A DNA stretch of 64,000 nt, taken from contig NZ_BLJI01000003.1 in the NCBI RefSeq assembly GCF_017312365.1, positions 62,001 to 126,000 on the forward strand. Direction: 5' to 3'. The position numbers were made by a program, and so were the translations under genes. The stretch comes from Chroococcus sp. FPU101. GTDB lineage: Bacteria > Cyanobacteriota > Cyanobacteriia > Cyanobacteriales > Microcystaceae. This document shows positions 1 to 64,000 of the stretch, one piece after another. The notes beneath the pieces are model-generated. The model saw only the letters and a program-made list of their open reading frames with translations, did no database searches and was not told the origin of the DNA. Positions within the stretch are counted from its first letter, which is position 1. Each line of letters opens with the position of its first letter.

Positions 1-1
1 A

Positions 2-67
2 GCATCGAACCTTAGAAATAGTAGGTTTTATCCTGCTACGCTTATGTTAAAGAACGTTTTCACGTGA
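2..67 (+). CDS. 3' tail of a gene cut by the window edge, probably the Nit1C GNAT acetyltransferase
   Basis: An open frame runs from base 2 to a TGA at 65-67 and would encode about 21 residues ending in PATLMLKNVFT. Its stop overlaps the GTG start of the next gene (GTGA at 64-67), the usual sign of translational coupling inside an operon. In the conserved cyanobacterial order (Sll0783 to Sll0787 type) the gene before the AIR-synthase-like member is the Sll0786-type GNAT acetyltransferase, so that identity is inferred from position only. The fragment is too short to identify by itself. Confidence 0.4.
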   Translation, partial: ASNLRNSRFYPATLMLKNVFT

Positions 68-1011
68 TCAAAATGCTCTCAATTCTCGCCACACAACTTC
101 GACAATCTTTAAGTCTTTTACAAAAACAAGATATTCAAACCGCAGCGCAAGTATTAAAAGGTAGTAATATTCCTATCGGTGATGATTGTGCAGCAATTCC
201 TGATGGTGATGGTTATTTATTATTGGCAGCCGAGGGAATGTTACCCCAACTGATTGAAACTGATCCTTGGTTTGCAGGTTGGTCAGCAATCATGGTAAAT
301 GTGAGTGACATCTATGCAATGGGGGGTCGTCCTCTGGCTATTGTTGATACAATTTGGAGTCAATCAACAAGCGATACAACACCCATCTGGGACGGTATGA
401 AGGCTGCTGCACAAGCGTACAATGTCCCTATTGTGGGCGGTCATACGAACTGTCATAGCCCTTATAATGCCCTATCTGTCGCTATTTTAGGACGTGCTAA
501 ACGACTAATTACCAGTTTTAACGCAAAAAGTGGCGATTTACTGCTTGTTGTTACCGATTTTCGCGGGAAATCTCATCCAAAATATCCTTTTTGGAATGCT
601 GCTACTGAAGCTGATCCGATTCAATTACGGCAAAATTTGGAACTTTTACCCTATTTATCAGAAACGGGTTTATGTGATGTGGGTAAAGATATTAGTATGG
701 GAGGAATCATTGGTACTCTACTGATGTTACTCGAAACCTCTCACTGTGGAGCTATTTTAAATCTAGATCTTGTTCCCTGTCCAGAAGAATTATCCCTAGA
801 ACGTTGGTTGATTAGTTTTCCGAGTTTTGGGTTTCTCCTGAGTGTGCGTCCAAGAAAAGTCGAAGAAATACGATCGCTGTTCCATGCTTCTAATTTAATC
901 TGTGAAGTCGTCGGAGAAATACAACCCACTCAGCAACTTATTTTACGCTCACAGCAAGAATCTATAGTGTTTTGGGATCTATCTATGCAGAAATTAACAG
1001 GTTTTACTTAA
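64..1011 (+). CDS. Sll0787-family AIR synthase-like protein (Nit1C cluster)
   Basis: This 315-residue protein belongs to the PurM/AIR-synthase-related family known from Synechocystis Sll0787. The glycine/aspartate-rich nucleotide-binding segment GDDCAAIPDGDG is at residues 39-50, NVSDIYAMGGRP at 79-90 and a GGHTN motif at 125-129, all typical of PurM/ThiL/SelD-like ATP-binding folds. The family is part of the Nit1C gene set (nitrilase, radical SAM, GNAT, AIR-synthase-like and others), which is induced by nitrogen starvation and in pseudomonads is required for growth on cyanide as a nitrogen source; the exact reaction is unknown. The start is GTG at 64, overlapping the preceding stop; an ATG at 73 is the alternative. 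The nitrilase and radical SAM genes would lie left of the window. Confidence 0.88.
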   Translation: MIKMLSILATQLRQSLSLLQKQDIQTAAQVLKGSNIPIGDDCAAIPDGDGYLLLAAEGMLPQLIETDPWFAGWSAIMVNVSDIYAMGGRPLAIVDTIWSQSTSDTTPIWDGMKAAAQAYNVPIVGGHTNCHSPYNALSVAILGRAKRLITSFNAKSGDLLLVVTDFRGKSHPKYPFWNAATEADPIQLRQNLELLPYLSETGLCDVGKDISMGGIIGTLLMLLETSHCGAILNLDLVPCPEELSLERWLISFPSFGFLLSVRPRKVEEIRSLFHASNLICEVVGEIQPTQQLILRSQQESIVFWDLSMQKLTGFT

Positions 1012-1069
1012 ATTGAATGCGATCGTACTTGTTTGCCATATAATTTTTACCCTGGTAGGAGAACTTGAT

Positions 1070-1264
1070 ATGAAAAAAATGAATTACAGTAAAGATGTGG
1101 ACGTTTTATTAATTGAGCTAAATGATCAGCCTATTGCCTACGCAGAGGAAGAAGGAAATACAATATTACATTATTTTGAAGATTATCAATTGGTTTTAAT
1201 TGAAATTCTAGATTTTAAACACTCCCTATCAGAACAAGCAAAGCAAGAACTTTTCACTGTTTAA
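1070..1264 (+). CDS. DUF2283 family small protein
   Basis: A 64-residue acidic protein starts at ATG 1070, seven bases after a good ribosome-binding site (AGGAG at 1057-1061); a longer frame from 1013 lacks such a site. The pattern SKDVDVLLIELNDQPIAYAEEEG followed by a short beta-hairpin-like segment matches the DUF2283 family, small proteins often found as stand-alone or toxin-antitoxin-associated genes. No biochemical role is established. It lies between two Nit1C-type genes on the same strand, with 58 bases upstream and 24 bases downstream, so it is probably co-transcribed although DUF2283 is not a standard cluster member. Identification rests on the overall pattern. Confidence 0.7.
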   Translation: MKKMNYSKDVDVLLIELNDQPIAYAEEEGNTILHYFEDYQLVLIEILDFKHSLSEQAKQELFTV

Positions 1265-1288
1265 GCGATATACTGGTTCCTTAGTTGA

Positions 1289-2440
1289 ATGCCAATCTTA
1301 AAAATAGCTCTATTCACATACTCGACAAAACCGAGAGGCAGTGTGATTCATACTCTCGAACTCGCTCAAGCATTACATGAACTCGGTCATGATGTTTGTG
1401 TGTATGCTTTGGATAAAGATGGTACAGGGTTTGATTATCCTCTGTCTTGTCCCTATCAAGCCATACCCGCGCAAACTGCACCTGATGCTATCGATGCACT
1501 GATTGAACAACGGATTCAAGAATTTATTGATTATTTATCGCAATCTCACTTGACATACAACTGCTATCATGCTCAAGACTGTATTAGTGCAAATGCTCTA
1601 GCCAAGTTAGTCAAAGATGAAAAAATTCCTCACTTTATCCGAACCGTACACCACATCGAAGATTACAGCAATCTTTATCTACAGCACTGTCAAGATCGAT
1701 CGATTCGTGATGCTGCTTTGTGTTTATGTGTAAGTGAACATTGGCAAACGCAACTAGAGCAACAATATCAGATCAAGGCACCACGAGTCATCAATGCAGT
1801 GAATACACGTCGCTTTTCACCTGTATTCGATGGCTCAGAATCGTTTTTGAAGCAACAATTAGGATTACGAGGTTCACCTATTTATTTAACAGTGGGTGGA
1901 ATTGAACCCCGAAAAAACTCAATTTGTTTACTCAAAGCCTTTTCCCTAATTTTACAAGAATATCCCAATGCTCAGTTAATCATCGCGGGAGGTGCCACAC
2001 TCTTTGATTATCAGTCTTATCGGGATCAATTTTTTGCCCTTGCTGATCAGTTAAAAATAGAGATTGGACATTCTCTTATTTTACCTGGGGTGATTCAAGA
2101 TGCTGATTTACCGACTCTTTATCGCATAGCTGATGCTTTTGTGTTTCCATCAGTAAAAGAGGGATGGGGTTTAGTTATACTAGAAGCGATCGCATCTGGT
2201 ATTCCAGTGATTACTTCTAATCATGCGCCTTTTACTGAATTTCTTTTTCTACAAGAAGCTCTTTTAGTTGATCCCACTTCATCTGATGCGATCTTTCAAG
2301 CTATGCAATCTATTTTAAACCCGACTTTAGCCAAATCTCTAATCACCCACAGTCAAGCGGTCTTAGCTCAATACACTTGGGAAACTTCGGCTAAAATGCA
2401 CATTAATCATTATCAACAATTGCTTCAATCTTATGCCTGA
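1289..2440 (+). CDS. MSMEG_0565-family glycosyltransferase (GT4 type)
   Basis: This 383-residue GT-B-fold glycosyltransferase resembles the MSMEG_0565 family, which travels with the Nit1C nitrogen-starvation cluster. The N-terminal domain opens with an ALFTYSTKPRGSV loop and a HTLELAQALHELGH helix. The donor-binding C-terminal domain shows GGIEPRKN near residue 203 and the GT4 EGWGLVILEAIASG motif with its catalytic-type glutamates near residues 290-305. Donor and acceptor are not known for this family. The start ATG at 1289 gives the canonical N terminus MPILKIALFTY. Its 3' end overlaps the next gene by eight bases, supporting one operon. Confidence 0.88.
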   Translation: MPILKIALFTYSTKPRGSVIHTLELAQALHELGHDVCVYALDKDGTGFDYPLSCPYQAIPAQTAPDAIDALIEQRIQEFIDYLSQSHLTYNCYHAQDCISANALAKLVKDEKIPHFIRTVHHIEDYSNLYLQHCQDRSIRDAALCLCVSEHWQTQLEQQYQIKAPRVINAVNTRRFSPVFDGSESFLKQQLGLRGSPIYLTVGGIEPRKNSICLLKAFSLILQEYPNAQLIIAGGATLFDYQSYRDQFFALADQLKIEIGHSLILPGVIQDADLPTLYRIADAFVFPSVKEGWGLVILEAIASGIPVITSNHAPFTEFLFLQEALLVDPTSSDAIFQAMQSILNPTLAKSLITHSQAVLAQYTWETSAKMHINHYQQLLQSYA

Positions 2441-2720
2441 AATCCGTTTTAAAATTCAATGGCCTGACGGTTCCCAAAATGTTTGTTATTCGCCATCTCT
2501 AGTGGTTAAAGATTATTTTACTCCTAACTGTGAATATGATTTAGAAGATTTTGTGGAGCGCTCGCGTACTGCTCTCCAAATTGCCAGCGATCGGGTTCAA
2601 CTCAAATATGGTCGCCCCTGTGGACTCGCATTAGGACAACTCGAAGAAATTGTCATGAAATCTTTTGAATATAAAAACTTCACAGAACCTAAAGTACAAG
2701 TCATTCAGTTTATTGAATGA
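2433..2720 (+). CDS. MSMEG_0570-family nitrogen starvation response protein
   Basis: A 95-residue cytosolic protein with the family hallmarks WPDGS near residue 10, CYSPSLVVKDYF around 18-29, FVERSRTALQIASDRV around 40-55 and the CGLALGQL block near 63. MSMEG_0570-type proteins (NitG in Nit1C nomenclature) occur almost only with Nit1C genes; their molecular role is unknown. The ATG at 2433 overlaps the end of the glycosyltransferase gene by eight bases, indicating translational coupling. It is the last same-strand gene before a promoter region with Zur-type boxes, so it appears to end the operon. Length and sequence look intact. Confidence 0.9.
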   Translation: MPEIRFKIQWPDGSQNVCYSPSLVVKDYFTPNCEYDLEDFVERSRTALQIASDRVQLKYGRPCGLALGQLEEIVMKSFEYKNFTEPKVQVIQFIE

Positions 2721-2753
2721 GTTAGATTGTAAAAAGCATATACTAAGACAAAT

Positions 2754-2768
2754 TGAGAATCATAATCA
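2754..2768. promoter_or_regulatory. upstream Zur-type box (weaker)
   Basis: TGAGAATCATAATCA fits the cyanobacterial Zur consensus TGATAATNATTATCA at 13 of the 14 defined bases or so, with changes near positions 4 and 11. It lies about 70 bases before the PEP-CTERM gene start and 37 bases before a stronger palindrome, so the promoter may carry two Zur sites. A Fur box cannot be excluded, since the two consensus sequences are similar. Confidence 0.5.
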
Positions 2769-2799
2769 TTTTTTCAGGTTTCTTCTTGAGTTTACAAGC

Positions 2800-2824
2800 A
2801 ATAATGATAATCGTTATCATTATT
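2800..2824. promoter_or_regulatory. Zur (or Fur) operator palindrome
   Basis: The 25-base element is a perfect inverted repeat with 11-base arms AATAATGATAA / TTATCATTATT around TCG. It contains TGATAATCGTTATCA (2805-2819), one mismatch from the cyanobacterial Zur consensus. It sits 14 bases before the start codon of a protein whose family (all3515) is repressed by Zur in Anabaena, so zinc-dependent repression is the likely role. The strength of the match is seen; the regulator is inferred. Confidence 0.78.
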
Positions 2825-2838
2825 AAAGAAAACCAAAA

Positions 2839-3722
2839 ATGACTAAAACGATCGCACTTGCTAGTCTAATAATCAGTACCCCTATTACTGTCGCCGTAGT
2901 TTTTGCGCCATACCAAACCACAAAAGCTCAAACCTTACCAGGGCATGATCATCATCACCTGATGTTGGGTATTGATGGAAGATCCGAAATTAGTTCTGGC
3001 ACCTATGCAGGTTTAGCAAATCCCAACTACAATCGTTTAACTTTATTGTTTCCCCATCTTGAGAGTAATATCGCTGATAATCATTTTCATGCGATTGGTG
3101 CTTACAGTTATACAGGAGATGTTAGCAATCCCACAGTCATTTCGACCAATACTAATAATCAAATTCCTGAATATTGGACAAATTTACCGCCTATTTCTCT
3201 AATCCCTGGAACAGGAATATTTGAAGGAAAGCTGGTTAATGAAATTGTTGAGGGAAATACGGAAACTAACTACACCAATTTAAAAATTGCCCTAGTTAGA
3301 GATTTAGTTGATGAGTTAAATGATCCTGCCATTGAGGCCCTTTTTAATAGTTCTAACGGTGCTTGGCCAAGTTCGATTGGAGATGCCACGATCGCTTTAG
3401 AGTTAGTCGATATTACTCAGGTTTTAGTGTAGCGACTGCGGATGGGCAAGATATGTTTACTGGGGTAGGCGATCTTTTTACGATCGGTTCAGGGGATGAT
3501 TTTAGATTTACTCCAACATTTTACGCTACAACTGGTGGGAAACATTCAGCTACTTTTAGGTTAGTCGATGTCAATTCCAGTAGTAGTTACACTCCTTTAT
3601 CTTCTTCGGGTACATTTAGGATTAACTTTCAATCAACCTCCGAACCTTCCACTTATTTAAGTCTGCTGGCTTTAGGTTTAGTTGGTTTTTTGAGCAAATT
3701 TAATACAGCATCAAAAAATTAA
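2839..3722 (+). pseudogene. all3515-family Zur-repressed PEP-CTERM protein, frameshifted
   Basis: The 5' part (2839-3432) encodes a signal peptide (about residues 1-31, cleavage after TTKAQ), then a histidine-rich GHDHHH segment and a secreted domain. The frame breaks near base 3417: the reading frame ends at TAG 3430-3432, while the frame one base back continues as SGFSVATADGQDMF through 3722 and ends in a sorting tail of the PEP-CTERM kind (SEPSTY, a hydrophobic stretch, then a short polar end). Adding one base at ACT|CAG would give a single product of about 294 residues. The family is secreted, Zur-repressed and thought to bind zinc; the His cluster and upstream operators agree. The lesion may be real inactivation or a sequence error, because the downstream part shows no other damage. 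Confidence 0.8.
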
Positions 3723-3740
3723 GACTAAATCCTTATCGAG

Positions 3741-3775
3741 AAGATCGTTTAAATTTCTAATCTTTAAACGATCTT
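3741..3775. terminator. bidirectional terminator hairpin between convergent genes
   Basis: A perfect 13-base inverted repeat, AAGATCGTTTAAA (3741-3753) and TTTAAACGATCTT (3763-3775), with a nine-base loop, lies between the 3' ends of the plus-strand PEP-CTERM gene and the minus-strand FG-GAP gene. No strong T-run follows on either side, so it may act as a weak bidirectional terminator or 3' stabiliser. Confidence 0.6.
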
Positions 3776-3813
3776 ATAAGTATTTGAATTAGAATGGAAC
3801 GTTTAATACCTTG

Positions 3814-6432
3814 TTAACTGACGAAAATATCTTCATAAGTCAAAGCTAAACCCACACTTAAAGTAGCAAACTGTATCGCTGCTGTTGTACCTGTTCCATC
3901 TCTGTCAAACAACAAGGCGCCCGTTCCAGAATTATAGATGAAACGGTGAGTAGAAGCAGTTGCCGATGTACCAATAATAAATTGATTTGACCTCAACACA
4001 TCAGTTGCAGTGAGTCCACCAGCAAAACCACTAGCCGAAACAACAATTAGATCATCATCTGGCGTAAAATCAGTAATGCGATCGATTCCTTGATTGGGAT
4101 TAGAGAAAGTGAATAGATCCGCATTTGCGCCACCTGTGAGAAGATCATTACCCAAACCACTGATAATCACATCGTTTTTACTTCTGCCAAGGATGACATC
4201 ATTACCATTAGTAGCAATTTGACGACGGGTACCATCATCATTAATAATGGTGGCTGTCACGGCTGATGCGGTTCCGACTGCATAACCTGTTCCCGTTGTC
4301 AAGGTTAAAGCTAAAGTTTCATTGGGTTCTATTGTGGTATCTCCAGTAGGGTTAATCACAAGATTCGCAGTAGCAGAACCCGCAGCAAAAGTTACTCTTC
4401 CAGTGGTAGAACTAAAACTCGTGGCACCTGTTTGTACATAGTCTGTCGTCAGTGTCGCGCTTTCAGACACATTAAAATTAACGACTAAAGAATTAGTTAA
4501 AGAACCTGTACGAGTGAACGTATAAGTAAAATTGGTGGGACTATTTTCACTAATGCCGCTATAGTCAAGAGCAAGAGTGACATTACTAGCAGTATCATCA
4601 TTAGTAATCGTTTCAGTGACTGCACCTGCTGTACCAATGGTGTAAGCTGCATTACTGGCTAGAGTTAAAGCTACAGTTTCATTCGGTTCTACGGTTGTAT
4701 CAGGTGTCGGGTCAACTGTTACCGTTGCAGTAGCCGAATTAGTTGCAAATGTTACATTTGTATCAATAGTACCGTAATCGATTCCGTTGGTTGCTGTTCC
4801 TGTAATTCCATAATTAACAGTTAAAGGATTGGTTAGAACACCTGTACGAGTGAAAGTGTAAACAAGATTGGCTGTACCATCTTCAGTAACACTAGATGGA
4901 GAGACTGCAAGAGTAATACTCGGTAAAGTTGAACCCGTTGCCTGTCCAAAAATCACATAGCTCTGTCCTGCAGAATTTAGGCCATTGGGGTCAGCACGAT
5001 TTGCACCAATAATAAGATCATCAAAACCATCATTGTTGATATCTCCCGCACTACTCACAGAAGAGCCTGAAATGTCGCCAGCATTAATCCCATTAATCGC
5101 AAAGCCGTTACTACCATTGAGGATGGAAAGGTTAAGACTAGCACCAAAGCCGCTACTTTTACCAAACACCACGTAGCTCTGTCCTACAAGGCTTATACTA
5201 TTGAAGTCGGCATTTGATGCACCGATAATGAGGTCATCAAACCCATCGTTGTTGACATCTCCCGCACTGCTTACAGAAACGCCTGAATGGTCATTAGTAT
5301 CAATCCCATTAATCGCAAAGCCGTTTGTTCCGTTAAGGGTAGAGAGGTTAAGACTAGCACCAAAGCCGCTACTCTTACCAAACACCACATAACTTTGTCC
5401 TGACTCTCTGCCATTGCGGTCAGCACCTGATGCACCGATAATGAGGTCATCAAACCCATCGTTGTTGACATCTCCCGCACTGCTCACAGATGTGCCTGAA
5501 AGGTCGTAAGCATTAATCCCATTAATAGTAAAGCCGTTAGTGCCATTGAGGGTTGAGAGGTTGAGACTAGAAATAAAACCGCCACTCTTACCAAACACCA
5601 CATAGCTTTGTCCTGATCTCGTACCATTAGGAGAGGCAAAAATTGCGCCGATAATAATGTCATCAAACCCATCGCCATTAATATCCCCCGCATTGCTCAC
5701 AGAAGTGCTTGAACGGTCATCAGCATTAATTCCATTAATCGCAAAGCCGTTAGTGCCGTTGAGCGTAGAAAGATTTATACTGGCACTAAACCCCCTACTT
5801 TTGCCAAACACCACATAGCTTTGTCCTGAATTTATGCCATTTGGGTCGGCAAGAAATGCGCCGATAATAATGTCATCAAACCCATCACCGTTGACATCTC
5901 CTACACTGCTCACAGAAGCACCTGAACGACTCCCATAAAGCCCATTAATCATAAAGCCGTTAGTACCGTTAAGAGTAGAAAGATTAAGACTAGAATTAAA
6001 GCCACCACTTTTACCAAATACCACATAGCTTTGTCCTGAAGTACTCAGATTGGGGTCAGCCCATGATGCACCGATAATAATGTCATCAAACCCATCACCA
6101 TTGATATCGCCCGCACTGCTCACAGAATAGCCTGAAAAATCACCAGCATTAATTCCATTGAGAGCAAAGCCGTTAGTGCCGTTAAGGGACGAAAGGTTGA
6201 GACTAGAACTAAAGCCACCACTTTTACCAAACACCACATAGCTTTGTCCTGTACTAATATTATTAGGTTTGGCTGATCGTGCGCCGATAATAATGTCATC
6301 AAATCCATCACCATTGACATCTCCTGCATTGCTTACAGAAGTGCCTGAATAGTCATTAGCATTAATACCATTAATCGCAAAACCATTCGTTCCATTAAGA
6401 GTAGAAAGGTTAAATACTGCTGGAAATGTCAT
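3814..6432 (-). CDS. FG-GAP propeller / Calx-beta / RTX-like extracellular protein
   Basis: The 872-residue acidic protein has seven FG-GAP (integrin-alpha-like) repeats over residues 1-495, each about 70 residues with LNGTNGF, a calcium-binding DVNGDGFDD loop and GQSYVVFGKS. Two Calx-beta domains follow (about 500-610 and 610-720; PSSVTEDGTANLVYTFTRTG and related), then an RTX-like segment NGNDVILGRS...GNDLLTGG and a C-terminal block found in many cyanobacterial large calcium-binding proteins. There is no N-terminal signal peptide, so export through a type I system with a C-terminal signal is likely. Seven repeats suggest a seven-bladed propeller used in adhesion or matrix binding; the ligand is unknown. 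ATG 6432 is preceded by an AGGAG site. The gene may share a transcript with the next gene upstream (6451-7530), 18 bases away. Confidence 0.85.
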   Translation of the reverse strand: MTFPAVFNLSTLNGTNGFAINGINANDYSGTSVSNAGDVNGDGFDDIIIGARSAKPNNISTGQSYVVFGKSGGFSSSLNLSSLNGTNGFALNGINAGDFSGYSVSSAGDINGDGFDDIIIGASWADPNLSTSGQSYVVFGKSGGFNSSLNLSTLNGTNGFMINGLYGSRSGASVSSVGDVNGDGFDDIIIGAFLADPNGINSGQSYVVFGKSRGFSASINLSTLNGTNGFAINGINADDRSSTSVSNAGDINGDGFDDIIIGAIFASPNGTRSGQSYVVFGKSGGFISSLNLSTLNGTNGFTINGINAYDLSGTSVSSAGDVNNDGFDDLIIGASGADRNGRESGQSYVVFGKSSGFGASLNLSTLNGTNGFAINGIDTNDHSGVSVSSAGDVNNDGFDDLIIGASNADFNSISLVGQSYVVFGKSSGFGASLNLSILNGSNGFAINGINAGDISGSSVSSAGDINNDGFDDLIIGANRADPNGLNSAGQSYVIFGQATGSTLPSITLAVSPSSVTEDGTANLVYTFTRTGVLTNPLTVNYGITGTATNGIDYGTIDTNVTFATNSATATVTVDPTPDTTVEPNETVALTLASNAAYTIGTAGAVTETITNDDTASNVTLALDYSGISENSPTNFTYTFTRTGSLTNSLVVNFNVSESATLTTDYVQTGATSFSSTTGRVTFAAGSATANLVINPTGDTTIEPNETLALTLTTGTGYAVGTASAVTATIINDDGTRRQIATNGNDVILGRSKNDVIISGLGNDLLTGGANADLFTFSNPNQGIDRITDFTPDDDLIVVSASGFAGGLTATDVLRSNQFIIGTSATASTHRFIYNSGTGALLFDRDGTGTTAAIQFATLSVGLALTYEDIFVS
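4947..6432 (-). repeat. seven tandem ~210-bp FG-GAP coding repeats
   Basis: The DNA coding for the propeller is a tandem array of seven units of about 207-216 bases with strong nucleotide similarity (recurring blocks coding GQSYVVFGKS and LNGTNGF). Units 1-4 carry a DxNGDGFDDIIIGA loop and units 5-7 carry DxNNDGFDDLIIGA, so the array has two sequence classes and probably grew by duplicating blocks of blades. Confidence 0.85.
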
Positions 6433-6450
6433 AATTTAATTCTCCTGCGT

Positions 6451-7530
6451 TTAAATTAATTGATTAGTAGTAAAATTCTCACCAATCGTTATTACCCGTC
6501 GTATTTCGTCACTTTTAAAGCCAATTGCCATCGGGCGACGCATTTTGGGCAAAACCACCACATCATAAAGTTCTTCGACTATTCCATCGATAGTCAAAGA
6601 ATGAACAATATCGCCTCTGTTTAAATCAATGACCAATAACCCACAACGAGCGCTCGCCTTCTGTTGCTCTAACTTTTCATTTAACAACAACCCTGAAAAG
6701 GTTTTATTTCCTCTCGGTTTCGACAAACCAACAATGGCAAAATCACCACTAAACGCCAGTCCCCGTAAATAACCAGGGCAAAACGCAACTGGAATAAATT
6801 CCCCTGAGTCTATCTCTAAATATCCAAATTCTCCAGTTCCCGAATTGTGTAACCAGAGTTTTTCTTGATAATATCTTGGTGAATGTGGCATCGATAACCC
6901 AGTAGCGATAATCTCGTTACTAATTACATCAATGACACAACCGCCCTGTTGTCTCTGTTCTCGCCACCCCTCAGCGAGATCACTTTGACTAACTGCTGTC
7001 ACATAGCGGGGTGTTCCATCTCGAATAGCAAGTCCATTGAGATGACATCTATCTTCGGCGGCTATCTTAGAAATAAAAGGAGGTTGCCACAGAGGGATAA
7101 AACTATGAGTAGGGGAAACGGTGGCTAAACAGCTAAACAGAGTATTGACAAAAATCAGTTCATCATTAACCAGTGTAATGTCGTGAATATCTAAATCCCC
7201 AGTCACATAACTTATTTGTGGGACATAAAAAACATCATAATCTTGATATACTTGCCCAGTTTCCAATGTATTTTCAAACCGCCAAAGCTGATAAAAGGTA
7301 CTGATATATAAGGAGTTATTTTGAGCATACAACCCCATACATCGATCTAAAGTTCGTTCAAATACAGAGAGTTGCCCACTCGGTTGTAAGCCAATAAAAA
7401 ATACTTTCCCTGCTTGATAGGTAGTAAAAGCAAGACTGAAATTTTGTTGGGCTAACCAGGGGACAAACTGCCGTGATGTATTGATTTCAAGCTTTTTATC
7501 ATGTTCTAAATTTGTTGTAAAATTCGACAT
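6451..7530 (-). CDS. TIGR03032-family protein
   Basis: A 359-residue soluble protein matching the TIGR03032 (DUF4915) family of beta-propeller-like proteins of unknown function. Recognised features are the N-terminal FVPWLAQQNFSLAFTTYQAG block, DRCMGLYAQNNSLYISTFYQLWRFEN around residue 75 and the central MPHSPRYYQEKLWLHNSGTGEFG block. The family is frequent in bacteria with surface polysaccharides or sulfotransferases, but no activity is established. ATG 7530 is chosen; the frame can be extended only to a TTG at 7554. It lies 18 bases before the FG-GAP gene on the same strand and may be expressed with it. Confidence 0.8.
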   Translation of the reverse strand: MSNFTTNLEHDKKLEINTSRQFVPWLAQQNFSLAFTTYQAGKVFFIGLQPSGQLSVFERTLDRCMGLYAQNNSLYISTFYQLWRFENTLETGQVYQDYDVFYVPQISYVTGDLDIHDITLVNDELIFVNTLFSCLATVSPTHSFIPLWQPPFISKIAAEDRCHLNGLAIRDGTPRYVTAVSQSDLAEGWREQRQQGGCVIDVISNEIIATGLSMPHSPRYYQEKLWLHNSGTGEFGYLEIDSGEFIPVAFCPGYLRGLAFSGDFAIVGLSKPRGNKTFSGLLLNEKLEQQKASARCGLLVIDLNRGDIVHSLTIDGIVEELYDVVVLPKMRRPMAIGFKSDEIRRVITIGENFTTNQLI

Positions 7531-7656
7531 TTTGACCTTTAATTTTTTACACAAGCCTTGATAGCTCTAATAAAACCATCGGCAAGCTAAGTATTTTCAA
7601 CTATAAATTTGTGATGTAGAAACAAAAAGCGCAATAAAATAAAAACTCATAAAAAG

Positions 7657-7686
7657 CGATGCTATCTATCATAAAATAGCATTTCG
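7657..7686 (-). terminator. probable rho-independent terminator
   Basis: Read on the minus strand, CGAAATGCTAT and ATAGCATCG form a stem with a ten-base loop, followed directly by CTTTTT. It would stop transcripts coming from the antitoxin and glycosyltransferase genes upstream (8010-9688) before they reach the TIGR03032 gene. Confidence 0.55.
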
Positions 7687-7864
7687 TTTTGAAAAAGGCT
7701 AATTTTTTATAAAATTTTAATTTAACGTATCGTTATTAAGAGTTGATTTGTTTTACTTAAGAAAAATTAGTGACGATTTTCTTCAAAAAACATTATAAAA
7801 TTTTATTGACTTTTTGATAAAAATGTGTTAAGGCTCTCTCCCTGCCTCTTTCCACCTCCCCTAG

Positions 7865-7882
7865 CCCCTCCTGAAGGAGGGG
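7865..7882. repeat. short GC-rich palindromic interspersed element
   Basis: CCCCTCC TGAA GGAGGGG forms a seven-base stem with a four-base loop in otherwise AT-rich spacer, preceded by CCCCTAG. This resembles the dispersed CCCCTAACCCCTCC...GGAGGGG repeats seen in many cyanobacterial intergenic regions. No second copy is in the window. Confidence 0.5.
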
Positions 7883-7997
7883 GATAAATGGAATTAATTT
7901 TATTAGTTGAGGGGTGCCAAAGGCGGGGTGAGGTCATTAAAGAAAATGCTTTTAATGATCAGATGCGGCTCTCAATACTCGTGCCGAAAATGAGGTG

Positions 7998-8028
7998 AGG
8001 TCATGAATAATTAACGTATTTCAGCATA
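7998..8028. repeat. 31-bp direct repeat, left copy
   Basis: Thirty-one bases are identical to 8397-8427. They contain the last five codons and stop (YAEIR, minus strand) of the glycosyltransferase gene plus its 3' flank. Homology continues weakly for about 18 more bases, which on the minus strand encode YLKHF here and YLKRF in the right copy. Confidence 0.9.
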
Positions 8029-8094
8029 AAAATGTTTTAGGTACGTTAGCTCATGAAGCTGGATGACTTCTACTTGAGTTAGATAACGAGTCAT
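8011..8094 (-). pseudogene. truncated Doc toxin start fused to a glycosyltransferase tail
   Basis: The 27-codon frame begins MTRYLTQVEVIQLHE, which looks like the N terminus of death-on-curing (Doc/Fic) toxins, then changes into TYLKHFYAEIR and stop, which is the C terminus of the neighbouring glycosyltransferase (VYLKRFYAEIR). Its ATG overlaps the antitoxin stop as ATGA, the usual coupling in antitoxin-toxin operons. The Fic motif and about 110 residues of a normal Doc are missing, so it cannot be an active toxin. The join was probably formed by a deletion between doc and a second glycosyltransferase copy. Doc identity rests on 15 residues and the partner gene. Confidence 0.6.
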
Positions 8095-8288
8095 GCTAAA
8101 CGTTGATAAAGCTCTGTATTTTTAGTTAAGACATAGTTAGCCGCCCGATTAAAGTCAGGTTGATTTTCCGTTAACCAATCATTGATTTTATCCTGTAAAA
8201 GATGCTCTAGGGTTACACCTTGCCGTTGCGCCAGTTCTTCTAACTGGTACAGTTTTTCGTCTGATAATTGAATGGTTAAGTTAGACAT
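8091..8288 (-). CDS. Doc-associated antitoxin-like DNA-binding protein
   Basis: A 65-residue protein with an N-terminal ribbon-helix-helix-like strand (LTIQLSDEKLYQLEELAQRQ) and the C-terminal NYVLTKNTELYQRLA block that I recognise from cyanobacterial antitoxins encoded just before doc genes. Such antitoxins repress their own operon and neutralise Doc, a kinase of elongation factor Tu. Here the antitoxin frame is intact but the toxin frame that overlaps its stop is truncated, leaving an orphan antitoxin. A remaining role in immunity to other Doc systems or in DNA binding is possible. Confidence 0.7.
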   Translation of the reverse strand: MSNLTIQLSDEKLYQLEELAQRQGVTLEHLLQDKINDWLTENQPDFNRAANYVLTKNTELYQRLA

Positions 8289-8396
8289 ATTTATTTTATT
8301 TTTGTGTCATAAGCTGTTGAATCTATTTTACAGTTCTCCATTAATTGCTAAACTCTCTTATTCTGAACTGACAATTTATTAAATGGCTTTTTTATA

Positions 8397-8427
8397 AGGT
8401 CATGAATAATTAACGTATTTCAGCATA
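8397..8427. repeat. 31-bp direct repeat, right copy
   Basis: Identical to 7998-8028, 399 bases away, and covering the native 3' end of the glycosyltransferase gene. The two copies flank the antitoxin gene and the chimeric remnant. Confidence 0.9.
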
Positions 8428-9141
8428 GAAGCGTTTGAGGTAAACGGGTGGAACGCCTAAACCCCAGAGAATGCCGATAAAAAGATAAATAAAAATTGCC
8501 TTAAATGGCCCCCAGTGAGCCACTCGACGATCGGACGATCGCACTGTACGATTAACCTGAGCGATCCTACCGTAGCGTATCAGTTTTTCGCATAGATCGG
8601 CTTCTTCCATAATGGGCCATGTTGAATCGAAGCCGCCGCAAGCTTGGAAGTCACAACGACGACAGAAAATCACCTGATCCCCGAATAACAGCCGTAAACC
8701 TTGGGAAAAGGCAATAGGACGAAATACGAAAGGGATCAAGTAAGTTTTAATCGTATTAAGAATTGTAAATTCCCAACGAGTGCGGGTTGTCCCCGTCATT
8801 AGTGAGATCAAACCACCCGCCGTAATAGTCGGATCGGCTAAAGTACGATCAATGATAGTGACCAGATCAGCAGGTACAAATGTATCGGCATGGATAAAAC
8901 ACAAAACATCACCTGTCGCTGCTTGTGCGCCTAAATTCATCTGTACCGAACGACCTTTCTGCGGAGAAATCATGACCGATATCGCTTCATTTTGAGCAAA
9001 TGCAACTGTACCATCTTGACTACCTCCATCGATGACAAAGATTTCCCAAGCAGGGGGATCTAAGATACTTAAGTTACGGAGAGTCTGTCTAATGGTAGTT
9101 GCTTCGTTCAAGGTTGGGATAATGATGGAAACACGAGTCAT
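8410..9141 (-). CDS. TIGR04283-family (arsenosugar-type) glycosyltransferase
   Basis: A 243-residue family 2 glycosyltransferase: SIIIPTLNEA at residues 5-14, DGGSQDGT at 38-45, the HAD metal-binding segment at 84-86, a GGFD...MEEADL acceptor motif near 185-200 and a C-terminal membrane helix near 215-235. The pattern fits the TIGR04283 family, whose members are often linked to arsenosugar biosynthesis genes, though no arsM or arsS is in view. ATG 9141 follows a GAGGA site; the longer frame from 9243 would overlap the upstream gene heavily and is rejected. Only ten bases separate it from the VKOR-like gene, so the two are probably co-transcribed. Confidence 0.82.
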   Translation of the reverse strand: MTRVSIIIPTLNEATTIRQTLRNLSILDPPAWEIFVIDGGSQDGTVAFAQNEAISVMISPQKGRSVQMNLGAQAATGDVLCFIHADTFVPADLVTIIDRTLADPTITAGGLISLMTGTTRTRWEFTILNTIKTYLIPFVFRPIAFSQGLRLLFGDQVIFCRRCDFQACGGFDSTWPIMEEADLCEKLIRYGRIAQVNRTVRSSDRRVAHWGPFKAIFIYLFIGILWGLGVPPVYLKRFYAEIR

Positions 9142-9151
9142 GTATTCCTCA

Positions 9152-9688
9152 TTACTGCGGATTGCTCTTAGCGGCTGTATCCTTTTCTGGGTATCCGAGT
9201 AGAGTACGACTAGCTGCCATGACTTCAGGTGCAGCGAGGACAATTGAAACCAAAGAGCAGAACGTTGCTACCTGACAATATTCACACAAGGCTTTGTTTT
9301 CGCTCCATTCCTCACCCGCTAATTGTACCGAAAGTATGCCATCAAACACCAGTTTTACACCCATCGCAATTGGGATCAATGGATTACGTCGCGCACGATC
9401 TAAACCACCCATTGAAGCTAACCAAGCAGTCAGAGCATAATTAACCACCATCAAGGGCCCATCTGGAGCGTTAAAACGTTTGTAAGCATAGTTAGAGGCA
9501 TCAACGCGATCGGCATCAAAAATAGGGACAGGTGGATCGGGTAAATGACTGATGACCCCCGTTTGGTACAGAGTAACCAGTTGTCCCATTGAGCCACCCA
9601 GCATAGATAGACCGATGATCCATCGCCGACGGGTCATGTGTGGGTCTTTTCCTTGACGTAGTTCTTGACTTAATTGTTTTGGTTCCAT
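9152..9688 (-). CDS. VKOR-like membrane protein with CXXC
   Basis: A 178-residue membrane protein with hydrophobic segments around residues 21-45, 80-95, 105-122 and 140-160. It has the redox-type CEYC motif at 135-138, at the start of the last helix, and a further Cys at 144, as in vitamin K epoxide reductase (VKOR) family proteins that reoxidise thiol-disulfide partners using quinone. The pair of loop cysteines of catalytic VKORs is not evident, so activity is uncertain. It starts with ATG 9688 after a GAGGCG site and precedes the TIGR04283 glycosyltransferase by ten bases, a pairing I regard as conserved in cyanobacteria. Confidence 0.7.
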   Translation of the reverse strand: MEPKQLSQELRQGKDPHMTRRRWIIGLSMLGGSMGQLVTLYQTGVISHLPDPPVPIFDADRVDASNYAYKRFNAPDGPLMVVNYALTAWLASMGGLDRARRNPLIPIAMGVKLVFDGILSVQLAGEEWSENKALCEYCQVATFCSLVSIVLAAPEVMAASRTLLGYPEKDTAAKSNPQ

Positions 9689-9931
9689 GTCGCCTCGATC
9701 CTAAAAGTCTATCTGGTTTGCCATCGCTCTTATGTTGCTGACTTTCAAGCTATCAGACGATCCTTTTTCTTTCTTCTGACTAAAGAATGAATTACTCAAT
9801 TCGTTTAACAATTCTTAATATTTTGAAAAACTTATGATATGCAAAAGCAATTTAAACGTCTAAACTGGTTCAAAAATTTATTTTAGCTGCATAATGATAG
9901 AGACAAGTTTTTGATAAACGGTGGATCATTT

Positions 9932-10036
9932 ATGGAACTCAATGGAATGGAATTAGTTTTATTAACCTTCTTTAACGGAGCAGTTTGCGTTCTTTTACCC
10001 CGTGTCATTAACTTAAATTGGTCAAGAAAAAGTTAG
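9932..10036 (+). CDS. 34-residue single-span membrane protein
   Basis: An ATG at 9932, preceded by GGTGGA eight bases upstream, opens a 34-codon frame with one hydrophobic span (MELVLLTFFNGAVCVLLPRV) and a basic tail ending WSRKS. The size and layout resemble the small photosystem or cytochrome b6f subunits of cyanobacteria, but the sequence does not match PsbX, PsbY, Psb30, PetL, PetM or PetN as I know them. It stands alone between two minus-strand genes with its own spacer. The evidence is the ribosome-binding site, composition and membrane span. Confidence 0.5.
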   Translation: MELNGMELVLLTFFNGAVCVLLPRVINLNWSRKS

Positions 10037-10215
10037 TTAATTTTTGTAACTAAACTCTTGCGTAATTTGTTAATTTTATCTAATTAAAATGGAATCGGTT
10101 CGTTAGACATTCACAAGCTTTGCGATCAACTTCTATGGGATTGTTTCCCCAAAAAACTTGGCCAACAAAAATAGATCAGTTCATCCGTTGTATAAATTTG
10201 TACCGACCGATGTGC

Positions 10216-12267
10216 TTAATTAACCTTCCGTCGCGTGGTTTTGCGTCGTTTTTGGATTGGTGGTTCAGTGGTTTGAGGATAGCCATTATTTGAGCCATTT
10301 GTTATGATCGCTTCATTAACAATCGGTATCGTAAAATGAAACTGACTACCTTGATTTTTTCCTTCTGATACTGCCCAAATTTCGCCGCCCCAATTTTGAA
10401 CGATTTGCCGACAAATCGCTAAACCTAGACCCGTTCCTCCGATACTTCTGCGTAATGCGCCTTCTTCTTGGTAAAAACGCTCAAATACTTTCTCAAGTCG
10501 GTTTGGTTCAATTCCTCGCCCAGTATCAGATACCGTCACTTCTAACACTTGTAAATTTGGGTGATTAACATTGATCGTGATGAGGCCATCTGGACTGGTA
10601 AACTTACAAGCATTATCCAACAGTTTTGATAAAACTTCTACCACCCATTCCCCATCAGCTAACACAAGGGGTAAATCATAGGAAACATGATTTTCGATCT
10701 TGGGTAGAGTACTCTCTAAATTACGAGCGCGAATATGACTCAAGGATAATTCAACACATTCTGAAAGTGATAGAGGCTCTGGATGCCATTGAATTCGACC
10801 GCTTTCAAGCTGTGAGAGGGTTAAAAAATCTTGAATCAATTTTCGCATCCGTTCGGCATCATGTAAAGCCGTATCAAGCATCACTTGACGCAATTCTGGA
10901 GACATATCAGGTTCAGTAGCCAAGCTTTCTAAACAAACCTGAATCGTTGAAAGGGGAGTGCGTAATTCATGACCTGTAATTGCAACTAGATTAGAACGAG
11001 TTCGATCTAATGCTGCTAACTGCTCATTCAAATCTTGTAAACTAGCATAAGCTTCTGCTTGAATCAAAGCCACGCCGACTTGAGTCGCAACCGCATCGAC
11101 TAGGGAAATATCTTCGCTTTTCCAATAAGTCGGAACAGGGCCGCAATGATGGAGTTCAACCATTCCTAGTAAACGCCCCTGATAGAGAATTGGCATCAGT
11201 AGCCAAGAATAAATTGAACAACTTTGGACTAAATTTTGCAGAGATTGGGGAGAATTCGGCTCAGAACGGTCAATAATTCGAGGATCATGGAACGCATCAT
11301 CAATACTAACTGATTCGCGCAATTCTAAAATTTCTTCAAATAGAGGATTATTTTTTAAAGGCCAGTTTCTCCCTTTAATTGAACCAATGCCATCATTTAA
11401 AAATTCATGTTTAATGGTTGCTGCTACATCATTTTCATTACAGCGATAGACCAGACAGCGACAAACGCCTAACCCTTCGCCTAATTTTTGTACCGCAACT
11501 TGTAAGATTTCTTCTGTGTCCAGAGAACGACGAATTGCACTGGTAATTGAATTAATTAACCGTTCTTTTTGTTCTTTAGAAGCTAGAGAACGATTCGCTT
11601 TTAAGATTTTATATTGTCCTGCTTGGAGATAAGTAACTAATCTTTGAACGAATGGATCAGGATGATTAGAAGATAGTTGAAGTGAAATTGCTGTTTTTAA
11701 GGGATCACCATCTAAATAAAGACGATTAGCTTCTGCGATTTTGTTGGCTAATTCAGGTCGATAGACTAAAATTCGATTTAAAACAAGTTTAGCAGCGATT
11801 TGGGTTACAGTCCGATCGCTTGTCCAAATACCCTCAAAACGGCGACTATTATCCATCGCGGTTTCGATTTTTTCTTGTTCAAAAATTTGTGTGCGTTCAC
11901 GACAAATCAGACAACTAGCATAATGTTGTCCAATAACGATCAGATGCCATTCCTCAGCGAGTCCGTCATCGTCTGTAAAAGCGATCGTTTCATAAATATC
12001 AGAACGATTACTAAATTCGGTTTCAGGAGCCGCTAAGACATATACTTGTGATGTTTGACCCGCAATTCGTTGATAGCGATGAGCCTCCTGACGATAAAAA
12101 CGTTCACGTTGAAAACTGGCGATCACCAGAGGTTGATCCGCCTCGGCGAGTACTTGATCTTCCATCGCGTGCGAAAGTGCCGTTAAAGAAGCTTTGAAGT
12201 ACATTTGGGGTCGCCAATTCGGGATGAATTGCAACAGTTCTGCTAAGACAGACGTTGAGATGCTCAT
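10216..12267 (-). CDS. DICT-GAF sensor histidine kinase
   Basis: The 683-residue cytosolic kinase has an N-terminal DICT sensory domain (about 1-130), a linker, a GAF domain (about 225-400, with EILQVAVQKLGEGLGVCRCLVYR at its start), a HisKA dimerisation domain with the phosphoacceptor in ITGHELRTP near residue 431, and an HATPase domain with N box (LSKLLDNACKF, ~551), G1 (DTGRGIEP, ~580), F box (FERFYQ) and G2 (GGTGLGLA, ~612). It ends in a basic tail (KRRKTTRRK). DICT domains are linked to light-related and diguanylate signalling in cyanobacteria; the ligand of this GAF is unknown and it has no obvious bilin-binding cysteine that I can assign. No response regulator gene is adjacent, so it is an orphan kinase. 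Confidence 0.88.
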   Translation of the reverse strand: MSISTSVLAELLQFIPNWRPQMYFKASLTALSHAMEDQVLAEADQPLVIASFQRERFYRQEAHRYQRIAGQTSQVYVLAAPETEFSNRSDIYETIAFTDDDGLAEEWHLIVIGQHYASCLICRERTQIFEQEKIETAMDNSRRFEGIWTSDRTVTQIAAKLVLNRILVYRPELANKIAEANRLYLDGDPLKTAISLQLSSNHPDPFVQRLVTYLQAGQYKILKANRSLASKEQKERLINSITSAIRRSLDTEEILQVAVQKLGEGLGVCRCLVYRCNENDVAATIKHEFLNDGIGSIKGRNWPLKNNPLFEEILELRESVSIDDAFHDPRIIDRSEPNSPQSLQNLVQSCSIYSWLLMPILYQGRLLGMVELHHCGPVPTYWKSEDISLVDAVATQVGVALIQAEAYASLQDLNEQLAALDRTRSNLVAITGHELRTPLSTIQVCLESLATEPDMSPELRQVMLDTALHDAERMRKLIQDFLTLSQLESGRIQWHPEPLSLSECVELSLSHIRARNLESTLPKIENHVSYDLPLVLADGEWVVEVLSKLLDNACKFTSPDGLITINVNHPNLQVLEVTVSDTGRGIEPNRLEKVFERFYQEEGALRRSIGGTGLGLAICRQIVQNWGGEIWAVSEGKNQGSQFHFTIPIVNEAIITNGSNNGYPQTTEPPIQKRRKTTRRKVN

Positions 12268-12453
12268 CTAAAATGTTTTTCCCTATGCCATAAAGGCGAA
12301 ATGGCTTTAAGAAATTATCCTGTTTAATAGAGTAGTGTTTAGAGCGTCAAAAGGCCAAGACAATCTCCAAAAAACTTATTCTTGTTCTATTGAGACGGGG
12401 CTTCGGTGTTACAATCGTTTCAAGTTCATGATCAAAAAGTACTTAAGACAATT

Positions 12454-12645
12454 ATGATTTTACCCGGCACAACTGTACGAGTCATTAACCCCGATGATAC
12501 TTACTATCGTTTTGAAGGATTAGTACAACGGCTCAGTGATGGTAAGGTTGCTGTCCTTTTTGAAGGGGGGAACTGGGATAAACTGATCACTTTCAAACTA
12601 TCAGAATTAGAAGAAGTCGTTCTTACCCCCGCCAAGAAAAAATAA
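12454..12645 (+). CDS. ndhS: NAD(P)H-quinone oxidoreductase subunit S
   Basis: A 63-residue protein beginning [20 protein letters not shown] and containing [21 protein letters not shown], a strong match to NdhS. This SH3-like subunit of the photosynthetic NDH-1 complex on the thylakoid stroma/cytoplasmic side helps dock ferredoxin for cyclic electron flow. ATG 12454 is chosen because family members start at this point; a GTG at 12406 in frame would add residues not found in the family. The next gene begins four bases after its stop, so the two probably form an operon. Confidence 0.9.
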
Positions 12646-12649
12646 AGAA

Positions 12650-13318
12650 ATGCGCTTAACGTTACCGCAATTCACTAGTGATCGCCGTCACCCGAATCAT
12701 ATTGCTGAAGTCATCGAAACGGCAAGTACAGGTTTTTTAGCCCAATGTTTAGAACCTGAAGAATTAAGTTTTCCTGTGATGCCTCCGTTTGGCAGTTGGG
12801 TTAAAGCTTATGATGAAGAATCAGGTAATAAAGTGGTTGGTGTCGTGACTTTTGCGACGACTACACCCATTGACTCGGTACATCGTGCGCGGGCTTTAGG
12901 TTTATCGCTTACTGAATTGCGGGAACAACAGCCCCAAATTTTCGCCATGTTAAAAACCGAGTTTCGGGCGGCTATTGTTGGGTTTGAAACGTCTTCGGGT
13001 TATCAAAACGGCAATTCTGGGCGTTTGGGAGAAGTTTATCAATATTTACCTCCACGTCCGCCCCAAATTCACCAAGCCGTCTATCAATGTGAACCAACAG
13101 AAGTAGTACACTTTAGTGAGCAGTTAGAGTTTTTAAGAATTTTGCTGCAAGTTCGAGAAAGTCCCCCAGAAGCGTTGGCAGCCGCATCCATTCGAGATAT
13201 CTATCAACTCCGAAGTGCCGATCGTCAATGGTTAGTGAAAGTGGGTAGACAGTTAAGTATACTCCTCAAGGATGATTATGATCGCTTACGATATATCCTG
13301 AGTCAAATTCATCTTTAA
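12650..13318 (+). CDS. HAS-barrel domain protein, conserved in cyanobacteria
   Basis: A 222-residue soluble protein whose first 100 residues (HIAEVIETASTGFLAQCLEP, PPFGSWVKAY, VVGVVTFATTTPID) read as a HAS barrel, the beta-barrel shared by HerA-type ATPases and ATP synthase. The family is conserved in cyanobacteria with no assigned role. The C terminus is helical. It begins four bases after ndhS, which suggests co-expression, but a link to the NDH-1 complex is only an inference from position. No motor domain is present, so it is not itself a HerA ATPase. Confidence 0.65.
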   Translation: MRLTLPQFTSDRRHPNHIAEVIETASTGFLAQCLEPEELSFPVMPPFGSWVKAYDEESGNKVVGVVTFATTTPIDSVHRARALGLSLTELREQQPQIFAMLKTEFRAAIVGFETSSGYQNGNSGRLGEVYQYLPPRPPQIHQAVYQCEPTEVVHFSEQLEFLRILLQVRESPPEALAAASIRDIYQLRSADRQWLVKVGRQLSILLKDDYDRLRYILSQIHL

Positions 13319-13379
13319 GCAGAAGACTTTAAACTGATTTAATAGTAGTTGGGACTGCTTCAACCCAGATTATTTAGAG

Positions 13380-14585
13380 ATGAAAAAGATGTGGATGCAA
13401 CAACAAAATAAAACTTTTAAAGACTGGTTATGGCCATTTTGGCCAGTTGTTCCCATCTATCCCTATAGTCAACGGCGGACACTTCGTCAAGAAATTATTA
13501 GTAATACGATTTGGACGTTTGAGCAGTTACAGGGAATTTTTTATGTTGTTGTTCCGATTCGCATGACGGTTATTAAACTAGCACAAGGTGGCTTATTAGT
13601 CTATGCACCCGTAGCACCAACTGATGAATGTATCAGATTAGTTAATGAATTAGTTGAACAACACGGCGATATTAAATATATTATCCTACCGACAATTTCG
13701 GCTGTAGAGCATAAGGTTTTTGTTGGGCCATTTGCGTATAGGTTTCCCAAAGCTCAAGTTTATGCTTCACCTTATCACTGGAGTTTTCCTCTTAATCTTC
13801 CCTTAAGTTGGTTAGGGTTTCCGCCAGATAGAACATATATATTACCAAAAGATAGTAGTCAAGTTCCCTTTGCCGATGAGTTTGATTATCGAATTTTGGG
13901 GCCAATTGATTTAGGGCCTGGACGTTTTGCGGAAGTAGCATTATTTCATAAACAATCGCAGACTCTACTCTTAACTGATACGATCGTTTCTGTCCCTACT
14001 GAACCTCCCGCTATTATTCGACTCGATCCTTATCCGTTGCTGTTCCATGCTAAAGATAGTGCATTTGACCTCATGCCCGATAATCTAGAAACTTACCGCA
14101 AAGGATGGCAACGTATTTGTTTATTCGCCCTCTATTTTCGTTCCAGTGTCTTAGAAGTTCCACCTTGGGGACAAGTTTTTCGTAATGCCTTAAAAGCCGC
14201 AGAAAAGTCTAAAAAAGCATATTTTGGTCTATTTCCCTTCCAATGGCGAGACAATTGGCCACAGTCTTTTGCAGCATTGCGTCGAAACGGTGAACCATTC
14301 GTTGCACCCATTCTACAGAATTTAATTTTAAACCGTGCGCCTCAAGAAACCTTAGCTTGGGCGGATCAAGTGGCACAATGGAACTTTAGGCAAATCATTC
14401 CTTGTCATTTTGATGTACCTATCCCCGCAACTCCTAAACAATTCCGCCAAGCTTTTAATTTTTTAGAAAAAGATTCGGCGAGCAATAATAATTTTATAGT
14501 GATCAAAGATCAAGAATTTATCAATGATCTTGAGATGAAATTAGAAAAAGCGTGGCTACTTCCACCCGCACAACCTAAGATATAA
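13380..14585 (+). CDS. DUF4336 protein (metallo-hydrolase-like)
   Basis: A 401-residue protein typical of the DUF4336 family, which is related to the metallo-beta-lactamase fold. Visible features are the tryptophan-rich N terminus (DWLWPFWPVVPIYPY), the core strand LLVYAPVAPTDECIRLV, LPTISAVEHKVFVGPFA with the family histidine, LLLTDTIVSVP and a late CHFDVPIPATP block. The histidine/aspartate set of true beta-lactamase metal sites is only partly apparent, so hydrolase activity is uncertain. It follows the HAS-barrel gene by 61 bases on the same strand. Confidence 0.78.
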   Translation: MKKMWMQQQNKTFKDWLWPFWPVVPIYPYSQRRTLRQEIISNTIWTFEQLQGIFYVVVPIRMTVIKLAQGGLLVYAPVAPTDECIRLVNELVEQHGDIKYIILPTISAVEHKVFVGPFAYRFPKAQVYASPYHWSFPLNLPLSWLGFPPDRTYILPKDSSQVPFADEFDYRILGPIDLGPGRFAEVALFHKQSQTLLLTDTIVSVPTEPPAIIRLDPYPLLFHAKDSAFDLMPDNLETYRKGWQRICLFALYFRSSVLEVPPWGQVFRNALKAAEKSKKAYFGLFPFQWRDNWPQSFAALRRNGEPFVAPILQNLILNRAPQETLAWADQVAQWNFRQIIPCHFDVPIPATPKQFRQAFNFLEKDSASNNNFIVIKDQEFINDLEMKLEKAWLLPPAQPKI

Positions 14586-14652
14586 TGGTCAAAATCAAGA
14601 ATTTTTTTGCTAAACTCAGCAGCAATAGAGGAGATAAACAAACTCTAACTTA

Positions 14653-14736
14653 GTGAAGCCAAAATTAACGATTCTTGCTTTTTCATTATTGAATTTTTCT
14701 TTTGTTCCCTCATCCCAAACTCAGGTTACAGCTTAA
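14653..14736 (+). pseudogene. orphan signal-peptide-like 27-codon frame
   Basis: From GTG 14653 a 27-residue frame reads as an isolated secretion signal (VKPKLTILAFSLLNFSFVPS then SQTQVTA, stop at 14734-14736) with nothing after it. It may be the remaining start of a deleted secreted-protein gene or a chance frame. There is no clear ribosome-binding site. Confidence 0.25.
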
Positions 14737-14765
14737 CTTGCGTTGAGTAGCGTAACCCTTTTATC

Positions 14766-16373
14766 ATGTTCAAATTTACAAAAAACTGGCCAAAAGATTT
14801 TGATTTTTCTGTTATTTTTATCCTTATTACTGGGTTGATTTTTCGAGGAGCGATCGCTTATTGGATTGCCCCTGGTTATGATGAATCTTATTACTATATT
14901 TATAGTCATCAACTCGATTGGAGCTATTTTGATCATCCCCCTATGATCGCTCTATCAACGGGTTTGGGGACTTGGTTGACGGGAATTGCTAATCAATTTA
15001 CGATTCGTTGGGGAGCTTTGCTTTTATATACTGGCAGTTTATGGCTACTGTATTTAACAGGAAAACGTCTTTTTAATCCTTATGTTGCTAAATTGACGCT
15101 AATTATTGCTTCAATTATTCCCGCGTTTGGCATTGTCTTCGGTATCTTTACTTTACCTGATGTACCACTAATTTTCTTTTGGTCAGCCAGCTTTTATTGT
15201 GCCGTCAGCGAATTTTTTACGGATGCTGATACACCTCCTCAACCCTATCGTCCGACTTATCGTCTAGCGATTTTAGGGATTTTGGTCGGACTCACTTGCT
15301 TGAGTAAATATCATGGCTTTTTCATCGGATTAGGATTTGTGATTTTTTGCTTGACAATTGCTCAATATCGTGCGGTATTTCGTTCGGGCTGGCTCTGGTT
15401 AGGCTTGGGATTGTTCATCATGACGCTATTTCCTCTATGGTACTGGAATTTACAACATGATTGGGTTTCTTTTGGGTTTCATCTTTCCAAACGTTTTCAA
15501 ACGCCTAAACCGTTTAATATTTTAGGCGTATTGGGTGTTTTATTAGGAAATAGTCTAATTATGTTTCCGACTTTGGGGCTACCAATGGTGTGGCTGATGG
15601 CAAAGAATTTAGGGCAACAAATCCCTACTTTTTTTTCAAGTAAAGCGCGTCTGAAACGGAGTGATCTAGCAAATCGACAATGGCTAATTCTTTGTGTATC
15701 AGTGCCGCTTATTGTCGGATTTAGTTTAGTTGGAGGTTATTACTTTGTGACTCCAACTTGGGCAGTACCAGGCTTTTGGACACCGACTTTACTACTCGGA
15801 TACTGGATGGGACAAAGGTCAAAACGATGGACATACAAATGGTTAAAATATTCTGGAATAACGATCGTTACTTTATTGTTATTGACGTTACTGCATCTCA
15901 ATTTAGGCATTTTTCAGAAACCGAGTCAATATGCAATATTTGGGGGAATTGTCTCACCTAGATATGATCCTTCAACAGAGGTTTTAGATATTACACAATT
16001 ACAGCAAGCTTTTGTCGATTCGCCTGTTTTTTCGGATGCTTTAGCCAATTCGCAGTTTATTTTTACTAATCTTTACTTTCTAGGTGGGTTAATTGATCTC
16101 GCAATTCATCCCCTCAAACCGATTCCAGTAGACTGCTTTTGTCGAGATCCGCGAGGCTTTGCTTTTTGGAATGATCCTCAAGAATGGTTAGGAAAAAACG
16201 GATTATTGATTACTAACAAACGATTTGTAGAAAAGCCTGAAGTAATTGACCGATATCGCCCTTATTTCCAAGAATTTCAGAAAATAGGAGAGATTCCCAT
16301 CAAACGCGGGGGAGTTGTGACTAATATCTTTTATGTTTATCAGGGGAAAAATTTTTTAAAGGTCTATCCGTAG
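14766..16373 (+). CDS. PMT_2-type membrane glycosyltransferase (GT39/ArnT-like)
   Basis: A 535-residue integral membrane protein with about ten or more hydrophobic helices. The first extracytoplasmic loop has the GYDESYYY motif with acidic residues D39/E40, then HPPM near residue 58, the signature of the PMT_2/GT39 family, which transfers sugars from polyprenyl-phosphate donors to lipids or proteins on the outer side of the cytoplasmic membrane. The acceptor cannot be read from the sequence; cell-envelope glycosylation is likely. The ATG start follows an AT-rich spacer. The gene converges on enolase and is followed by a hairpin. Confidence 0.85.
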   Translation: MFKFTKNWPKDFDFSVIFILITGLIFRGAIAYWIAPGYDESYYYIYSHQLDWSYFDHPPMIALSTGLGTWLTGIANQFTIRWGALLLYTGSLWLLYLTGKRLFNPYVAKLTLIIASIIPAFGIVFGIFTLPDVPLIFFWSASFYCAVSEFFTDADTPPQPYRPTYRLAILGILVGLTCLSKYHGFFIGLGFVIFCLTIAQYRAVFRSGWLWLGLGLFIMTLFPLWYWNLQHDWVSFGFHLSKRFQTPKPFNILGVLGVLLGNSLIMFPTLGLPMVWLMAKNLGQQIPTFFSSKARLKRSDLANRQWLILCVSVPLIVGFSLVGGYYFVTPTWAVPGFWTPTLLLGYWMGQRSKRWTYKWLKYSGITIVTLLLLTLLHLNLGIFQKPSQYAIFGGIVSPRYDPSTEVLDITQLQQAFVDSPVFSDALANSQFIFTNLYFLGGLIDLAIHPLKPIPVDCFCRDPRGFAFWNDPQEWLGKNGLLITNKRFVEKPEVIDRYRPYFQEFQKIGEIPIKRGGVVTNIFYVYQGKNFLKVYP

Positions 16374-16375
16374 TA

Positions 16376-16394
16376 GAGACGCAACCCGCGTCTC
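16376..16394. terminator. GAGACGC hairpin between convergent genes
   Basis: GAGACGC and GCGTCTC pair around a five-base loop, in the 35-base gap between the plus-strand glycosyltransferase and minus-strand enolase stops. It belongs to the same TAGAGACGC...GCGTCT repeat type as the hairpin at 28990-29009 and may end transcripts from both sides. Confidence 0.5.
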
Positions 16395-16408
16395 CACCAT
16401 GGTTCTAT

Positions 16409-17725
<1,317 letters not shown>

Positions 17726-17851
17726 CTATCAAATAGTTGTGTTAAAAGGGTATTAGGATTTGCTTAAGTTTTTTGGCGATTGTTACTATCTACAATTGCT
17801 CTAACTCTCTTAAAGTAAACGAGGTAAACTAACACTACAAAATCTGATTTT

Positions 17852-18745
17852 TTAATTGGTCTGATTAAACTCTAAAATCTGTTCTGCTGTTACTTGTGGT
17901 TTTTCTAAATGGGGAACATGACCACATTCAGTAATCCACACTAGCTTACTATTAGGAATTAATTTTTTAAATTTTGTTGCATCCTTAATCCCTAAGATTT
18001 TATCGTTTTCTCCCCATAAAATTAAGGTGGCTTGTTTAATTGCTGAAATTTTCTCTAAAAATGAACCATAGCCCCCACTTTTAGTAAAAGCAATCAGGGC
18101 TTTATTCCAGTTATCACATTGTAAGTGTAGGGCGGCGCAAAGTTGAGCATCTAAACTGGCAAAAGTTTTATCATAGTAGGCAGCTTTACTAATTGAGCGT
18201 CTGACTGATGAATTTTTGAGGAAAGCAGTAGCGAAAAAGTCAAGGGGATAAAACATATATTTACCTAAAATCGGTGGTTTGGCTAATCCAGCACTATCGA
18301 TTAAAACCAATTTCTCGACGACTTCGGGATAGGTTAAGCTAAAATCTAAGGCTGTTGCTCCTCCCATTGAAGCACCGACTAAAATAACAGGACGTTGGAT
18401 AAAGGTTTTCCAAAAGTAATATAAATGGGTTTTAATCGTTTCGGGTGTGATGGGTACATCTAAACGTCTTTCACTAAAACCAAATCCTAATAAATCAACA
18501 GCCCATATTTCGTTATTTTGGGCAAGAATCGGCAATAAACGGCGATATTCAAATAAAGAACTATCAAAGCCGTGTAATAACAGGATAGGTGTTCCTCCTG
18601 CTCCTTGTTGTACATAGGTTGTTGCGATAGTGTCGGGACTAACGGGAGTTTGAAGAGAGATCACCTGTACCTGTTTGGCTAGATTTATTGAGGTAGATTC
18701 GGTTAGATTATTGATCGTAGAAAGAAGAAATGGAGTACTTGTCAC
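17852..18745 (-). CDS. alpha/beta hydrolase
   Basis: A 297-residue alpha/beta-fold hydrolase. LLLHGFDSS near residue 56 forms the oxyanion-hole region, GASMGGA at 125-131 is the nucleophile elbow with Ser127, GENDKILG near 246 carries the probable acid and CGHVPHLEKP near 272 the catalytic histidine. The substrate is unknown; close relatives include small-ester and chlorophyll-related hydrolases. The start is a GTG at 18745, with no better ATG nearby. Confidence 0.82.
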   Translation of the reverse strand: MTSTPFLLSTINNLTESTSINLAKQVQVISLQTPVSPDTIATTYVQQGAGGTPILLLHGFDSSLFEYRRLLPILAQNNEIWAVDLLGFGFSERRLDVPITPETIKTHLYYFWKTFIQRPVILVGASMGGATALDFSLTYPEVVEKLVLIDSAGLAKPPILGKYMFYPLDFFATAFLKNSSVRRSISKAAYYDKTFASLDAQLCAALHLQCDNWNKALIAFTKSGGYGSFLEKISAIKQATLILWGENDKILGIKDATKFKKLIPNSKLVWITECGHVPHLEKPQVTAEQILEFNQTN

Positions 18746-18796
18746 GCTGATGAGCTTATCCTAAAAACATACTACTATTTTGACAAATTTCGGTCT

Positions 18797-19483
18797 TTAA
18801 GGCATCCATTCTAGAACAATACCAAAACGATTATCTTTGGCTTCTCGCGAGTTCTGTGCGCTAATATCAGCCGCTAGACGAAGCTTAGAGGTTAAAGCAT
18901 ATCCTACCGTAAAACTGGTGATCCCAACTTCATCACTTGTCCCAGGAGACACAAAACTTTGAGTGACTGAAATATCGGCTGCACCTTTACGAGAAAGGGG
19001 TAACATTAACTTTAATCCCACATTCACCCCATCGGTAGAATAGTCATTTGTTTCGATATAACGATATCCGACAACAGGGGCAATATTTACAGGATAACCC
19101 AAGGGTAGAATATAATATTGCAAATCGGCTCCGACGCTTTCCCGTTTGCCATTAAAAGAAGTTTGATAATCTGCTCTTAGTGTTAATCCCGTTTTACCAA
19201 TAAATACATCTTCTACCCCACCATTAATCCCTGCTGAGTCATCCGATGAGGGAAACTGAGAATAGCCTAATCTTAAACGTGTCCGAAAAGCAGGATCATG
19301 TTTAATATCTTCTAAAATATTGGGTATTTCTTTTAACCAACGTTGTAAAACTGGACTGTCTTGGATAATTTCGGGTTTGATATCAATCGTTTGGTCTTCT
19401 GTAGTTTGGCTTCTAACTTGATGAGGAATGAAAATATAGTATATTCCAAGAAAAATAAAAAACTTTTTTTTAAATTGTTTCAT
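18797..19483 (-). CDS. predicted outer-membrane beta-barrel protein
   Basis: A 228-residue protein with an N-terminal signal peptide (MKQFKKKFFIFLGIYYIF, cleavage near VRSQ) and a C-terminal half made of alternating strands that end in an aromatic/hydrophobic residue pattern (LRLGYSQF, TLRADYQTSF, VNVGLKLMLPL, FTVGYALTSKLRLAADISA, RFGIVLEWMP). This looks like a small outer-membrane barrel. ATG 19483 starts exactly at the signal peptide; the longer frame to 19585 is not supported. No family name is recognised. Confidence 0.6.
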   Translation of the reverse strand: MKQFKKKFFIFLGIYYIFIPHQVRSQTTEDQTIDIKPEIIQDSPVLQRWLKEIPNILEDIKHDPAFRTRLRLGYSQFPSSDDSAGINGGVEDVFIGKTGLTLRADYQTSFNGKRESVGADLQYYILPLGYPVNIAPVVGYRYIETNDYSTDGVNVGLKLMLPLSRKGAADISVTQSFVSPGTSDEVGITSFTVGYALTSKLRLAADISAQNSREAKDNRFGIVLEWMP

Positions 19484-19544
19484 TGTTTTGAGCAGTATTT
19501 TGTTTTTGGGTTTGGCAACCAAACCCCTACAGATTTTAGACTGA

Positions 19545-19877
19545 TTACATATCAACAAATTTAACAGCCGTTCCACAGGCAGCAACCATTAACATATTAC
19601 CGCCATTACTAATCCCAATCGACTCATAATCAATATCAACGCTAATAATAGCATTAGCCCCTAACGATTTTGCTGAATCAATCATTTCACGAATTGCAGT
19701 TTCTCTCGCCTGACGCAAAGACTGTTCATAAGCTCCCGATCGTCCACCAACAATATCACGAATTCCAGCAAAAAAATCTTTAAAAATATTCGCGCCTAAA
19801 ATCGCTTCACCATTGACTAAACCACAGTATTGTATAATTTTTTTTCCTTCAAGAGAAGCCGAAGTCGTTACAATCAT
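19545..19877 (-). CDS. YbjQ/UPF0145 family protein
   Basis: A 110-residue protein of the YbjQ (UPF0145, DUF74) family: [28 protein letters not shown] at the start, [19 protein letters not shown] in the middle and [16 protein letters not shown] towards the end. Family members form pentameric or decameric rings and are sometimes labelled heavy-metal-binding, without direct proof. It lies between the outer-membrane protein and DUF2808 genes on the same strand with short gaps (61 and 23 bases). Confidence 0.9.
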
Positions 19878-19900
19878 TTTAATACTCCTAAATTGTTAGA

Positions 19901-20443
19901 TTAGTGGAAAAAAGAGTCTCGATAAAAAGTTAACCGTCCGACACCAAGATACAAACCCATCGGTTTTTCACCCATTGGATAAGCAGTAATCCCAAATAGA
20001 TATATTCCATCAAAATCAGGATTTCGTCTAGGAACTAAACCAATTGTAATTAATTTACCTGGTGACACCGGTTGATCGAAGATCACTGTAATTAAATTTT
20101 GCTGCTGATCTAGAGTTGCACTTTTAATTACTATTCTTTCGCCTTTATTTCTAGGTTGCCCTTCAAAAGCAAAAGTATCATTGAGCCAATAATTAATATC
20201 CTCAAAACCTTGCCTTTGTTGAATGGTAACTTGTTGTAGGGGTTCACCAATATCACTGGGTAAATCAATGGTCACATAATATTTAGCACTCCAAACACTA
20301 ACACTATTTTGAGTGGTTACCATATTCACTAAACGAGGTGCTTTTTCAAAACTACTTCTACCATCGGGAAATTGTACGGCAATAGCAGGAATAGCTAGTA
20401 AACTTAAAAGGCTAATGAGTGTGACGATCGCTTGTTTAAACAT
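19901..20443 (-). CDS. DUF2808 secreted protein
   Basis: A 180-residue secreted protein with a signal peptide (residues 1 to about 22, IPAIAVQF). The mature part has the DUF2808 pattern: FEKAPRLVNMVTT, KYYVTIDLPSDIGEPLQQVTI and a late LFGITAYPMGEKP...LGVGRLTFYR block. DUF2808 proteins are common and often multiple in cyanobacteria, periplasmic or envelope-associated, with no known function. It is 23 bases upstream of the YbjQ gene, probably in one transcript. Confidence 0.85.
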   Translation of the reverse strand: MFKQAIVTLISLLSLLAIPAIAVQFPDGRSSFEKAPRLVNMVTTQNSVSVWSAKYYVTIDLPSDIGEPLQQVTIQQRQGFEDINYWLNDTFAFEGQPRNKGERIVIKSATLDQQQNLITVIFDQPVSPGKLITIGLVPRRNPDFDGIYLFGITAYPMGEKPMGLYLGVGRLTFYRDSFFH

Positions 20444-20571
20444 CGCTTTAATTCAAGACATCTCTAGTTCTCAATCTAACTCATGGTTTGAGCAATTGCT
20501 ATTTGAAAGCAATAAACTATAAAAAATGCGCCGCCCAACTGACGACGCAATAGCTCATTATTTAAACAAGA

Positions 20572-22728
20572 TTAAGCATAAGAAGCCGCTTTACGGGCTG
20601 CTGCTGCTTCATCAGGATGTATTCCTAAACGAGTCAAGTTTAACCGTCCTTTATTATCAATTTCGCGGACTTTTACCACGACTTCATCACCAACGGCTAA
20701 TTCATCTTCGACTTTACCGACTCGTCCCTCGGCTAATTGGGAAATGTGGATCATACCTTCTTTTCCAGACATAATCTCGACAAAAGCCCCAATTTGAATA
20801 ATGCGAGTCACTCGACCTACATAAACTTCGCCTTCATTGATGCGTCGGGTCATATTGTAGATCAGTTTCTTGGCTTTGTCAGCTTGATCGGCATCAACTG
20901 AAGCAATGGTAACGGTTCCATCATCATTGATATCAATTTTGGTTCCTGTTTGTTCCGTAATTCCTTTGATCGTTTTACCACTGGGCCCAATGACTAAACC
21001 GATCATTTCTGGATCGATCTTAATCGTGATCAAACGCGGTGCATAGGGCGATAGTTCAGTACGAGGTTGTTCAATAGTACTGAGCATTTTGTCAAGAATA
21101 TGAATACGGGCGGGTAAGGCTTGATTAATGGCTTTAGCCACCGTATCCATCGATAATCCTGTGATTTTCATATCCATTTGCAGGGCGGTGATTCCTTCAT
21201 CGGTTCCTGCAACTTTGAAATCCATATCTCCCAGAAAATCTTCAATTCCTTGGATATCCGTTAGAATTCGGACTTCATCCCCTTCTTTAATCAATCCCAT
21301 TGCTGCACCGCTAACGGGTTTGAGGAGGGGTACACCTGCATCCATCAACGCGAGAGTGGAACCACAGACCGAACCCATTGAGGTCGAACCATTAGAAGAA
21401 AGAACCTCAGAAACAACCCGCAACACATAGGGGAACTGTTCTTGAGAAGGTAATACTGGAAGAATCGCCCGTTCTGCTAAGGCACCATGTCCAATTTCAC
21501 GCCGTCCTGGGGAACGCATGGGGCGGGTTTCACCGACGGAATAGGGAGGAAAATTATAATGATGGATGTAGCGTTTTTCGTCTTCGGGATGGAGATCATC
21601 GCCTAAATCTTGGGCATCTCCAGGTGTTCCCAAGGTTGCTAAGGATAGAACCTGCGTTAAACCACGATTAAACAAACCGCTTCCATGAACACGTTTTGGT
21701 AAGACCCCAACACGACAACTAATGGGACGCACTTGATCTAAGGCACGACCATCAACCCGTACACCCTCATTAATGATCTGACTCCGCATCAGTTTTTTTG
21801 TCAAATCTTTAAAGAGGTTAGATACAATTTTTGCGTTTTCCACCGTCGCAACTTTTAGGGGATCTTCTTCGGGGAGTTCTGAAATCGCACTATTGACCAG
21901 TGTTTCTTTAACTTCGTCTAAAGCTGCGTCACGAGTCGGTTTATCATAATCGTAATGGGAAAGAATCTTTCTAATCGATTCTGTGGCACGTTCACTAATA
22001 AATGCTTGTAAGTCTTCATGGGTCGCGGGTTCTTCAGCTTTGATTAATTCAAGTCCTAATTCTTGCATTGCCTCATGCTGGGCCGTGATCAGATCTCGAA
22101 CTGCTTCATAACCAAAGTCGATCGCTTCAATAATATCCTGTTCTGGTAGTTGATTGGCTCCCGCTTCAACCATCACCACGCCATCTGGACTTCCTGCGAC
22201 GATTAGATCGAGATCCCCTTTCTCGATTTCGCTATAGGTCGGATTAATAATAAAATCATCTCCAATTAATCCCACACGGACGGCCGCCATTGGCCCAAAA
22301 AAGGGAATTTTTGCTAAGATTGTGGCGATCGATGCACCTGTAACTGCTAAAACATCGGGTGGTACTTCTTCATCCATTGATAGCGTTGTAGCCACGATTT
22401 GAATATCATTTCGCAACCAATTGGGAAACAAGGGACGTAAAGGACGATCAATCAATCGACTCACCAAAATTGCCTTTTCTGGTGGGCGACCTTCCCGACG
22501 CAGAAAACCACCTGGAATACGACCTGCTGCGTACTGTCTTTCTTCGTAATCTACGGTCAATGGTAAAAAATCAATCCCTTCACGACTTGGGGCTGATGTT
22601 GCGGTTACTAAAACTGCCGTATCTCCAGACTGAATTAGTACACTTCCTCCCGCTTGGGGGGCCAAGAGTCCTATCTTTAGCCGAATATCCCTTCCGTCAA
22701 AAGATATTGACTTATCAAATTCTTCCAT
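20572..22728 (-). CDS. pnp: polyribonucleotide nucleotidyltransferase (PNPase)
   Basis: The 718-residue phosphorolytic 3'-5' exoribonuclease has RNase PH domain 1 (about 12-145, [20 protein letters not shown]), an all-helical linker, RNase PH domain 2 (about 325-460, [14 protein letters not shown] and [18 protein letters not shown]), a KH domain ([15 protein letters not shown] near 557) and an S1 domain ([19 protein letters not shown] near 630). It degrades and tails RNA in the cytosol. The start ATG at 22728 gives the normal N terminus. rpsO is not next to it, unlike in many bacteria. Confidence 0.97.
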
Positions 22729-22942
22729 TCGGATTATTATCCCTTTCTATCACTTTTCTCGTTCTGTGGCAATCCTAACATTTTTGGGGTTAAATACGTC
22801 TATAATTTTTTTTCCTTTTAATTAAATGAAGAAATATACTTAGTTTGAAACCATAAAATAGTCTCAATTATCAATCTTTAACTAATCAAATTCGATTTAT
22901 GTTAAATTACATGACGTTAAAATACATTAATTTTTGTCTGGG

Positions 22943-23725
22943 ATGAAAACGGATAAAATTTTTTATACTCTTTTTAAAGCTTTTCCTCAACTTCTGTTTG
23001 AATTGACTGGACAAAATACGGATTTAGCACAAGTTTATGAATTCACTTCTGTCGAGGTTAAAGAACTGGCTTTTCGTATTGATGGTTTATTTTTACCTAA
23101 AACAGTCTCCTCTGATAAGCCGATTTATTTCGTTGAAGTTCAATTTCAAAAAGATCCTGATTTTTACTGGCGATTTATTACAGAAATCTTTTTGTATTTA
23201 GGAACATATCAGATCAATCGACCTTGGCGGGCTATTGTTATTTGGGCTAAAGCAAGTCTGAATTATGAATTGCCAATTCCTTATCAAGATTTTGTCCTCA
23301 ATCAACGTTTAGATCGAATTTATTTGAATGAATTGGCTAAGAGCGATCGACAGTCGGTAGGTATTTCTATCTTAAAGTTTATTGCTAGTTCACAGTCTAA
23401 AGCACCAGAGCAATTCCCCCTGTTACTTGAGCAAGTCGAACAAGAAATCATCGAAGTTCCTCAGAAAAAAGAAGTGATAGAATTAATAGAGAAAATCATT
23501 ATTTATAAGTTTCCCAAAAAAAGTCGTAAGGAGTTAGAAAGAATGTTTAACTTAACAGACTGGAAAAAAACACAATTTTATCGAGAAGTCAAGCAAGAGG
23601 GTAAATTAGAAACGATTCCGCTTTTGCTGAGATTAGGGCTAACGGCTGAACAAATCTCAACTGAACTCGGATTAGAACTAGAATTGGTTCGCCAAGCCAT
23701 CAAAAATTACAGAGAAAATAACTAA
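22943..23725 (+). CDS. Rpn-like PD-(D/E)XK nuclease (DUF2887)
   Basis: A 260-residue protein of the Rpn/YhgA-like family. The PD-(D/E)XK core is visible as Asp47 in FRIDGLFLP and Glu65/Gln67 in FVEVQFQ, followed by the YWRFITEIFLYLGTY helix. Rpn proteins are transposase-like nucleases that promote RecA-independent recombination and are often multicopy in cyanobacteria. The C terminus has a helix-turn-helix-like GLTAEQISTELGLELELV segment. ATG 22943 is chosen over the TTG at 22934, since homologues start MKTDKIFY. It ends two bases before the convergent nitrate-reductase-associated gene. Confidence 0.83.
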   Translation: MKTDKIFYTLFKAFPQLLFELTGQNTDLAQVYEFTSVEVKELAFRIDGLFLPKTVSSDKPIYFVEVQFQKDPDFYWRFITEIFLYLGTYQINRPWRAIVIWAKASLNYELPIPYQDFVLNQRLDRIYLNELAKSDRQSVGISILKFIASSQSKAPEQFPLLLEQVEQEIIEVPQKKEVIELIEKIIIYKFPKKSRKELERMFNLTDWKKTQFYREVKQEGKLETIPLLLRLGLTAEQISTELGLELELVRQAIKNYRENN

Positions 23726-23727
23726 CC

Positions 23728-24180
23728 TTAAATTAAATGAAATTCTTTTAAGGCTGGATAAAAATTTTGATTTTCATGGCTAGGACGACTTAATTTAATT
23801 AAGGCAAAACGTTCTAATGGTGTTAATTTTTCCCATTGCTGAGGTGTAATTTTTACATCCATTTCCGCCGCTTTTTCTAAAAGCATATCGGGAATGACTG
23901 TCGTATTTAGCCAAGGAGGGTTAGTCTCAGTTGGCAACTCTCCCGCAGGTTGTCCCGTTTTGGTTGTAACTAATTGTTGTAAAAACGATTGATATGTTTC
24001 TATTTCTTCAGCCGTCAAACAAGGCATTGTGATTAACGCCTCTTTTTCTAATGAACTCAACTGATTCCAATGGGTTAATTTTAACTTGATACCACAAGTA
24101 TCTAATTTCATGCGTACCACCATCGGGATACAGTGCAGAGTATCCATGAAATCTGCTTCAAAATTGAAAAAATGAGTCAT
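23728..24180 (-). CDS. nitrate reductase-associated protein
   Basis: A 150-residue soluble protein of the cyanobacterial nitrate-reductase-associated family, recognisable from FNFEADFMDTLHCIPMVVRMKLD at the start and the repeated W..L...E..AL helical units (HWNQLSSLEKEALITMPC and QWEKLTPLERFALIKLSR). It is the second gene after narB on the minus strand with a 14-base gap, so it should be co-transcribed. Its role is thought to be accessory to nitrate reductase maturation or activity, but this is not proven. Confidence 0.9.
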   Translation of the reverse strand: MTHFFNFEADFMDTLHCIPMVVRMKLDTCGIKLKLTHWNQLSSLEKEALITMPCLTAEEIETYQSFLQQLVTTKTGQPAGELPTETNPPWLNTTVIPDMLLEKAAEMDVKITPQQWEKLTPLERFALIKLSRPSHENQNFYPALKEFHLI

Positions 24181-24194
24181 AATTTAGGCATTTT

Positions 24195-26468
24195 TTAAGA
24201 CGATACAGAAGCTAATTCATTTTTGATTAAAAAGGAACTAGGGTAACTATGTTCTGTTTCAGAAGAATTTGTCACTGCATTAAGTTGCACCGCACAAGCT
24301 TTTAACTCAGGTTCAAGAGAAATTGGACAAGCTGAAGGATGAGTTAAATTATTAGCTTCTGCATCCAATGCCCAAAGTGCGCCCCAGTGCATCGGCACAA
24401 AGACACATCCTGGTGTAATCCCTTTAGTAATCATAACGGGAAAACGAGCTTTTCCGCGACGTGATTTTATTTCGATGATTTGTCCTTCTTGGAATCCTAA
24501 TCGATTTGCATCTTTGGGGTGAATTTCGATAAACGGTTCGGGGTGCATTTTAGTAATTTTTTCAATTCGTCCCGTACGAGTCATCGTGTGCCAGTGTCCG
24601 TAGAGTCTACCCACAGTCAGCACAAAGGGATATTGTTCATCGGGAATTTCGACTAATCCTTTGGCATGGAAAGCGACAAATTTAGCACGTCCATCAGGAG
24701 TATTGAAGTGCCAATCTGTATAGAGGCGTTTTGCTTTGGGTTTTCCTTCTTTTGCTTTGAATAAACCCGAAAATAAGCCCGCAGTTGGTTCACTCGACGG
24801 GTTAGTGGGATTAACTTCAGGACAAGGCCACTGAGTCGGCCCATCTTGCTTTAAGCGTTCATAACTTAAACCTGTCATATCACAGGGACGATGACGAGTC
24901 AGTTCGACAAATTCCCGATATACATCAGCCGAATTCTTGAAGTTAAACTGTTCTGTAAAACCTAATCGACGACCCACTTCGGCGAAAATTTCCCAGTCAG
25001 GTCTCGCTTCGCCTACTGGTTCACGAAAACGGGGGCAAAGTGTCACAACTCGCTCAGAATTAGTCATTGTACCTGTTTTTTCTCCCCATTGGGCCGCTGG
25101 TAATAACACATGGGCGTAAGCGGCGGTTTCTGTGGGGTAATAGGCATCTTGATAGACGGTAAAGGGAGATTTGAGTAAGGCGGCTTTGGTTCGTTCTAAG
25201 TCGGGCATACTAACGGCGGGATTGGTTGCAGCAATCCATAAAACGCTGACATCTCCTGTTTCTAAACCTGTAATCATCCGCCAAGCATCTCGCCCTGGAA
25301 ATGAAGATATATGATTTTCTGGGAGATTCCAGATTTTTTCGACTTCGGCGCGATGTTGAGCATTTTTGATAGAACGATATCCTGGTAACAGATGGCTGAG
25401 TCCACCAGCTTCTCGTCCACCCATTGCGTTCGGTTGTCCTGTTAAAGAAAATGGCCCCGCCCCGGGCTTACCAATATTTCCTGTCATCAGATGTAGATTA
25501 TTAATAGAGCAGACTTTGGCAGTTCCCTCAGAAGATTGATTGACCCCCATTGACCAGAGTGAAAGAACGCTTTCTGATTCTGCCCAGTATCTAGCGGCTT
25601 CTTCTAAATGATCGATACGAATACCGCATTTACGCGCTACAACTTCGGGAGGATAATGACTGATGACTTCTGCGTATTGACTAAAACCTGTTGTACATTC
25701 ATCAATGAAAAAGGTATCAAATTTACCCCAACGCATTATTAGATAAGCAATTCCGTTGAGTAAATCGATGTCGGTACCCGGTTTAATGGCAAGGTGAAGG
25801 GTTGCTGCTTCGGCTGTTTTTGTGGTTCGCGGATCAACGACAATGAGTTTAGCTTTTGGGTTCTTTTTGAGATATTTGTGGAGACGGTTAAAAACGATCG
25901 GATGACATTCAGCGGTGTTGGTTCCGATGAGAAATGCACAATCGGTCATTTCTAGGTCATCATAACAACAGGGCGGCCCATCTGAGCCAAAATTTTGTAT
26001 ATAACCCGCGACAGCAGATGCCATACATAAACGGGAGTTAGCATCAAAATTATTGGTTCCTAAACAGCCTTTAATGAGCTTTTGAGCAATGTAGTAATCT
26101 TCAGTCTGAAATTGACCTGAACCATACATACATACAGCATCAGCCCCTTGTGTTGCTGCTACAGACTGAATTTGTTGAGTGATGCGGTCTAGGGCTTGAT
26201 CCCAACTGACTCGGCGAAAGGGTTCTGAGAGTGAATCCCGCATCATAGGATATTTTAAGCGGTCTTTATCGAGGGATTCAGTGATTGTTGCTCCTTTAAC
26301 ACAGACCATTCCTTGACTTGACGGATGAGAGCGATCGCCGACTACTTTCCAAATTGGGTTTCCTTGGCTATCACGATTGGTGGCACGACCAGAACCTGCT
26401 GGGGGGGTCACTTCTAGTCCACAACCCACACCACAATAAGGACATAGGGTTTTTACTGAGTCAGTCAT
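24195..26468 (-). CDS. narB: ferredoxin-nitrate reductase
   Basis: The 757-residue assimilatory nitrate reductase reduces nitrate to nitrite in the cytosol with electrons from reduced ferredoxin. The N terminus binds the 4Fe-4S cluster with CPYCGVGC at residues 9-16 and a further Cys in GMVCVKGA near 57. The molybdopterin oxidoreductase domain follows ([23 protein letters not shown] with the region contacting Mo, [10 protein letters not shown]), and the molybdopterin dinucleotide-binding domain is near 630-730 ([18 protein letters not shown]). An NtcA palindrome lies 76 bases upstream. No nirA or nitrate transporter is adjacent in this window. Confidence 0.95.
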
Positions 26469-26543
26469 AGGATTTTGCTTTTTTACCTTTTCTACCTTTA
26501 AGTCTGTCTTCTTTGATCGTCTTTAAAGTTCTGTTAATAAAGT

Positions 26544-26557
26544 GTAATTTTTAATAC
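26544..26557 (-). promoter_or_regulatory. NtcA binding site of the narB operon
   Basis: GTA-N8-TAC is exact at 26544-26557 and embedded in a 20-base near-perfect palindrome AGTGTA...TACACT (26541-26560). NtcA, the global nitrogen regulator of cyanobacteria, activates narB-type genes from such sites. It is centred about 82 bases before the narB start. A clear -10 element at the standard spacing was not certain (TTTAAAG near 26524 is a candidate). Confidence 0.75.
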
Positions 26558-26987
26558 ACTTTATCAGCAATTTTCCCTGTTTAGGATATCTATCATGCAA
26601 ATTGTGCATTTTTGACGAGAATTTGCTTTAATTTAAAAAGATTATCTCATCTTTTCTTAAACTTAACTGCTCTGAGATTTTAGGAATGTATAAAATGATA
26701 TAATCACTCCCATTAAAGTCATTAAAGTTTGACAAAAGTCTGTATACAATAAACGCTCAACAACTAACAGTTTTGTTGATTCGTGTAGAAGCGCTCTCCT
26801 CATTAACTTTATTCAATTCTTTTTTTGATTCCTCAATAAAAAAAAGGAAAAGCTTGTATTTTTTCTATTCCCCGACTTTCTCCTTTGTTTGGTTCCAAAA
26901 CTTTACAACTAGAAATAGACCAGCCAAAATGTTGTTAGATCAGCTATGCTGGTTTGGATACAAGTACTTCGGTAGTGGGCAGACGCG
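26558..26987. other. divergent promoter region without a gene
   Basis: This spacer separates the divergent narB operon and the subtilase gene. A weak plus-strand frame (26773-26991) starts with TTG, has atypical composition and runs into the protease start, so it is not called. Beyond the NtcA site I see no tRNA, small RNA or repeat that I can support. Confidence 0.55.
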
Positions 26988-28760
26988 ATGAAAAAACTGT
27001 TACTGATATGCCTATTTATCATCGGGTTAGGAGTAGCCCTTGTCAATTTCAAAGGATTGGCAGCAAAAGGAAACTATAACTCGATTATTGTTAATTTTAG
27101 AGAAGATATTCCCTCAACCGTTTTGAGCCAGCAACTTGAAACGATCAGCCAACAATACAAGCAAACTCCTAATCTAAATAGTATATTTTCCATCAATGAA
27201 CATCTCTACACCCTTAATGGCGACGAAAAACTATTAAAAGCACTGCAACGATCGCCCCTTACGCCGTATGTAGAATCCATTGAACCCAACTATATCTATC
27301 AAGCCTTTGAAGTTCCCAATGATCCAGAATACAGCAAACAGTGGAACTTCCGTAGTATCAATATCGAACGCGCTTGGGAAGAAACCCAAGGAGAAGGGGT
27401 TACTGTCGCCGTCATTGATACAGGTGTATCGAAAGTTCCCGACTTAGAACAAACTGCCTTTGTCGAAGGATATGATTTTGTCAACGATCGCATTGAGGCG
27501 ATTGATGATAATGGTCATGGAACCCACGTCGCAGGGACGATCGCCCAATCGACTAATAATAACTATGGTGTCGCGGGGATCGCCTACAAAGCCAAAATTA
27601 TGCCCCTGAAAGTGCTATCTGTTGGGGGTGGCGGAACCATCACAGATATTGCCGAAGCGATTCGTTTTGCGGCGGATCATGGTGCGAATGTGATTAATAT
27701 GAGCTTAGGTGGCGGTGGCGATACTCAGGTTTTAAAAGAAGCGATCGACTATGCTCATGATAAAGGTGTCATTATCGTTGCGGCGGCGGGAAACTCAAAC
27801 CAAAATTCTGCTGCTTATCCTGCGCGTTATCCCCATGTAATAAGTGTTTCCGCACTTGACCCTACTGGTAAAAAAGCCCCTTATTCTAATTATGGTGCAG
27901 GGGTTGATATTTCGGCTCCTGGGGGATCTGAAGAAGGTAAAATCTTACAAGAAACCATTGATCCCGATACAGGTAATCCCGTTTTCACAGAGTTTCAAGG
28001 AACCAGTATGGCAGCACCTCATGTTGCAGGTGTCGCCGCTTTGATTAAAGCTTCTAATGAAAAACTCGAACCCGAAGAAGTCCTAAAAGTCTTAAAAGAG
28101 TCTTCCCGTCAGGTGAAAGAAGATCCGTTTAATCATTATGGCGCGGGACAACTTGACGCAGCATCAGCCGTTCAACTCGCCCTCAAAGGTCAAATCACCT
28201 TTAAAGATTTCTTTCGTTGGTTAAGAGATAGTGGTTATCTCAATCCGCGCTTTTGGATTGATGGAGGAGTCGCTGCATTATTACCTAAAGTAGCAATGGT
28301 TTTAGGTTCTTATATCTTTGCTTGGTTTTTACGGAATTATTTCCCCTTCAATTGGACTTGGCCCCTCAGTACTGGCTTAATTTTTGGCAGTACAGGGTTA
28401 TTTTTCCTTAGAGGATTTTATATCTTTGATTTACCGCAATGGCCATTTAGAGTTATGGGAAGTTCACTACCAGAATTAGGAAATATTATTCAAGGAAATC
28501 CTTGGTTTAATCCGTTCTTTGCCAGTGTAATTATTCCATTTTGCCTGATTGCGCTCCTGTTAGGTCATCGGCAATGGCGATGGTTTGCTATTGGCACAAC
28601 TTTAGGGGTTGCCGTTTGTTTAGGTGTTGCTGCGGTGATGTCTCCCGGTGTGATGTGGTTAGGACAAGATACCTTAGCTAGATGTTTTCTCGCTGTCAAT
28701 GCTTTCTTATGTATAGGATTAGCTTGTTTAGCGATGAAGGGAGATGAAAGTGCCATATGA
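26988..28760 (+). CDS. S8 subtilase with C-terminal membrane domain
   Basis: A 590-residue serine protease. A signal peptide or anchor (residues 1-26) and an inhibitor-I9-like propeptide (about 30-105) precede the subtilisin domain with catalytic Asp144 (VAVIDTGVS), His177 (NGHGTHVAGT) and Ser near 339 (GTSMAAPHVAG). After residue about 420 come five to six hydrophobic segments (VAMVLGSYIFAWFL, GLIFGSTGLFFL, FFASVIIPFCLIALLLGH, VAVCLGVAAVM, CFLAVNAFLCIGLACLA), so the enzyme is membrane-tethered with the protease domain outside the cytoplasm. Substrate unknown. The stop overlaps the start of the next gene (ATGA, 28757-28760). Confidence 0.88.
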   Translation: MKKLLLICLFIIGLGVALVNFKGLAAKGNYNSIIVNFREDIPSTVLSQQLETISQQYKQTPNLNSIFSINEHLYTLNGDEKLLKALQRSPLTPYVESIEPNYIYQAFEVPNDPEYSKQWNFRSINIERAWEETQGEGVTVAVIDTGVSKVPDLEQTAFVEGYDFVNDRIEAIDDNGHGTHVAGTIAQSTNNNYGVAGIAYKAKIMPLKVLSVGGGGTITDIAEAIRFAADHGANVINMSLGGGGDTQVLKEAIDYAHDKGVIIVAAAGNSNQNSAAYPARYPHVISVSALDPTGKKAPYSNYGAGVDISAPGGSEEGKILQETIDPDTGNPVFTEFQGTSMAAPHVAGVAALIKASNEKLEPEEVLKVLKESSRQVKEDPFNHYGAGQLDAASAVQLALKGQITFKDFFRWLRDSGYLNPRFWIDGGVAALLPKVAMVLGSYIFAWFLRNYFPFNWTWPLSTGLIFGSTGLFFLRGFYIFDLPQWPFRVMGSSLPELGNIIQGNPWFNPFFASVIIPFCLIALLLGHRQWRWFAIGTTLGVAVCLGVAAVMSPGVMWLGQDTLARCFLAVNAFLCIGLACLAMKGDESAI

Positions 28761-28978
28761 GTAGCATTACTGTTACGGGAAAAGTTGAAAAATCAGGTTT
28801 TGGTGTAGGAGTTTGGGCGTTAGTCTCTGAAAGTGGAGAAACTTACGAGTTATATAATCCTCCAGCAGACTTGAAAAAACCTCTTTCTAAAGTCACTGTT
28901 ACAGGGAAAATTCGGAATGATGTGATGACAGTGGCGATGATTGGCCCTGTTTTAGAAGTGACGGATTATAAAACCTGA
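28757..28978 (+). CDS. 73-residue beta-rich protein coupled to the subtilase
   Basis: A small soluble protein of about six short strands with a duplicated ITVTGKVEKSG / VTVTGKIRND pattern, suggesting an OB-like barrel. No family name is recognised. Its ATG overlaps the protease stop, so the two are translationally coupled and probably act together; a role as a cytosolic regulator of the membrane protease is only a guess. It has no signal peptide. A hairpin follows 11 bases after its stop. Confidence 0.65.
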   Translation: MSSITVTGKVEKSGFGVGVWALVSESGETYELYNPPADLKKPLSKVTVTGKIRNDVMTVAMIGPVLEVTDYKT

Positions 28979-28989
28979 TCCTTTCGTAG

Positions 28990-29009
28990 AGACGCGATAA
29001 ATCGCGTCT
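28990..29009. terminator. AGACGCGA hairpin / interspersed repeat
   Basis: AGACGCGA-TAAA-TCGCGTCT is a perfect eight-base stem with a four-base loop, followed by TTACC. It lies between the 73-residue gene and the convergent crcB gene and resembles the GTAGAGACGCG...CGCGTCTCTAC intergenic repeats widespread in cyanobacteria. It can act as a terminator for both genes. Confidence 0.6.
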
Positions 29010-29033
29010 TTACCATATATCCAAGGTACGTCT

Positions 29034-29402
29034 CTATCTTTTTGCTAACCACATACCTAAAAAAGTCAGCCAAAATCCGCCAACTAAACTGACAAAAACA
29101 TAAGAGAATAAGGCTTTATAGTTTAAAAGTTGCATCAGTTGTAAATTCTCATAAGAAAAAGCGGAAAAAGTTGTAAACCCGCCACAAAACCCAGTAACAA
29201 AGAAAAACCGCCAATTTTGATGGATACTATATTTTTCGATCATGCCAACCATTAAGCCAATTAAAAAACAGCCCACCAAATTAACGGTTAGAGTGCCATA
29301 AGGGTAATAGCCTTCAAAAGACTGACTGATAAACTTACTTACCCAATAACGGCAAATACTCCCCAAACCCCCACCGATAAAAATAACTAAAAATTGCTCC
29401 AT
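29034..29402 (-). CDS. crcB: fluoride efflux channel FluC/CrcB
   Basis: A 122-residue protein with four membrane helices. It has the family signature GGGLGSICRYWVS at the start, GTLTVNLVGCFLIG in helix 2 with the conserved Asn, and GFCGGFTTFSAFSYE in helix 3, the fluoride-lining segment with its Na+-binding Thr region. FluC dimers export fluoride across the cytoplasmic membrane. The short 60-base upstream spacer does not contain a recognisable fluoride riboswitch. A second crcB is often tandem in other genomes but none is seen here. Confidence 0.95.
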   Translation of the reverse strand: MEQFLVIFIGGGLGSICRYWVSKFISQSFEGYYPYGTLTVNLVGCFLIGLMVGMIEKYSIHQNWRFFFVTGFCGGFTTFSAFSYENLQLMQLLNYKALFSYVFVSLVGGFWLTFLGMWLAKR

Positions 29403-29462
29403 TGATTTCTCGTTACAATAAATAAAAATCGTTTCTTACTTACCTTTATTTTTAAAAGTTCG

Positions 29463-29924
29463 ATGAAACTTCAAAAACAACTGCACATTTTAGCGGATGA
29501 AGCCCCTCAATATGGTATTCCGACTGAAATTATGCAAAAAGCGGTGATTCCAGTAGTTGGTGCATTTGCTCAAAAACTACGACACGAAACTTATTATATT
29601 CTGCAAAATCAAACGGGAGACTGGTTAATCAATACTTTAAGTCATCGCCAGCACCCCGAATTAGAAAAAAAAGTAGTTTATGCTTTTAGTCGATCGCAAG
29701 ATGCCGCAAAATATCAAAATACGACGAATTCGGTGGCTATTCCCGTCGCTCATTTACTATTTCAACTATTCGCACTCGGACAAATTGATAGTATTATTTT
29801 TATGGATAAACAAGGCAATTTGAATGATGGCGTTGAAATTTCTCGCACTGCACTACAGAGTAGCCTACAGCATCAACTTAAACAAGTGAAAAACGAGTTT
29901 TCTGCTCCGTCTAACTTCGCTTGA
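29463..29924 (+). CDS. conserved cyanobacterial protein of unknown function
   Basis: A 153-residue soluble, mainly helical protein with KLQKQLHILADEAPQYGIP at the start and TNSVAIPVAHLLFQLFALGQ in the middle. I recognise it only as a type of conserved cyanobacterial hypothetical protein; no catalytic motif is visible. It is divergent from crcB (60-base spacer) and followed 34 bases later by a membrane protein gene on the same strand. Confidence 0.6.
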   Translation: MKLQKQLHILADEAPQYGIPTEIMQKAVIPVVGAFAQKLRHETYYILQNQTGDWLINTLSHRQHPELEKKVVYAFSRSQDAAKYQNTTNSVAIPVAHLLFQLFALGQIDSIIFMDKQGNLNDGVEISRTALQSSLQHQLKQVKNEFSAPSNFA

Positions 29925-29958
29925 GATAAGCTTAAAGAAACAGCAGAACTTGAGTGTA

Positions 29959-30453
29959 ATGTTGGAATCGACAAAATCAGAAAAAATCTTAAATTATTAT
30001 GGGACATATCCATGTCCTGTCTGTCGTCATGGAGAAATCACACCTTTACCTTTAATGGAAGCCTTTGGCTGTAATTTTTGTCGCCACATCTTTACCGCTA
30101 ATGAAGAACAGCAAACCCTGAGTATGGCGGATAGTCAGCTATCTTTAACTTGGTATTGGACGGGACAATCCTGGAAGGGTGTTCCACGTGAAGGCACTGA
30201 GGGAAAATTAGTTTATGGGATAGCTGCAACGATTTTTGTTTTTTTACCGACTTTAATCGTCAGTCTAGCGGCTTATTTTTTTCCACCGATACCTGATAGT
30301 CCTTTGTCTTGGCTACCGATGGTGTGGAGTATCATCACATTTTTTGCCCATTTGGCTTGTATCATTTGGCTTATAATTGAATATTATCAGTTTCCAGTGG
30401 CGATGTATTTTCGGGCGATTTTTCGACGATTTAGCATGATTTGGCGTTTATGA
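29959..30453 (+). CDS. zinc-ribbon membrane protein
   Basis: A 164-residue protein with an N-terminal CPVC...CNFC zinc ribbon (about residues 20-40: YPCPVCRHGE and FGCNFCRHIF) and two hydrophobic helices near 95-115 and 125-145. The cytosolic ribbon and membrane part suggest a small regulatory or assembly protein; no family function is known to me. ATG 29959 is preferred to a TTG at 29950. A hairpin follows the stop. Confidence 0.65.
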   Translation: MLESTKSEKILNYYGTYPCPVCRHGEITPLPLMEAFGCNFCRHIFTANEEQQTLSMADSQLSLTWYWTGQSWKGVPREGTEGKLVYGIAATIFVFLPTLIVSLAAYFFPPIPDSPLSWLPMVWSIITFFAHLACIIWLIIEYYQFPVAMYFRAIFRRFSMIWRL

Positions 30454-30456
30454 GCA

Positions 30457-30479
30457 AAAGGTGGGGATGACCCACCTTT
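30457..30479. terminator. bidirectional terminator hairpin
   Basis: AAAGGTGGG (30457-30465) pairs perfectly with CCCACCTTT (30471-30479) around GATGA. The stem lies between convergent genes and has A- and T-flanks, giving a plausible rho-independent terminator in both directions. Confidence 0.75.
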
Positions 30480-30485
30480 AAATGA

Positions 30486-31019
30486 TTAAACTCGTTTTTC
30501 TAAATATTGACCAATCATAATTTCTTCACCTAGACGAGAAATAATGGTTTGTCGAGTGCGATACTGCTGCCCAATCATTTTAATTTCTTCTTCAAAAACT
30601 GAGCCACTATATTCGGTTCTTAGACAAAGTGTATTCGGATTGGGCATCGAACAAATAGCGGTGACGGGTTTTTCTGTAGCAAAACCTCGATCACGATACA
30701 GTATATTACCAATTACACCGAATACGGTTGAACCTTGTGAGGGTTTACGACTTTCTTTAATATAATTACTTTCCCAAGTGACCAATGAACCGCCCAAGAT
30801 TGCATTCTCGTCTTCTAATTGATGGGATTTGGCCAGTGTAACTAATTCTGGACTACCTTGCTTGAGATGTCGAATCGTAATTGAAGATACGACTTCTTGA
30901 GGTTCGGTTTCTTGTTTGAGAGTATAGTAACGTCGTTGTGATTTCCATGATCCTTCAGATGAGTGAAGAAAGTCGAGAAGTAGGCCTTCGATGGATAGTT
31001 GAGCGATGGAAATAGTCAT
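30486..31019 (-). CDS. CpcS/CpeS-type phycobiliprotein lyase
   Basis: A 177-residue lipocalin-like protein of the CpcS/CpeS family, with the N-terminal FLHSSEGSWKSQRRYYTL block and the C-terminal RTRQTIISRLGEEIMIGQYLEKR block. Members attach bilins such as phycocyanobilin to a conserved cysteine of phycobiliprotein subunits. It is longer than the shortest members because of an N-terminal extension. Whether it is a CpcS, CpcU or CpeS orthologue cannot be decided from the sequence. It stands alone, not next to a phycobiliprotein operon. Confidence 0.85.
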   Translation of the reverse strand: MTISIAQLSIEGLLLDFLHSSEGSWKSQRRYYTLKQETEPQEVVSSITIRHLKQGSPELVTLAKSHQLEDENAILGGSLVTWESNYIKESRKPSQGSTVFGVIGNILYRDRGFATEKPVTAICSMPNPNTLCLRTEYSGSVFEEEIKMIGQQYRTRQTIISRLGEEIMIGQYLEKRV

Positions 31020-31190
31020 ATGTCAAGGTTTAAGCTACAGAATATATACACTTTGTCAAGCTTATGTATCTTAATTTTACATATCTTTACCTCAATCTTA
31101 CTGAACATTTTATAAATGTGCCAACATTCAGGAGGAATAATCTTGTTATACCCAAAGTTTTATCTTAAAGGTCTAAAAAAACGATTAAAT

Positions 31191-31964
31191 TCAAATTAAT
31201 TGAACATTGGGGTTAAAAAAGCGACGATACACCCCTTCTGTCACAAAAATGGCAGTGAGTAAGTTGGTAAAAGCGATCATGAATAAAACTAAAATCTGAT
31301 AAGACGCAGCGTTTAAAGGATCTCCACCTGCTAAGACTTGTCCTGTAAACATTCCAGGTAAACTGACTAAACCGACGACCATCATTTGATTGAGGGTGGG
31401 AATTAAGCTAGCGCGGATGGCATCTTTTTGATAGGAGGAAATCGCTTGTTTTGGAGTTGCACCGAGACAGAGATGGGTTTCAACACTTAAACGGTTCTGT
31501 TCAATCATGCTGCTGAGTCTTTCACCCGCTAGAGACGCACTATTCATCGCATTCCCTAAGATCATTCCCGTTAAAGGAATTAAGTATTGGGGATCGTACC
31601 AGCGATCGGGTTGAATAATTAATGCTAAAACATAACTCAGGGTTAAAAAGGTGCTAATGAGGAGTGAACTACTAACAATGGGAAATAAACCTTTAATTTT
31701 TTGATTGATGCGATTTTTTGCGACAATACTAGCGATCGTAATCATCATCCCTAATAATCCTAAAACCGCTAGAGGATTATTGAGAGCAAAAATCAGAGCC
31801 AGAACGTAACCAACTACCAGTAATTGTAGGATAGCGCGACCTGCTGCGATTAATAATTGTCCTTCTAATTCGATCTTTGAAAAGCGTGAAAGTGCGATCG
31901 CCGCTCCAATCAAACCTAATGCCAAGCCTAAATCACTTGGATTTAGCTGTATAATGTCATTCAC
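31191..31964 (-). CDS. fetB: FetB-type ABC transporter permease (UPF0014)
   Basis: A 257-residue protein with about seven membrane helices and the UPF0014 signatures MTGMILGNAMNSASLAGERL near 130 and LVSLPGMFTGQVLAGGDPLNAA near 205. FetB is the permease of an iron (or metal) exporter and normally partners FetA, an ATPase; no fetA is adjacent in this window. Its ATG overlaps the end of the diguanylate cyclase gene by four bases (31961-31964), so it is translated from the same message. Confidence 0.88.
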   Translation of the reverse strand: MNDIIQLNPSDLGLALGLIGAAIALSRFSKIELEGQLLIAAGRAILQLLVVGYVLALIFALNNPLAVLGLLGMMITIASIVAKNRINQKIKGLFPIVSSSLLISTFLTLSYVLALIIQPDRWYDPQYLIPLTGMILGNAMNSASLAGERLSSMIEQNRLSVETHLCLGATPKQAISSYQKDAIRASLIPTLNQMMVVGLVSLPGMFTGQVLAGGDPLNAASYQILVLFMIAFTNLLTAIFVTEGVYRRFFNPNVQLI

Positions 31965-32911
31965 ACCCGAATTTTTCCTTTATTGGCTCTTTTACAGACA
32001 TACATCGCTTGATCTGCTTCATGCCAAGCTTCACGTAAATCAAGAGTAGGATAGCGCGGTGCAAAACCTAATGACACATGAATATCGGCCGCCGATAATT
32101 GAGTTCTGAGGCGAACTAATAAACTAGATGTAGTCTGACTATTGCCTTCAACAACCAGTATCACAAATTCATCACCACCCACTCTAGCTACAATATCTTG
32201 TTTGCGTACCGTAGAGCGAATAATCCGAGCCGCTTTTTTAATTAATTGATCTCCACTGGCATGACCTTGAGTATCATTAACTTGTTTAAGGTCATCAAGA
32301 TCAATTGAGACAATACAAGCAGAATAGCCATAGTGACGACAGCGACCTTCTTCTGCGCTTAATAATTGTTCCCAACCCCTACGGTTATATAATCCTGTTA
32401 AAGCATCCGTCATCGCTTCGACCATTGCTCTTTCGGTACGGCGAATTTGTTCACTCAGCTTTAAATCATTATCTAATACGGTACAGAGTAAACGGGTCAT
32501 TAATTCAATTAAAGGTAATTCAGTTGTAATCGTTTCTAATTGTGGTTCTGGATCGATAGCACAGAGTGTACCAAATAAAGAACCATCACTGAGAACTAAA
32601 GGCATTCCAACATAGGCCCCTATTTTAACTTTTTGGGCGATCGGAGCTTCAGCATAAGCGGGAATCTCATTTACACAGGGAGCAATTCTCGGGCCTCGTC
32701 CTAAGACCATTTGGCTACAAAAAGAGTCGGCCCAAGAAAAAACAGTGCCTTCTTTTACGCCATAACCTTGATCTTTGGCTTGTAGTACGATCCACTCATT
32801 GCCTTCAGTGCGCGTTACCATCCACAAATCAAAATCGAGACGCTGCTGAAGAAAGTTTAAAACTTCCGTTGATGCTGTATTAAAGTTGGGGAATGGATAA
32901 AAATCCATCAT
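31961..32911 (-). CDS. GAF-GGDEF diguanylate cyclase
   Basis: A 316-residue cytosolic enzyme: a GAF domain (about 20-160, with GAYVGMPLVLSDGSLFGTLCA), a coiled linker and a GGDEF domain with ALTGLYNRRGWEQLL near 185 and the catalytic GGDEF at about residue 243-247. It should make cyclic di-GMP from two GTP. No RxxD inhibitory site is obvious upstream of GGDEF. The coupling with fetB (four-base overlap) is unusual and suggests joint control of signalling and metal export, or simple gene packing. Confidence 0.88.
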   Translation of the reverse strand: MMDFYPFPNFNTASTEVLNFLQQRLDFDLWMVTRTEGNEWIVLQAKDQGYGVKEGTVFSWADSFCSQMVLGRGPRIAPCVNEIPAYAEAPIAQKVKIGAYVGMPLVLSDGSLFGTLCAIDPEPQLETITTELPLIELMTRLLCTVLDNDLKLSEQIRRTERAMVEAMTDALTGLYNRRGWEQLLSAEEGRCRHYGYSACIVSIDLDDLKQVNDTQGHASGDQLIKKAARIIRSTVRKQDIVARVGGDEFVILVVEGNSQTTSSLLVRLRTQLSAADIHVSLGFAPRYPTLDLREAWHEADQAMYVCKRANKGKIRV

Positions 32912-33132
32912 AATGATTTATACTCTGCGATCTTTAAGTATATGTTGGGGTCAAAAATTTCTGTCTTAAGATATACTTTTCTTATTTTACTATGATTAAT
33001 TTGGTTACGCTTCAGCAATTTTTCGGTAGTCTACTATACTTAAGACATAGTGCTTTTCTAACTTGTAATAGAAGATTAAAATCTTTGCTTTACATTAAGA
33101 TATTTTCTAAATAATTACAAGAGATTAACTCC

Positions 33133-33387
33133 ATGATGACACCCTCACCACTTAAAGGTATAGAACTCATTGATTGTGCTAGAGCAAATGGTAATGATGG
33201 TATAGAAGTTGCAGCAAAACAATGTGGCTATGGGAATAACCTAGAAGCATTTGAAGCGGCTTTAAGAGAAGCCTGTCAATCGATTGGTGTAGAGTTTAAT
33301 CAATTCAGTGATTTATTAAAATCGACGACTAACTATCAAAAGGATGCAGGAGAGATTGTTGCACCCGATACCCCTAGTGAGCTTTAA
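33133..33387 (+). CDS. 84-residue CGY-motif protein
   Basis: A small acidic helical protein starting MMTPSPLKGIELIDCARANG and containing EVAAKQCGYGNNLEAF. The LKG-ELI-...-CGY-...-F--AL pattern is reminiscent of the N-terminal segment of cyanobacterial AbrB-like (CalA/CalB) regulators but the similarity is weak. It stands alone between divergent genes with a 220-base upstream region. No function can be given. Confidence 0.55.
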   Translation: MMTPSPLKGIELIDCARANGNDGIEVAAKQCGYGNNLEAFEAALREACQSIGVEFNQFSDLLKSTTNYQKDAGEIVAPDTPSEL

Positions 33388-33488
33388 CTAATTCATTTGT
33401 ACTTATCAGTTGAGAGCAATTTTTTGTGTACTATTCCCTTTTTGCAAAAAATTTGGTTTCATAAGGATAAGTTTTAGGTATCAAATGA

Positions 33489-34595
33489 GTGAAGAAAATT
33501 CCCCCTGTTGATTTAGCCCGTCAATATAGCCTCATTAGTGAAGAAACGGAAAATGCCGTTTTAAAGGTTCTCAACTCTGGTTATTATGTCGGTGGTGCTG
33601 CTGTTATAGATTTTGAACAAGATTTTGCTAAATATACTCAAGTTAAACATTGTATCGCTTGCAATTCTGGAACTGACGCGCTGTATCTAGCTCTGCGGGC
33701 TTTGAATATTGGTGCGGGTGATGAAGTGATTACCTCGACCTTTACTTTTATTGCCACAGCAGAAGCGGTATCGATGACGGGGGCAAAACCTGTTTTTATT
33801 GATATTGATTGCAATACCTTTAATCTTGATCCCACTCAAATCGAAAAAGCGATTACACCTCGAACGAAAGCAATTATTCCAGTACACCTATTTGGACAAC
33901 CTGTCAATATGTCCCAGGTCATGGAAATTGCAACAGCGAACGGTCTCTATGTGATTGAAGATTGCGCCCAAGCGACGGGGGCCGAATGGAACGGTCAAAA
34001 AGTGGGGAGTATTGGTCATATTGGCTGTTTTAGCTTCTTTCCAACAAAAAATTTAGGGGCTTGCGGTGATGGTGGCGCGGTGACTACGAATGATAGTGCG
34101 ATCGCACTCTCTGTTAAAATGTTAAGAGAGCATGGCAGTTCGGTTCGCTATCGTCATGATGTGATGGGGATTAATAGCCGTCTTGATGCCCTACAAGCTG
34201 CTATTTTACAGGTTAAATTGCGTTATTTAGATCAATGGAATCAACAAAGGGGTAAAATTGCCAAGCGATATCAGGAATTACTTTCACCGTTGTCGAATTT
34301 AAAATTACCTCAAGCTTTAGCAGGAGGTCAACACGTTTGGAATCAATATACTATTATGATTTCTAATCGTGATCAGGTTAGGGAAAAGTTACAAGAAATG
34401 GGGGTTATTTCGATGGTGTATTACCCCCTACCCTTACATCTGCAACCTGTGTATCAAGATTTAGGATATACAGTGGGACAATTACCGTATTCTGAACAAG
34501 CATCCCATGAGGTTTTATCCTTACCCATGTTTCCAGATTTAACCATTGAAGAACAGCAACAGGTGGTTTATTATTTAAAAGATTGTTTATCTTAG
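33489..34595 (+). CDS. DegT/DnrJ/EryC1/StrS aminotransferase
   Basis: A 368-residue PLP-dependent sugar aminotransferase. It has PPVDLARQYSLI at the start, CNSGTDALYLALRAL near 57 for PLP-phosphate binding, EDCAQATGAEW with the cofactor-binding Asp near 155 and the Schiff-base lysine in FFPTKNLGACGDGG near 186. Such enzymes make amino sugars for surface polysaccharide. Start GTG 33489 fits the homologous N terminus; a competing ATG 33484 is out of frame. It converges with the cryptochrome gene, one base apart. Confidence 0.9.
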   Translation: MKKIPPVDLARQYSLISEETENAVLKVLNSGYYVGGAAVIDFEQDFAKYTQVKHCIACNSGTDALYLALRALNIGAGDEVITSTFTFIATAEAVSMTGAKPVFIDIDCNTFNLDPTQIEKAITPRTKAIIPVHLFGQPVNMSQVMEIATANGLYVIEDCAQATGAEWNGQKVGSIGHIGCFSFFPTKNLGACGDGGAVTTNDSAIALSVKMLREHGSSVRYRHDVMGINSRLDALQAAILQVKLRYLDQWNQQRGKIAKRYQELLSPLSNLKLPQALAGGQHVWNQYTIMISNRDQVREKLQEMGVISMVYYPLPLHLQPVYQDLGYTVGQLPYSEQASHEVLSLPMFPDLTIEEQQQVVYYLKDCLS

Positions 34596-34596
34596 T

Positions 34597-36048
34597 TTAT
34601 TTGCGACTCAATGCAGCATTGTAGATAGCTTCATTGTTCTGAATCGATTTGAAAAAATCAACCACAGGACGCGGATAATCTACCCCTAAAATGACACCAT
34701 ATCGCTTTTGTTCTTCTTGCGTTAATTTCAAAGGCTCATGGATTTTATCACCTGGAATGGAGGCTAATTCAGGCAACCAATATCTAAGATAATCGCCATT
34801 GGGGTCATAATATCTAGACTGTTTAGGAATATTAAAATAGCGAAATCCTCTTGCATCATTGCCGATACCTGCGGTGTAGTTCCAGTTTCCCCAATTGCTA
34901 CAGACATCGTAATCGACTAACATCGATTCAAACCATTCTGTACCGAGAAGCCAGTTAATGCCTAGATTTTTGGTCAGAAAACTAGCGACATTTTGCCGTC
35001 CACGATTGGACATAAAACCCGTACCTAACAATTCTCTCATATTGGCATCGACTAACGGATAACCTGTTTTTCCCTCTTGCCAAATTTGAAAGCGTGTCCA
35101 GTCTTCTTGCCAAGGGATATCGATTCCTTGTATTCCAGAACGATAAAAAACCTTATTACCATGCTTAGCACAAATAAATCTAAAATAGTCGCGCCACAAT
35201 AGTTCAAAGATTAACCAGTAGGTTGAATCATTTTTGATGCGTTCTGATTCATATTTCTGGACTTGTTCATAAATATAGCGCGGTGATAAACATCCTGCTG
35301 ATAACCAAGCCGAAAATTTAGACGAATCATCAACCTCTAGCATTCCGTTTCGTGTTTCTTTATAAACTTTTAATTGATCTTTTGAAAAGAAGTAATCATT
35401 TAATCTGGTTAATCCTGCTGCTTCTCCTCCTTGACGGATAATTGTTGCTTTTGGGTCAAATATGGGAGATGCTACGCCTAATTCTTCAAAAGTAGGCATT
35501 TTTCCAACATCGATCTCAGGTAATGCGGGTAATTGTTTGGGAAACGGAAAAGTTTGACGGATATAACCATCTTTTTCGACTTTTTTACGGAAATTGGTAA
35601 ACAGTTCGGGTAATTGAGCGATTTCAAAAGGTAAGTCATCGGGGTGATAAAGTGTCGTTCCCCAGAATCCCTTCATGCTAATATTTTTAGCGATTACTTT
35701 TTCGACGGCTAATTCTTCGGATGTAACTTCTTGATGATAGTAAACCGTACTGATATTTAAAAGCTGTGCTAATTCAAAGATAATTTTTTCGGGTTCACCG
35801 TGACGGATAATTAAATCACTGCCGAGTTGTTGTAGAGATGATTTTAAATTAGCAACACTTTCTAGAATAAACTGGGTGCGGAAACTACCTGTTTTCGGAA
35901 AACCATAGGATGTTTGACCAAATTGACGCGGATTAAAACAATATAATGGGATTACTTGAGCTTTTTCTTGTAACGCTTGATATAAAGGCTCATGATCATG
36001 AATTCGTAAATCATTACGATACCAAATTAATATTCTCTGCTGCGTCAT
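34597..36048 (-). CDS. DASH-family cryptochrome
   Basis: The 483-residue flavoprotein has an N-terminal photolyase domain (ILIWYRNDLRIHDHEPLYQAL, KTGSFRTQFILESV) that holds the antenna and a C-terminal FAD domain (WNYTAGIGNDARGFRYFNI, SRYYDPNGDYLRYWLPEL). These features and the length fit the DASH cryptochromes known from Synechocystis Sll1629, which repair pyrimidine dimers in single-stranded DNA and act as blue-light receptors. The start ATG 36048 is clear. Confidence 0.9.
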   Translation of the reverse strand: MTQQRILIWYRNDLRIHDHEPLYQALQEKAQVIPLYCFNPRQFGQTSYGFPKTGSFRTQFILESVANLKSSLQQLGSDLIIRHGEPEKIIFELAQLLNISTVYYHQEVTSEELAVEKVIAKNISMKGFWGTTLYHPDDLPFEIAQLPELFTNFRKKVEKDGYIRQTFPFPKQLPALPEIDVGKMPTFEELGVASPIFDPKATIIRQGGEAAGLTRLNDYFFSKDQLKVYKETRNGMLEVDDSSKFSAWLSAGCLSPRYIYEQVQKYESERIKNDSTYWLIFELLWRDYFRFICAKHGNKVFYRSGIQGIDIPWQEDWTRFQIWQEGKTGYPLVDANMRELLGTGFMSNRGRQNVASFLTKNLGINWLLGTEWFESMLVDYDVCSNWGNWNYTAGIGNDARGFRYFNIPKQSRYYDPNGDYLRYWLPELASIPGDKIHEPLKLTQEEQKRYGVILGVDYPRPVVDFFKSIQNNEAIYNAALSRK

Positions 36049-36112
36049 CGTTTTGGAAAAATAATTATCTTTACATATCTTAACGCTATCTTACTAATTG
36101 CCTGTATGCCTT

Positions 36113-36741
36113 ATGTCTGATACTGATGCGAAACAATATGCCCCTGCTACCCAACGCAACCGAGAACCAATTTTACAGTTCTCCAAAAAATTTTACCTCC
36201 AACAGGCAATATTTTAGAGATTTCTAGCGGCACAGGTGAACACGCGATTTTTTTTGCCCCTCGTCTCAAACCCCGCATTTGGATACCATCAGAACCCCAA
36301 CTCTATCTTAGAGAAAGTATTGCAGCTTGGCGTGAAGAATTCCCTTCTAACTATCTTGCACCACCCATTGAGATTGATGCAATGGATGATTCTTGGGTTG
36401 TCGAAACTCAAAAGATTGAAATTGCAGCTATTGTCAACATTAACATGATTCATATTGCGCCTTGGTCAGCTTGTTTAGGTTTGATGGCAGGTGCAGGGCG
36501 TATTCTACCTAATGGTGGTATTCTTTATCTGTATGGGCCATATAAACAGAGTGGAAAACATACAGCATCTAGTAATGAAGCGTTTGATGAATCGTTACAG
36601 TCTCATCATCCTGCATGGGGTGTTCGTAATTTAGAAGATGTGATTAATGTAGCACTGGAGAATGGTTTAGAATTAGTCGAAGTGAGCCAAATGCCAGCTA
36701 ATAATCTTTCTGTTGTTTTTCAAAAAGTAAAATCATACTAA
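36113..36741 (+). pseudogene. DUF938 methyltransferase, one frameshift
   Basis: The frame opens at ATG 36113 with AKQYAPATQRNREPIL and breaks at about 36176-36178, where one base seems to be missing (TTACAGTT for TTACAAGTT). From 36178 the next frame runs unbroken to 36741 with VLQKILPPTGNILEISSGTGEHAIFFA, APWSACLGLMAGAGRILPNGGIL and VSQMPANNLSVVFQK, all typical of the DUF938 SAM-dependent methyltransferase family. Restoring one base would give about 209 residues, the full family length. The 3' end overlaps the convergent helicase stop by four bases. Confidence 0.82.
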
Positions 36742-38252
36742 TTTTCTTTTTCAAACCAACTTAAATCTATATAGTTAATTCTTGCATAGGGTTCTAAGGC
36801 AGATAGTATCTTAGTACCATAACTACGAGAACTAACACGGTTATCGAATAAAGCAACGAACCCCTGTGACTCACGTATCGGCATAACAGCGCGTTGAATT
36901 TCTCTTAATGCAGTGGGTAATAAGTACAACCTAAACCAATCTTGACGATGATTTTTATAATAAGCAATTCTACCCGCAACGAGAGGATTTTCTGGGGACG
37001 GAATGGGTAATGTAGCAATAATTAATAGCTGAGGGATGGGAAAATTGGCTTGATAGTTATGCCAAAACTGCCAACCACAGACTAAAATTCCATTAGAGGC
37101 AATTTCTGTTTTTTCGACTTGTACTCTAGAACCAAATTCAGCCGCGAGAATCGATGCAAGTTGGCCTTTTAGCGGTACATCTTCAATAATAATGATGATT
37201 GGCTCATTGCGGATCTGGCTTAGACTAACGAGAGTTTGAATTTGTTGGAATAAAACCCCTTGAAATTGCGGTGTATTGGGTAAAGGGAAACCATCAGGGA
37301 TATACAGGTTTATGTATTCGCTTTTTTGATTTGCAGAAAATTTTAGAGATAATACATCTGGTAAACCGAGTTGTTGACGATAGATGGTTGCTGTTTTCTC
37401 ACTATCTAAAAAACCTCCCATCAGTACTACAGGTTGTTTCTCCCAAATAGGTTGTAAGATATTGGCTATTTCGACGGGACTAATATTTAGGGTAAACTCT
37501 TTTGCTTCTCGGTTCACAGATACCCACATGATTTGATTTTCATCGGGTATGCGTTCTAGATATTTTTTAAAGGGTGAATTAGAATCTAGATCACTCAGTA
37601 TGGGTTTAAGCTTCTCTAAAATTTCTTTTTCGGTTTCATCGATTAAAAAACATTCATAGGGATTTTTTGGATGAGACAGAATGAGTTGATGTAACTGAGT
37701 GTAGATCGATTGTACTGCTTCGGGTAAGGTTTGCCAGTCAGAGGGAGAAATAGTTACTGTTAATTGTTGGGTTGTCCATTCGGCTAAACGATCGCTTTGA
37801 TCGATTAATGTAGGTATATTATAGGGAAAATGCCCCAGATGATTGATTCGATCATTTAACCAATCTTCGGGAGTCGTTAACAATAATCCTTGAAATGATT
37901 TAGACTCAGGCCAGCGATGTCCTCTTACAATATCTTTATGAGTTTGTAACCATTCTTGAAGCTGTGGAATTTCGACACTGAGTAATCGTTCTTGTTCCTT
38001 AAGGGGTACAACTAATATAATCGGTGAATCGGCTAAAAGTGCGGGTGTTAGATAACTAAGACTATAACGTGCGATGCCCTTGGCACTTGGCAAAGCTGAG
38101 AACGTATGTCCTGTTTGGATCACCGCAGAACGTTGTAAACGCAGGGTACGGGCAATGATACGCGCCATCGTTAGATGATGTTGCCAATTTGAGGGATTTT
38201 GTTCCCGCAAATAAGCAAGTAACGAAGAATGTACCGTAGCTTCTAGAATCAT
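36738..38252 (-). CDS. degenerate DinG/XPD-like helicase
   Basis: A 504-residue protein. The C-terminal part (PQLLIIATLPIPSPENPLVAGRIAYYKNHR, RAVMPIRESQGFVALFDNR) matches the last helicase motifs of DinG/XPD-like proteins, but the expected Walker A GKT near the N terminus is replaced by IQTGHTFSALPSAKGIARY, and no DEAH box is evident. It therefore lacks the usual ATP-binding residues and may be a non-catalytic paralogue. The family is present as a cyanobacterial conserved protein. It precedes the convergent methyltransferase and follows the hydroxylase gene by 73 bases on the same strand. Confidence 0.7.
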   Translation of the reverse strand: MILEATVHSSLLAYLREQNPSNWQHHLTMARIIARTLRLQRSAVIQTGHTFSALPSAKGIARYSLSYLTPALLADSPIILVVPLKEQERLLSVEIPQLQEWLQTHKDIVRGHRWPESKSFQGLLLTTPEDWLNDRINHLGHFPYNIPTLIDQSDRLAEWTTQQLTVTISPSDWQTLPEAVQSIYTQLHQLILSHPKNPYECFLIDETEKEILEKLKPILSDLDSNSPFKKYLERIPDENQIMWVSVNREAKEFTLNISPVEIANILQPIWEKQPVVLMGGFLDSEKTATIYRQQLGLPDVLSLKFSANQKSEYINLYIPDGFPLPNTPQFQGVLFQQIQTLVSLSQIRNEPIIIIIEDVPLKGQLASILAAEFGSRVQVEKTEIASNGILVCGWQFWHNYQANFPIPQLLIIATLPIPSPENPLVAGRIAYYKNHRQDWFRLYLLPTALREIQRAVMPIRESQGFVALFDNRVSSRSYGTKILSALEPYARINYIDLSWFEKEN

Positions 38253-38325
38253 TGCACCGTAATTAAAAACAAACAGGCTTCTATGATAGTGTTTATCTGT
38301 AATTCATGCATTGGCTCAATTGTTT

Positions 38326-39528
38326 CTATGGTGCGAGTTGGGGCGTTTTTCCTAATAATCCCGTCATTAACTGCAATGAAAACCGTTTTAGGGGTGGAAT
38401 ATTTCGCATCATCCACAATCCTAACCGACGCACTACCACAACAGGCAACCAATTATTAGAAAAGAGTCGATCTAGAAGATCCGTAAATCCTAGAATAGCG
38501 AGATTTTCTTTTTTACGCCAAGTCTCATATTTTTGTAAAACTTCTAGTGTTCCAATATCTTTTCCTTGTTGATGTGCTTCAGTTAAGACTTGTGCTAATG
38601 CTGCTGCATCTCGAATACCGAGGTTTAAACCTTGCCCACCGACAGGATGACAACAATGTGCTGCATCTCCAACTAAAGCGAGTCTCGATTTAACATAATG
38701 ATCACTCTGCATTAATTGTACAGGGAATAAATAGCGATCGCTCACTAATTCGATGTCACCCAATACCCCGCGAGTATATTCACTCAGTTTATCTAAAAAC
38801 CCTTGGCGATCCATTTCCTGTAGTGCTTTTGCTTCTGCATGGGGGTTTGTCCAAACAATCTGACATCGGTTGTCTCTTAAGGGTAAAATTCCCATAGGGC
38901 CACTTGGCCAAAATCGTTCAAACGCGGTATTATTTTGAGGAAGTTGATGGGATATAGTAAATGTTACACAAGATTGCCAATATTTCCAGCCACGTGTTGT
39001 AATCTTAGCCCATTGACGGATTTTAGATTTAGCCCCATCTGCACCAATAACTAATTTAGTCTTGAGTTGTTGTTCTTGTCCATTGATATTTAGTGATATT
39101 ACTGCTGAGAAGTCTTGATAGCTAACTTGATTCACTTCAGCAGGACAAATCCAGCTAATATTATCGCAGTGTTCAATAAAATCTTGTAACGCTTTTAGAA
39201 TAATTTGATGTTCGCCAACATATCCTAGATAATCTGTTCCTAAATCTTCTGTCGCAAAGGGAACAACTCCAGAGTGATGAGCATCGGATAAACGAATCTT
39301 ATTAAATTTGCCAATAAAAGGTGCGATTTGTTGCCAAACGCCAATGAGTGTCAAAATTCTTCCCGAAAGGATGGAAAGAGCATAAGCTTGCCGTCTAGCG
39401 GCTGCTTTTTCGAGGGATTGCGCTTCGATAATTGCAATTTTTAAACCCGAATTTTTTAAAGCTGATGCTAAGGTTGCCCCGACGATACCACCGCCAACAA
39501 TTACTAAATCGTAGTCGTATGCAAACAT
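38326..39528 (-). CDS. FAD-dependent hydroxylase (UbiH/Coq6 type)
   Basis: A 400-residue flavoprotein monooxygenase with the GxGxxG dinucleotide fold DLVIVGGGIVGATLASAL near residue 8, the KLVIGADGAKS block near 160 and the GDAAHCCHPVGGQGLNLGIRDA FAD motif near 285. This class hydroxylates quinone rings; the cyanobacterial member is thought to serve plastoquinone biosynthesis. ATG 39528 gives the expected N terminus MFAYDYDLVIV; the TTG five codons upstream is not needed. The helicase-like gene lies 73 bases downstream. Confidence 0.88.
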   Translation of the reverse strand: MFAYDYDLVIVGGGIVGATLASALKNSGLKIAIIEAQSLEKAAARRQAYALSILSGRILTLIGVWQQIAPFIGKFNKIRLSDAHHSGVVPFATEDLGTDYLGYVGEHQIILKALQDFIEHCDNISWICPAEVNQVSYQDFSAVISLNINGQEQQLKTKLVIGADGAKSKIRQWAKITTRGWKYWQSCVTFTISHQLPQNNTAFERFWPSGPMGILPLRDNRCQIVWTNPHAEAKALQEMDRQGFLDKLSEYTRGVLGDIELVSDRYLFPVQLMQSDHYVKSRLALVGDAAHCCHPVGGQGLNLGIRDAAALAQVLTEAHQQGKDIGTLEVLQKYETWRKKENLAILGFTDLLDRLFSNNWLPVVVVRRLGLWMMRNIPPLKRFSLQLMTGLLGKTPQLAP

Positions 39529-39603
39529 TATGTTTTTTGTCAAGAGAAGATTTTAAAACTTTATTTTTCTTTATTCTGACATTTCTAGTCTGAAGAATCA
39601 AGG

Positions 39604-39789
39604 CTATTGACCGAATTCTAGACGTGTTTGGTCTACGAGTTCCCCTGTAATGAGATCAGTTCCTGCGGCTCTAGCTTTAGCTTCGATGCGTTGACGAGCT
39701 TGCGATCGGACAAAAAATGGAATATTCTTAAGTTTAGCTTGGGCTTCAGGTGTCCAGATGGGAATATCAGTAATTTTGGGTTCTTTCAT
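39604..39789 (-). CDS. stand-alone PCP_red domain protein
   Basis: A 61-residue protein equal to one PCP_red domain, the small C-terminal module of ChlB, the light-independent protochlorophyllide reductase subunit: [32 protein letters not shown]. Stand-alone versions are widespread in cyanobacteria, but their partner and role are not known. The helical part may bind pigment or partner proteins. It is 76 bases upstream of the hydroxylase start, on the same strand. Confidence 0.82.
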
Positions 39790-39961
39790 CGTCTATCAGA
39801 ATGTAATCTCTATTTCCATCCTAGCGTTTTTGGTTATTCTGTAGGCATAGGGATTCCAAATTCTATGAATATTATATTTGTCATGTTATTCAGGTTTAAA
39901 TTGGGTTTGAATACCCTACCCCTACTTGTCATAATCAATGACACAGCAAACATAAGTTTAT

Positions 39962-40488
39962 ATGCACACACTTGCTCAGTGGACAGTTAAAGATTATCAC
40001 AAAATGATTGACGCAGGAATTTTGAGTGAGCGTCATGTAGAGTTAATCGCTGGAGATATTATAGAAATGAGTCCAGAAGGGTCTACTCATAGATTTATAA
40101 ATTATCGAGGTGTGATTTATCTGCGTTCACACTACTTTAAGAACAAGCTATCGTGATGGAAGCTTATTCTATTACTCTTGCTGACTCTGAACCTGAACCT
40201 GAAATTGCTATTGTTCGTTCTCCTGATACTTTATATCTCAACCGTCATCCCTATCCCGAAAATATTTACTGGTTAATTGAGATTTCTGATAGAACCTTAA
40301 AGAAAGATTTAGAAGTTAAAAAGATTATCTATGCTAATGCAGGAATTAAGGAATATTAGGTGATTGAGCTTCAGTCTAGAATTCTATATGTCTTCCAAAA
40401 TCCCATAGAACAAGTTTATCAAAAAGGTATTATTTTTTCCTCAGCGTTTCCTACATTGCCAATTTCTGTAGAACAATTGTTAGGGTAA
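39962..40488 (+). pseudogene. Uma2-family nuclease (DUF820) pseudogene
   Basis: Three pieces of one Uma2 (DUF820) protein remain: the N terminus from ATG 39962 (LAQWTVKDYHKMIDAGILSERHVELIAGDIIEM), a middle part from about 40147 in another frame (YSITLADSEPEPEIAIVRSP, NIYWLIEISDRTLKKDLEVKKI) and the C terminus after a TAG at 40357-40359 that replaces the Trp codon of KEYW (VIELQSRILYVFQNP). So the gene has at least one frameshift with small loss near 40140 and one amber codon. The PD-(D/E)XK nuclease cannot be active. Confidence 0.85.
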
Positions 40489-40567
40489 GGGGTTTATTAA
40501 ATTTCTTAGTTTAAGTTTGAATTGGAAAAGAAGAACGGCTGTCAGTTAATGTTATATACTAATAACA

Positions 40568-40612
40568 AAACGATCAATGTACATTTAATACAACAATGAA
40601 CATTGACCGTTT
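40568..40612 (-). terminator. terminator of the lysine-rich secreted protein gene
   Basis: An 18-base stem with two mismatches (AAACGATCAATGTACATT and AATGAACATTGACCGTTT) lies just after the minus-strand gene ending at 40635. On the minus strand the stem is followed by TTTTGTTATT, which fits a rho-independent terminator. Confidence 0.75.
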
Positions 40613-40634
40613 AGTTTAAAAAAGAAGCTATTTG

Positions 40635-41060
40635 TTATTTGCTAAAAGCATCTTTGATGTTGTCTACAGTACGCTCAATAGCATTCTGTGTCTTATCAAC
40701 TGCTTTCTCAGTTCTGGCTGCATCTTTTTCGGATTTTTCTAGAATTCTACTTTTATCTTTTTTAGCTTTGCGTTCAATAAAATTACCGCTACCATCTGTG
40801 GCATCTTCAACTTTAGACGCATTGCTCTTAGCTGCATCTTGAACTTTTTCCTTGGTATCTTGGATAAAATTCTTAGCACGTCCAGCATCTTTGCCAACTT
40901 TATTTTCTACCTTATCTGCTGCGTCAGTCGATGCCATTGCTACATTATTAGAGAAAAATGCACCTTGCCAGATAAAGGTCATCGCTAATAGACAAAGCAT
41001 TGATGTAATGATCGAACGTTTGATAGTGGATAACCGTTTTGTCAAATTTTTCAGTGTCAT
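40635..41060 (-). CDS. secreted lysine/alanine-rich LEA-like protein
   Basis: A 141-residue protein with a signal peptide (residues 1 to about 42; SIITSMLCLLAMTFIWQGAFF and VAMAS cleavage site). The mature part is highly charged and helical with repeated K/D/A units (TKEKVQDAAKSNASKVEDA, EKSEKDAARTEKAVDKTQNAIERTVDNIKDAF), resembling late embryogenesis abundant or apolipoprotein-like stress proteins. Function is unknown; protection of the periplasm during stress is possible. ATG 41060 is chosen over TTG 41069. A strong hairpin terminator follows. Confidence 0.65.
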   Translation of the reverse strand: MTLKNLTKRLSTIKRSIITSMLCLLAMTFIWQGAFFSNNVAMASTDAADKVENKVGKDAGRAKNFIQDTKEKVQDAAKSNASKVEDATDGSGNFIERKAKKDKSRILEKSEKDAARTEKAVDKTQNAIERTVDNIKDAFSK

Positions 41061-41190
41061 AGAAAACAATATTAGTAAGTTTCAGTATCCTATTTGTACT
41101 TGATTTTACGGATCGCTTGAATACACCCCCAGACAGAATCCTTTTCACCATAAGGAGTAGCAGAGTTGATTTTATTGGGTTTTAGCCTGA

Positions 41191-43746
41191 TTAACTTCCT
41201 TTTGCTTCTAATTTTGTCAAACGACTTTTTAGATCTTGGTTTTCTTGTTTGAGTTGTTCGACTTCTTCCCGTAACCCTTTTAGTGCTTTGTCTGAACCTA
41301 GATTTTTTTGTACTCGTTGGATAGCTTCTTCGGTCATGCGTTTAACCCTGCCATCTGGGGTACTATAAGACAATGATTGCAAAAATGCGATCGCTTTAGG
41401 GGTTTCCATTTGTCCTAATGCGACACTGACGGATACTTGCGTTAGGAAAAAGCTTTCTTGAGCGATACTTTCTAACGCTTCTAAAATTGTTTCTAGCTTA
41501 TCGGGTGTTTGTCCAACGGATACCGCCCCTAATGCACGAATTGCCGCTAAACGCAAGGGCTGAGGCACTCCTAATTTTGTATATTCGAGAATGACATCAA
41601 CCGCAACAGGTGAGGTTTTTAATTGACTCAATCCTCCAATTGCCCCCGATCTTACCACTTCATTCCATCCTGTACGGGTTTCTAAAATATTTTTCAGCAA
41701 TTCAATAACTTCGGGTTCTTTTGCTTTGAGGTTGCCGTACACCATTCCCCCTAAACCTCTTGCTGCTGCTGCTTCGGTGTAATAACTTGGATCTCCTTGT
41801 TCTAGAAAGCTTTTTAAGGTGTTGTAACTGAGTAGGGTTTTGCTTTGACTTAAACCATCAACAACAGCGCGTCTGACACTTGGATGTTTATCTTGTAACC
41901 CCTGAATGACTGCTGTTACTGCTTGATCTAAATTGATACTAGATAACTGTTTTGCTACTTCTAGACGCACTCCCCAGAACGGATCTTGAGTTAATGCGGT
42001 GGATAATGCTTCTATTGCTTCTAAACCGCCTTTTTTAGCGATCGTTTTTGCTGCATAGATGCGAGAAACGGGATCACGATCGTGTTTGAGTTGTGCTTTG
42101 AGTTCAGGTAATGGATATTCTAAGGTTACGGTTTTGAGGTAGTTATTGCCGACATCAAAGCTAATAAAATCGGGTTTTGTCTCCAAAGGAAAATAAAAGC
42201 TTTGTTCTTTTTCATGAATGCGTAAAGTGTATTGCTTGACATTTACATCATTTACTGAATATCCGAAGCCGATGGGAATTTTGAGATCAAATAATTCTTT
42301 TTCACTTTGAGTTTGAGTAACTGTCAGTTTCGCTAAATTACTGTCGCCATCCCATGAGTAAGCAATTTTATAATCAGGATGACCACCGCGAAAGACATAT
42401 TGATCGAACAGAAACATTAAATTATAACCTGTTGCTTGATCAATTGCTCTCAATAGATCAATGGTTTCTACAGTTTTATGTGCGTTATTTTTAACAAAAG
42501 TATGAATCGCTTTAGTAAATAATTCGTCCCCTAAGATGGTACGAATCATATGATACACACAAGCCCCTTTTTCATACAAATGACGATCATATAATTCTAT
42601 TGCTTCTCGATAGACATGGGTGACAATGGGACGACGATAGCGGTTTGCATCCTCATCTAGATAGCTTCTCGCTTCCCCTAATAAATAATATGTCCCGTGA
42701 TCTAAACCATATTCTTCTTCTACCCATAATACTTCAGAATAAGAAGCCATTCCCTCTTTAATCCAAGCGTGTGACCAATGTTTAATCACCACTAAGTCAC
42801 CAAACCATTGATGTGCGAGTTCATGTGCAACTAAACTTTCAGTCCGCAGAGGATCTAAACTGGCTCTTTCGTCGAGTAAACAGCGATCGGTTAAAATCGT
42901 GGTAGATGTATTTTCCATCCCACCAAAAATAAAATCATCGACGCAGACTTGAGCATATTTAGGAAAGGGATAGAGATAACCAAATTTATTCGAGAAAAAT
43001 TCAACCATACGGGGGGTTTTCCCCATACTAAGAACCGCTTCTGTTTCTTTTCCTTTTTCTACATAGTAGGTTACTGGAATATTATTCCAACTATCTTTTA
43101 TTTCGGCAAAGTCCCCAACTGCTAATGTCATCAGATAGGTTGGATGAATTTGCTTTTGTGACCAATGATAAATGATTTCTTCGCCTACTTCTTGTTTTTC
43201 GATTAATTCTCCGTTAGATATGGCTAAAAAAGGTTGAGGAACTTTAACTCGTATTTCTGATGTAGCCAGTTGTCCTGGATAATCAAAACAGGGAAACCAA
43301 AACCGCGAGTCTTCATCTTCTCCCTGTGTCCAAACTTGTACGGGTTTATGGGGATAATGTTCTTCTGGTGCGATAAAATAAAGTCCTCTTTGGGGTTGTT
43401 CGACTTGATACGCTATAACGATATTGATGGGTTGTTCGGTAGTCGGTGAAAGTAGGTGAATTGTGAGTAAGGAGCGATCGTAATCAAAGGGTTGACTGAT
43501 ATTATCGATTAAAACGGACTGAATCTGTAAATCGACTGCATCTAAAACCAGTTGGGTGACACCAATACGAATGGGAGTGAGGGTAATTGTACAAGTTCCC
43601 TTAAAGCTTTTATTGGGGATATCGAGGGATAAATCTAGAAATATGTGGTTTACTTGTCCTGGTCTATCTGGATTGTAGTGTGGTTTGGCCCCAGGAAGTT
43701 CAAAGGATTTACGATTATCTTCCGTGTCGAAGGTTTTGTATGACAT
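41191..43746 (-). CDS. M1 aminopeptidase with HEAT repeats
   Basis: The 851-residue metallopeptidase has the M1 substrate motif GGMENTST near residue 277 and the zinc site HELAHQWFGD near 310, with the distal Glu in the following WIKEGMASY. An ARM/HEAT-like helical domain (about 555-800, for example RDPVSRIYAAKTIAKKGG, DKHPSVRRAVVDGLSQ) follows the catalytic domain, and a short coiled coil (LREEVEQLKQENQDLKSRL) ends the protein. It removes N-terminal residues from peptides in the cytosol. This arrangement is common in cyanobacteria. Confidence 0.93.
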   Translation of the reverse strand: MSYKTFDTEDNRKSFELPGAKPHYNPDRPGQVNHIFLDLSLDIPNKSFKGTCTITLTPIRIGVTQLVLDAVDLQIQSVLIDNISQPFDYDRSLLTIHLLSPTTEQPINIVIAYQVEQPQRGLYFIAPEEHYPHKPVQVWTQGEDEDSRFWFPCFDYPGQLATSEIRVKVPQPFLAISNGELIEKQEVGEEIIYHWSQKQIHPTYLMTLAVGDFAEIKDSWNNIPVTYYVEKGKETEAVLSMGKTPRMVEFFSNKFGYLYPFPKYAQVCVDDFIFGGMENTSTTILTDRCLLDERASLDPLRTESLVAHELAHQWFGDLVVIKHWSHAWIKEGMASYSEVLWVEEEYGLDHGTYYLLGEARSYLDEDANRYRRPIVTHVYREAIELYDRHLYEKGACVYHMIRTILGDELFTKAIHTFVKNNAHKTVETIDLLRAIDQATGYNLMFLFDQYVFRGGHPDYKIAYSWDGDSNLAKLTVTQTQSEKELFDLKIPIGFGYSVNDVNVKQYTLRIHEKEQSFYFPLETKPDFISFDVGNNYLKTVTLEYPLPELKAQLKHDRDPVSRIYAAKTIAKKGGLEAIEALSTALTQDPFWGVRLEVAKQLSSINLDQAVTAVIQGLQDKHPSVRRAVVDGLSQSKTLLSYNTLKSFLEQGDPSYYTEAAAARGLGGMVYGNLKAKEPEVIELLKNILETRTGWNEVVRSGAIGGLSQLKTSPVAVDVILEYTKLGVPQPLRLAAIRALGAVSVGQTPDKLETILEALESIAQESFFLTQVSVSVALGQMETPKAIAFLQSLSYSTPDGRVKRMTEEAIQRVQKNLGSDKALKGLREEVEQLKQENQDLKSRLTKLEAKGS

Positions 43747-43776
43747 GAGGGATGATCAATAGGATATTTATTTATA

Positions 43777-44078
43777 CTATTGTGCCTCATCAAATAATGC
43801 TTCTATATCTTGGCGACCATTAACTACTCGTAAAATTTCAATAACCCCATTGTTGACTCGGTAAAAGATGATATATCCGTTCATTAAAGACAAACCTCTT
43901 AATGATGGTTTAAAATGGTTGTAACTTCGTCCTAAGAAGGAAAATTGAGTCAGTGTTTGACATTTCTGATTAAACTCTGAAACAATTTTTCACCAGTTTC
44001 TACATTTATAGTCAAAAAATAATCTGCAATTGTGTTTAAATCACGAGTAGCTGATGGCGAAATAATGTAACGATTCAT
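43777..44078 (-). pseudogene. ParE/RelE-type toxin pseudogene
   Basis: The ATG at 44078 opens MNRYIISPSATRDLNTIADYF, a typical ParE start, and the frame breaks near 43990 where one base is lacking. The next frame then reads KCQTLTQFSFLGRSYNHF, RGLSLMNGYIIFYRV and IEILRVVNGRQDIEALF, ending TAG at 43777-43779. The repaired protein would be about 100 residues, the usual ParE length. With the frameshift it loses the C-terminal half including the core strands, so it should be inactive. A shared frame upstream joins it to antitoxin remains. Confidence 0.8.
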
Positions 44079-44186
44079 TTTGTCTCTAGACTGGCTTGTA
44101 AAACATCGTTCTAAGATTTCTTGAACGACTGTCTCACCGTTGTTTCCTTTGCCTCTCTCTAATTCTGCGATCGCTAAATCAATCTT
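44075..44186 (-). pseudogene. ParD-like antitoxin C-terminal remnant
   Basis: The segment reads KIDLAIAELERGKGNNGETV then VQEILER, matching the C-terminal half of ParD-like antitoxins. The natural end (LQASLETK then TGA overlapping the toxin ATG as ATGA) lies one base out of frame after the run near 44100, and the N-terminal DNA-binding part is missing. The remnant is joined to the 3' end of the amidotransferase gene (overlap 44179-44186). So both members of the ParDE pair are damaged. Confidence 0.65.
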
Positions 44187-45582
44187 GCATTCCAGCATAT
44201 AATAGCCTGACAAATAAACGCACTCCATCGTCGGCTTTTAAAGTTGAATAAGAAGGAGCTTCTCTAGTACCGATCGCACGTAAGTCTGATAATAACTCTG
44301 GATGGAACTGGCAAGTAAAAGAACGACGAATTTTTTTTGTTTCAAAGTCTTTGTAATTAATACAAGTAGCTGAACATTCTGTAACTATCTCTTGGTCAAC
44401 TGCTGTGGAACATAAAATTTCTATAGAGTCAGGTAATTGGATCAGCCATGATAGAGGGCTACCAGCAATAATGTGTCGATAGGGAACAATCGCATCATGA
44501 ATGCTACGATAAGCCCAGTTAGCAAACAGGATCGCTTCTTCATTAACTTCGTCTGAGTGAAACATTGAAATTGAGACTTCGCGCTCATATTGAAGACTTG
44601 TATCAATTACACCTTCATGACTATCTGAGGTTACATCATGAGCGTGAATTAATTCCCAGGGAATTCCCAGAACTTGACCATCAGGCGACTGATAAGGCAA
44701 TAATACACGATCGCCAACTTCTTTTGACTCATTTAGGGTCACGGCAAAATGCTCATCATTCCAGCCATTAGCAACCGTTCGTCCATCGCGCTTGCGGACT
44801 TGAAGTGTATTACCCATTGATGCAATACGTCCTGCAACTTCTTGGAGTGAATTCAGTGCTTTCGCTTGGTGGTCACCTTCTAGAGATGTTGTACTCAAGA
44901 TTTCTTTAACTGCTCTTTGAATTAGCCCTATATGACCTTGTGCCGCAAGCTGATGTCCAACACAAATGAAGATAGCAGGTGCGCTACCAGGGGATCGCGA
45001 GAGCAGTAATTTTTCGATTAAGGCAAACATATCTTCACGGGAACAAACGGGACTTGTCCAAGTCGAGGCATCATAAACCGATGGATCACCTCCTTCTACT
45101 ACTACTGCATAACTAGCACTAAATGCCCCTATCACTAATTCTGGATCGATAATACCCGTTGACCAAACAGGAAATAGTATTGAGTCTATATCAGCCACTT
45201 TTTGAGCAATGTAAGCGACATTTTTAGAAGCGCGAACTTCTTCATTAAGCACATTAGCACCAACATGATGCCAAGGCTCAATAATAACGATCGATTTGCG
45301 TAATAAATTAGGATGTAACAGCAAAAATTCAAAATCGGCTCTCGAGTTAATCACTTTTTCTAAGGGCTTTTCATGTCCCCATTCAAATACGCCGTCAGGC
45401 GCGAAAAGTTCTCTTTCAGAAAGCGGAGCAACCGAGGTTCTATCTGCTAAGAAGCGTCCTAAAAGAATATGTGCTGATTCAAAATCTGTATAACCTTGAT
45501 GTAAGTAACCAGAAGTCAACCGCCATTGGGTTCTTAGATTTGGGTTTTGATGAGCTTGCCCAGATTTTGTAGATTCAACCAT
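44179..45582 (-). CDS. class I glutamine amidotransferase-like protein
   Basis: A 467-residue protein with amidotransferase triad motifs far apart: FICVGHQLAA near residue 206 with the Cys nucleophile and the GHQ signature, and TCQFHPE near 427 with the His-x-Glu pair. About 200 residues lie between them, so it is much larger than a plain GATase domain. No synthase partner domain is seen. The N terminus has FAPDGVFEWGHEKPLEKV and VVVEGGDPSVYDAST. The substrate cannot be stated. Its last codons overlap the antitoxin remnant, so the original C terminus may have been altered by that join. Confidence 0.6.
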   Translation of the reverse strand: MVESTKSGQAHQNPNLRTQWRLTSGYLHQGYTDFESAHILLGRFLADRTSVAPLSERELFAPDGVFEWGHEKPLEKVINSRADFEFLLLHPNLLRKSIVIIEPWHHVGANVLNEEVRASKNVAYIAQKVADIDSILFPVWSTGIIDPELVIGAFSASYAVVVEGGDPSVYDASTWTSPVCSREDMFALIEKLLLSRSPGSAPAIFICVGHQLAAQGHIGLIQRAVKEILSTTSLEGDHQAKALNSLQEVAGRIASMGNTLQVRKRDGRTVANGWNDEHFAVTLNESKEVGDRVLLPYQSPDGQVLGIPWELIHAHDVTSDSHEGVIDTSLQYEREVSISMFHSDEVNEEAILFANWAYRSIHDAIVPYRHIIAGSPLSWLIQLPDSIEILCSTAVDQEIVTECSATCINYKDFETKKIRRSFTCQFHPELLSDLRAIGTREAPSYSTLKADDGVRLFVRLLYAGMQD

Positions 45583-45692
45583 GATTTGAATAAAATTTTT
45601 TAATTATCTTTAATGTTACCCGACCTCAATAGTAGTTAACCCATCCTTAAAAGTCTAGATACAATATAACTAATCAGCAAGTGGTGTCGGTT

Positions 45693-46316
45693 ATGCAAAA
45701 GGTTTTTCGCGCACTTCAAACAATTTTAATCATTTTCTTGATGGTATTGAGTTTTTTTAGTACACCAGCTTCGGCACTAGGAAAAAAAAACGATACTTAT
45801 TACTGGATACACGTTCCGACGGGTGGCGCACCGATTTTTATTGGTGAAACGCAAGGTGCTTTTGTTCAGGATGAATATCCGCTATCTCACGAAGCGATGG
45901 CGAAAGTTTTAAAAGTTGGTGGTGCAAATTTAACCGATTTACAAAATCAACTCGAACAGTATAAGCTTTCATCAGATGTTATTGAACAATTCATGGGTAA
46001 ATCACAAACTTTTCAATCACTCGGTATTAGTGGTGGTTTTACTCTAGTCTTTCGTGCGGTTCCTGAAGATAAAGCAGTTAAAGCAGTTGAAACAGAATAT
46101 ATGTGTTTACTTGGAGGAAAACAGCCTCAAGTCGTTTTTGCTGCGAATGTATTAGGTCATTTAGGGGCTGAAGAATATAATGAGGGAGCCTCAGGGTATA
46201 CTAAAGATCCTTTAATCGTTTTAGGACAAGAATACTTTCCCGCACCTCCTGACGGAATGGTAACCGAGTTTTGGGTCTATGCGAATACGACTTGTTTTAA
46301 TGTCGATTTGAAGTAG
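45693..46316 (+). CDS. secreted protein of unknown function
   Basis: A 207-residue protein with a signal peptide (MQKVFRALQTILIIFLMVLS, cleavage near TPASA). The mature part begins GKKNDTYYWIHVPTGGAPIF and has two cysteines (YMCLLGG and NTTCFNV) that could form a disulfide. No family is recognised. ATG 45693 starts the signal peptide; an upstream GTG at 45681 is less likely. It is isolated, divergent from the amidotransferase gene and followed by a weak hairpin. Confidence 0.6.
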   Translation: MQKVFRALQTILIIFLMVLSFFSTPASALGKKNDTYYWIHVPTGGAPIFIGETQGAFVQDEYPLSHEAMAKVLKVGGANLTDLQNQLEQYKLSSDVIEQFMGKSQTFQSLGISGGFTLVFRAVPEDKAVKAVETEYMCLLGGKQPQVVFAANVLGHLGAEEYNEGASGYTKDPLIVLGQEYFPAPPDGMVTEFWVYANTTCFNVDLK

Positions 46317-46327
46317 TTTTTTAAAGG

Positions 46328-46371
46328 TTAGGGGTTAGGGCAGATCTTAATTTTAACCCTCAAACCCCTAG
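46328..46371. terminator. imperfect hairpin between convergent genes
   Basis: TTAGGGGTTAGGG (46328-46340) can pair imperfectly with CCCTCAAACCCCTAG (46357-46371). It lies between the secreted protein gene and the broken Calx-beta gene and may serve as a weak bidirectional terminator. Confidence 0.35.
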
Positions 46372-46378
46372 AAAGAAA

Positions 46379-47196
46379 TTAAGCGATGATTGAAAAGTCA
46401 GCATTGATTAGCAGAAGATTAGGATTGAGTGTTGCAAACTGAGTCGCGGTACTTCCTCCAATTCCATCCGCATCGAAGAATAAAGCCCCATTCGTTGAAT
46501 TATAAATTAAATGAGGGTCGGCGGTTGGCTAACTCGTTGATTACTTCATCTGGACTATCGACATAGTAAGATGTCATTTCCAGCAAAGCCATTAAGAATG
46601 TCGTTGCCAGAGCTTCCATTTAAGATATTATCACCACTGTCACCATCATCATTCAAAATGGTTCCAGTTAGAGGAATGGCTGTACCAATAGTGTATCCTG
46701 TACCAGATGCGATCGCAATTTCTACGGTTTTATCAGTTTCGGGACTAAAATATATATCATTAATTGGGTCAATTGTCAAGACTGCGGTACTGGAATTAGC
46801 AGCAAAGAAGCTCGTTCCAGTGGTACCATTAAAGCTACTGGCTCCTCTTTGTCTGTAGTCGGTGATATTAAGTGCGGTTCCAGAAACACTAAAGTTAACG
46901 GCTAGTGCGTTGGTTGTATCACCAGTACGAGTCAAGGTATAGAGAAGATTGAGAGAGCCATTTTCCGTAACGGTGGTAGAGTTTAGGGCAAGAGTGATAT
47001 TTGGTAAAGTAGTTGCCGCTCCAAAGATTACATAGCTTTGTCCTGAATAATTGCCATTGAAGTCTGCATATGATGCGCTAATAATTAGATCATTAAAACC
47101 ATCACCATTGACATCTCCCGCACTGCTCACAGGAGTGCCAGACTCATCGCCACCATTAGGATTTACAAAAATTTCTTTAAGGGTGTAGAAAGGCAA
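46379..47196 (-). pseudogene. broken FG-GAP/Calx-beta/RTX gene
   Basis: A decayed relative of the 3814-6432 gene. From 47196 (only a TTG, no proper start) it codes one FG-GAP unit (DVNGDGFNDLIISASYADFN...SGQSYVIFG), one Calx-beta domain (ITLALNSTTVTENGSLNLLY) and an RTX start (NGSSGNDILNGFAGNDIL), then shifts frame near 46560 and loses part of the protein. The C-terminal block LIYNSTNGALFFDADG and QFATLNPNLLLINADF survives in another frame to the stop at 46379-46381. Most propeller blades and part of the RTX region are missing. Confidence 0.75.
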
Positions 47197-47293
47197 ACGA
47201 TCGCCTCTCTACAGAAATTATAAATCTTAGCTCCTTGTTTCCTCTACCCTTTAAATGGGATTAACTGACACAATAGCCTTAGAGGATAGATTT

Positions 47294-48853
47294 TTAGGTT
47301 TGAATCGTTAATCCCCAGCCACTAGCGATCGAGCCGAAATCTCCACCAAGATCGTCAGTAACAAACAATCGCCAAGTTCCATTAGGATTAGTGTTATTAA
47401 AGACACCTAAATTCGCTGAATAGGAACCCCCAGGTGCAGGACTCGCAAATAAGTCACTACCACCAATATTAGTCGGTCGATAGGTTCCAGAGAAAATTTG
47501 TCCCGAATCTGGTAGAACTGCCCCTACTGTTGAGTCAAAGGTAAGATTGACTCCATTAAGATCGTTAGTACCTCCGACATCGGACATTAACAGGGTTCGT
47601 TGTCCACTAGGCCCAACCAACAATACATCAATATCATCGGGGAAAGTATGACGTACATTTCTGAGACTCACAGTTAATTTACTAATTGTGCCTGTCACAC
47701 CTGAAACATTAATTGTTGAGGGATACGGACTAGCCGAACCAGCATTAGGAATGTTGATCAAGTTAGAGTTATTCAAGGTGAAAGTACGATTAGTATCATC
47801 ATTAAGAATGGTTCCCGTGACAGATGATGGGGTACCAATGGTATAGCCGGCACCATTAGCAATAGTAAAGATTACAGTTTCGTTAGATTCTACTGTTGTA
47901 TCGGGTCTGGGGTCAACGATAATTCTAGTCGTACTCGAACCTGCTGCAAAGGTTACCGTGTTTCCATTATTACCAAAGTCAGAATAGTCACTACCGTCAA
48001 TCGCTGTTCCTGCACGGGTAAAGTTAACCGTTAGAGGACTACTCAGAGAACCAGTACGGGTAAAGGTATAGACTAAATTAGCCGTTCCATTTTCGAGGAC
48101 GCTAGAAGGAGATACAGCTAACCTGACACTTGGTAGGGCGGTTTGAGTCTGAATATTTAATCGCCAGCCATCGTCGATAAATCCTGAATCTCCACCAAGA
48201 TCGTCAGTAACAAACAATCGCCAAGTTCCATTAGGATTAGTGTTATTAAAGACACCTAAATTCGCTGAGTAGGAACCCCCAGGTGCAGGACTCGCAAATA
48301 AGTCACTACCACCAATATTAGTCGGTCGATAGGTTCCAGAGAAAATTTGTCCCGAATCTGGTAGAACTGCCCCTACTGTTGAGTCAAAGGTAAGATTGAC
48401 TCCATTGAGATCGTTAGTACCTCCGACATCGGACATTAACAGGGTTCGTTGTCCACTAGGCCCAACCAACAATACATCAATATCATCGGGGAAAGTATGA
48501 TTAATTCCAAACAGCGTAACAGTTACTTTAGTAATCCCACCCGTCATACCTGACACAAAAATTGTCGAAGGATACGGACTAGCGGAACCAGAAGTAGGAA
48601 TGCTGATAAAATCAAAACTATCAAAAACTGATGACGTACTACTGGCGACAACTTGTGATTCACTTCTCAAACTATTATCAACATCATTATTATTGGCTCC
48701 GTCAAGACTGGTTAGTTCAAAAGTATTAGTATCATCAACGCTTTCTGATGTAAAACTACTGTTGAGGTCAGTCTTAAATTCACTAAATAAAATGCCATCA
48801 ACTTCATTTGTTCCGTTCAAACTAAGAATTTCAATTTCTTTTAGCAAACTCAT
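47294..48853 (-). CDS. double P-domain / Calx-beta surface protein
   Basis: A 519-residue protein. An N-terminal acidic region (1-80) is followed by a proprotein-convertase P-like beta-sandwich (about 85-235: HTFPDDIDVLLVGPSGQRTL, NPNGTWRLFVTDDLGGD), a Calx-beta domain (about 240-350, PSSVLENGTANLVYTFTRTG) and a second P-like domain (about 365-519). The two P-like domains are nearly identical over about 103 residues. There is no signal peptide and no protease domain, so it is probably an exported adhesin or scaffold, like the FG-GAP protein whose Calx-beta sequence it shares. It ends without an RTX tail. Confidence 0.75.
   Translation of the reverse strand: MSLLKEIEILSLNGTNEVDGILFSEFKTDLNSSFTSESVDDTNTFELTSLDGANNNDVDNSLRSESQVVASSTSSVFDSFDFISIPTSGSASPYPSTIFVSGMTGGITKVTVTLFGINHTFPDDIDVLLVGPSGQRTLLMSDVGGTNDLNGVNLTFDSTVGAVLPDSGQIFSGTYRPTNIGGSDLFASPAPGGSYSANLGVFNNTNPNGTWRLFVTDDLGGDSGFIDDGWRLNIQTQTALPSVRLAVSPSSVLENGTANLVYTFTRTGSLSSPLTVNFTRAGTAIDGSDYSDFGNNGNTVTFAAGSSTTRIIVDPRPDTTVESNETVIFTIANGAGYTIGTPSSVTGTILNDDTNRTFTLNNSNLINIPNAGSASPYPSTINVSGVTGTISKLTVSLRNVRHTFPDDIDVLLVGPSGQRTLLMSDVGGTNDLNGVNLTFDSTVGAVLPDSGQIFSGTYRPTNIGGSDLFASPAPGGSYSANLGVFNNTNPNGTWRLFVTDDLGGDFGSIASGWGLTIQT
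47341..47651. repeat. 311-bp near-identical repeat, copy 1
   Basis: This segment matches 48190-48500 over 311 bases with only about two differences that I could find (GAATAGG/GAGTAGG and TTAAGATC/TTGAGATC). It encodes the conserved core of the second P-like domain. Confidence 0.9.
48190..48500. repeat. 311-bp near-identical repeat, copy 2
   Basis: Partner of 47341-47651 at an offset of 849 bases, encoding the first P-like domain core. The sharp fall of similarity on both sides points to recent duplication or gene conversion. Confidence 0.9.
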
Positions 48854-49505
48854 TACTTTACTTTAGCTCCTTTTTGAAGTCATTAATTTTTTAGATGATC
48901 TTGTCTTTTATTTCATGAAACAACGAGCGTAAATTAAGCTTTTTGTACAGTTTTAAACACAAAAAATTAAATTGATCAAACATTTTGATGCCTTTAAATC
49001 AAAAAAATGTAACCAATACAAATTTGATTTGAATGAAAATAAGATCTTTAATCTTCACTCAACAATCATTGAATTTTTTAAGCCTGAAACAAAAAGATTT
49101 AGGTTAGGAAAACAATTATTTTTTTAAGACAATTTTTCTAAAATGCTACTACAGCATACCATTTAAAAAAAACAAATACGGCTCTTTTATATTTTCTTAA
49201 CAACTTCGTTTCAATATTAATTATTTTTTTTAGCCTAACTTAGTAAAATTATATATTTAGTAATGATTTTTCTTGTAAAAAGTATGAAAATTATGATAGT
49301 AGTTAAGTTATTTTACGTTTTTTGAGTTTGTCTTTTATATAAAGTCGGGAAAAATATGGTTTTTAGGAGTTTAACTTAAGGCGGGGGTCACAACGCGGGA
49401 ACAATCGTAATAATATGTTTTGATTAAATTTTGTAAATTAGTACGTTTGTATGAAAGTGAAGAAGTCGCTTAGAATAGTTGTCTAGTGACCCTAGTATCT
49501 CACCT
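48854..49505. other. long AT-rich spacer, no gene seen
   Basis: About 650 very AT-rich bases separate two divergent genes. I see no supported frame, tRNA or strong hairpin, apart from a GC-richer island GCGGGGGTCACAACGCGGG near 49382-49400 which is unlike its surroundings. The spacer should hold the promoters of both flanking genes. Confidence 0.6.
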
Positions 49506-51809
49506 ATGACTATCAGTAGCGAAACCCTCTCACCAGACCAAATCTTACAACAATGGCGACAAAGTTTACGCCCAGGCCAACAAAGTTTAGTAGATTGGCA
49601 AGGGGGAAGGATGGCGATTTCAGCAGTACCAGGTGCAGGAAAATCCCATAGTTTAGCAGTGGCAGCAGCAATAACGATTGCACGTCATCAACTCCATGGT
49701 AAAAAACAATTAGTTATTGTTACCTATACTCGTTCAGCAGCAGCAAGTATTAAAGAAAAAATCAAAAAACGCCTCAAAGAATTACAACTCCCGCAAAGTG
49801 GTTTTATGGTTCAAACCCTACACGGTTTAGCCTTACATCTTGCCACTCGTCATCCCGACTTATCCCAATTAAATTTAGAGACAGCGACTATTGTCGTTCC
49901 TACACCCAGTCATCGTATCATTCGCGCCGCAGTCGAACAATGGATGAGCCAGTCACCTTATAGCTATCAAACCTTATTAGAAGGTTCACAATTTGATGGT
50001 GAAGAAGCCGAAAAATTACGCCGTCAGTCTGTCCTCAGAACCGAAGTTCTACCGAATTTAGCCCATATTGTTGTTAGAGAGGCCAAAAGTTCTGGACTCA
50101 CCCCGCAACAAGTCTGGGACTTAAGCGAATATGCAACAGATAATTATAAGATTTTAACCATTGCCGCAGGATTATATGAACAGTATGAACGATTAATGCG
50201 TGCGCGTGATTTTATTGATTACGATGACATGATTTTAGCCGCTTTACGTGTTCTAGAAAATGATAAAATCCGTCAACGCTGGCAAAACTCAGTATTTGGG
50301 GTATTTGAAGATGAAGCCCAAGATTCTAGCCCATTACAAGAAAAATTGATTTCAATCTTAGCTCATGATGCTAATGATCCTAACTTACCACCTAATTTAA
50401 TTCGGGTCGGCGATCCCAATCAAGCGATTAACTCTACCTTTACACCTGCTGACCCTGTTTATTTTAATTGGTTTTGCGATCGTTGCAAACAACACAACAA
50501 ACTCGCCACAATGGATCAAGCGGGACGTAGTAGTAAAATCATTATAGAATCGGCTAATTATGTTTTATCGTGGGTGAATCGCACTTGGAACACCAAAAAT
50601 AATCAGACTGAAACCCCATTCCGCTTACAAAATATCCAGACTGTTAGTATTAATGATCCACAAGCTGATGCAAACCCCGAACCGACAGGACAAGGTTTAG
50701 AAATTTATATCCCCGAAGACATCTATGAAACTGTTAACCTCATTGAAAAACGAGTTATAGACTTACTCACTACTAACCCCGAACACAATGCAGCTATCCT
50801 CGTGCGAGAAAACCGCCAAGGAAAATTTCTAGCTGAGAAATTCGCCCACTTTTATCGAGAATATGGAATTAGAGTCTATGAAGTCAGTGAAAGCGATCGT
50901 TTTTCCCAAATTCCTGAAGAAATTTGTAAACTATTGCAATTTCTAGACCGTCCCCATTCTCCTGATTATCTTAAATCTACCCTAGAAGTCCTTGAAAAAC
51001 GAGGATTAATCGCCGCCCAAGACTTAAACGCTTTAGCCACCTATCCCGAACAATTCTTATATCCTACCCCACTGGAAAACCAACCGAAAAAAGAAATAGA
51101 AATTGCAAAAAATTTATGTTGTGAACTCCTCAAAGCCCGTTTAGAATTACCGCAATATCAACTGATTCCGTTTTTGGGCATGAAACTAAAATATTCAGGT
51201 TCAGAACTCGCCACCGCCCAAAAGTTAGCCAGTCGCATCTATCAACAAACCATCGGCAATAGTTCTCTTAAATCAACTCTAACCGTCTTAAATGAAATTA
51301 TCACATCAGAACGATTTGAAGCGGTTGAAGATGATAACGACGAACTCTATACCCGAAAAAAACAACTTACTATTATCACCATGCACAAAGCAAAAGGACT
51401 CGACTGGGACTATGTATTTATTCCTTTTCTTCACGAGGATATTCTACCTGGTAGCTTAAGAGTTCCCGTCGCGGCGAAATTTTTAGGAGATTTTGGTATT
51501 GCAGAAGTTGCCCGCGCTCAATTGCGTTCTGCGGTTCACACTCAATATCAAAATTTATCACCGCGCATTCCCGAACCGATGCAAGCATGGACAGAAGCGG
51601 GACTACTGAAAAAAGCTGAGGAATATCGTTTATTGTATGTTGCAATGACAAGAGCCAAACGATTATTATGGATGTCATCAGCTAAGATGGGGCCATTTCG
51701 TTGGAATACCTTTCGCTCTGATCAAAGCACTCAGCTACAAAATAAAAAACCCTGTCCCGTGATTCCCGTTCTGATTAATCATTTTCCCGAATCTTTCATG
51801 ACTTTTTAG
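49506..51809 (+). CDS. UvrD/Rep-family ATP-dependent helicase
   Basis: A 767-residue superfamily 1A helicase. Walker A AVPGAGKSHS lies near 39-48, motif Ia VTYTRSAAASIKEKI near 75, motif II FEDEAQDSSPLQ near 268, motif III RVGDPNQAIN near 302, motif V TMHKAKGLDWDYVFIP near 625 and motif VI LLYVAMTRAKRLL near 710. It should unwind or translocate on DNA using ATP. Compared with E. coli UvrD the sequence is distant, typical of the cyanobacterial ATP-dependent helicase group. ATG 49506 is preferred to TTG 49479. Confidence 0.9.
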   Translation: MTISSETLSPDQILQQWRQSLRPGQQSLVDWQGGRMAISAVPGAGKSHSLAVAAAITIARHQLHGKKQLVIVTYTRSAAASIKEKIKKRLKELQLPQSGFMVQTLHGLALHLATRHPDLSQLNLETATIVVPTPSHRIIRAAVEQWMSQSPYSYQTLLEGSQFDGEEAEKLRRQSVLRTEVLPNLAHIVVREAKSSGLTPQQVWDLSEYATDNYKILTIAAGLYEQYERLMRARDFIDYDDMILAALRVLENDKIRQRWQNSVFGVFEDEAQDSSPLQEKLISILAHDANDPNLPPNLIRVGDPNQAINSTFTPADPVYFNWFCDRCKQHNKLATMDQAGRSSKIIIESANYVLSWVNRTWNTKNNQTETPFRLQNIQTVSINDPQADANPEPTGQGLEIYIPEDIYETVNLIEKRVIDLLTTNPEHNAAILVRENRQGKFLAEKFAHFYREYGIRVYEVSESDRFSQIPEEICKLLQFLDRPHSPDYLKSTLEVLEKRGLIAAQDLNALATYPEQFLYPTPLENQPKKEIEIAKNLCCELLKARLELPQYQLIPFLGMKLKYSGSELATAQKLASRIYQQTIGNSSLKSTLTVLNEIITSERFEAVEDDNDELYTRKKQLTIITMHKAKGLDWDYVFIPFLHEDILPGSLRVPVAAKFLGDFGIAEVARAQLRSAVHTQYQNLSPRIPEPMQAWTEAGLLKKAEEYRLLYVAMTRAKRLLWMSSAKMGPFRWNTFRSDQSTQLQNKKPCPVIPVLINHFPESFMTF

Positions 51810-51908
51810 CACAAAATCTAGACCATCAAACTTTTCAATTGAAACTAGGGAACAGAGATACCCAAAAAATACTCGAATGAATCTGGACATCATAAAGTAC
51901 TTGGTGCA

Positions 51909-53954
51909 ATGCTGATTAAATCTTGGTTTCGCTTTTTTTCGTCTGTACCCCTCAGTTTAGCTATTTTACAATTTTTTTCACCCCTGAGCCTTGCAACACC
52001 GCCCAGAAGCCCAGATCAGACCGTTGAGTGCGATATTTTAGTAGTGGGTGGAGGGTTATCAGGTTCCGCGGCCGCCTATGAAGCATTACTGAGAGGGAAA
52101 ACGGTTTGTTTAACCGAGATCACTGACTGGGTGGGGGGACAAATCTCATCACAAGGCACCTCAGCATTAGACGAACGCCAAACCCAACGACAAAAACTGT
52201 TTTACCCTCAAGGTTATTTAGAATTTAGAGAACGCATCGAAAAACACTATCGAAAACTTAATCCAGGTGATTGTTGGGTGAGTGAATCCTGTTTTTTACC
52301 CGAAGATGGTCATCAGTTATTATTCGATCAATTAAAAGATGCCGCGAAAAAAGGCAAAGGTCAACTCAAATGGTTTCCCTCGACTGTCGTTAAAGAATTA
52401 TCCATTGAAGCATTACCCAATAGAGGTACAGGAAAACAAATCACCAGCGTTACAGCTATTCAACATCAACCCGTAAAAGGAACACCACCCCTTAACACTG
52501 AACCTTTATCCCAAATTATTGAAGATGCGTATCGTTACGAAAATTCCCCCCGTTTCGACAAGAATATTATCCGTTTTGTCCCGAAATCTTCTAATAATCA
52601 ACAATTAGCAGACTGGTATGTCATTGAAGCCACTGAAACAGGAGAATTGATCGGTTTAGCTGATGTCCCCTATCGTTTAGGGATCGATCCACGCACCTAT
52701 CTCGAACCATCTTCCTCTAGTTCGACGGGTGATCCTTATTGTCCCCAAGGTTTTACTTATACCTTTGCAATGGAAGCGATGGAAGATCCCCAAACCCATC
52801 AAGTTCCCTCATTCTATGCCCAACACGAACCTTATTACAGTTACGAACTCCCTCGGTTAGCCAGTTTTAATCTTGTTTTTACCTATCGTCGCATCTGGAG
52901 TCCAAAAGACGGAGAAAAAGAAACTTTTGGCGGTATTACATACGATAAACCCACTGTTGGCGATATTTCGATGCAGAACTGGACATGGGGCAATGATTAT
53001 CGCCCTGGTACGTCCCAAGATAATTTAATCTATACTCGTGGACAATTACAAGCAACTGGACAACTAGACCCCAGTGGTTGGATGGGTGGACTGCGAACTG
53101 ATACCCTGCGTAAAGGGGAAGAACACGCTATCGGATATTTCTACTGGTTAGTCACAGGTACAACTGACTCCCAACTCGGTGACGGGGTGAAAAAACCTGA
53201 ACCCAATTATCGGTATTTAACGGGGTTAGATTCACCGATGGGTACTGGTCACGGTTTATCGAAATACCCATATATGCGAGAAGGACGACGCATCATCGGA
53301 AGACCTTCTTTTGCCTATGAAGATGGCTTTATGATTTCTGAAATCGATATTTCTCGACAAAATTATAAAGATACGTTTTATCAAAATAATCTTTCACCTG
53401 ATACTTATCGCCGTTTAATGGCAACACTATCGGGGTTAGAAGGGTTTAAAGTATTAGAAGGGACGATCGCACCAGAACAAGTCCAAAAACGCAAACGATC
53501 CACAATTTACCCTGATTCTGTGGGAATTGGACATTATGCGATCGATTTTCACCCTTGTATGACTCTATCACCCCCAGAAGCCCCAGGCAATACAGAACGC
53601 GCTGGCGAACGTCAAGGGGCAGGTAATGCGTATCCGTTCCAAATTCCCCTAAGAGCCTTAATTCCCCAAGAAATTGATAATCTTTTAGTAGCAGGTAAAA
53701 GTATTGCAGTAAGTCATATTGCTGCTGCTGCTTATCGGGTACATTCCTTTGAATGGTCTGCGGGTGCTGCTGCGGGTATTACGGCTGTTTTTGCCTTAAA
53801 AGAGAATATTCTACCTTATCAATTAGTTGACTCTGATTTGATTATTCAGGAGAAGAAATTATTGGATTTACGCCGTATTCTCGATGAAAGTGGCAATCCG
53901 ACCGCTTTTCCTGATACATCTATTTTTAATGATAATTGGGACACTTGGAAGTAG
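51909..53954 (+). CDS. secreted FAD-dependent oxidoreductase
   Basis: A 681-residue protein with an N-terminal signal peptide (residues 1 to about 30, SLAILQFFSPLSLATPP) and the FAD_oxidored-type Rossmann motif DILVVGGGLSGSAAAYEAL near 43-60, followed by VGGQISSQGTSALDE. The C-terminal domain has NLLVAGKSIAVSHIAAAAYRVH. The fold is shared by many FAD-linked dehydrogenases; the substrate is unknown. Export of an already folded flavoprotein would normally need Tat, but no clear twin-arginine is visible. It is followed by cpcT after 76 bases. Confidence 0.82.
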   Translation: MLIKSWFRFFSSVPLSLAILQFFSPLSLATPPRSPDQTVECDILVVGGGLSGSAAAYEALLRGKTVCLTEITDWVGGQISSQGTSALDERQTQRQKLFYPQGYLEFRERIEKHYRKLNPGDCWVSESCFLPEDGHQLLFDQLKDAAKKGKGQLKWFPSTVVKELSIEALPNRGTGKQITSVTAIQHQPVKGTPPLNTEPLSQIIEDAYRYENSPRFDKNIIRFVPKSSNNQQLADWYVIEATETGELIGLADVPYRLGIDPRTYLEPSSSSSTGDPYCPQGFTYTFAMEAMEDPQTHQVPSFYAQHEPYYSYELPRLASFNLVFTYRRIWSPKDGEKETFGGITYDKPTVGDISMQNWTWGNDYRPGTSQDNLIYTRGQLQATGQLDPSGWMGGLRTDTLRKGEEHAIGYFYWLVTGTTDSQLGDGVKKPEPNYRYLTGLDSPMGTGHGLSKYPYMREGRRIIGRPSFAYEDGFMISEIDISRQNYKDTFYQNNLSPDTYRRLMATLSGLEGFKVLEGTIAPEQVQKRKRSTIYPDSVGIGHYAIDFHPCMTLSPPEAPGNTERAGERQGAGNAYPFQIPLRALIPQEIDNLLVAGKSIAVSHIAAAAYRVHSFEWSAGAAAGITAVFALKENILPYQLVDSDLIIQEKKLLDLRRILDESGNPTAFPDTSIFNDNWDTWK

Positions 53955-54030
53955 TCGCAGAGCAATCTATTTCTGTGATGGGACAGTATGATTATGAGTG
54001 CCGATTAAATCTTAATGGTCAATAACGAAT

Positions 54031-54642
54031 ATGCTATCTCCAGAATTAATTACTCTTGGACGCTATCTTGCAGGAGAATTCGAGAATCAAAAACAAGCTT
54101 TTGCAGAACCTATCTGGTATGTTCATCTTCATCTCTGGTTACGTCCTGTTCCCTTGTTTCCTGAAGATAGTTTGACGATTTTTGCAGAACAGGCAAGTAT
54201 TGTTAAGTTAGATCAGCCTTATCGTCCTCGTCTTCTAAGATTACGCCAAATTCAAACCAGTCCACTTAAAATTGAGGTTCAGCATTATATGTTTAATGAT
54301 CTAAACTCAATTGTAGGCGCAGGACGTAACCCACAACGTTTACAAAATATCTCACTCGATGAAATTACTGTTTTACCAACTTGTCATCTAGCGGTTGATG
54401 TTCAACACCTAGAAGGCGATCGCTTTCATTATAAGGCTTTTCCGACTTCTGATACCCCTTGTCGCTTTACTTACCAAGAAAATACCTTTCAAGTCTCTTT
54501 AGGGTTTGAAGTCAATTGTGATGAGTTAAAAACCTATGATAAAGGAATCGATCCGCAAACGGGTCAAGCTATTTGGGGGGCGTTGATGGGGCCATATTGT
54601 TATACCAAGCGTCAGGATTTTTCTCATGAGTTAGTAACTTAA
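54031..54642 (+). CDS. cpcT: CpcT/CpeT-type chromophore lyase
   Basis: A 203-residue protein of the CpcT/CpeT family, with ITLGRYLAGEFENQKQAF at the start, WYVHLHLWLRPVP, QPYRPRLLRLRQ and the late KGIDPQTGQAIWGALMGPY block. CpcT attaches phycocyanobilin to Cys of the phycocyanin beta subunit; CpeT does so in phycoerythrin. The two cannot be separated with certainty here. It is a stand-alone gene, not in a phycobilisome operon. Its stop is directly followed by the smtA operator region. Confidence 0.85.
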   Translation: MLSPELITLGRYLAGEFENQKQAFAEPIWYVHLHLWLRPVPLFPEDSLTIFAEQASIVKLDQPYRPRLLRLRQIQTSPLKIEVQHYMFNDLNSIVGAGRNPQRLQNISLDEITVLPTCHLAVDVQHLEGDRFHYKAFPTSDTPCRFTYQENTFQVSLGFEVNCDELKTYDKGIDPQTGQAIWGALMGPYCYTKRQDFSHELVT

Positions 54643-54666
54643 ATATCTGAATGAGTATTCATATGT
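54643..54666. promoter_or_regulatory. SmtB-type operator 1
   Basis: ATATCTGAATGAGTATTCATATGT has the inverted CTGAA...TTCA pattern of SmtB/ArsR-family zinc sensors in cyanobacteria. It begins at the base after the cpcT stop and lies next to the -10 element. A second copy of the motif follows. Confidence 0.65.
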
Positions 54667-54672
54667 TATACT
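54667..54672 (+). promoter_or_regulatory. -10 element of smtA
   Basis: TATACT lies between the two SmtB-type operators, so repressor binding on either side would block RNA polymerase. The -35 region (about 54644-54650) would fall within operator 1. Confidence 0.5.
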
Positions 54673-54676
54673 AAAA

Positions 54677-54700
54677 ATATCTGAACAGTGATTCAGATGT
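54677..54700. promoter_or_regulatory. SmtB-type operator 2
   Basis: ATATCTGAACAGTGATTCAGATGT contains ATCTGAA and TTCAGAT as inverted arms with six bases between, close to the smt operator of Synechococcus (TGAACA...TTCA). It is 34 bases upstream of the smtA ATG. The SmtB regulator gene is not in this window. Confidence 0.75.
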
Positions 54701-54734
54701 TGTTGAAGCTCATTATTACTGGAGTAATTAAATT

Positions 54735-54908
54735 ATGGATTCACTAACGGTAAACTTAATGAAATGTGCTTGCGAATCTTGTCTATGTGTCGTTGACACC
54801 ACAAAAGCAATTCAAAAAGACGGAAAAAACTATTGTAGTGAGATTTGTGCCAATGGTCATCCCAATGGTGAAGGATGTTCTCATAGTGGCTGTCAATGTC
54901 ATGCTTAA
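54735..54908 (+). CDS. smtA: SmtA-type metallothionein
   Basis: A 57-residue protein below the usual frame-size cut-off, starting at ATG 54735 after a GGAG site at 54721. It has nine cysteines, CACESCLC (11-18), YCSEIC (33-38) and the C-terminal CSHSGCQCH, together with histidines, matching cyanobacterial SmtA/BmtA metallothionein that binds four Zn or Cd ions through Cys and His. It is cytosolic and protects against zinc and cadmium. The double SmtB-type operator upstream indicates induction by metal. Confidence 0.92.
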   Translation: MDSLTVNLMKCACESCLCVVDTTKAIQKDGKNYCSEICANGHPNGEGCSHSGCQCHA

Positions 54909-54943
54909 ATTTTGGGGTTATAGGTTGATTCCTGTAACCCAAT

Positions 54944-56881
54944 TTAATGAGGAATTGACTTTGATGGGTCATAATAATAATCTACATCTTTAGTAATTAA
55001 GGATGATGCTGCTAAAGGAATGATGAGTTCTACCGTTGTTCCTTTACCCAAACCTGGGCTAAATAATGTGATATCTCCACCCATTAAAGCCATCAGATTT
55101 TTAGAAATTGCTAAACCTAAACCCGTTCCACCAAATTTACGAGTCGTCGTACCATCAATCATGACAAAAGGACGGAATAATTTATGTTGTTGATTGGGTT
55201 CGATGCCAATTCCTGTATCTTGAACAGTAATATAAGCTATCGTTTCATCGGTACTGGTGCTAATCGTAATACTACCTGAATCGGTAAATTTAATGGCATT
55301 GCTTAAAACATTTAATAAAACTTGTTTAAATTTAGCTGCATCAGCATAAATGATTACATCTGGCTGCCAATTTGAAAGATTGAAAATTAGTTTTTTCTTT
55401 TGACTATGAACTAATTGTAAATTAACTACTTCTGTTAAAACAGTTTTTAAATCGAGTGGTTCAGGATTAATCGAAAGTTTGCCCGCTTCAATTTTAGCAA
55501 TATCTAAAATATCATTAATAATCCCTAGTAAGTGAACCGCCGCATAATCAGCTTGTAATAATAATTCTTCCTGCTCTTGTAAATCATCACAATAACCATC
55601 TTTAATAATTCTCAGACAACCGATAATACCATTGAGGGGAGTTCGTAATTCATGGGATGTTGTAGCTAGAAACTCATTTTTTAACTGATTAGCATTTTGC
55701 GCTTCTCTCCAAGAGGAAATTACTTCATCACTCCAAGTTTTAAGAGATTCTAGCATTGCTTCAAGAGAAGTTGCTAATTGATCTAACTCTTTAATATAAA
55801 AGTTTCGTGGAATCGGTTCTTGAGAATGAATACTATCTTTATTTAAAGCATAATCTCGAAGTTTTTCAATTGGACGAGATAATTCACGAGCAATATATAA
55901 AATCGCTAAAATATTGCCAATCATTAAAGTTAAAACCATATTGGTTAAAACATTTTTGATATCTCTCAATGGTGCCAGAGCATAATCAAGTGGGCTAACC
56001 GCTAAAACAATCCATTTTTGATTTTTTTCAAGTGTAATCGGACTAGGAATGGAACTATAACCAGCAACAATTTCTACCCCATCTTTTTCAAATGAAAATA
56101 AATGCAGAAAATCTCGCCTTCCCTCAATTGCACTATTAATCAGATTTTGTAATCTGTTGTAATCTTCTTCTTGATTGATATTGAGACCGATTCGTTTATA
56201 TAAAGGATGGGCTAAAATTGTTCCATTTTGACTAATAACCACTGGATTACCTGATAAAGAACCAGGAGCCATTTTTTCTCGGTTAATTAAACTTGTTTTA
56301 AGACTTAAAGCATACCTAAGCTTACCTTTTTGATCATACACTGGAGCCGAAAAAAGTAAATTAAGTTGATGAACTCTATTAGAAAACTGAGTCTCATCAA
56401 CAGCAGGCATATTTTTAATATAAACGTCAGAAGGATGAGTCAAAACTTTATTTTTCTGACTTGGCCACGAATCAAGCTTGACTGCCTGAAACATCGGTTC
56501 ATTGCAAGTATTAATCGTCAATTGATTTTTTTGTAGGTCAACCAACTGAACACAATTATTAGCCAAGGGAAATGTATAAGCTAATTGTTCTAAGAACGCT
56601 TTTTTTTCAATAGAGTCATCAAGCTTAAGAATGACACTATCACTAGCGGTTGCTAAATTAATTTTTAACGCTTGGATTGAATGTTCTATACTTTCTCCAT
56701 TTCTAATAGCACTTTCAGTCAGATTTTGACGAGCAGTTTCTAGAAAAGCTGAACGCGCTTTACGATAAGTGATATAGACACCCATTAATAAAATAGGAAC
56801 ACTCACTAACAGTAAACGAGTCAAAATAATGCTGCGAAATGAAAATTGTTTCCAAGGCATATAGTTTGATTTTTGGCTCAT
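54944..56881 (-). CDS. membrane sensor histidine kinase with extracellular Cache-like domain
   Basis: A 645-residue kinase: a first membrane helix (about 14-34, FRSIILTRLLLVSVPILLMG), an extracytoplasmic Cache/PDC-like region (about 40-290), a second helix near 308-330 (VLTNMVLTLMIGNILAILYI), a HAMP-like stretch (SRPIEKLRDYAL), HisKA with TTSHELRTPLNG near residue 410 and HATPase with LLNVLSNAIKF near 525 and GGTGLGLAISKNL near 610. It senses an external signal and phosphorylates an unknown response regulator. None is adjacent. Confidence 0.9.
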   Translation of the reverse strand: MSQKSNYMPWKQFSFRSIILTRLLLVSVPILLMGVYITYRKARSAFLETARQNLTESAIRNGESIEHSIQALKINLATASDSVILKLDDSIEKKAFLEQLAYTFPLANNCVQLVDLQKNQLTINTCNEPMFQAVKLDSWPSQKNKVLTHPSDVYIKNMPAVDETQFSNRVHQLNLLFSAPVYDQKGKLRYALSLKTSLINREKMAPGSLSGNPVVISQNGTILAHPLYKRIGLNINQEEDYNRLQNLINSAIEGRRDFLHLFSFEKDGVEIVAGYSSIPSPITLEKNQKWIVLAVSPLDYALAPLRDIKNVLTNMVLTLMIGNILAILYIARELSRPIEKLRDYALNKDSIHSQEPIPRNFYIKELDQLATSLEAMLESLKTWSDEVISSWREAQNANQLKNEFLATTSHELRTPLNGIIGCLRIIKDGYCDDLQEQEELLLQADYAAVHLLGIINDILDIAKIEAGKLSINPEPLDLKTVLTEVVNLQLVHSQKKKLIFNLSNWQPDVIIYADAAKFKQVLLNVLSNAIKFTDSGSITISTSTDETIAYITVQDTGIGIEPNQQHKLFRPFVMIDGTTTRKFGGTGLGLAISKNLMALMGGDITLFSPGLGKGTTVELIIPLAASSLITKDVDYYYDPSKSIPH

Positions 56882-56929
56882 TAGCTTTTTAAACTCAACA
56901 CAATATTAACCTAGTTAATAGAAATCGTC

Positions 56930-57625
56930 ATGAATAGACCACAAACCGTAGTGATTTTGGCAATGTCAATCGATGGTAAGATTGCTGATATTAAGCGATC
57001 GCCTGCCCGTTTTCCCTCAGTCGCGGATCGAAAACACCTAGAAAAACAACTCGCTGCAGTTGATGCGGCTCTGTTTGGGGCAGGAACTTTACGGGCTTAT
57101 GGAACGACTTTACCCATTACTAGCCCTCATCTTCTCCAATGGCGACAAGAACAAAATAAACCACCGCAACCCATTCATATTGTTTGTTCTGCTTCTGGAC
57201 AACTTGACCCTAATTTACGTTTTTTTCGTCAAAAAGTTCCGCGCTGGTTACTAACGACGAAGACAGCATCGCAATTGTGGCAAGCTGATCCAAATTACTT
57301 TGAACGCGTGCTAATTTTAGAAAACTGGTTAACCGTCTTAGAACAATTTAGTCAATCTGGAATAGAAAAACTGGCTATTCTAGGAGGTGGGGAATTAATC
57401 GCCTCACTGGTAGCAGAAGATTTAATAGATGAATTTTGGCTTACACTTTGTCCAGTGATTTTGGGGGGTGTTGATGCGCCATCTCCAGTCGAAGGAATCG
57501 GATTTATCGCCAGTGATGCCCCTTTTTGGGAGTTATGCAGCGTTGAACGGATCGAAAATGAACTTTTTCTTAATTATCGACGCGTCAAAGCTAGTGCATA
57601 TGATACAGCAACCAATCTGAGTTAA
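56930..57625 (+). CDS. RibD C-terminal domain reductase
   Basis: A 231-residue member of the RibD/dihydrofolate-reductase-like family, with VVILAMSIDGKIAD near the start, DAALFGAGTLRAYG near 45-60 and KLAILGGGELIASLVAEDLID near 148. Such enzymes reduce the ribosyl group of a riboflavin precursor with NADPH, but stand-alone versions may act on other substrates. It lacks the RibD deaminase domain. It is divergent from the sensor kinase gene. Confidence 0.82.
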   Translation: MNRPQTVVILAMSIDGKIADIKRSPARFPSVADRKHLEKQLAAVDAALFGAGTLRAYGTTLPITSPHLLQWRQEQNKPPQPIHIVCSASGQLDPNLRFFRQKVPRWLLTTKTASQLWQADPNYFERVLILENWLTVLEQFSQSGIEKLAILGGGELIASLVAEDLIDEFWLTLCPVILGGVDAPSPVEGIGFIASDAPFWELCSVERIENELFLNYRRVKASAYDTATNLS

Positions 57626-57684
57626 CTTGTATTAAATATTTATTAACCCAAGATTTACATTTTAGGTGTTGCAAGCAGACAAAC

Positions 57685-58104
57685 ATGAACGCATCCGAAC
57701 AAGCCAAAGGATTAGAACTCGCCACTAAAATTGCTTCAGTCGTTAGCCTATTTAAGTTAGCCTTTCCCGATGCTAGAGCAGATCTTAAACCCTGGCATAA
57801 TGATCCAGATACTCGTGAATGGATCGATCCCCATTCAATAGATATTGGCTTTCATTTACCCGGTTGGAGTCCTCGCTTCCAAAGTCGTAGTATTCTGGTG
57901 CAAATTCGCTTTCACCAAGATTTAGATACTCAACAAGAACGGCTAATTGGGGTGGAAATGGTGGCGTTTAATCATCAAGGACAGGCTTGGCGAATGTCAA
58001 CGATCGAACACTGGCAATTAGTCGGATCATATCAACCTGCGGCCGATGTGATAGACAAGCTAAAGCAATTTTGCCGACAGGTTTTTGAGTTATTTAATGC
58101 CTAA
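57685..58104 (+). CDS. conserved cyanobacterial protein of unknown function
   Basis: A 139-residue soluble protein with DLKPWHNDPDTREWIDPHSIDIGFHLPGW and ILVQIRFHQD, followed by GQAWRMSTIEHW. It resembles a conserved cyanobacterial hypothetical protein but no motif explains it. It follows the RibD-like gene by 59 bases on the same strand and may share its transcript. Confidence 0.6.
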   Translation: MNASEQAKGLELATKIASVVSLFKLAFPDARADLKPWHNDPDTREWIDPHSIDIGFHLPGWSPRFQSRSILVQIRFHQDLDTQQERLIGVEMVAFNHQGQAWRMSTIEHWQLVGSYQPAADVIDKLKQFCRQVFELFNA

Positions 58105-58115
58105 GTACAGGCAGT

Positions 58116-58280
58116 TTATCGACAATCATCATCTTTATCCCCCTTACAGTCGCTATTATTGACGAGAGTCAGAGAATTGATTTGATCGGTAGAATGGTTG
58201 CTAGGTGTTGCCATGACTTTTAGAGCAGTACTAAAACTCATGCCCGTCACAAGCAACAGAGTTAACATAGTGTTCTTCAT
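58116..58280 (-). CDS. 54-residue secreted peptide with Asp/Cys-rich tail
   Basis: A short frame on the minus strand starting ATG 58280, after a possible GGAAC ribosome-binding site. Residues 1-24 form a signal peptide (MKNTMLTLLLVTGMSFSTAL, cleavage after VMA), and the mature 30 residues end in DCKGDKDDDCR, with two cysteines around a charged loop. No family is recognised. It lies downstream of the MFS transporter gene on the same strand, 137 bases away. The evidence is the signal peptide, composition and ribosome-binding site. Confidence 0.55.
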   Translation of the reverse strand: MKNTMLTLLLVTGMSFSTALKVMATPSNHSTDQINSLTLVNNSDCKGDKDDDCR

Positions 58281-58417
58281 GAAAGTTCCGTTTAATGAAT
58301 TTGACGATTTACTTTTACAATAACTGTTTCATTCAGGGATGTCAGTCCCATTATTAATTACCTCCATATCATAGTAAGCTGTTTTTGTCAAGGAGAAAAA
58401 AGTAGAAAATAATCGAT

Positions 58418-59881
58418 TTAACTTTGTATTTTTGGCACACCATGAGGAAGATCGAAACTAACCGATTGTAGCGATCGTCCAGTGGTTTCCACACGAAACA
58501 AGTAAGTCATCACAGAAGCTAGAACACAGATGACAGCAAGGATCACAAGTAAAATCGGTGTGCCAAAATCAATTTGTAAAATCGGTAAAGCAAACGCCCC
58601 TAAAACTGCCCCTGCCTTCGCTACAGCCGCCGCAAAACCCGCCCCACTCGCACGAATGGATGTGGGAAAAACTTCACCCGATAACAGAAATGTCGTCGAA
58701 TTTGGGCCAGCATTCATCATTAAATTAAACACAAAAAATCCCAAGAAAACTAAGGCAATATCAAAATGGCTTCCATCATCTAAAATATCGGATGCAGCTA
58801 GAATTAAAAGTCCGACAGCCATCCCCAAAAAGCCGACAATTTGTAATTTAATCCGTCCGACACGCTCAATTAAAATTACAGCAATAATAAAACCAATAAT
58901 CAGAAAAATATCGACAAAAGCCGCCCCTCTAGCCGAAGCAAGTTCCTTATCTAAAAAATCGGACTGATTTGCAAAGGCTAACGCACCAATAATTGCAGGG
59001 GTAAAAATTCCGATGCCATAAGTTGCAATATCTTGTAAAAACCAGGGAATTGTCGTTAAAAGTGTTCTCCTCAGATAGCGAGGCGTGAACAAAGTCCCAT
59101 ATTCTAGACTCGGTTCACGTTCAGGGGGATCGGTTTCAGGGGTAATTTTAATCGGTTCATTGAGTAAGTCTGAGGCAGATTTTGTCGCTGCTTCATAGTC
59201 TCCTCTAGCAATAAAATAGCGGGGACTTTCATGGAGAAAGCTAAGACGTAAAAATCCCACCAAAATCGCTAAAATTAGTCCAACGCCAAGCATCCAACGC
59301 CAAGCATATTGAATTGCAGGTAAATCTGAATCGGGATAAAATCTTTGGAACAGGTGAATCACCACTAGCCCCGTAATTGCCCCTAGAAGCGCACCAAAGG
59401 CTTGAAAAGTAAAGGCCCCGATCACCATCCGTCCTCGGAGTCGAGAGGGGACATTCTCGGTAATATAAGCCACACTGATGGGATAATCTGCGCCTATTGC
59501 TACCCCAACCAGAAAACGAAACACAATCAAAGAAACTGCATTCCAAGCAAAAGCGGTTCCTGCGGTTGCAAACACAAACAGTGCAACATCCACTAATAGC
59601 ATTAGCTGACGACCAATTTTATCAGTTAGTGGGCCTAGAGTGAGTGAACCCACCAATGAACCCGCTAAAGCAGCCACCGCAACGGCACCTATTTCAGTCG
59701 TACTGAGTCCAAAATCTCGTTGTAGAAATGGTAGTGCTAATCCAATAATAAATAAGTCAAACCCATCGAGTCCAATTAGTCCAGCCGATAAAGCCCAGAG
59801 TAACCACATGGTACGGGTAATATTAGACTCATCTAAACGTTGTTCAAAGGATAAGGGTTTAGCCGTTGCGGTTGTTGTCAT
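58418..59881 (-). CDS. MFS transporter (sugar/phosphate type)
   Basis: The 487-residue protein has 12 predicted membrane helices and the MFS signature GPLTDKIGRQLMLLVDV in loop 2-3 and ESPRYFIARGDYEAA in the central cytoplasmic loop, with a repeat in the second half (IERVGRIKLQIVG). It resembles inositol/aromatic-acid and phosphate MFS symporters. The substrate cannot be decided. It starts with ATG 59881 and is followed by the small secreted peptide gene. Confidence 0.88.
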   Translation of the reverse strand: MTTTATAKPLSFEQRLDESNITRTMWLLWALSAGLIGLDGFDLFIIGLALPFLQRDFGLSTTEIGAVAVAALAGSLVGSLTLGPLTDKIGRQLMLLVDVALFVFATAGTAFAWNAVSLIVFRFLVGVAIGADYPISVAYITENVPSRLRGRMVIGAFTFQAFGALLGAITGLVVIHLFQRFYPDSDLPAIQYAWRWMLGVGLILAILVGFLRLSFLHESPRYFIARGDYEAATKSASDLLNEPIKITPETDPPEREPSLEYGTLFTPRYLRRTLLTTIPWFLQDIATYGIGIFTPAIIGALAFANQSDFLDKELASARGAAFVDIFLIIGFIIAVILIERVGRIKLQIVGFLGMAVGLLILAASDILDDGSHFDIALVFLGFFVFNLMMNAGPNSTTFLLSGEVFPTSIRASGAGFAAAVAKAGAVLGAFALPILQIDFGTPILLVILAVICVLASVMTYLFRVETTGRSLQSVSFDLPHGVPKIQS

Positions 59882-59945
59882 CAGATTTCTACCCTAAATT
59901 TATTGTTTTTAGTTTATTTTGACGGAAATTAGTTGGATCGAGGGA

Positions 59946-60737
59946 TTAAAGGGGTTGAAAAGTCACAATTTGATTGACTCTTGGTTTACCAAAACGTCGC
60001 CATGCACTTCCACCCCGTAAAAAGAGTTCCATCGAGATCATTTTTGTTCCGTCTTGTTTTGTCCATCCCGAACTCCCAGGGGCAAACGCAAGGGTTCCTT
60101 CAGGTACCTTAAAGCTACCATCAGAATAAATTGCATCGCTGACAAGATCTCCGACTCTAACAATAACTTTGGTTTGAGTGGGTAGATTAATCGAACTCGC
60201 AGGAATGGTTGTTTTTAGATTACCGTAACCATCAACCCATGCAATACGGTCTGAGGGTGGATCTGGAATTTGATGGGGTGCGATCGCATCGCCTAAAATA
60301 CTATCATCTCCTTTCATAATTGCTGCGGCAGCTTGGGGAAAAACATCTCTTGAACGAAATTGTGATCCCCCGCGAGACACATTTAAGTTATAAATTGTTG
60401 TCGCCTCGTGTTTAATAAAAGAAAGGCTATATCCTGCCCAAACACCGACTATTTTTGTTCCATTAGGCAGCAAAGCATACGTTAACCCTTCTCCTTCATT
60501 ATTAATTCGTCCTTCGGGGTTATCCTGACGTGGAGCGCAATTATGATAGACTAAACGATCACTAGGCCCAGTATTTAAACCCAGTTGAGCCACCCAAAAA
60601 CCAGTAGCTAGGGTACTAAAAGGGGCAACCGAAAGACAATGTGGAGTCGCATTGGGGAGATAGGTTAACAACCGTTGAACGACTTCAGCAAAGGCGGGGT
60701 CATTGTTTCCGTAGTCAGCAATAATATGAATTAACAT
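59946..60737 (-). CDS. SAM hydroxide adenosyltransferase-like protein (DUF62)
   Basis: A 263-residue member of the SAM hydrolase/SAM-dependent halogenase family (DUF62), with IHIIADYGNNDPAFAEVV at the start, corresponding to the canonical DFG...D segment but with ADYG, and the C-terminal barrel (AWVDGYGNLKTTIPAS, GTLAFAPGSSGW). Classical members split SAM to adenosine and methionine. Some canonical residues look altered, so activity needs testing. ATG 60737 is chosen over the 14-residue longer frame. Confidence 0.75.
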   Translation of the reverse strand: MLIHIIADYGNNDPAFAEVVQRLLTYLPNATPHCLSVAPFSTLATGFWVAQLGLNTGPSDRLVYHNCAPRQDNPEGRINNEGEGLTYALLPNGTKIVGVWAGYSLSFIKHEATTIYNLNVSRGGSQFRSRDVFPQAAAAIMKGDDSILGDAIAPHQIPDPPSDRIAWVDGYGNLKTTIPASSINLPTQTKVIVRVGDLVSDAIYSDGSFKVPEGTLAFAPGSSGWTKQDGTKMISMELFLRGGSAWRRFGKPRVNQIVTFQPL

Positions 60738-60860
60738 AGAGCAAACCTGAACAGGAGAGACATTCAAACTATATCGCACTCTCTCGCTAGGCAGGGATAG
60801 GAAAAAAGATGTTCAAAAATTGTTAGGATCAATAAGCTCACGATTTCTTTTGTTTAAAAA

Positions 60861-61424
60861 ATGTCCTTGATCGCACTTAATCCTGGTATTGGAGACGATG
60901 TTTTATATTGGTTTCTCATCGCTGTCATGATGGTTGGTGTTCTGGGTGCGTTATTACCCGGTTTACCTAGTTCTATTTTTATTGTAGGTGCTATCCTTGT
61001 TTGGGGGGCGGTTAAAGGTTTTTCGGTTGTGACGATACCTCTGGTTGTGACTCTCATCGTTTTGTTGTTGAGTACGGGAGTTGAATTATTAGCGACTTAT
61101 TGGGGTGTCAAAAAACTTGGTGCAAGTAATTGGAGTCAAATTGGGTCATTAATTGGCTTATTTGCGGGATTTTTTGGTTTATTACCCGCTTTACCCATTG
61201 GTGGGCCGTTGATTGGAATTTTATTTGGCCCTATTGTGGGTGCCTTTATTGGAGAATTTCTATATCGCAAAGAAATGGAACTCTCGGCACGTTTACAACT
61301 TTCTTTAAAAGTGTGTATCGGTATTGTCGTTGGTTCAATTGTCGGGAATGTCATTAAAACGATTTTAGCCTTAGCTGCAGTAGGTACCTTTATTTACGTG
61401 ACTTGGCCTACACTTGGAACCTAG
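60861..61424 (+). CDS. DUF456 membrane protein
   Basis: A 187-residue membrane protein with about five helices and the duplicated glycine-rich DUF456 pattern (GVLGALLPGLPSSIFIVGAILVWGA; GSLIGLFAGFFGLLPALPIGG; LFGPIVGAFIGEFLYRKEMEL). The family is common in bacteria with unknown role, possibly a small transporter or channel. It is preceded by a divergent promoter region shared with the DUF62 gene. Confidence 0.88.
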   Translation: MSLIALNPGIGDDVLYWFLIAVMMVGVLGALLPGLPSSIFIVGAILVWGAVKGFSVVTIPLVVTLIVLLLSTGVELLATYWGVKKLGASNWSQIGSLIGLFAGFFGLLPALPIGGPLIGILFGPIVGAFIGEFLYRKEMELSARLQLSLKVCIGIVVGSIVGNVIKTILALAAVGTFIYVTWPTLGT

Positions 61425-61488
61425 AGCGATCGTTAATCCGTCTTGAGGAAAAACGACGATATTATGATATACTGTATCAAAAATTTCC

Positions 61489-62817
61489 ATGAAACGGCGT
61501 AAATTTGTTAAATATGCGGGTCTTAGTTCAGCTAGTTTAATTATTTCTAGTTGTGCGGGTGTTCAACTGCCAACACCAAACCAAGAAGAAGATTTTAAAC
61601 TGGATTTAAGCAAACTAGAAAAGAAAAATTTATCTTTAGCTTATGTAGCGAGTACAGATGCAGCACCGATTATTATAGCCAAAGAAAAAGGCATTTTTGA
61701 GCGTTACGGTTTAGCGGTTGGACTGAGACGACAAAATAGCTGGAATGAAATCGAAAAAGGAATAATAGACTGGAAAGTTGATGCGGCACAAGGTCTATTT
61801 GCTATGCCGATGTTAGCACAACTCGGTAAGCAAAAAACACCTCTCGTTTCTCTGATGATGTTGAATTGGAACGGTAGCGCGATTACATTAGGTCAAAAAG
61901 CATGGAAAGGGGGAATACGTCCTGCATCTGAATATAAGAATTTTTTAGAGTTTTCTAATAACTTTCGAGACTACGCCAGAAATACGGGACAACTTAGTTT
62001 TGCTACTGAGTCACCTGCTTCGATGGATACCTATTTACTCCGTTACTGGTTGGGTTCAATGGGACTTAATCCAGAAAATGAAGTCAAATTTACATCGATT
62101 AATCCGTCGCAATTAATCTATAAATTACAAGCAGGTTCGATTGATGGTTTTTCCGTTGCAGAACCTTGGAATCAACAAGCAGTCGCTCAACAAATTGGTT
62201 TTATTCCTTATACTAGCAAAGAAATATGGCAAGGACATCCAGGAAAAATTTTAATCTCGATGCAGGGTTGGGTGGATAAATATCCTAATACATCAAGGGC
62301 TTTAGTTGCCGCTTTAATTGATGCTAGTCGTTTTTGTGATAATACAGAAAATCGTTTAGAAGTGGCTCAAATTCTCTCACAAAGTCAATATTTGAATGTA
62401 CCGCAGCCCTTAATTGAAACGTCTTTAATTGATAAATATATGTATGAGAACTGGGAGAATTTTAATAATGAAACCTTCAAATTTACAGATTTTAATCTCT
62501 ATCATTTTCAGAATACAGATTATTTGAAAAAGCCAGATCATGTTAATTATCCTTGGCAATCCCATGGAGTCTGGTTATTAACTCAGATGGTTCGGTGGAA
62601 TGATTTGGGTTTAACTGAATATCCGAAAGATGCAGATCAAGTGTTAGATAAAATGTATCCCATTAAGGTTTATGAGGATGCAGCAGAAATCTTAAAACTA
62701 GATTTACCTAAAGAGAGAGATAAAAAAGAATTAAAAACCGCATTTATTGATCAAAGAGAATTTGATCCGAGTCAACCAATAGCTTACTTAAACCAGTTTG
62801 AAATTAGAGCCGTATAA
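61489..62817 (+). CDS. NrtA/CmpA-type ABC transporter substrate-binding lipoprotein
   Basis: A 442-residue periplasmic-binding lipoprotein. The N terminus has a Tat-like MKRRKFVKYAG and a lipobox ending SSC with Cys22. The body follows the NrtA/CmpA/SsuA fold: LSLAYVASTDAAPIIIAKEKG near 48, FATESPASMDTYLLRYWLGSMGLNP near 172 and GSIDGFSVAEPWNQQAV near 220. NrtA and CmpA bind nitrate/nitrite and bicarbonate; the ligand here cannot be assigned. No permease or ATPase gene follows, so it is an orphan binding protein. A TATACT -10-like sequence lies about 25 bases upstream. Confidence 0.85.
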   Translation: MKRRKFVKYAGLSSASLIISSCAGVQLPTPNQEEDFKLDLSKLEKKNLSLAYVASTDAAPIIIAKEKGIFERYGLAVGLRRQNSWNEIEKGIIDWKVDAAQGLFAMPMLAQLGKQKTPLVSLMMLNWNGSAITLGQKAWKGGIRPASEYKNFLEFSNNFRDYARNTGQLSFATESPASMDTYLLRYWLGSMGLNPENEVKFTSINPSQLIYKLQAGSIDGFSVAEPWNQQAVAQQIGFIPYTSKEIWQGHPGKILISMQGWVDKYPNTSRALVAALIDASRFCDNTENRLEVAQILSQSQYLNVPQPLIETSLIDKYMYENWENFNNETFKFTDFNLYHFQNTDYLKKPDHVNYPWQSHGVWLLTQMVRWNDLGLTEYPKDADQVLDKMYPIKVYEDAAEILKLDLPKERDKKELKTAFIDQREFDPSQPIAYLNQFEIRAV

Positions 62818-62823
62818 TCTTCT

Positions 62824-64000
62824 CTAACTAATTCTAAAACGAACAAAAATAATCCCCATCCCTAACACTAACAAAACCTTTGTTAACGAATCTCCAAAAC
62901 GAACATATAAAGTTTGTGTATTTCGTCGATAAATTGTTGCAGAATGAATTTGATATTGATTAATTTCTGATATCCAAAGTGTTCTCCCATGTGGATCAAT
63001 AAAAGCAGAATAACCTGTATTTGTTGCTCTAGCCAGAAAGCGATCGTTTTCAATTGCCCTGATTATATCTTGTGCGTGATGTTGTGCGGGCATTGCTTTA
63101 CTATAATGAGCATTATTCGCAGCAGTAATAATAAATTCTCCTCCATTTTGGATTTGTTTGCGAAAGTGTTCAGCAAAAGCAGACTCATAACAAATACCAA
63201 CAGAAGTTATACCAAATGGGGTCTTAAAAATTTGATTAGGTTTCCCTGGAACTAAATGAGCATCCAATGGAGATAAACGATTAATTATTTTGCCGAAAAT
63301 GGGTTCAAATGGAATATATTCACCCAAGGGAACAAGTTTGACTTTATCGAAACGGCTGATAATCTCACCGTTTCCTGTTACTGTAAAAAGACTATTTGTA
63401 TAATTGCTTCCTTGTACCCCAAATGCACCTAGCCAAACGGGAACTTTTTCTTGGAGTATTGATTGATAAAAAGAACTGTTTTGTACAATATCATTCCAAA
63501 AATACGGTAAAGCAGTTTCAGGAGTTAGAACCACATCAACACCCTGACTCGCTAATTTTTGATATCCTGTTGTATAACCTTCGATCGCTTTCCTAAATCC
63601 TTCGGGATATAATTTGATTTCATTGGGTATATTACCTTGAATAATGCCGACTTTTATCGCTTTATCTGGTGTTTCACTCAAAGGTTGCTGGAATAGATAA
63701 AAACCTAATCCATGGAATAAAACAAAAAAAGATACTGCTAGAGTAAGTAAAGTATAACTTTGAGAACGGTTTCTCGATAAATAATAATTACTTTCTGCCA
63801 GTAATCCATTAACTGCTACAATTGAAGCCGTTACTACAGAAAAACCCGATAATTTACTTAATTGCAAAATCCATAAATTATCAGGACTTTGGGTATAAGA
63901 TAGAGAACTCCACCAAAGCGGGGTATTACTCCATAACCATTCTAAACCACACCACAAAGCGACCCCTAGAATTATTCTAAATAAACTATCTTTTAGAGTG
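62824..64000 (-). CDS. lnt: apolipoprotein N-acyltransferase, 5' part outside the window
   Basis: The frame is open from the window end at 64000 to the stop at 62824, giving about 391 residues; the ATG-like Met at 63957 is internal. The hydrophobic N-terminal helices are followed by the nitrilase-like periplasmic domain: catalytic Glu in VLTPETALPYFW, Lys in FDKVKLVPLGEYIPFE and Cys in VGICYESAF. Lnt adds the third acyl chain to lipoproteins in the cytoplasmic membrane. About 110 residues are missing at the start compared with the usual length of near 500. Confidence 0.93.
   Translation of the reverse strand, partial: TLKDSLFRIILGVALWCGLEWLWSNTPLWWSSLSYTQSPDNLWILQLSKLSGFSVVTASIVAVNGLLAESNYYLSRNRSQSYTLLTLAVSFFVLFHGLGFYLFQQPLSETPDKAIKVGIIQGNIPNEIKLYPEGFRKAIEGYTTGYQKLASQGVDVVLTPETALPYFWNDIVQNSSFYQSILQEKVPVWLGAFGVQGSNYTNSLFTVTGNGEIISRFDKVKLVPLGEYIPFEPIFGKIINRLSPLDAHLVPGKPNQIFKTPFGITSVGICYESAFAEHFRKQIQNGGEFIITAANNAHYSKAMPAQHHAQDIIRAIENDRFLARATNTGYSAFIDPHGRTLWISEINQYQIHSATIYRRNTQTLYVRFGDSLTKVLLVLGMGIIFVRFRIS

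Follow-up and report, generated by a model that had tools for sequence, protein, structure and literature searches.

A reading frame of 27 codons in the cyanobacterium Chroococcus sp. FPU101 starts like the toxin Doc, ends like the C terminus of the neighboring glycosyltransferase, and lies directly behind an antitoxin gene, which raises the question of how such a frame came about and whether it has a function. The DNA analyzed here, referred to below as the window, is a stretch of 64,000 nucleotides (assembly GCF_017312365.1, contig NZ_BLJI01000003.1, positions 62,001 to 126,000, forward strand). The minus-strand gene order at the locus is a VKOR-like gene (9688-9152), the glycosyltransferase gene (9141-8410), an antitoxin gene of 65 codons (8288-8091), and the 27-codon frame (8094-8011). 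The features are as follows.

8410..9141, minus strand: intact glycosyltransferase gene, TIGR04283-type, family 2, 243 aa (NCBIfam TIGR04283 and orthologues)
8397..8442, minus strand: proximal repeat copy, covering the final 33 bp of the glycosyltransferase gene and 13 bp of its 3' flank (repeat comparison)
8091..8288, minus strand: antitoxin, 65 aa, ribbon-helix-helix-like (homologues followed by Doc; weak Pfam matches below cut-off; dN/dS)
8011..8094, minus strand: chimeric 27-codon frame, made up of doc codons 1-16, one junction codon, and 10 glycosyltransferase-tail codons
8044..8094, minus strand: doc-derived part of the chimeric frame plus junction; other doc genes are homologous as far as 8047
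7998..8043, minus strand: distal copy of the glycosyltransferase tail, 42/46 identical to the proximal copy; 31 bp exact at 7998-8028
7836..7934, no strand assigned: intergenic MITE-like element of dispersed type, immediately downstream of the rearranged region (copies in G000 on C9, C19, C1, and C24, and in the sister species G001)

The chimeric frame

The frame at 8011-8094 (minus strand) reads MTRYLTQVEVIQLHELTYLKHFYAEIR and overlaps the antitoxin gene (8091-8288, minus strand) by ATGA at 8091-8094; the antitoxin is intact and coupled to the frame in the way the earlier note described. The first 16 residues match the starts of Doc proteins encoded behind homologous antitoxins, for example MTRYLTQPEVLQLHEL in G011, and DNA homology with the G011 locus extends from 8299 to 8047, where it ends in doc codon 16. 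Adjoining it, at 8043, is the end of the copied glycosyltransferase tail. The final 10 residues, YLKHFYAEIR, match the glycosyltransferase C terminus, YLKRFYAEIR, and the pattern (x)LKxFYx(D/E)(I/V)R of that terminus is kept in relatives. The two-part description of the frame is thus borne out for both halves, at the level of residues and of DNA.

Antitoxin followed by toxin, the ATGA overlap, and a Doc N terminus in the first 16 residues are all shared with type II death-on-curing modules (TIGR01550, DOC_P1). Unlike those modules, the window locus lacks the HPFxDGNK catalytic stretch (HPFxDGNKR in full), only codons 1-16 of doc being left, and a foreign tail replaces the rest of the toxin. 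Judged by its sequence, the locus is a remnant of an antitoxin-doc module and would not function as a member of that class.

The earlier note named conservation of the frame as an independent small protein as something that would speak against its reading. This was looked for and is rejected: among 293 genomes of the order there is no homologue of the 27-residue product that spans both halves, and the DNA of the frame has no match over both halves in 50 genomes of the family. If translated by way of the ATGA coupling, the product would be a functionless by-product. The locus illustrates how a short frame with the start of one protein and the end of another can come into being without having a function.

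The antitoxin and doc in related genomes

Homologues of the antitoxin are present in 36 of 98 related genomes; some of them, up to 78% identical to the window antitoxin, are followed by Doc. A full, collinear doc gene overlaps or abuts the antitoxin stop in 14 of 30 antitoxin loci, whereas the others comprise 3 with doc interrupted or displaced by an insertion, 8 with a partial doc (the window included), and 5 in which none was found. Loss of the toxin beside a kept antitoxin is therefore common. For the window, the claim that the toxin was lost agrees with these intact counterparts and with the end of doc homology at 8047. Three of the intact Docs were scanned and scored 51 to 58 bits against TIGR01550 (cut-off, 38.65). 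The window antitoxin itself matches Pfam models weakly and below their cut-offs, with 15.8 bits for Antitox_RHH (cut-off, 27.2) and 13.8 bits for RHH_1 (cut-off, 20.5). The only other Doc gene in the Chroococcus genome is 40% identical and stands behind its own, different small gene.

The closest relative is G011, with an antitoxin 78% identical to that of the window. Its own doc gene breaks off near codon 53, where a repeat adjoins it, as against codon 16 in the window, so the two losses look independent. At another antitoxin locus (L064, in G006, 1425-1501), homology to doc extends through codon 17, to nearly the same point as in the window, and then gives way to an unrelated repeat containing GCGATCGC. 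At three further loci (L053, L057, and L061), insertions of about 130 to 220 bp either interrupt the doc gene of this family or separate it from the antitoxin.

Compared with the antitoxin of L037, the window antitoxin has a dN of 0.13 and a dS of 0.85, a dN/dS of about 0.15. This ratio is evidence of selection at some time, for the most part before the toxin was lost. It bears on the proposal that the fusion is a functional small protein, such as a peptide derived from Doc that modulates the antitoxin's autoregulation by binding to it. An antitoxin kept intact at this dN/dS and the retained ATGA coupling are what such a role would lead one to expect, but we consider it highly improbable, given that the fusion lacks any homologue in the 293 genomes and is missing the Doc catalytic region, and that the ratio was mostly shaped while doc was still present.

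Antitoxins orphaned by the decay of their pair are plentiful elsewhere: a Klebsiella survey counted 2253 of them, a group of Fic type being one of the two most frequently found without a partner (PMC7192599). The window resembles these degraded pairs in having an intact antitoxin and a destroyed toxin, and differs from them in that its truncation point coincides with the duplicated end of a neighboring gene. It is a neat yet ordinary case of toxin decay, and it provides a clear single-locus record of a toxin-antitoxin (TA) pair dying while the antitoxin stays.

The direct repeat and the duplicated gene tail

The two copies of the direct repeat, 7998-8043 and 8397-8442, are 46 bp long and identical at 42 of 46 positions (91%). 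They comprise the last 33 bp of the TIGR04283-type glycosyltransferase gene and 13 bp of its 3' flank. The 31-bp identity reported by the earlier note at the end of this gene and in its flank (7998-8028 and 8397-8427) is confirmed, with the refinement that homology goes on for another 15 bp at 11/15. A chance repeat is ruled out, the longest exact direct repeat being 16 in 200 order-1 shuffles of 6501-9700. A fold search at the distal junction revealed no unusual hairpin (z, -1.0), and a scan for promoters and terminators gave nothing clearly exceeding chance.

Mismatches between the two tails fall at 4 of 33 coding positions and at 0 of 13 noncoding positions. At all four, the proximal copy has G or C and the distal copy A or T, which together with the identical flank suits a young duplicate whose distal copy is decaying. 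All four are also confined to the 15 bp that adjoin doc (p of about 0.008, or 0.03 if a double change is taken as one event); plain decay, which is expected to be even, leaves this clustering unexplained.

According to the earlier note, the antitoxin-doc pair had lain beside two glycosyltransferase copies, and a deletion then killed the toxin. On this account, the pair would have lain between the copies, and one deletion would have taken most of doc together with nearly all of the second copy. One deletion does account for the fusion point, and three of the four tail differences are third-position changes, as between two copies that were once functional. However, the glycosyltransferase, which scores 202 bits against NCBIfam TIGR04283 (cut-off, 182) and has orthologues 55 to 73% identical in other cyanobacteria, is accompanied by a second, tandem copy in none of 98 glycosyltransferase loci. 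Furthermore, an identical noncoding flank beside a diverged coding part is the reverse of what old paralogues would show. We therefore regard the two-copy deletion as rather unlikely. None of the 97 other glycosyltransferase loci has a TA module of the antitoxin-doc kind nearby.

The simplest account left is that a single local rearrangement copied only the glycosyltransferase tail and killed doc, with no need of a second full glycosyltransferase gene; on balance, we think this is probably what happened. The starting point would be a type II TA module, with a ribbon-helix-helix-like antitoxin and a Doc toxin, now decayed and located just downstream of the TIGR04283-type glycosyltransferase gene. 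One event may have made the duplicate tail and killed doc together, by either of two routes: capture of an antitoxin-doc' fragment of about 353 bp with duplication of a target of about 46 bp, or template switching that returned from doc to the tail of the glycosyltransferase gene. It counts against the rearrangement that target duplications of 46 bp are unusual where no transposase is involved. With no working toxin, the antitoxin would be a remnant that could serve as an anti-addiction factor at most. Recombination between the short repeats, identical over 31 bp, would be able to remove a 399-bp unit without damage to the glycosyltransferase gene. No strain with the pre-insertion or the intact state was found, and hence the direction of the rearrangement and its number of steps are those we infer.

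The sister species

Relatives that keep the glycosyltransferase with comparable flanks were sought as an empty-site comparison, and none was found; the sister species, G001, has lost the gene. Its left side is collinear with the window to 7827 and then continues into a metal-resistance gene group, while collinearity on the right returns only at about 9518-9606, on a different contig, where a VKOR remnant is present and the glycosyltransferase is lacking. In that region (L163, on G001:C21, 4058-4161), only a remnant of the VKOR gene is present and the glycosyltransferase is absent. The earlier note held that relatives with no doc gene here would speak against loss of the toxin. G001 is literally such a relative, and it is uninformative: the glycosyltransferase is gone as well and VKOR is a remnant, so the ancestral state is not decidable from this genome. 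In the genus Chroococcus, the entire stretch tends to be lost.

Direct repeats around related modules

A third reading of the repeat is that the locus is what remains of an integrated element or TA cassette, with the 3' end of the glycosyltransferase gene as attachment site, the 31 bp as att core, and the imperfect 15 bp as the element's own arm. In keeping with this, only a 31-bp core at the 3' end of a gene is identical, and the distal copy diverges on its inner side; other TA loci of the antitoxin-doc family, and a parDE-like module of Microcystis aeruginosa (PMC7935541), are also located between direct repeats. Nevertheless, the 399-bp unit contains no integrase gene or remnant of one, only the antitoxin and the chimeric frame lying between the copies; the inner arm is itself glycosyltransferase-like (11/15); and the repeats at the other TA loci differ in sequence, several resembling IS or dispersed-repeat DNA. 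We consider an att-bounded element quite doubtful.

The Microcystis aeruginosa module is fenced by 152-bp direct repeats (PMC7935541). Like the window locus, it is a TA module just downstream of a gene and between direct repeats, in a related cyanobacterium, but it belongs to another TA family, and its longer repeats contain inverted repeats and are placed downstream of the gene, not within its end (PMC7935541).

Repeats were surveyed over about 1.4 kb on each side of the antitoxin, with a score of 28 or more counted. Direct repeats flank 8 of 29 antitoxin loci, or 6 of 27 once two near-identical Microcystis pairs are merged, compared to 4 of 140 control positions in 17 of the genomes with the TA family and 2 of 114 positions in other cyanobacteria. 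Flanking repeats are thus commoner at TA loci than at controls (Fisher p, 0.001; 0.005 without the window). The scores were produced by two programs that differ slightly, the controls were placed without matching for intergenic position, and some of the repeats plainly belong to dispersed families. The enrichment is a lead and no more. Should the pattern hold, it would point to a simple way in which TA modules could be gained and lost with no transposase involved.

An intact Microcystis antitoxin-doc module lies between 53-bp direct repeats (L166, 3640-3692 and 4578-4630; 46/53), with the differences clustered on one side. In the TA-less Microcystis strains G062 and G007, one repeat-like copy stands beside the same neighbor gene, and G032 has a shortened left-type copy. 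As empty sites these strains are suggestive only, in that their outer left flanks differ. No paper on TA modules flanked by direct repeats and with empty sites came up in a literature search. We can imagine, with little confidence, that small cyanobacterial TA modules of the antitoxin-doc family are gained and lost as cassettes bounded by short direct repeats (duplicated gene 3' ends in some cases), that excision leaves the host gene intact, and that the window shows a cassette caught after toxin loss.

Other repeats in the window

Further full or partial copies of the MITE-like element, about 100 bp long, occur in the Chroococcus genome and its sister species. The end of the element at 7836-7934 has a 27-nt similarity (78%) to the distal flank at 7981-8007. 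As a carrier of the TA module the element was rejected: it ends 63 bp before the distal repeat, and its other copies have no TA genes in the stretches inspected. Elsewhere in the window, at 3814-6432, a gene for an FG-GAP-repeat-like protein contains internal 213-bp DNA repeats and is collinear with the sister species.
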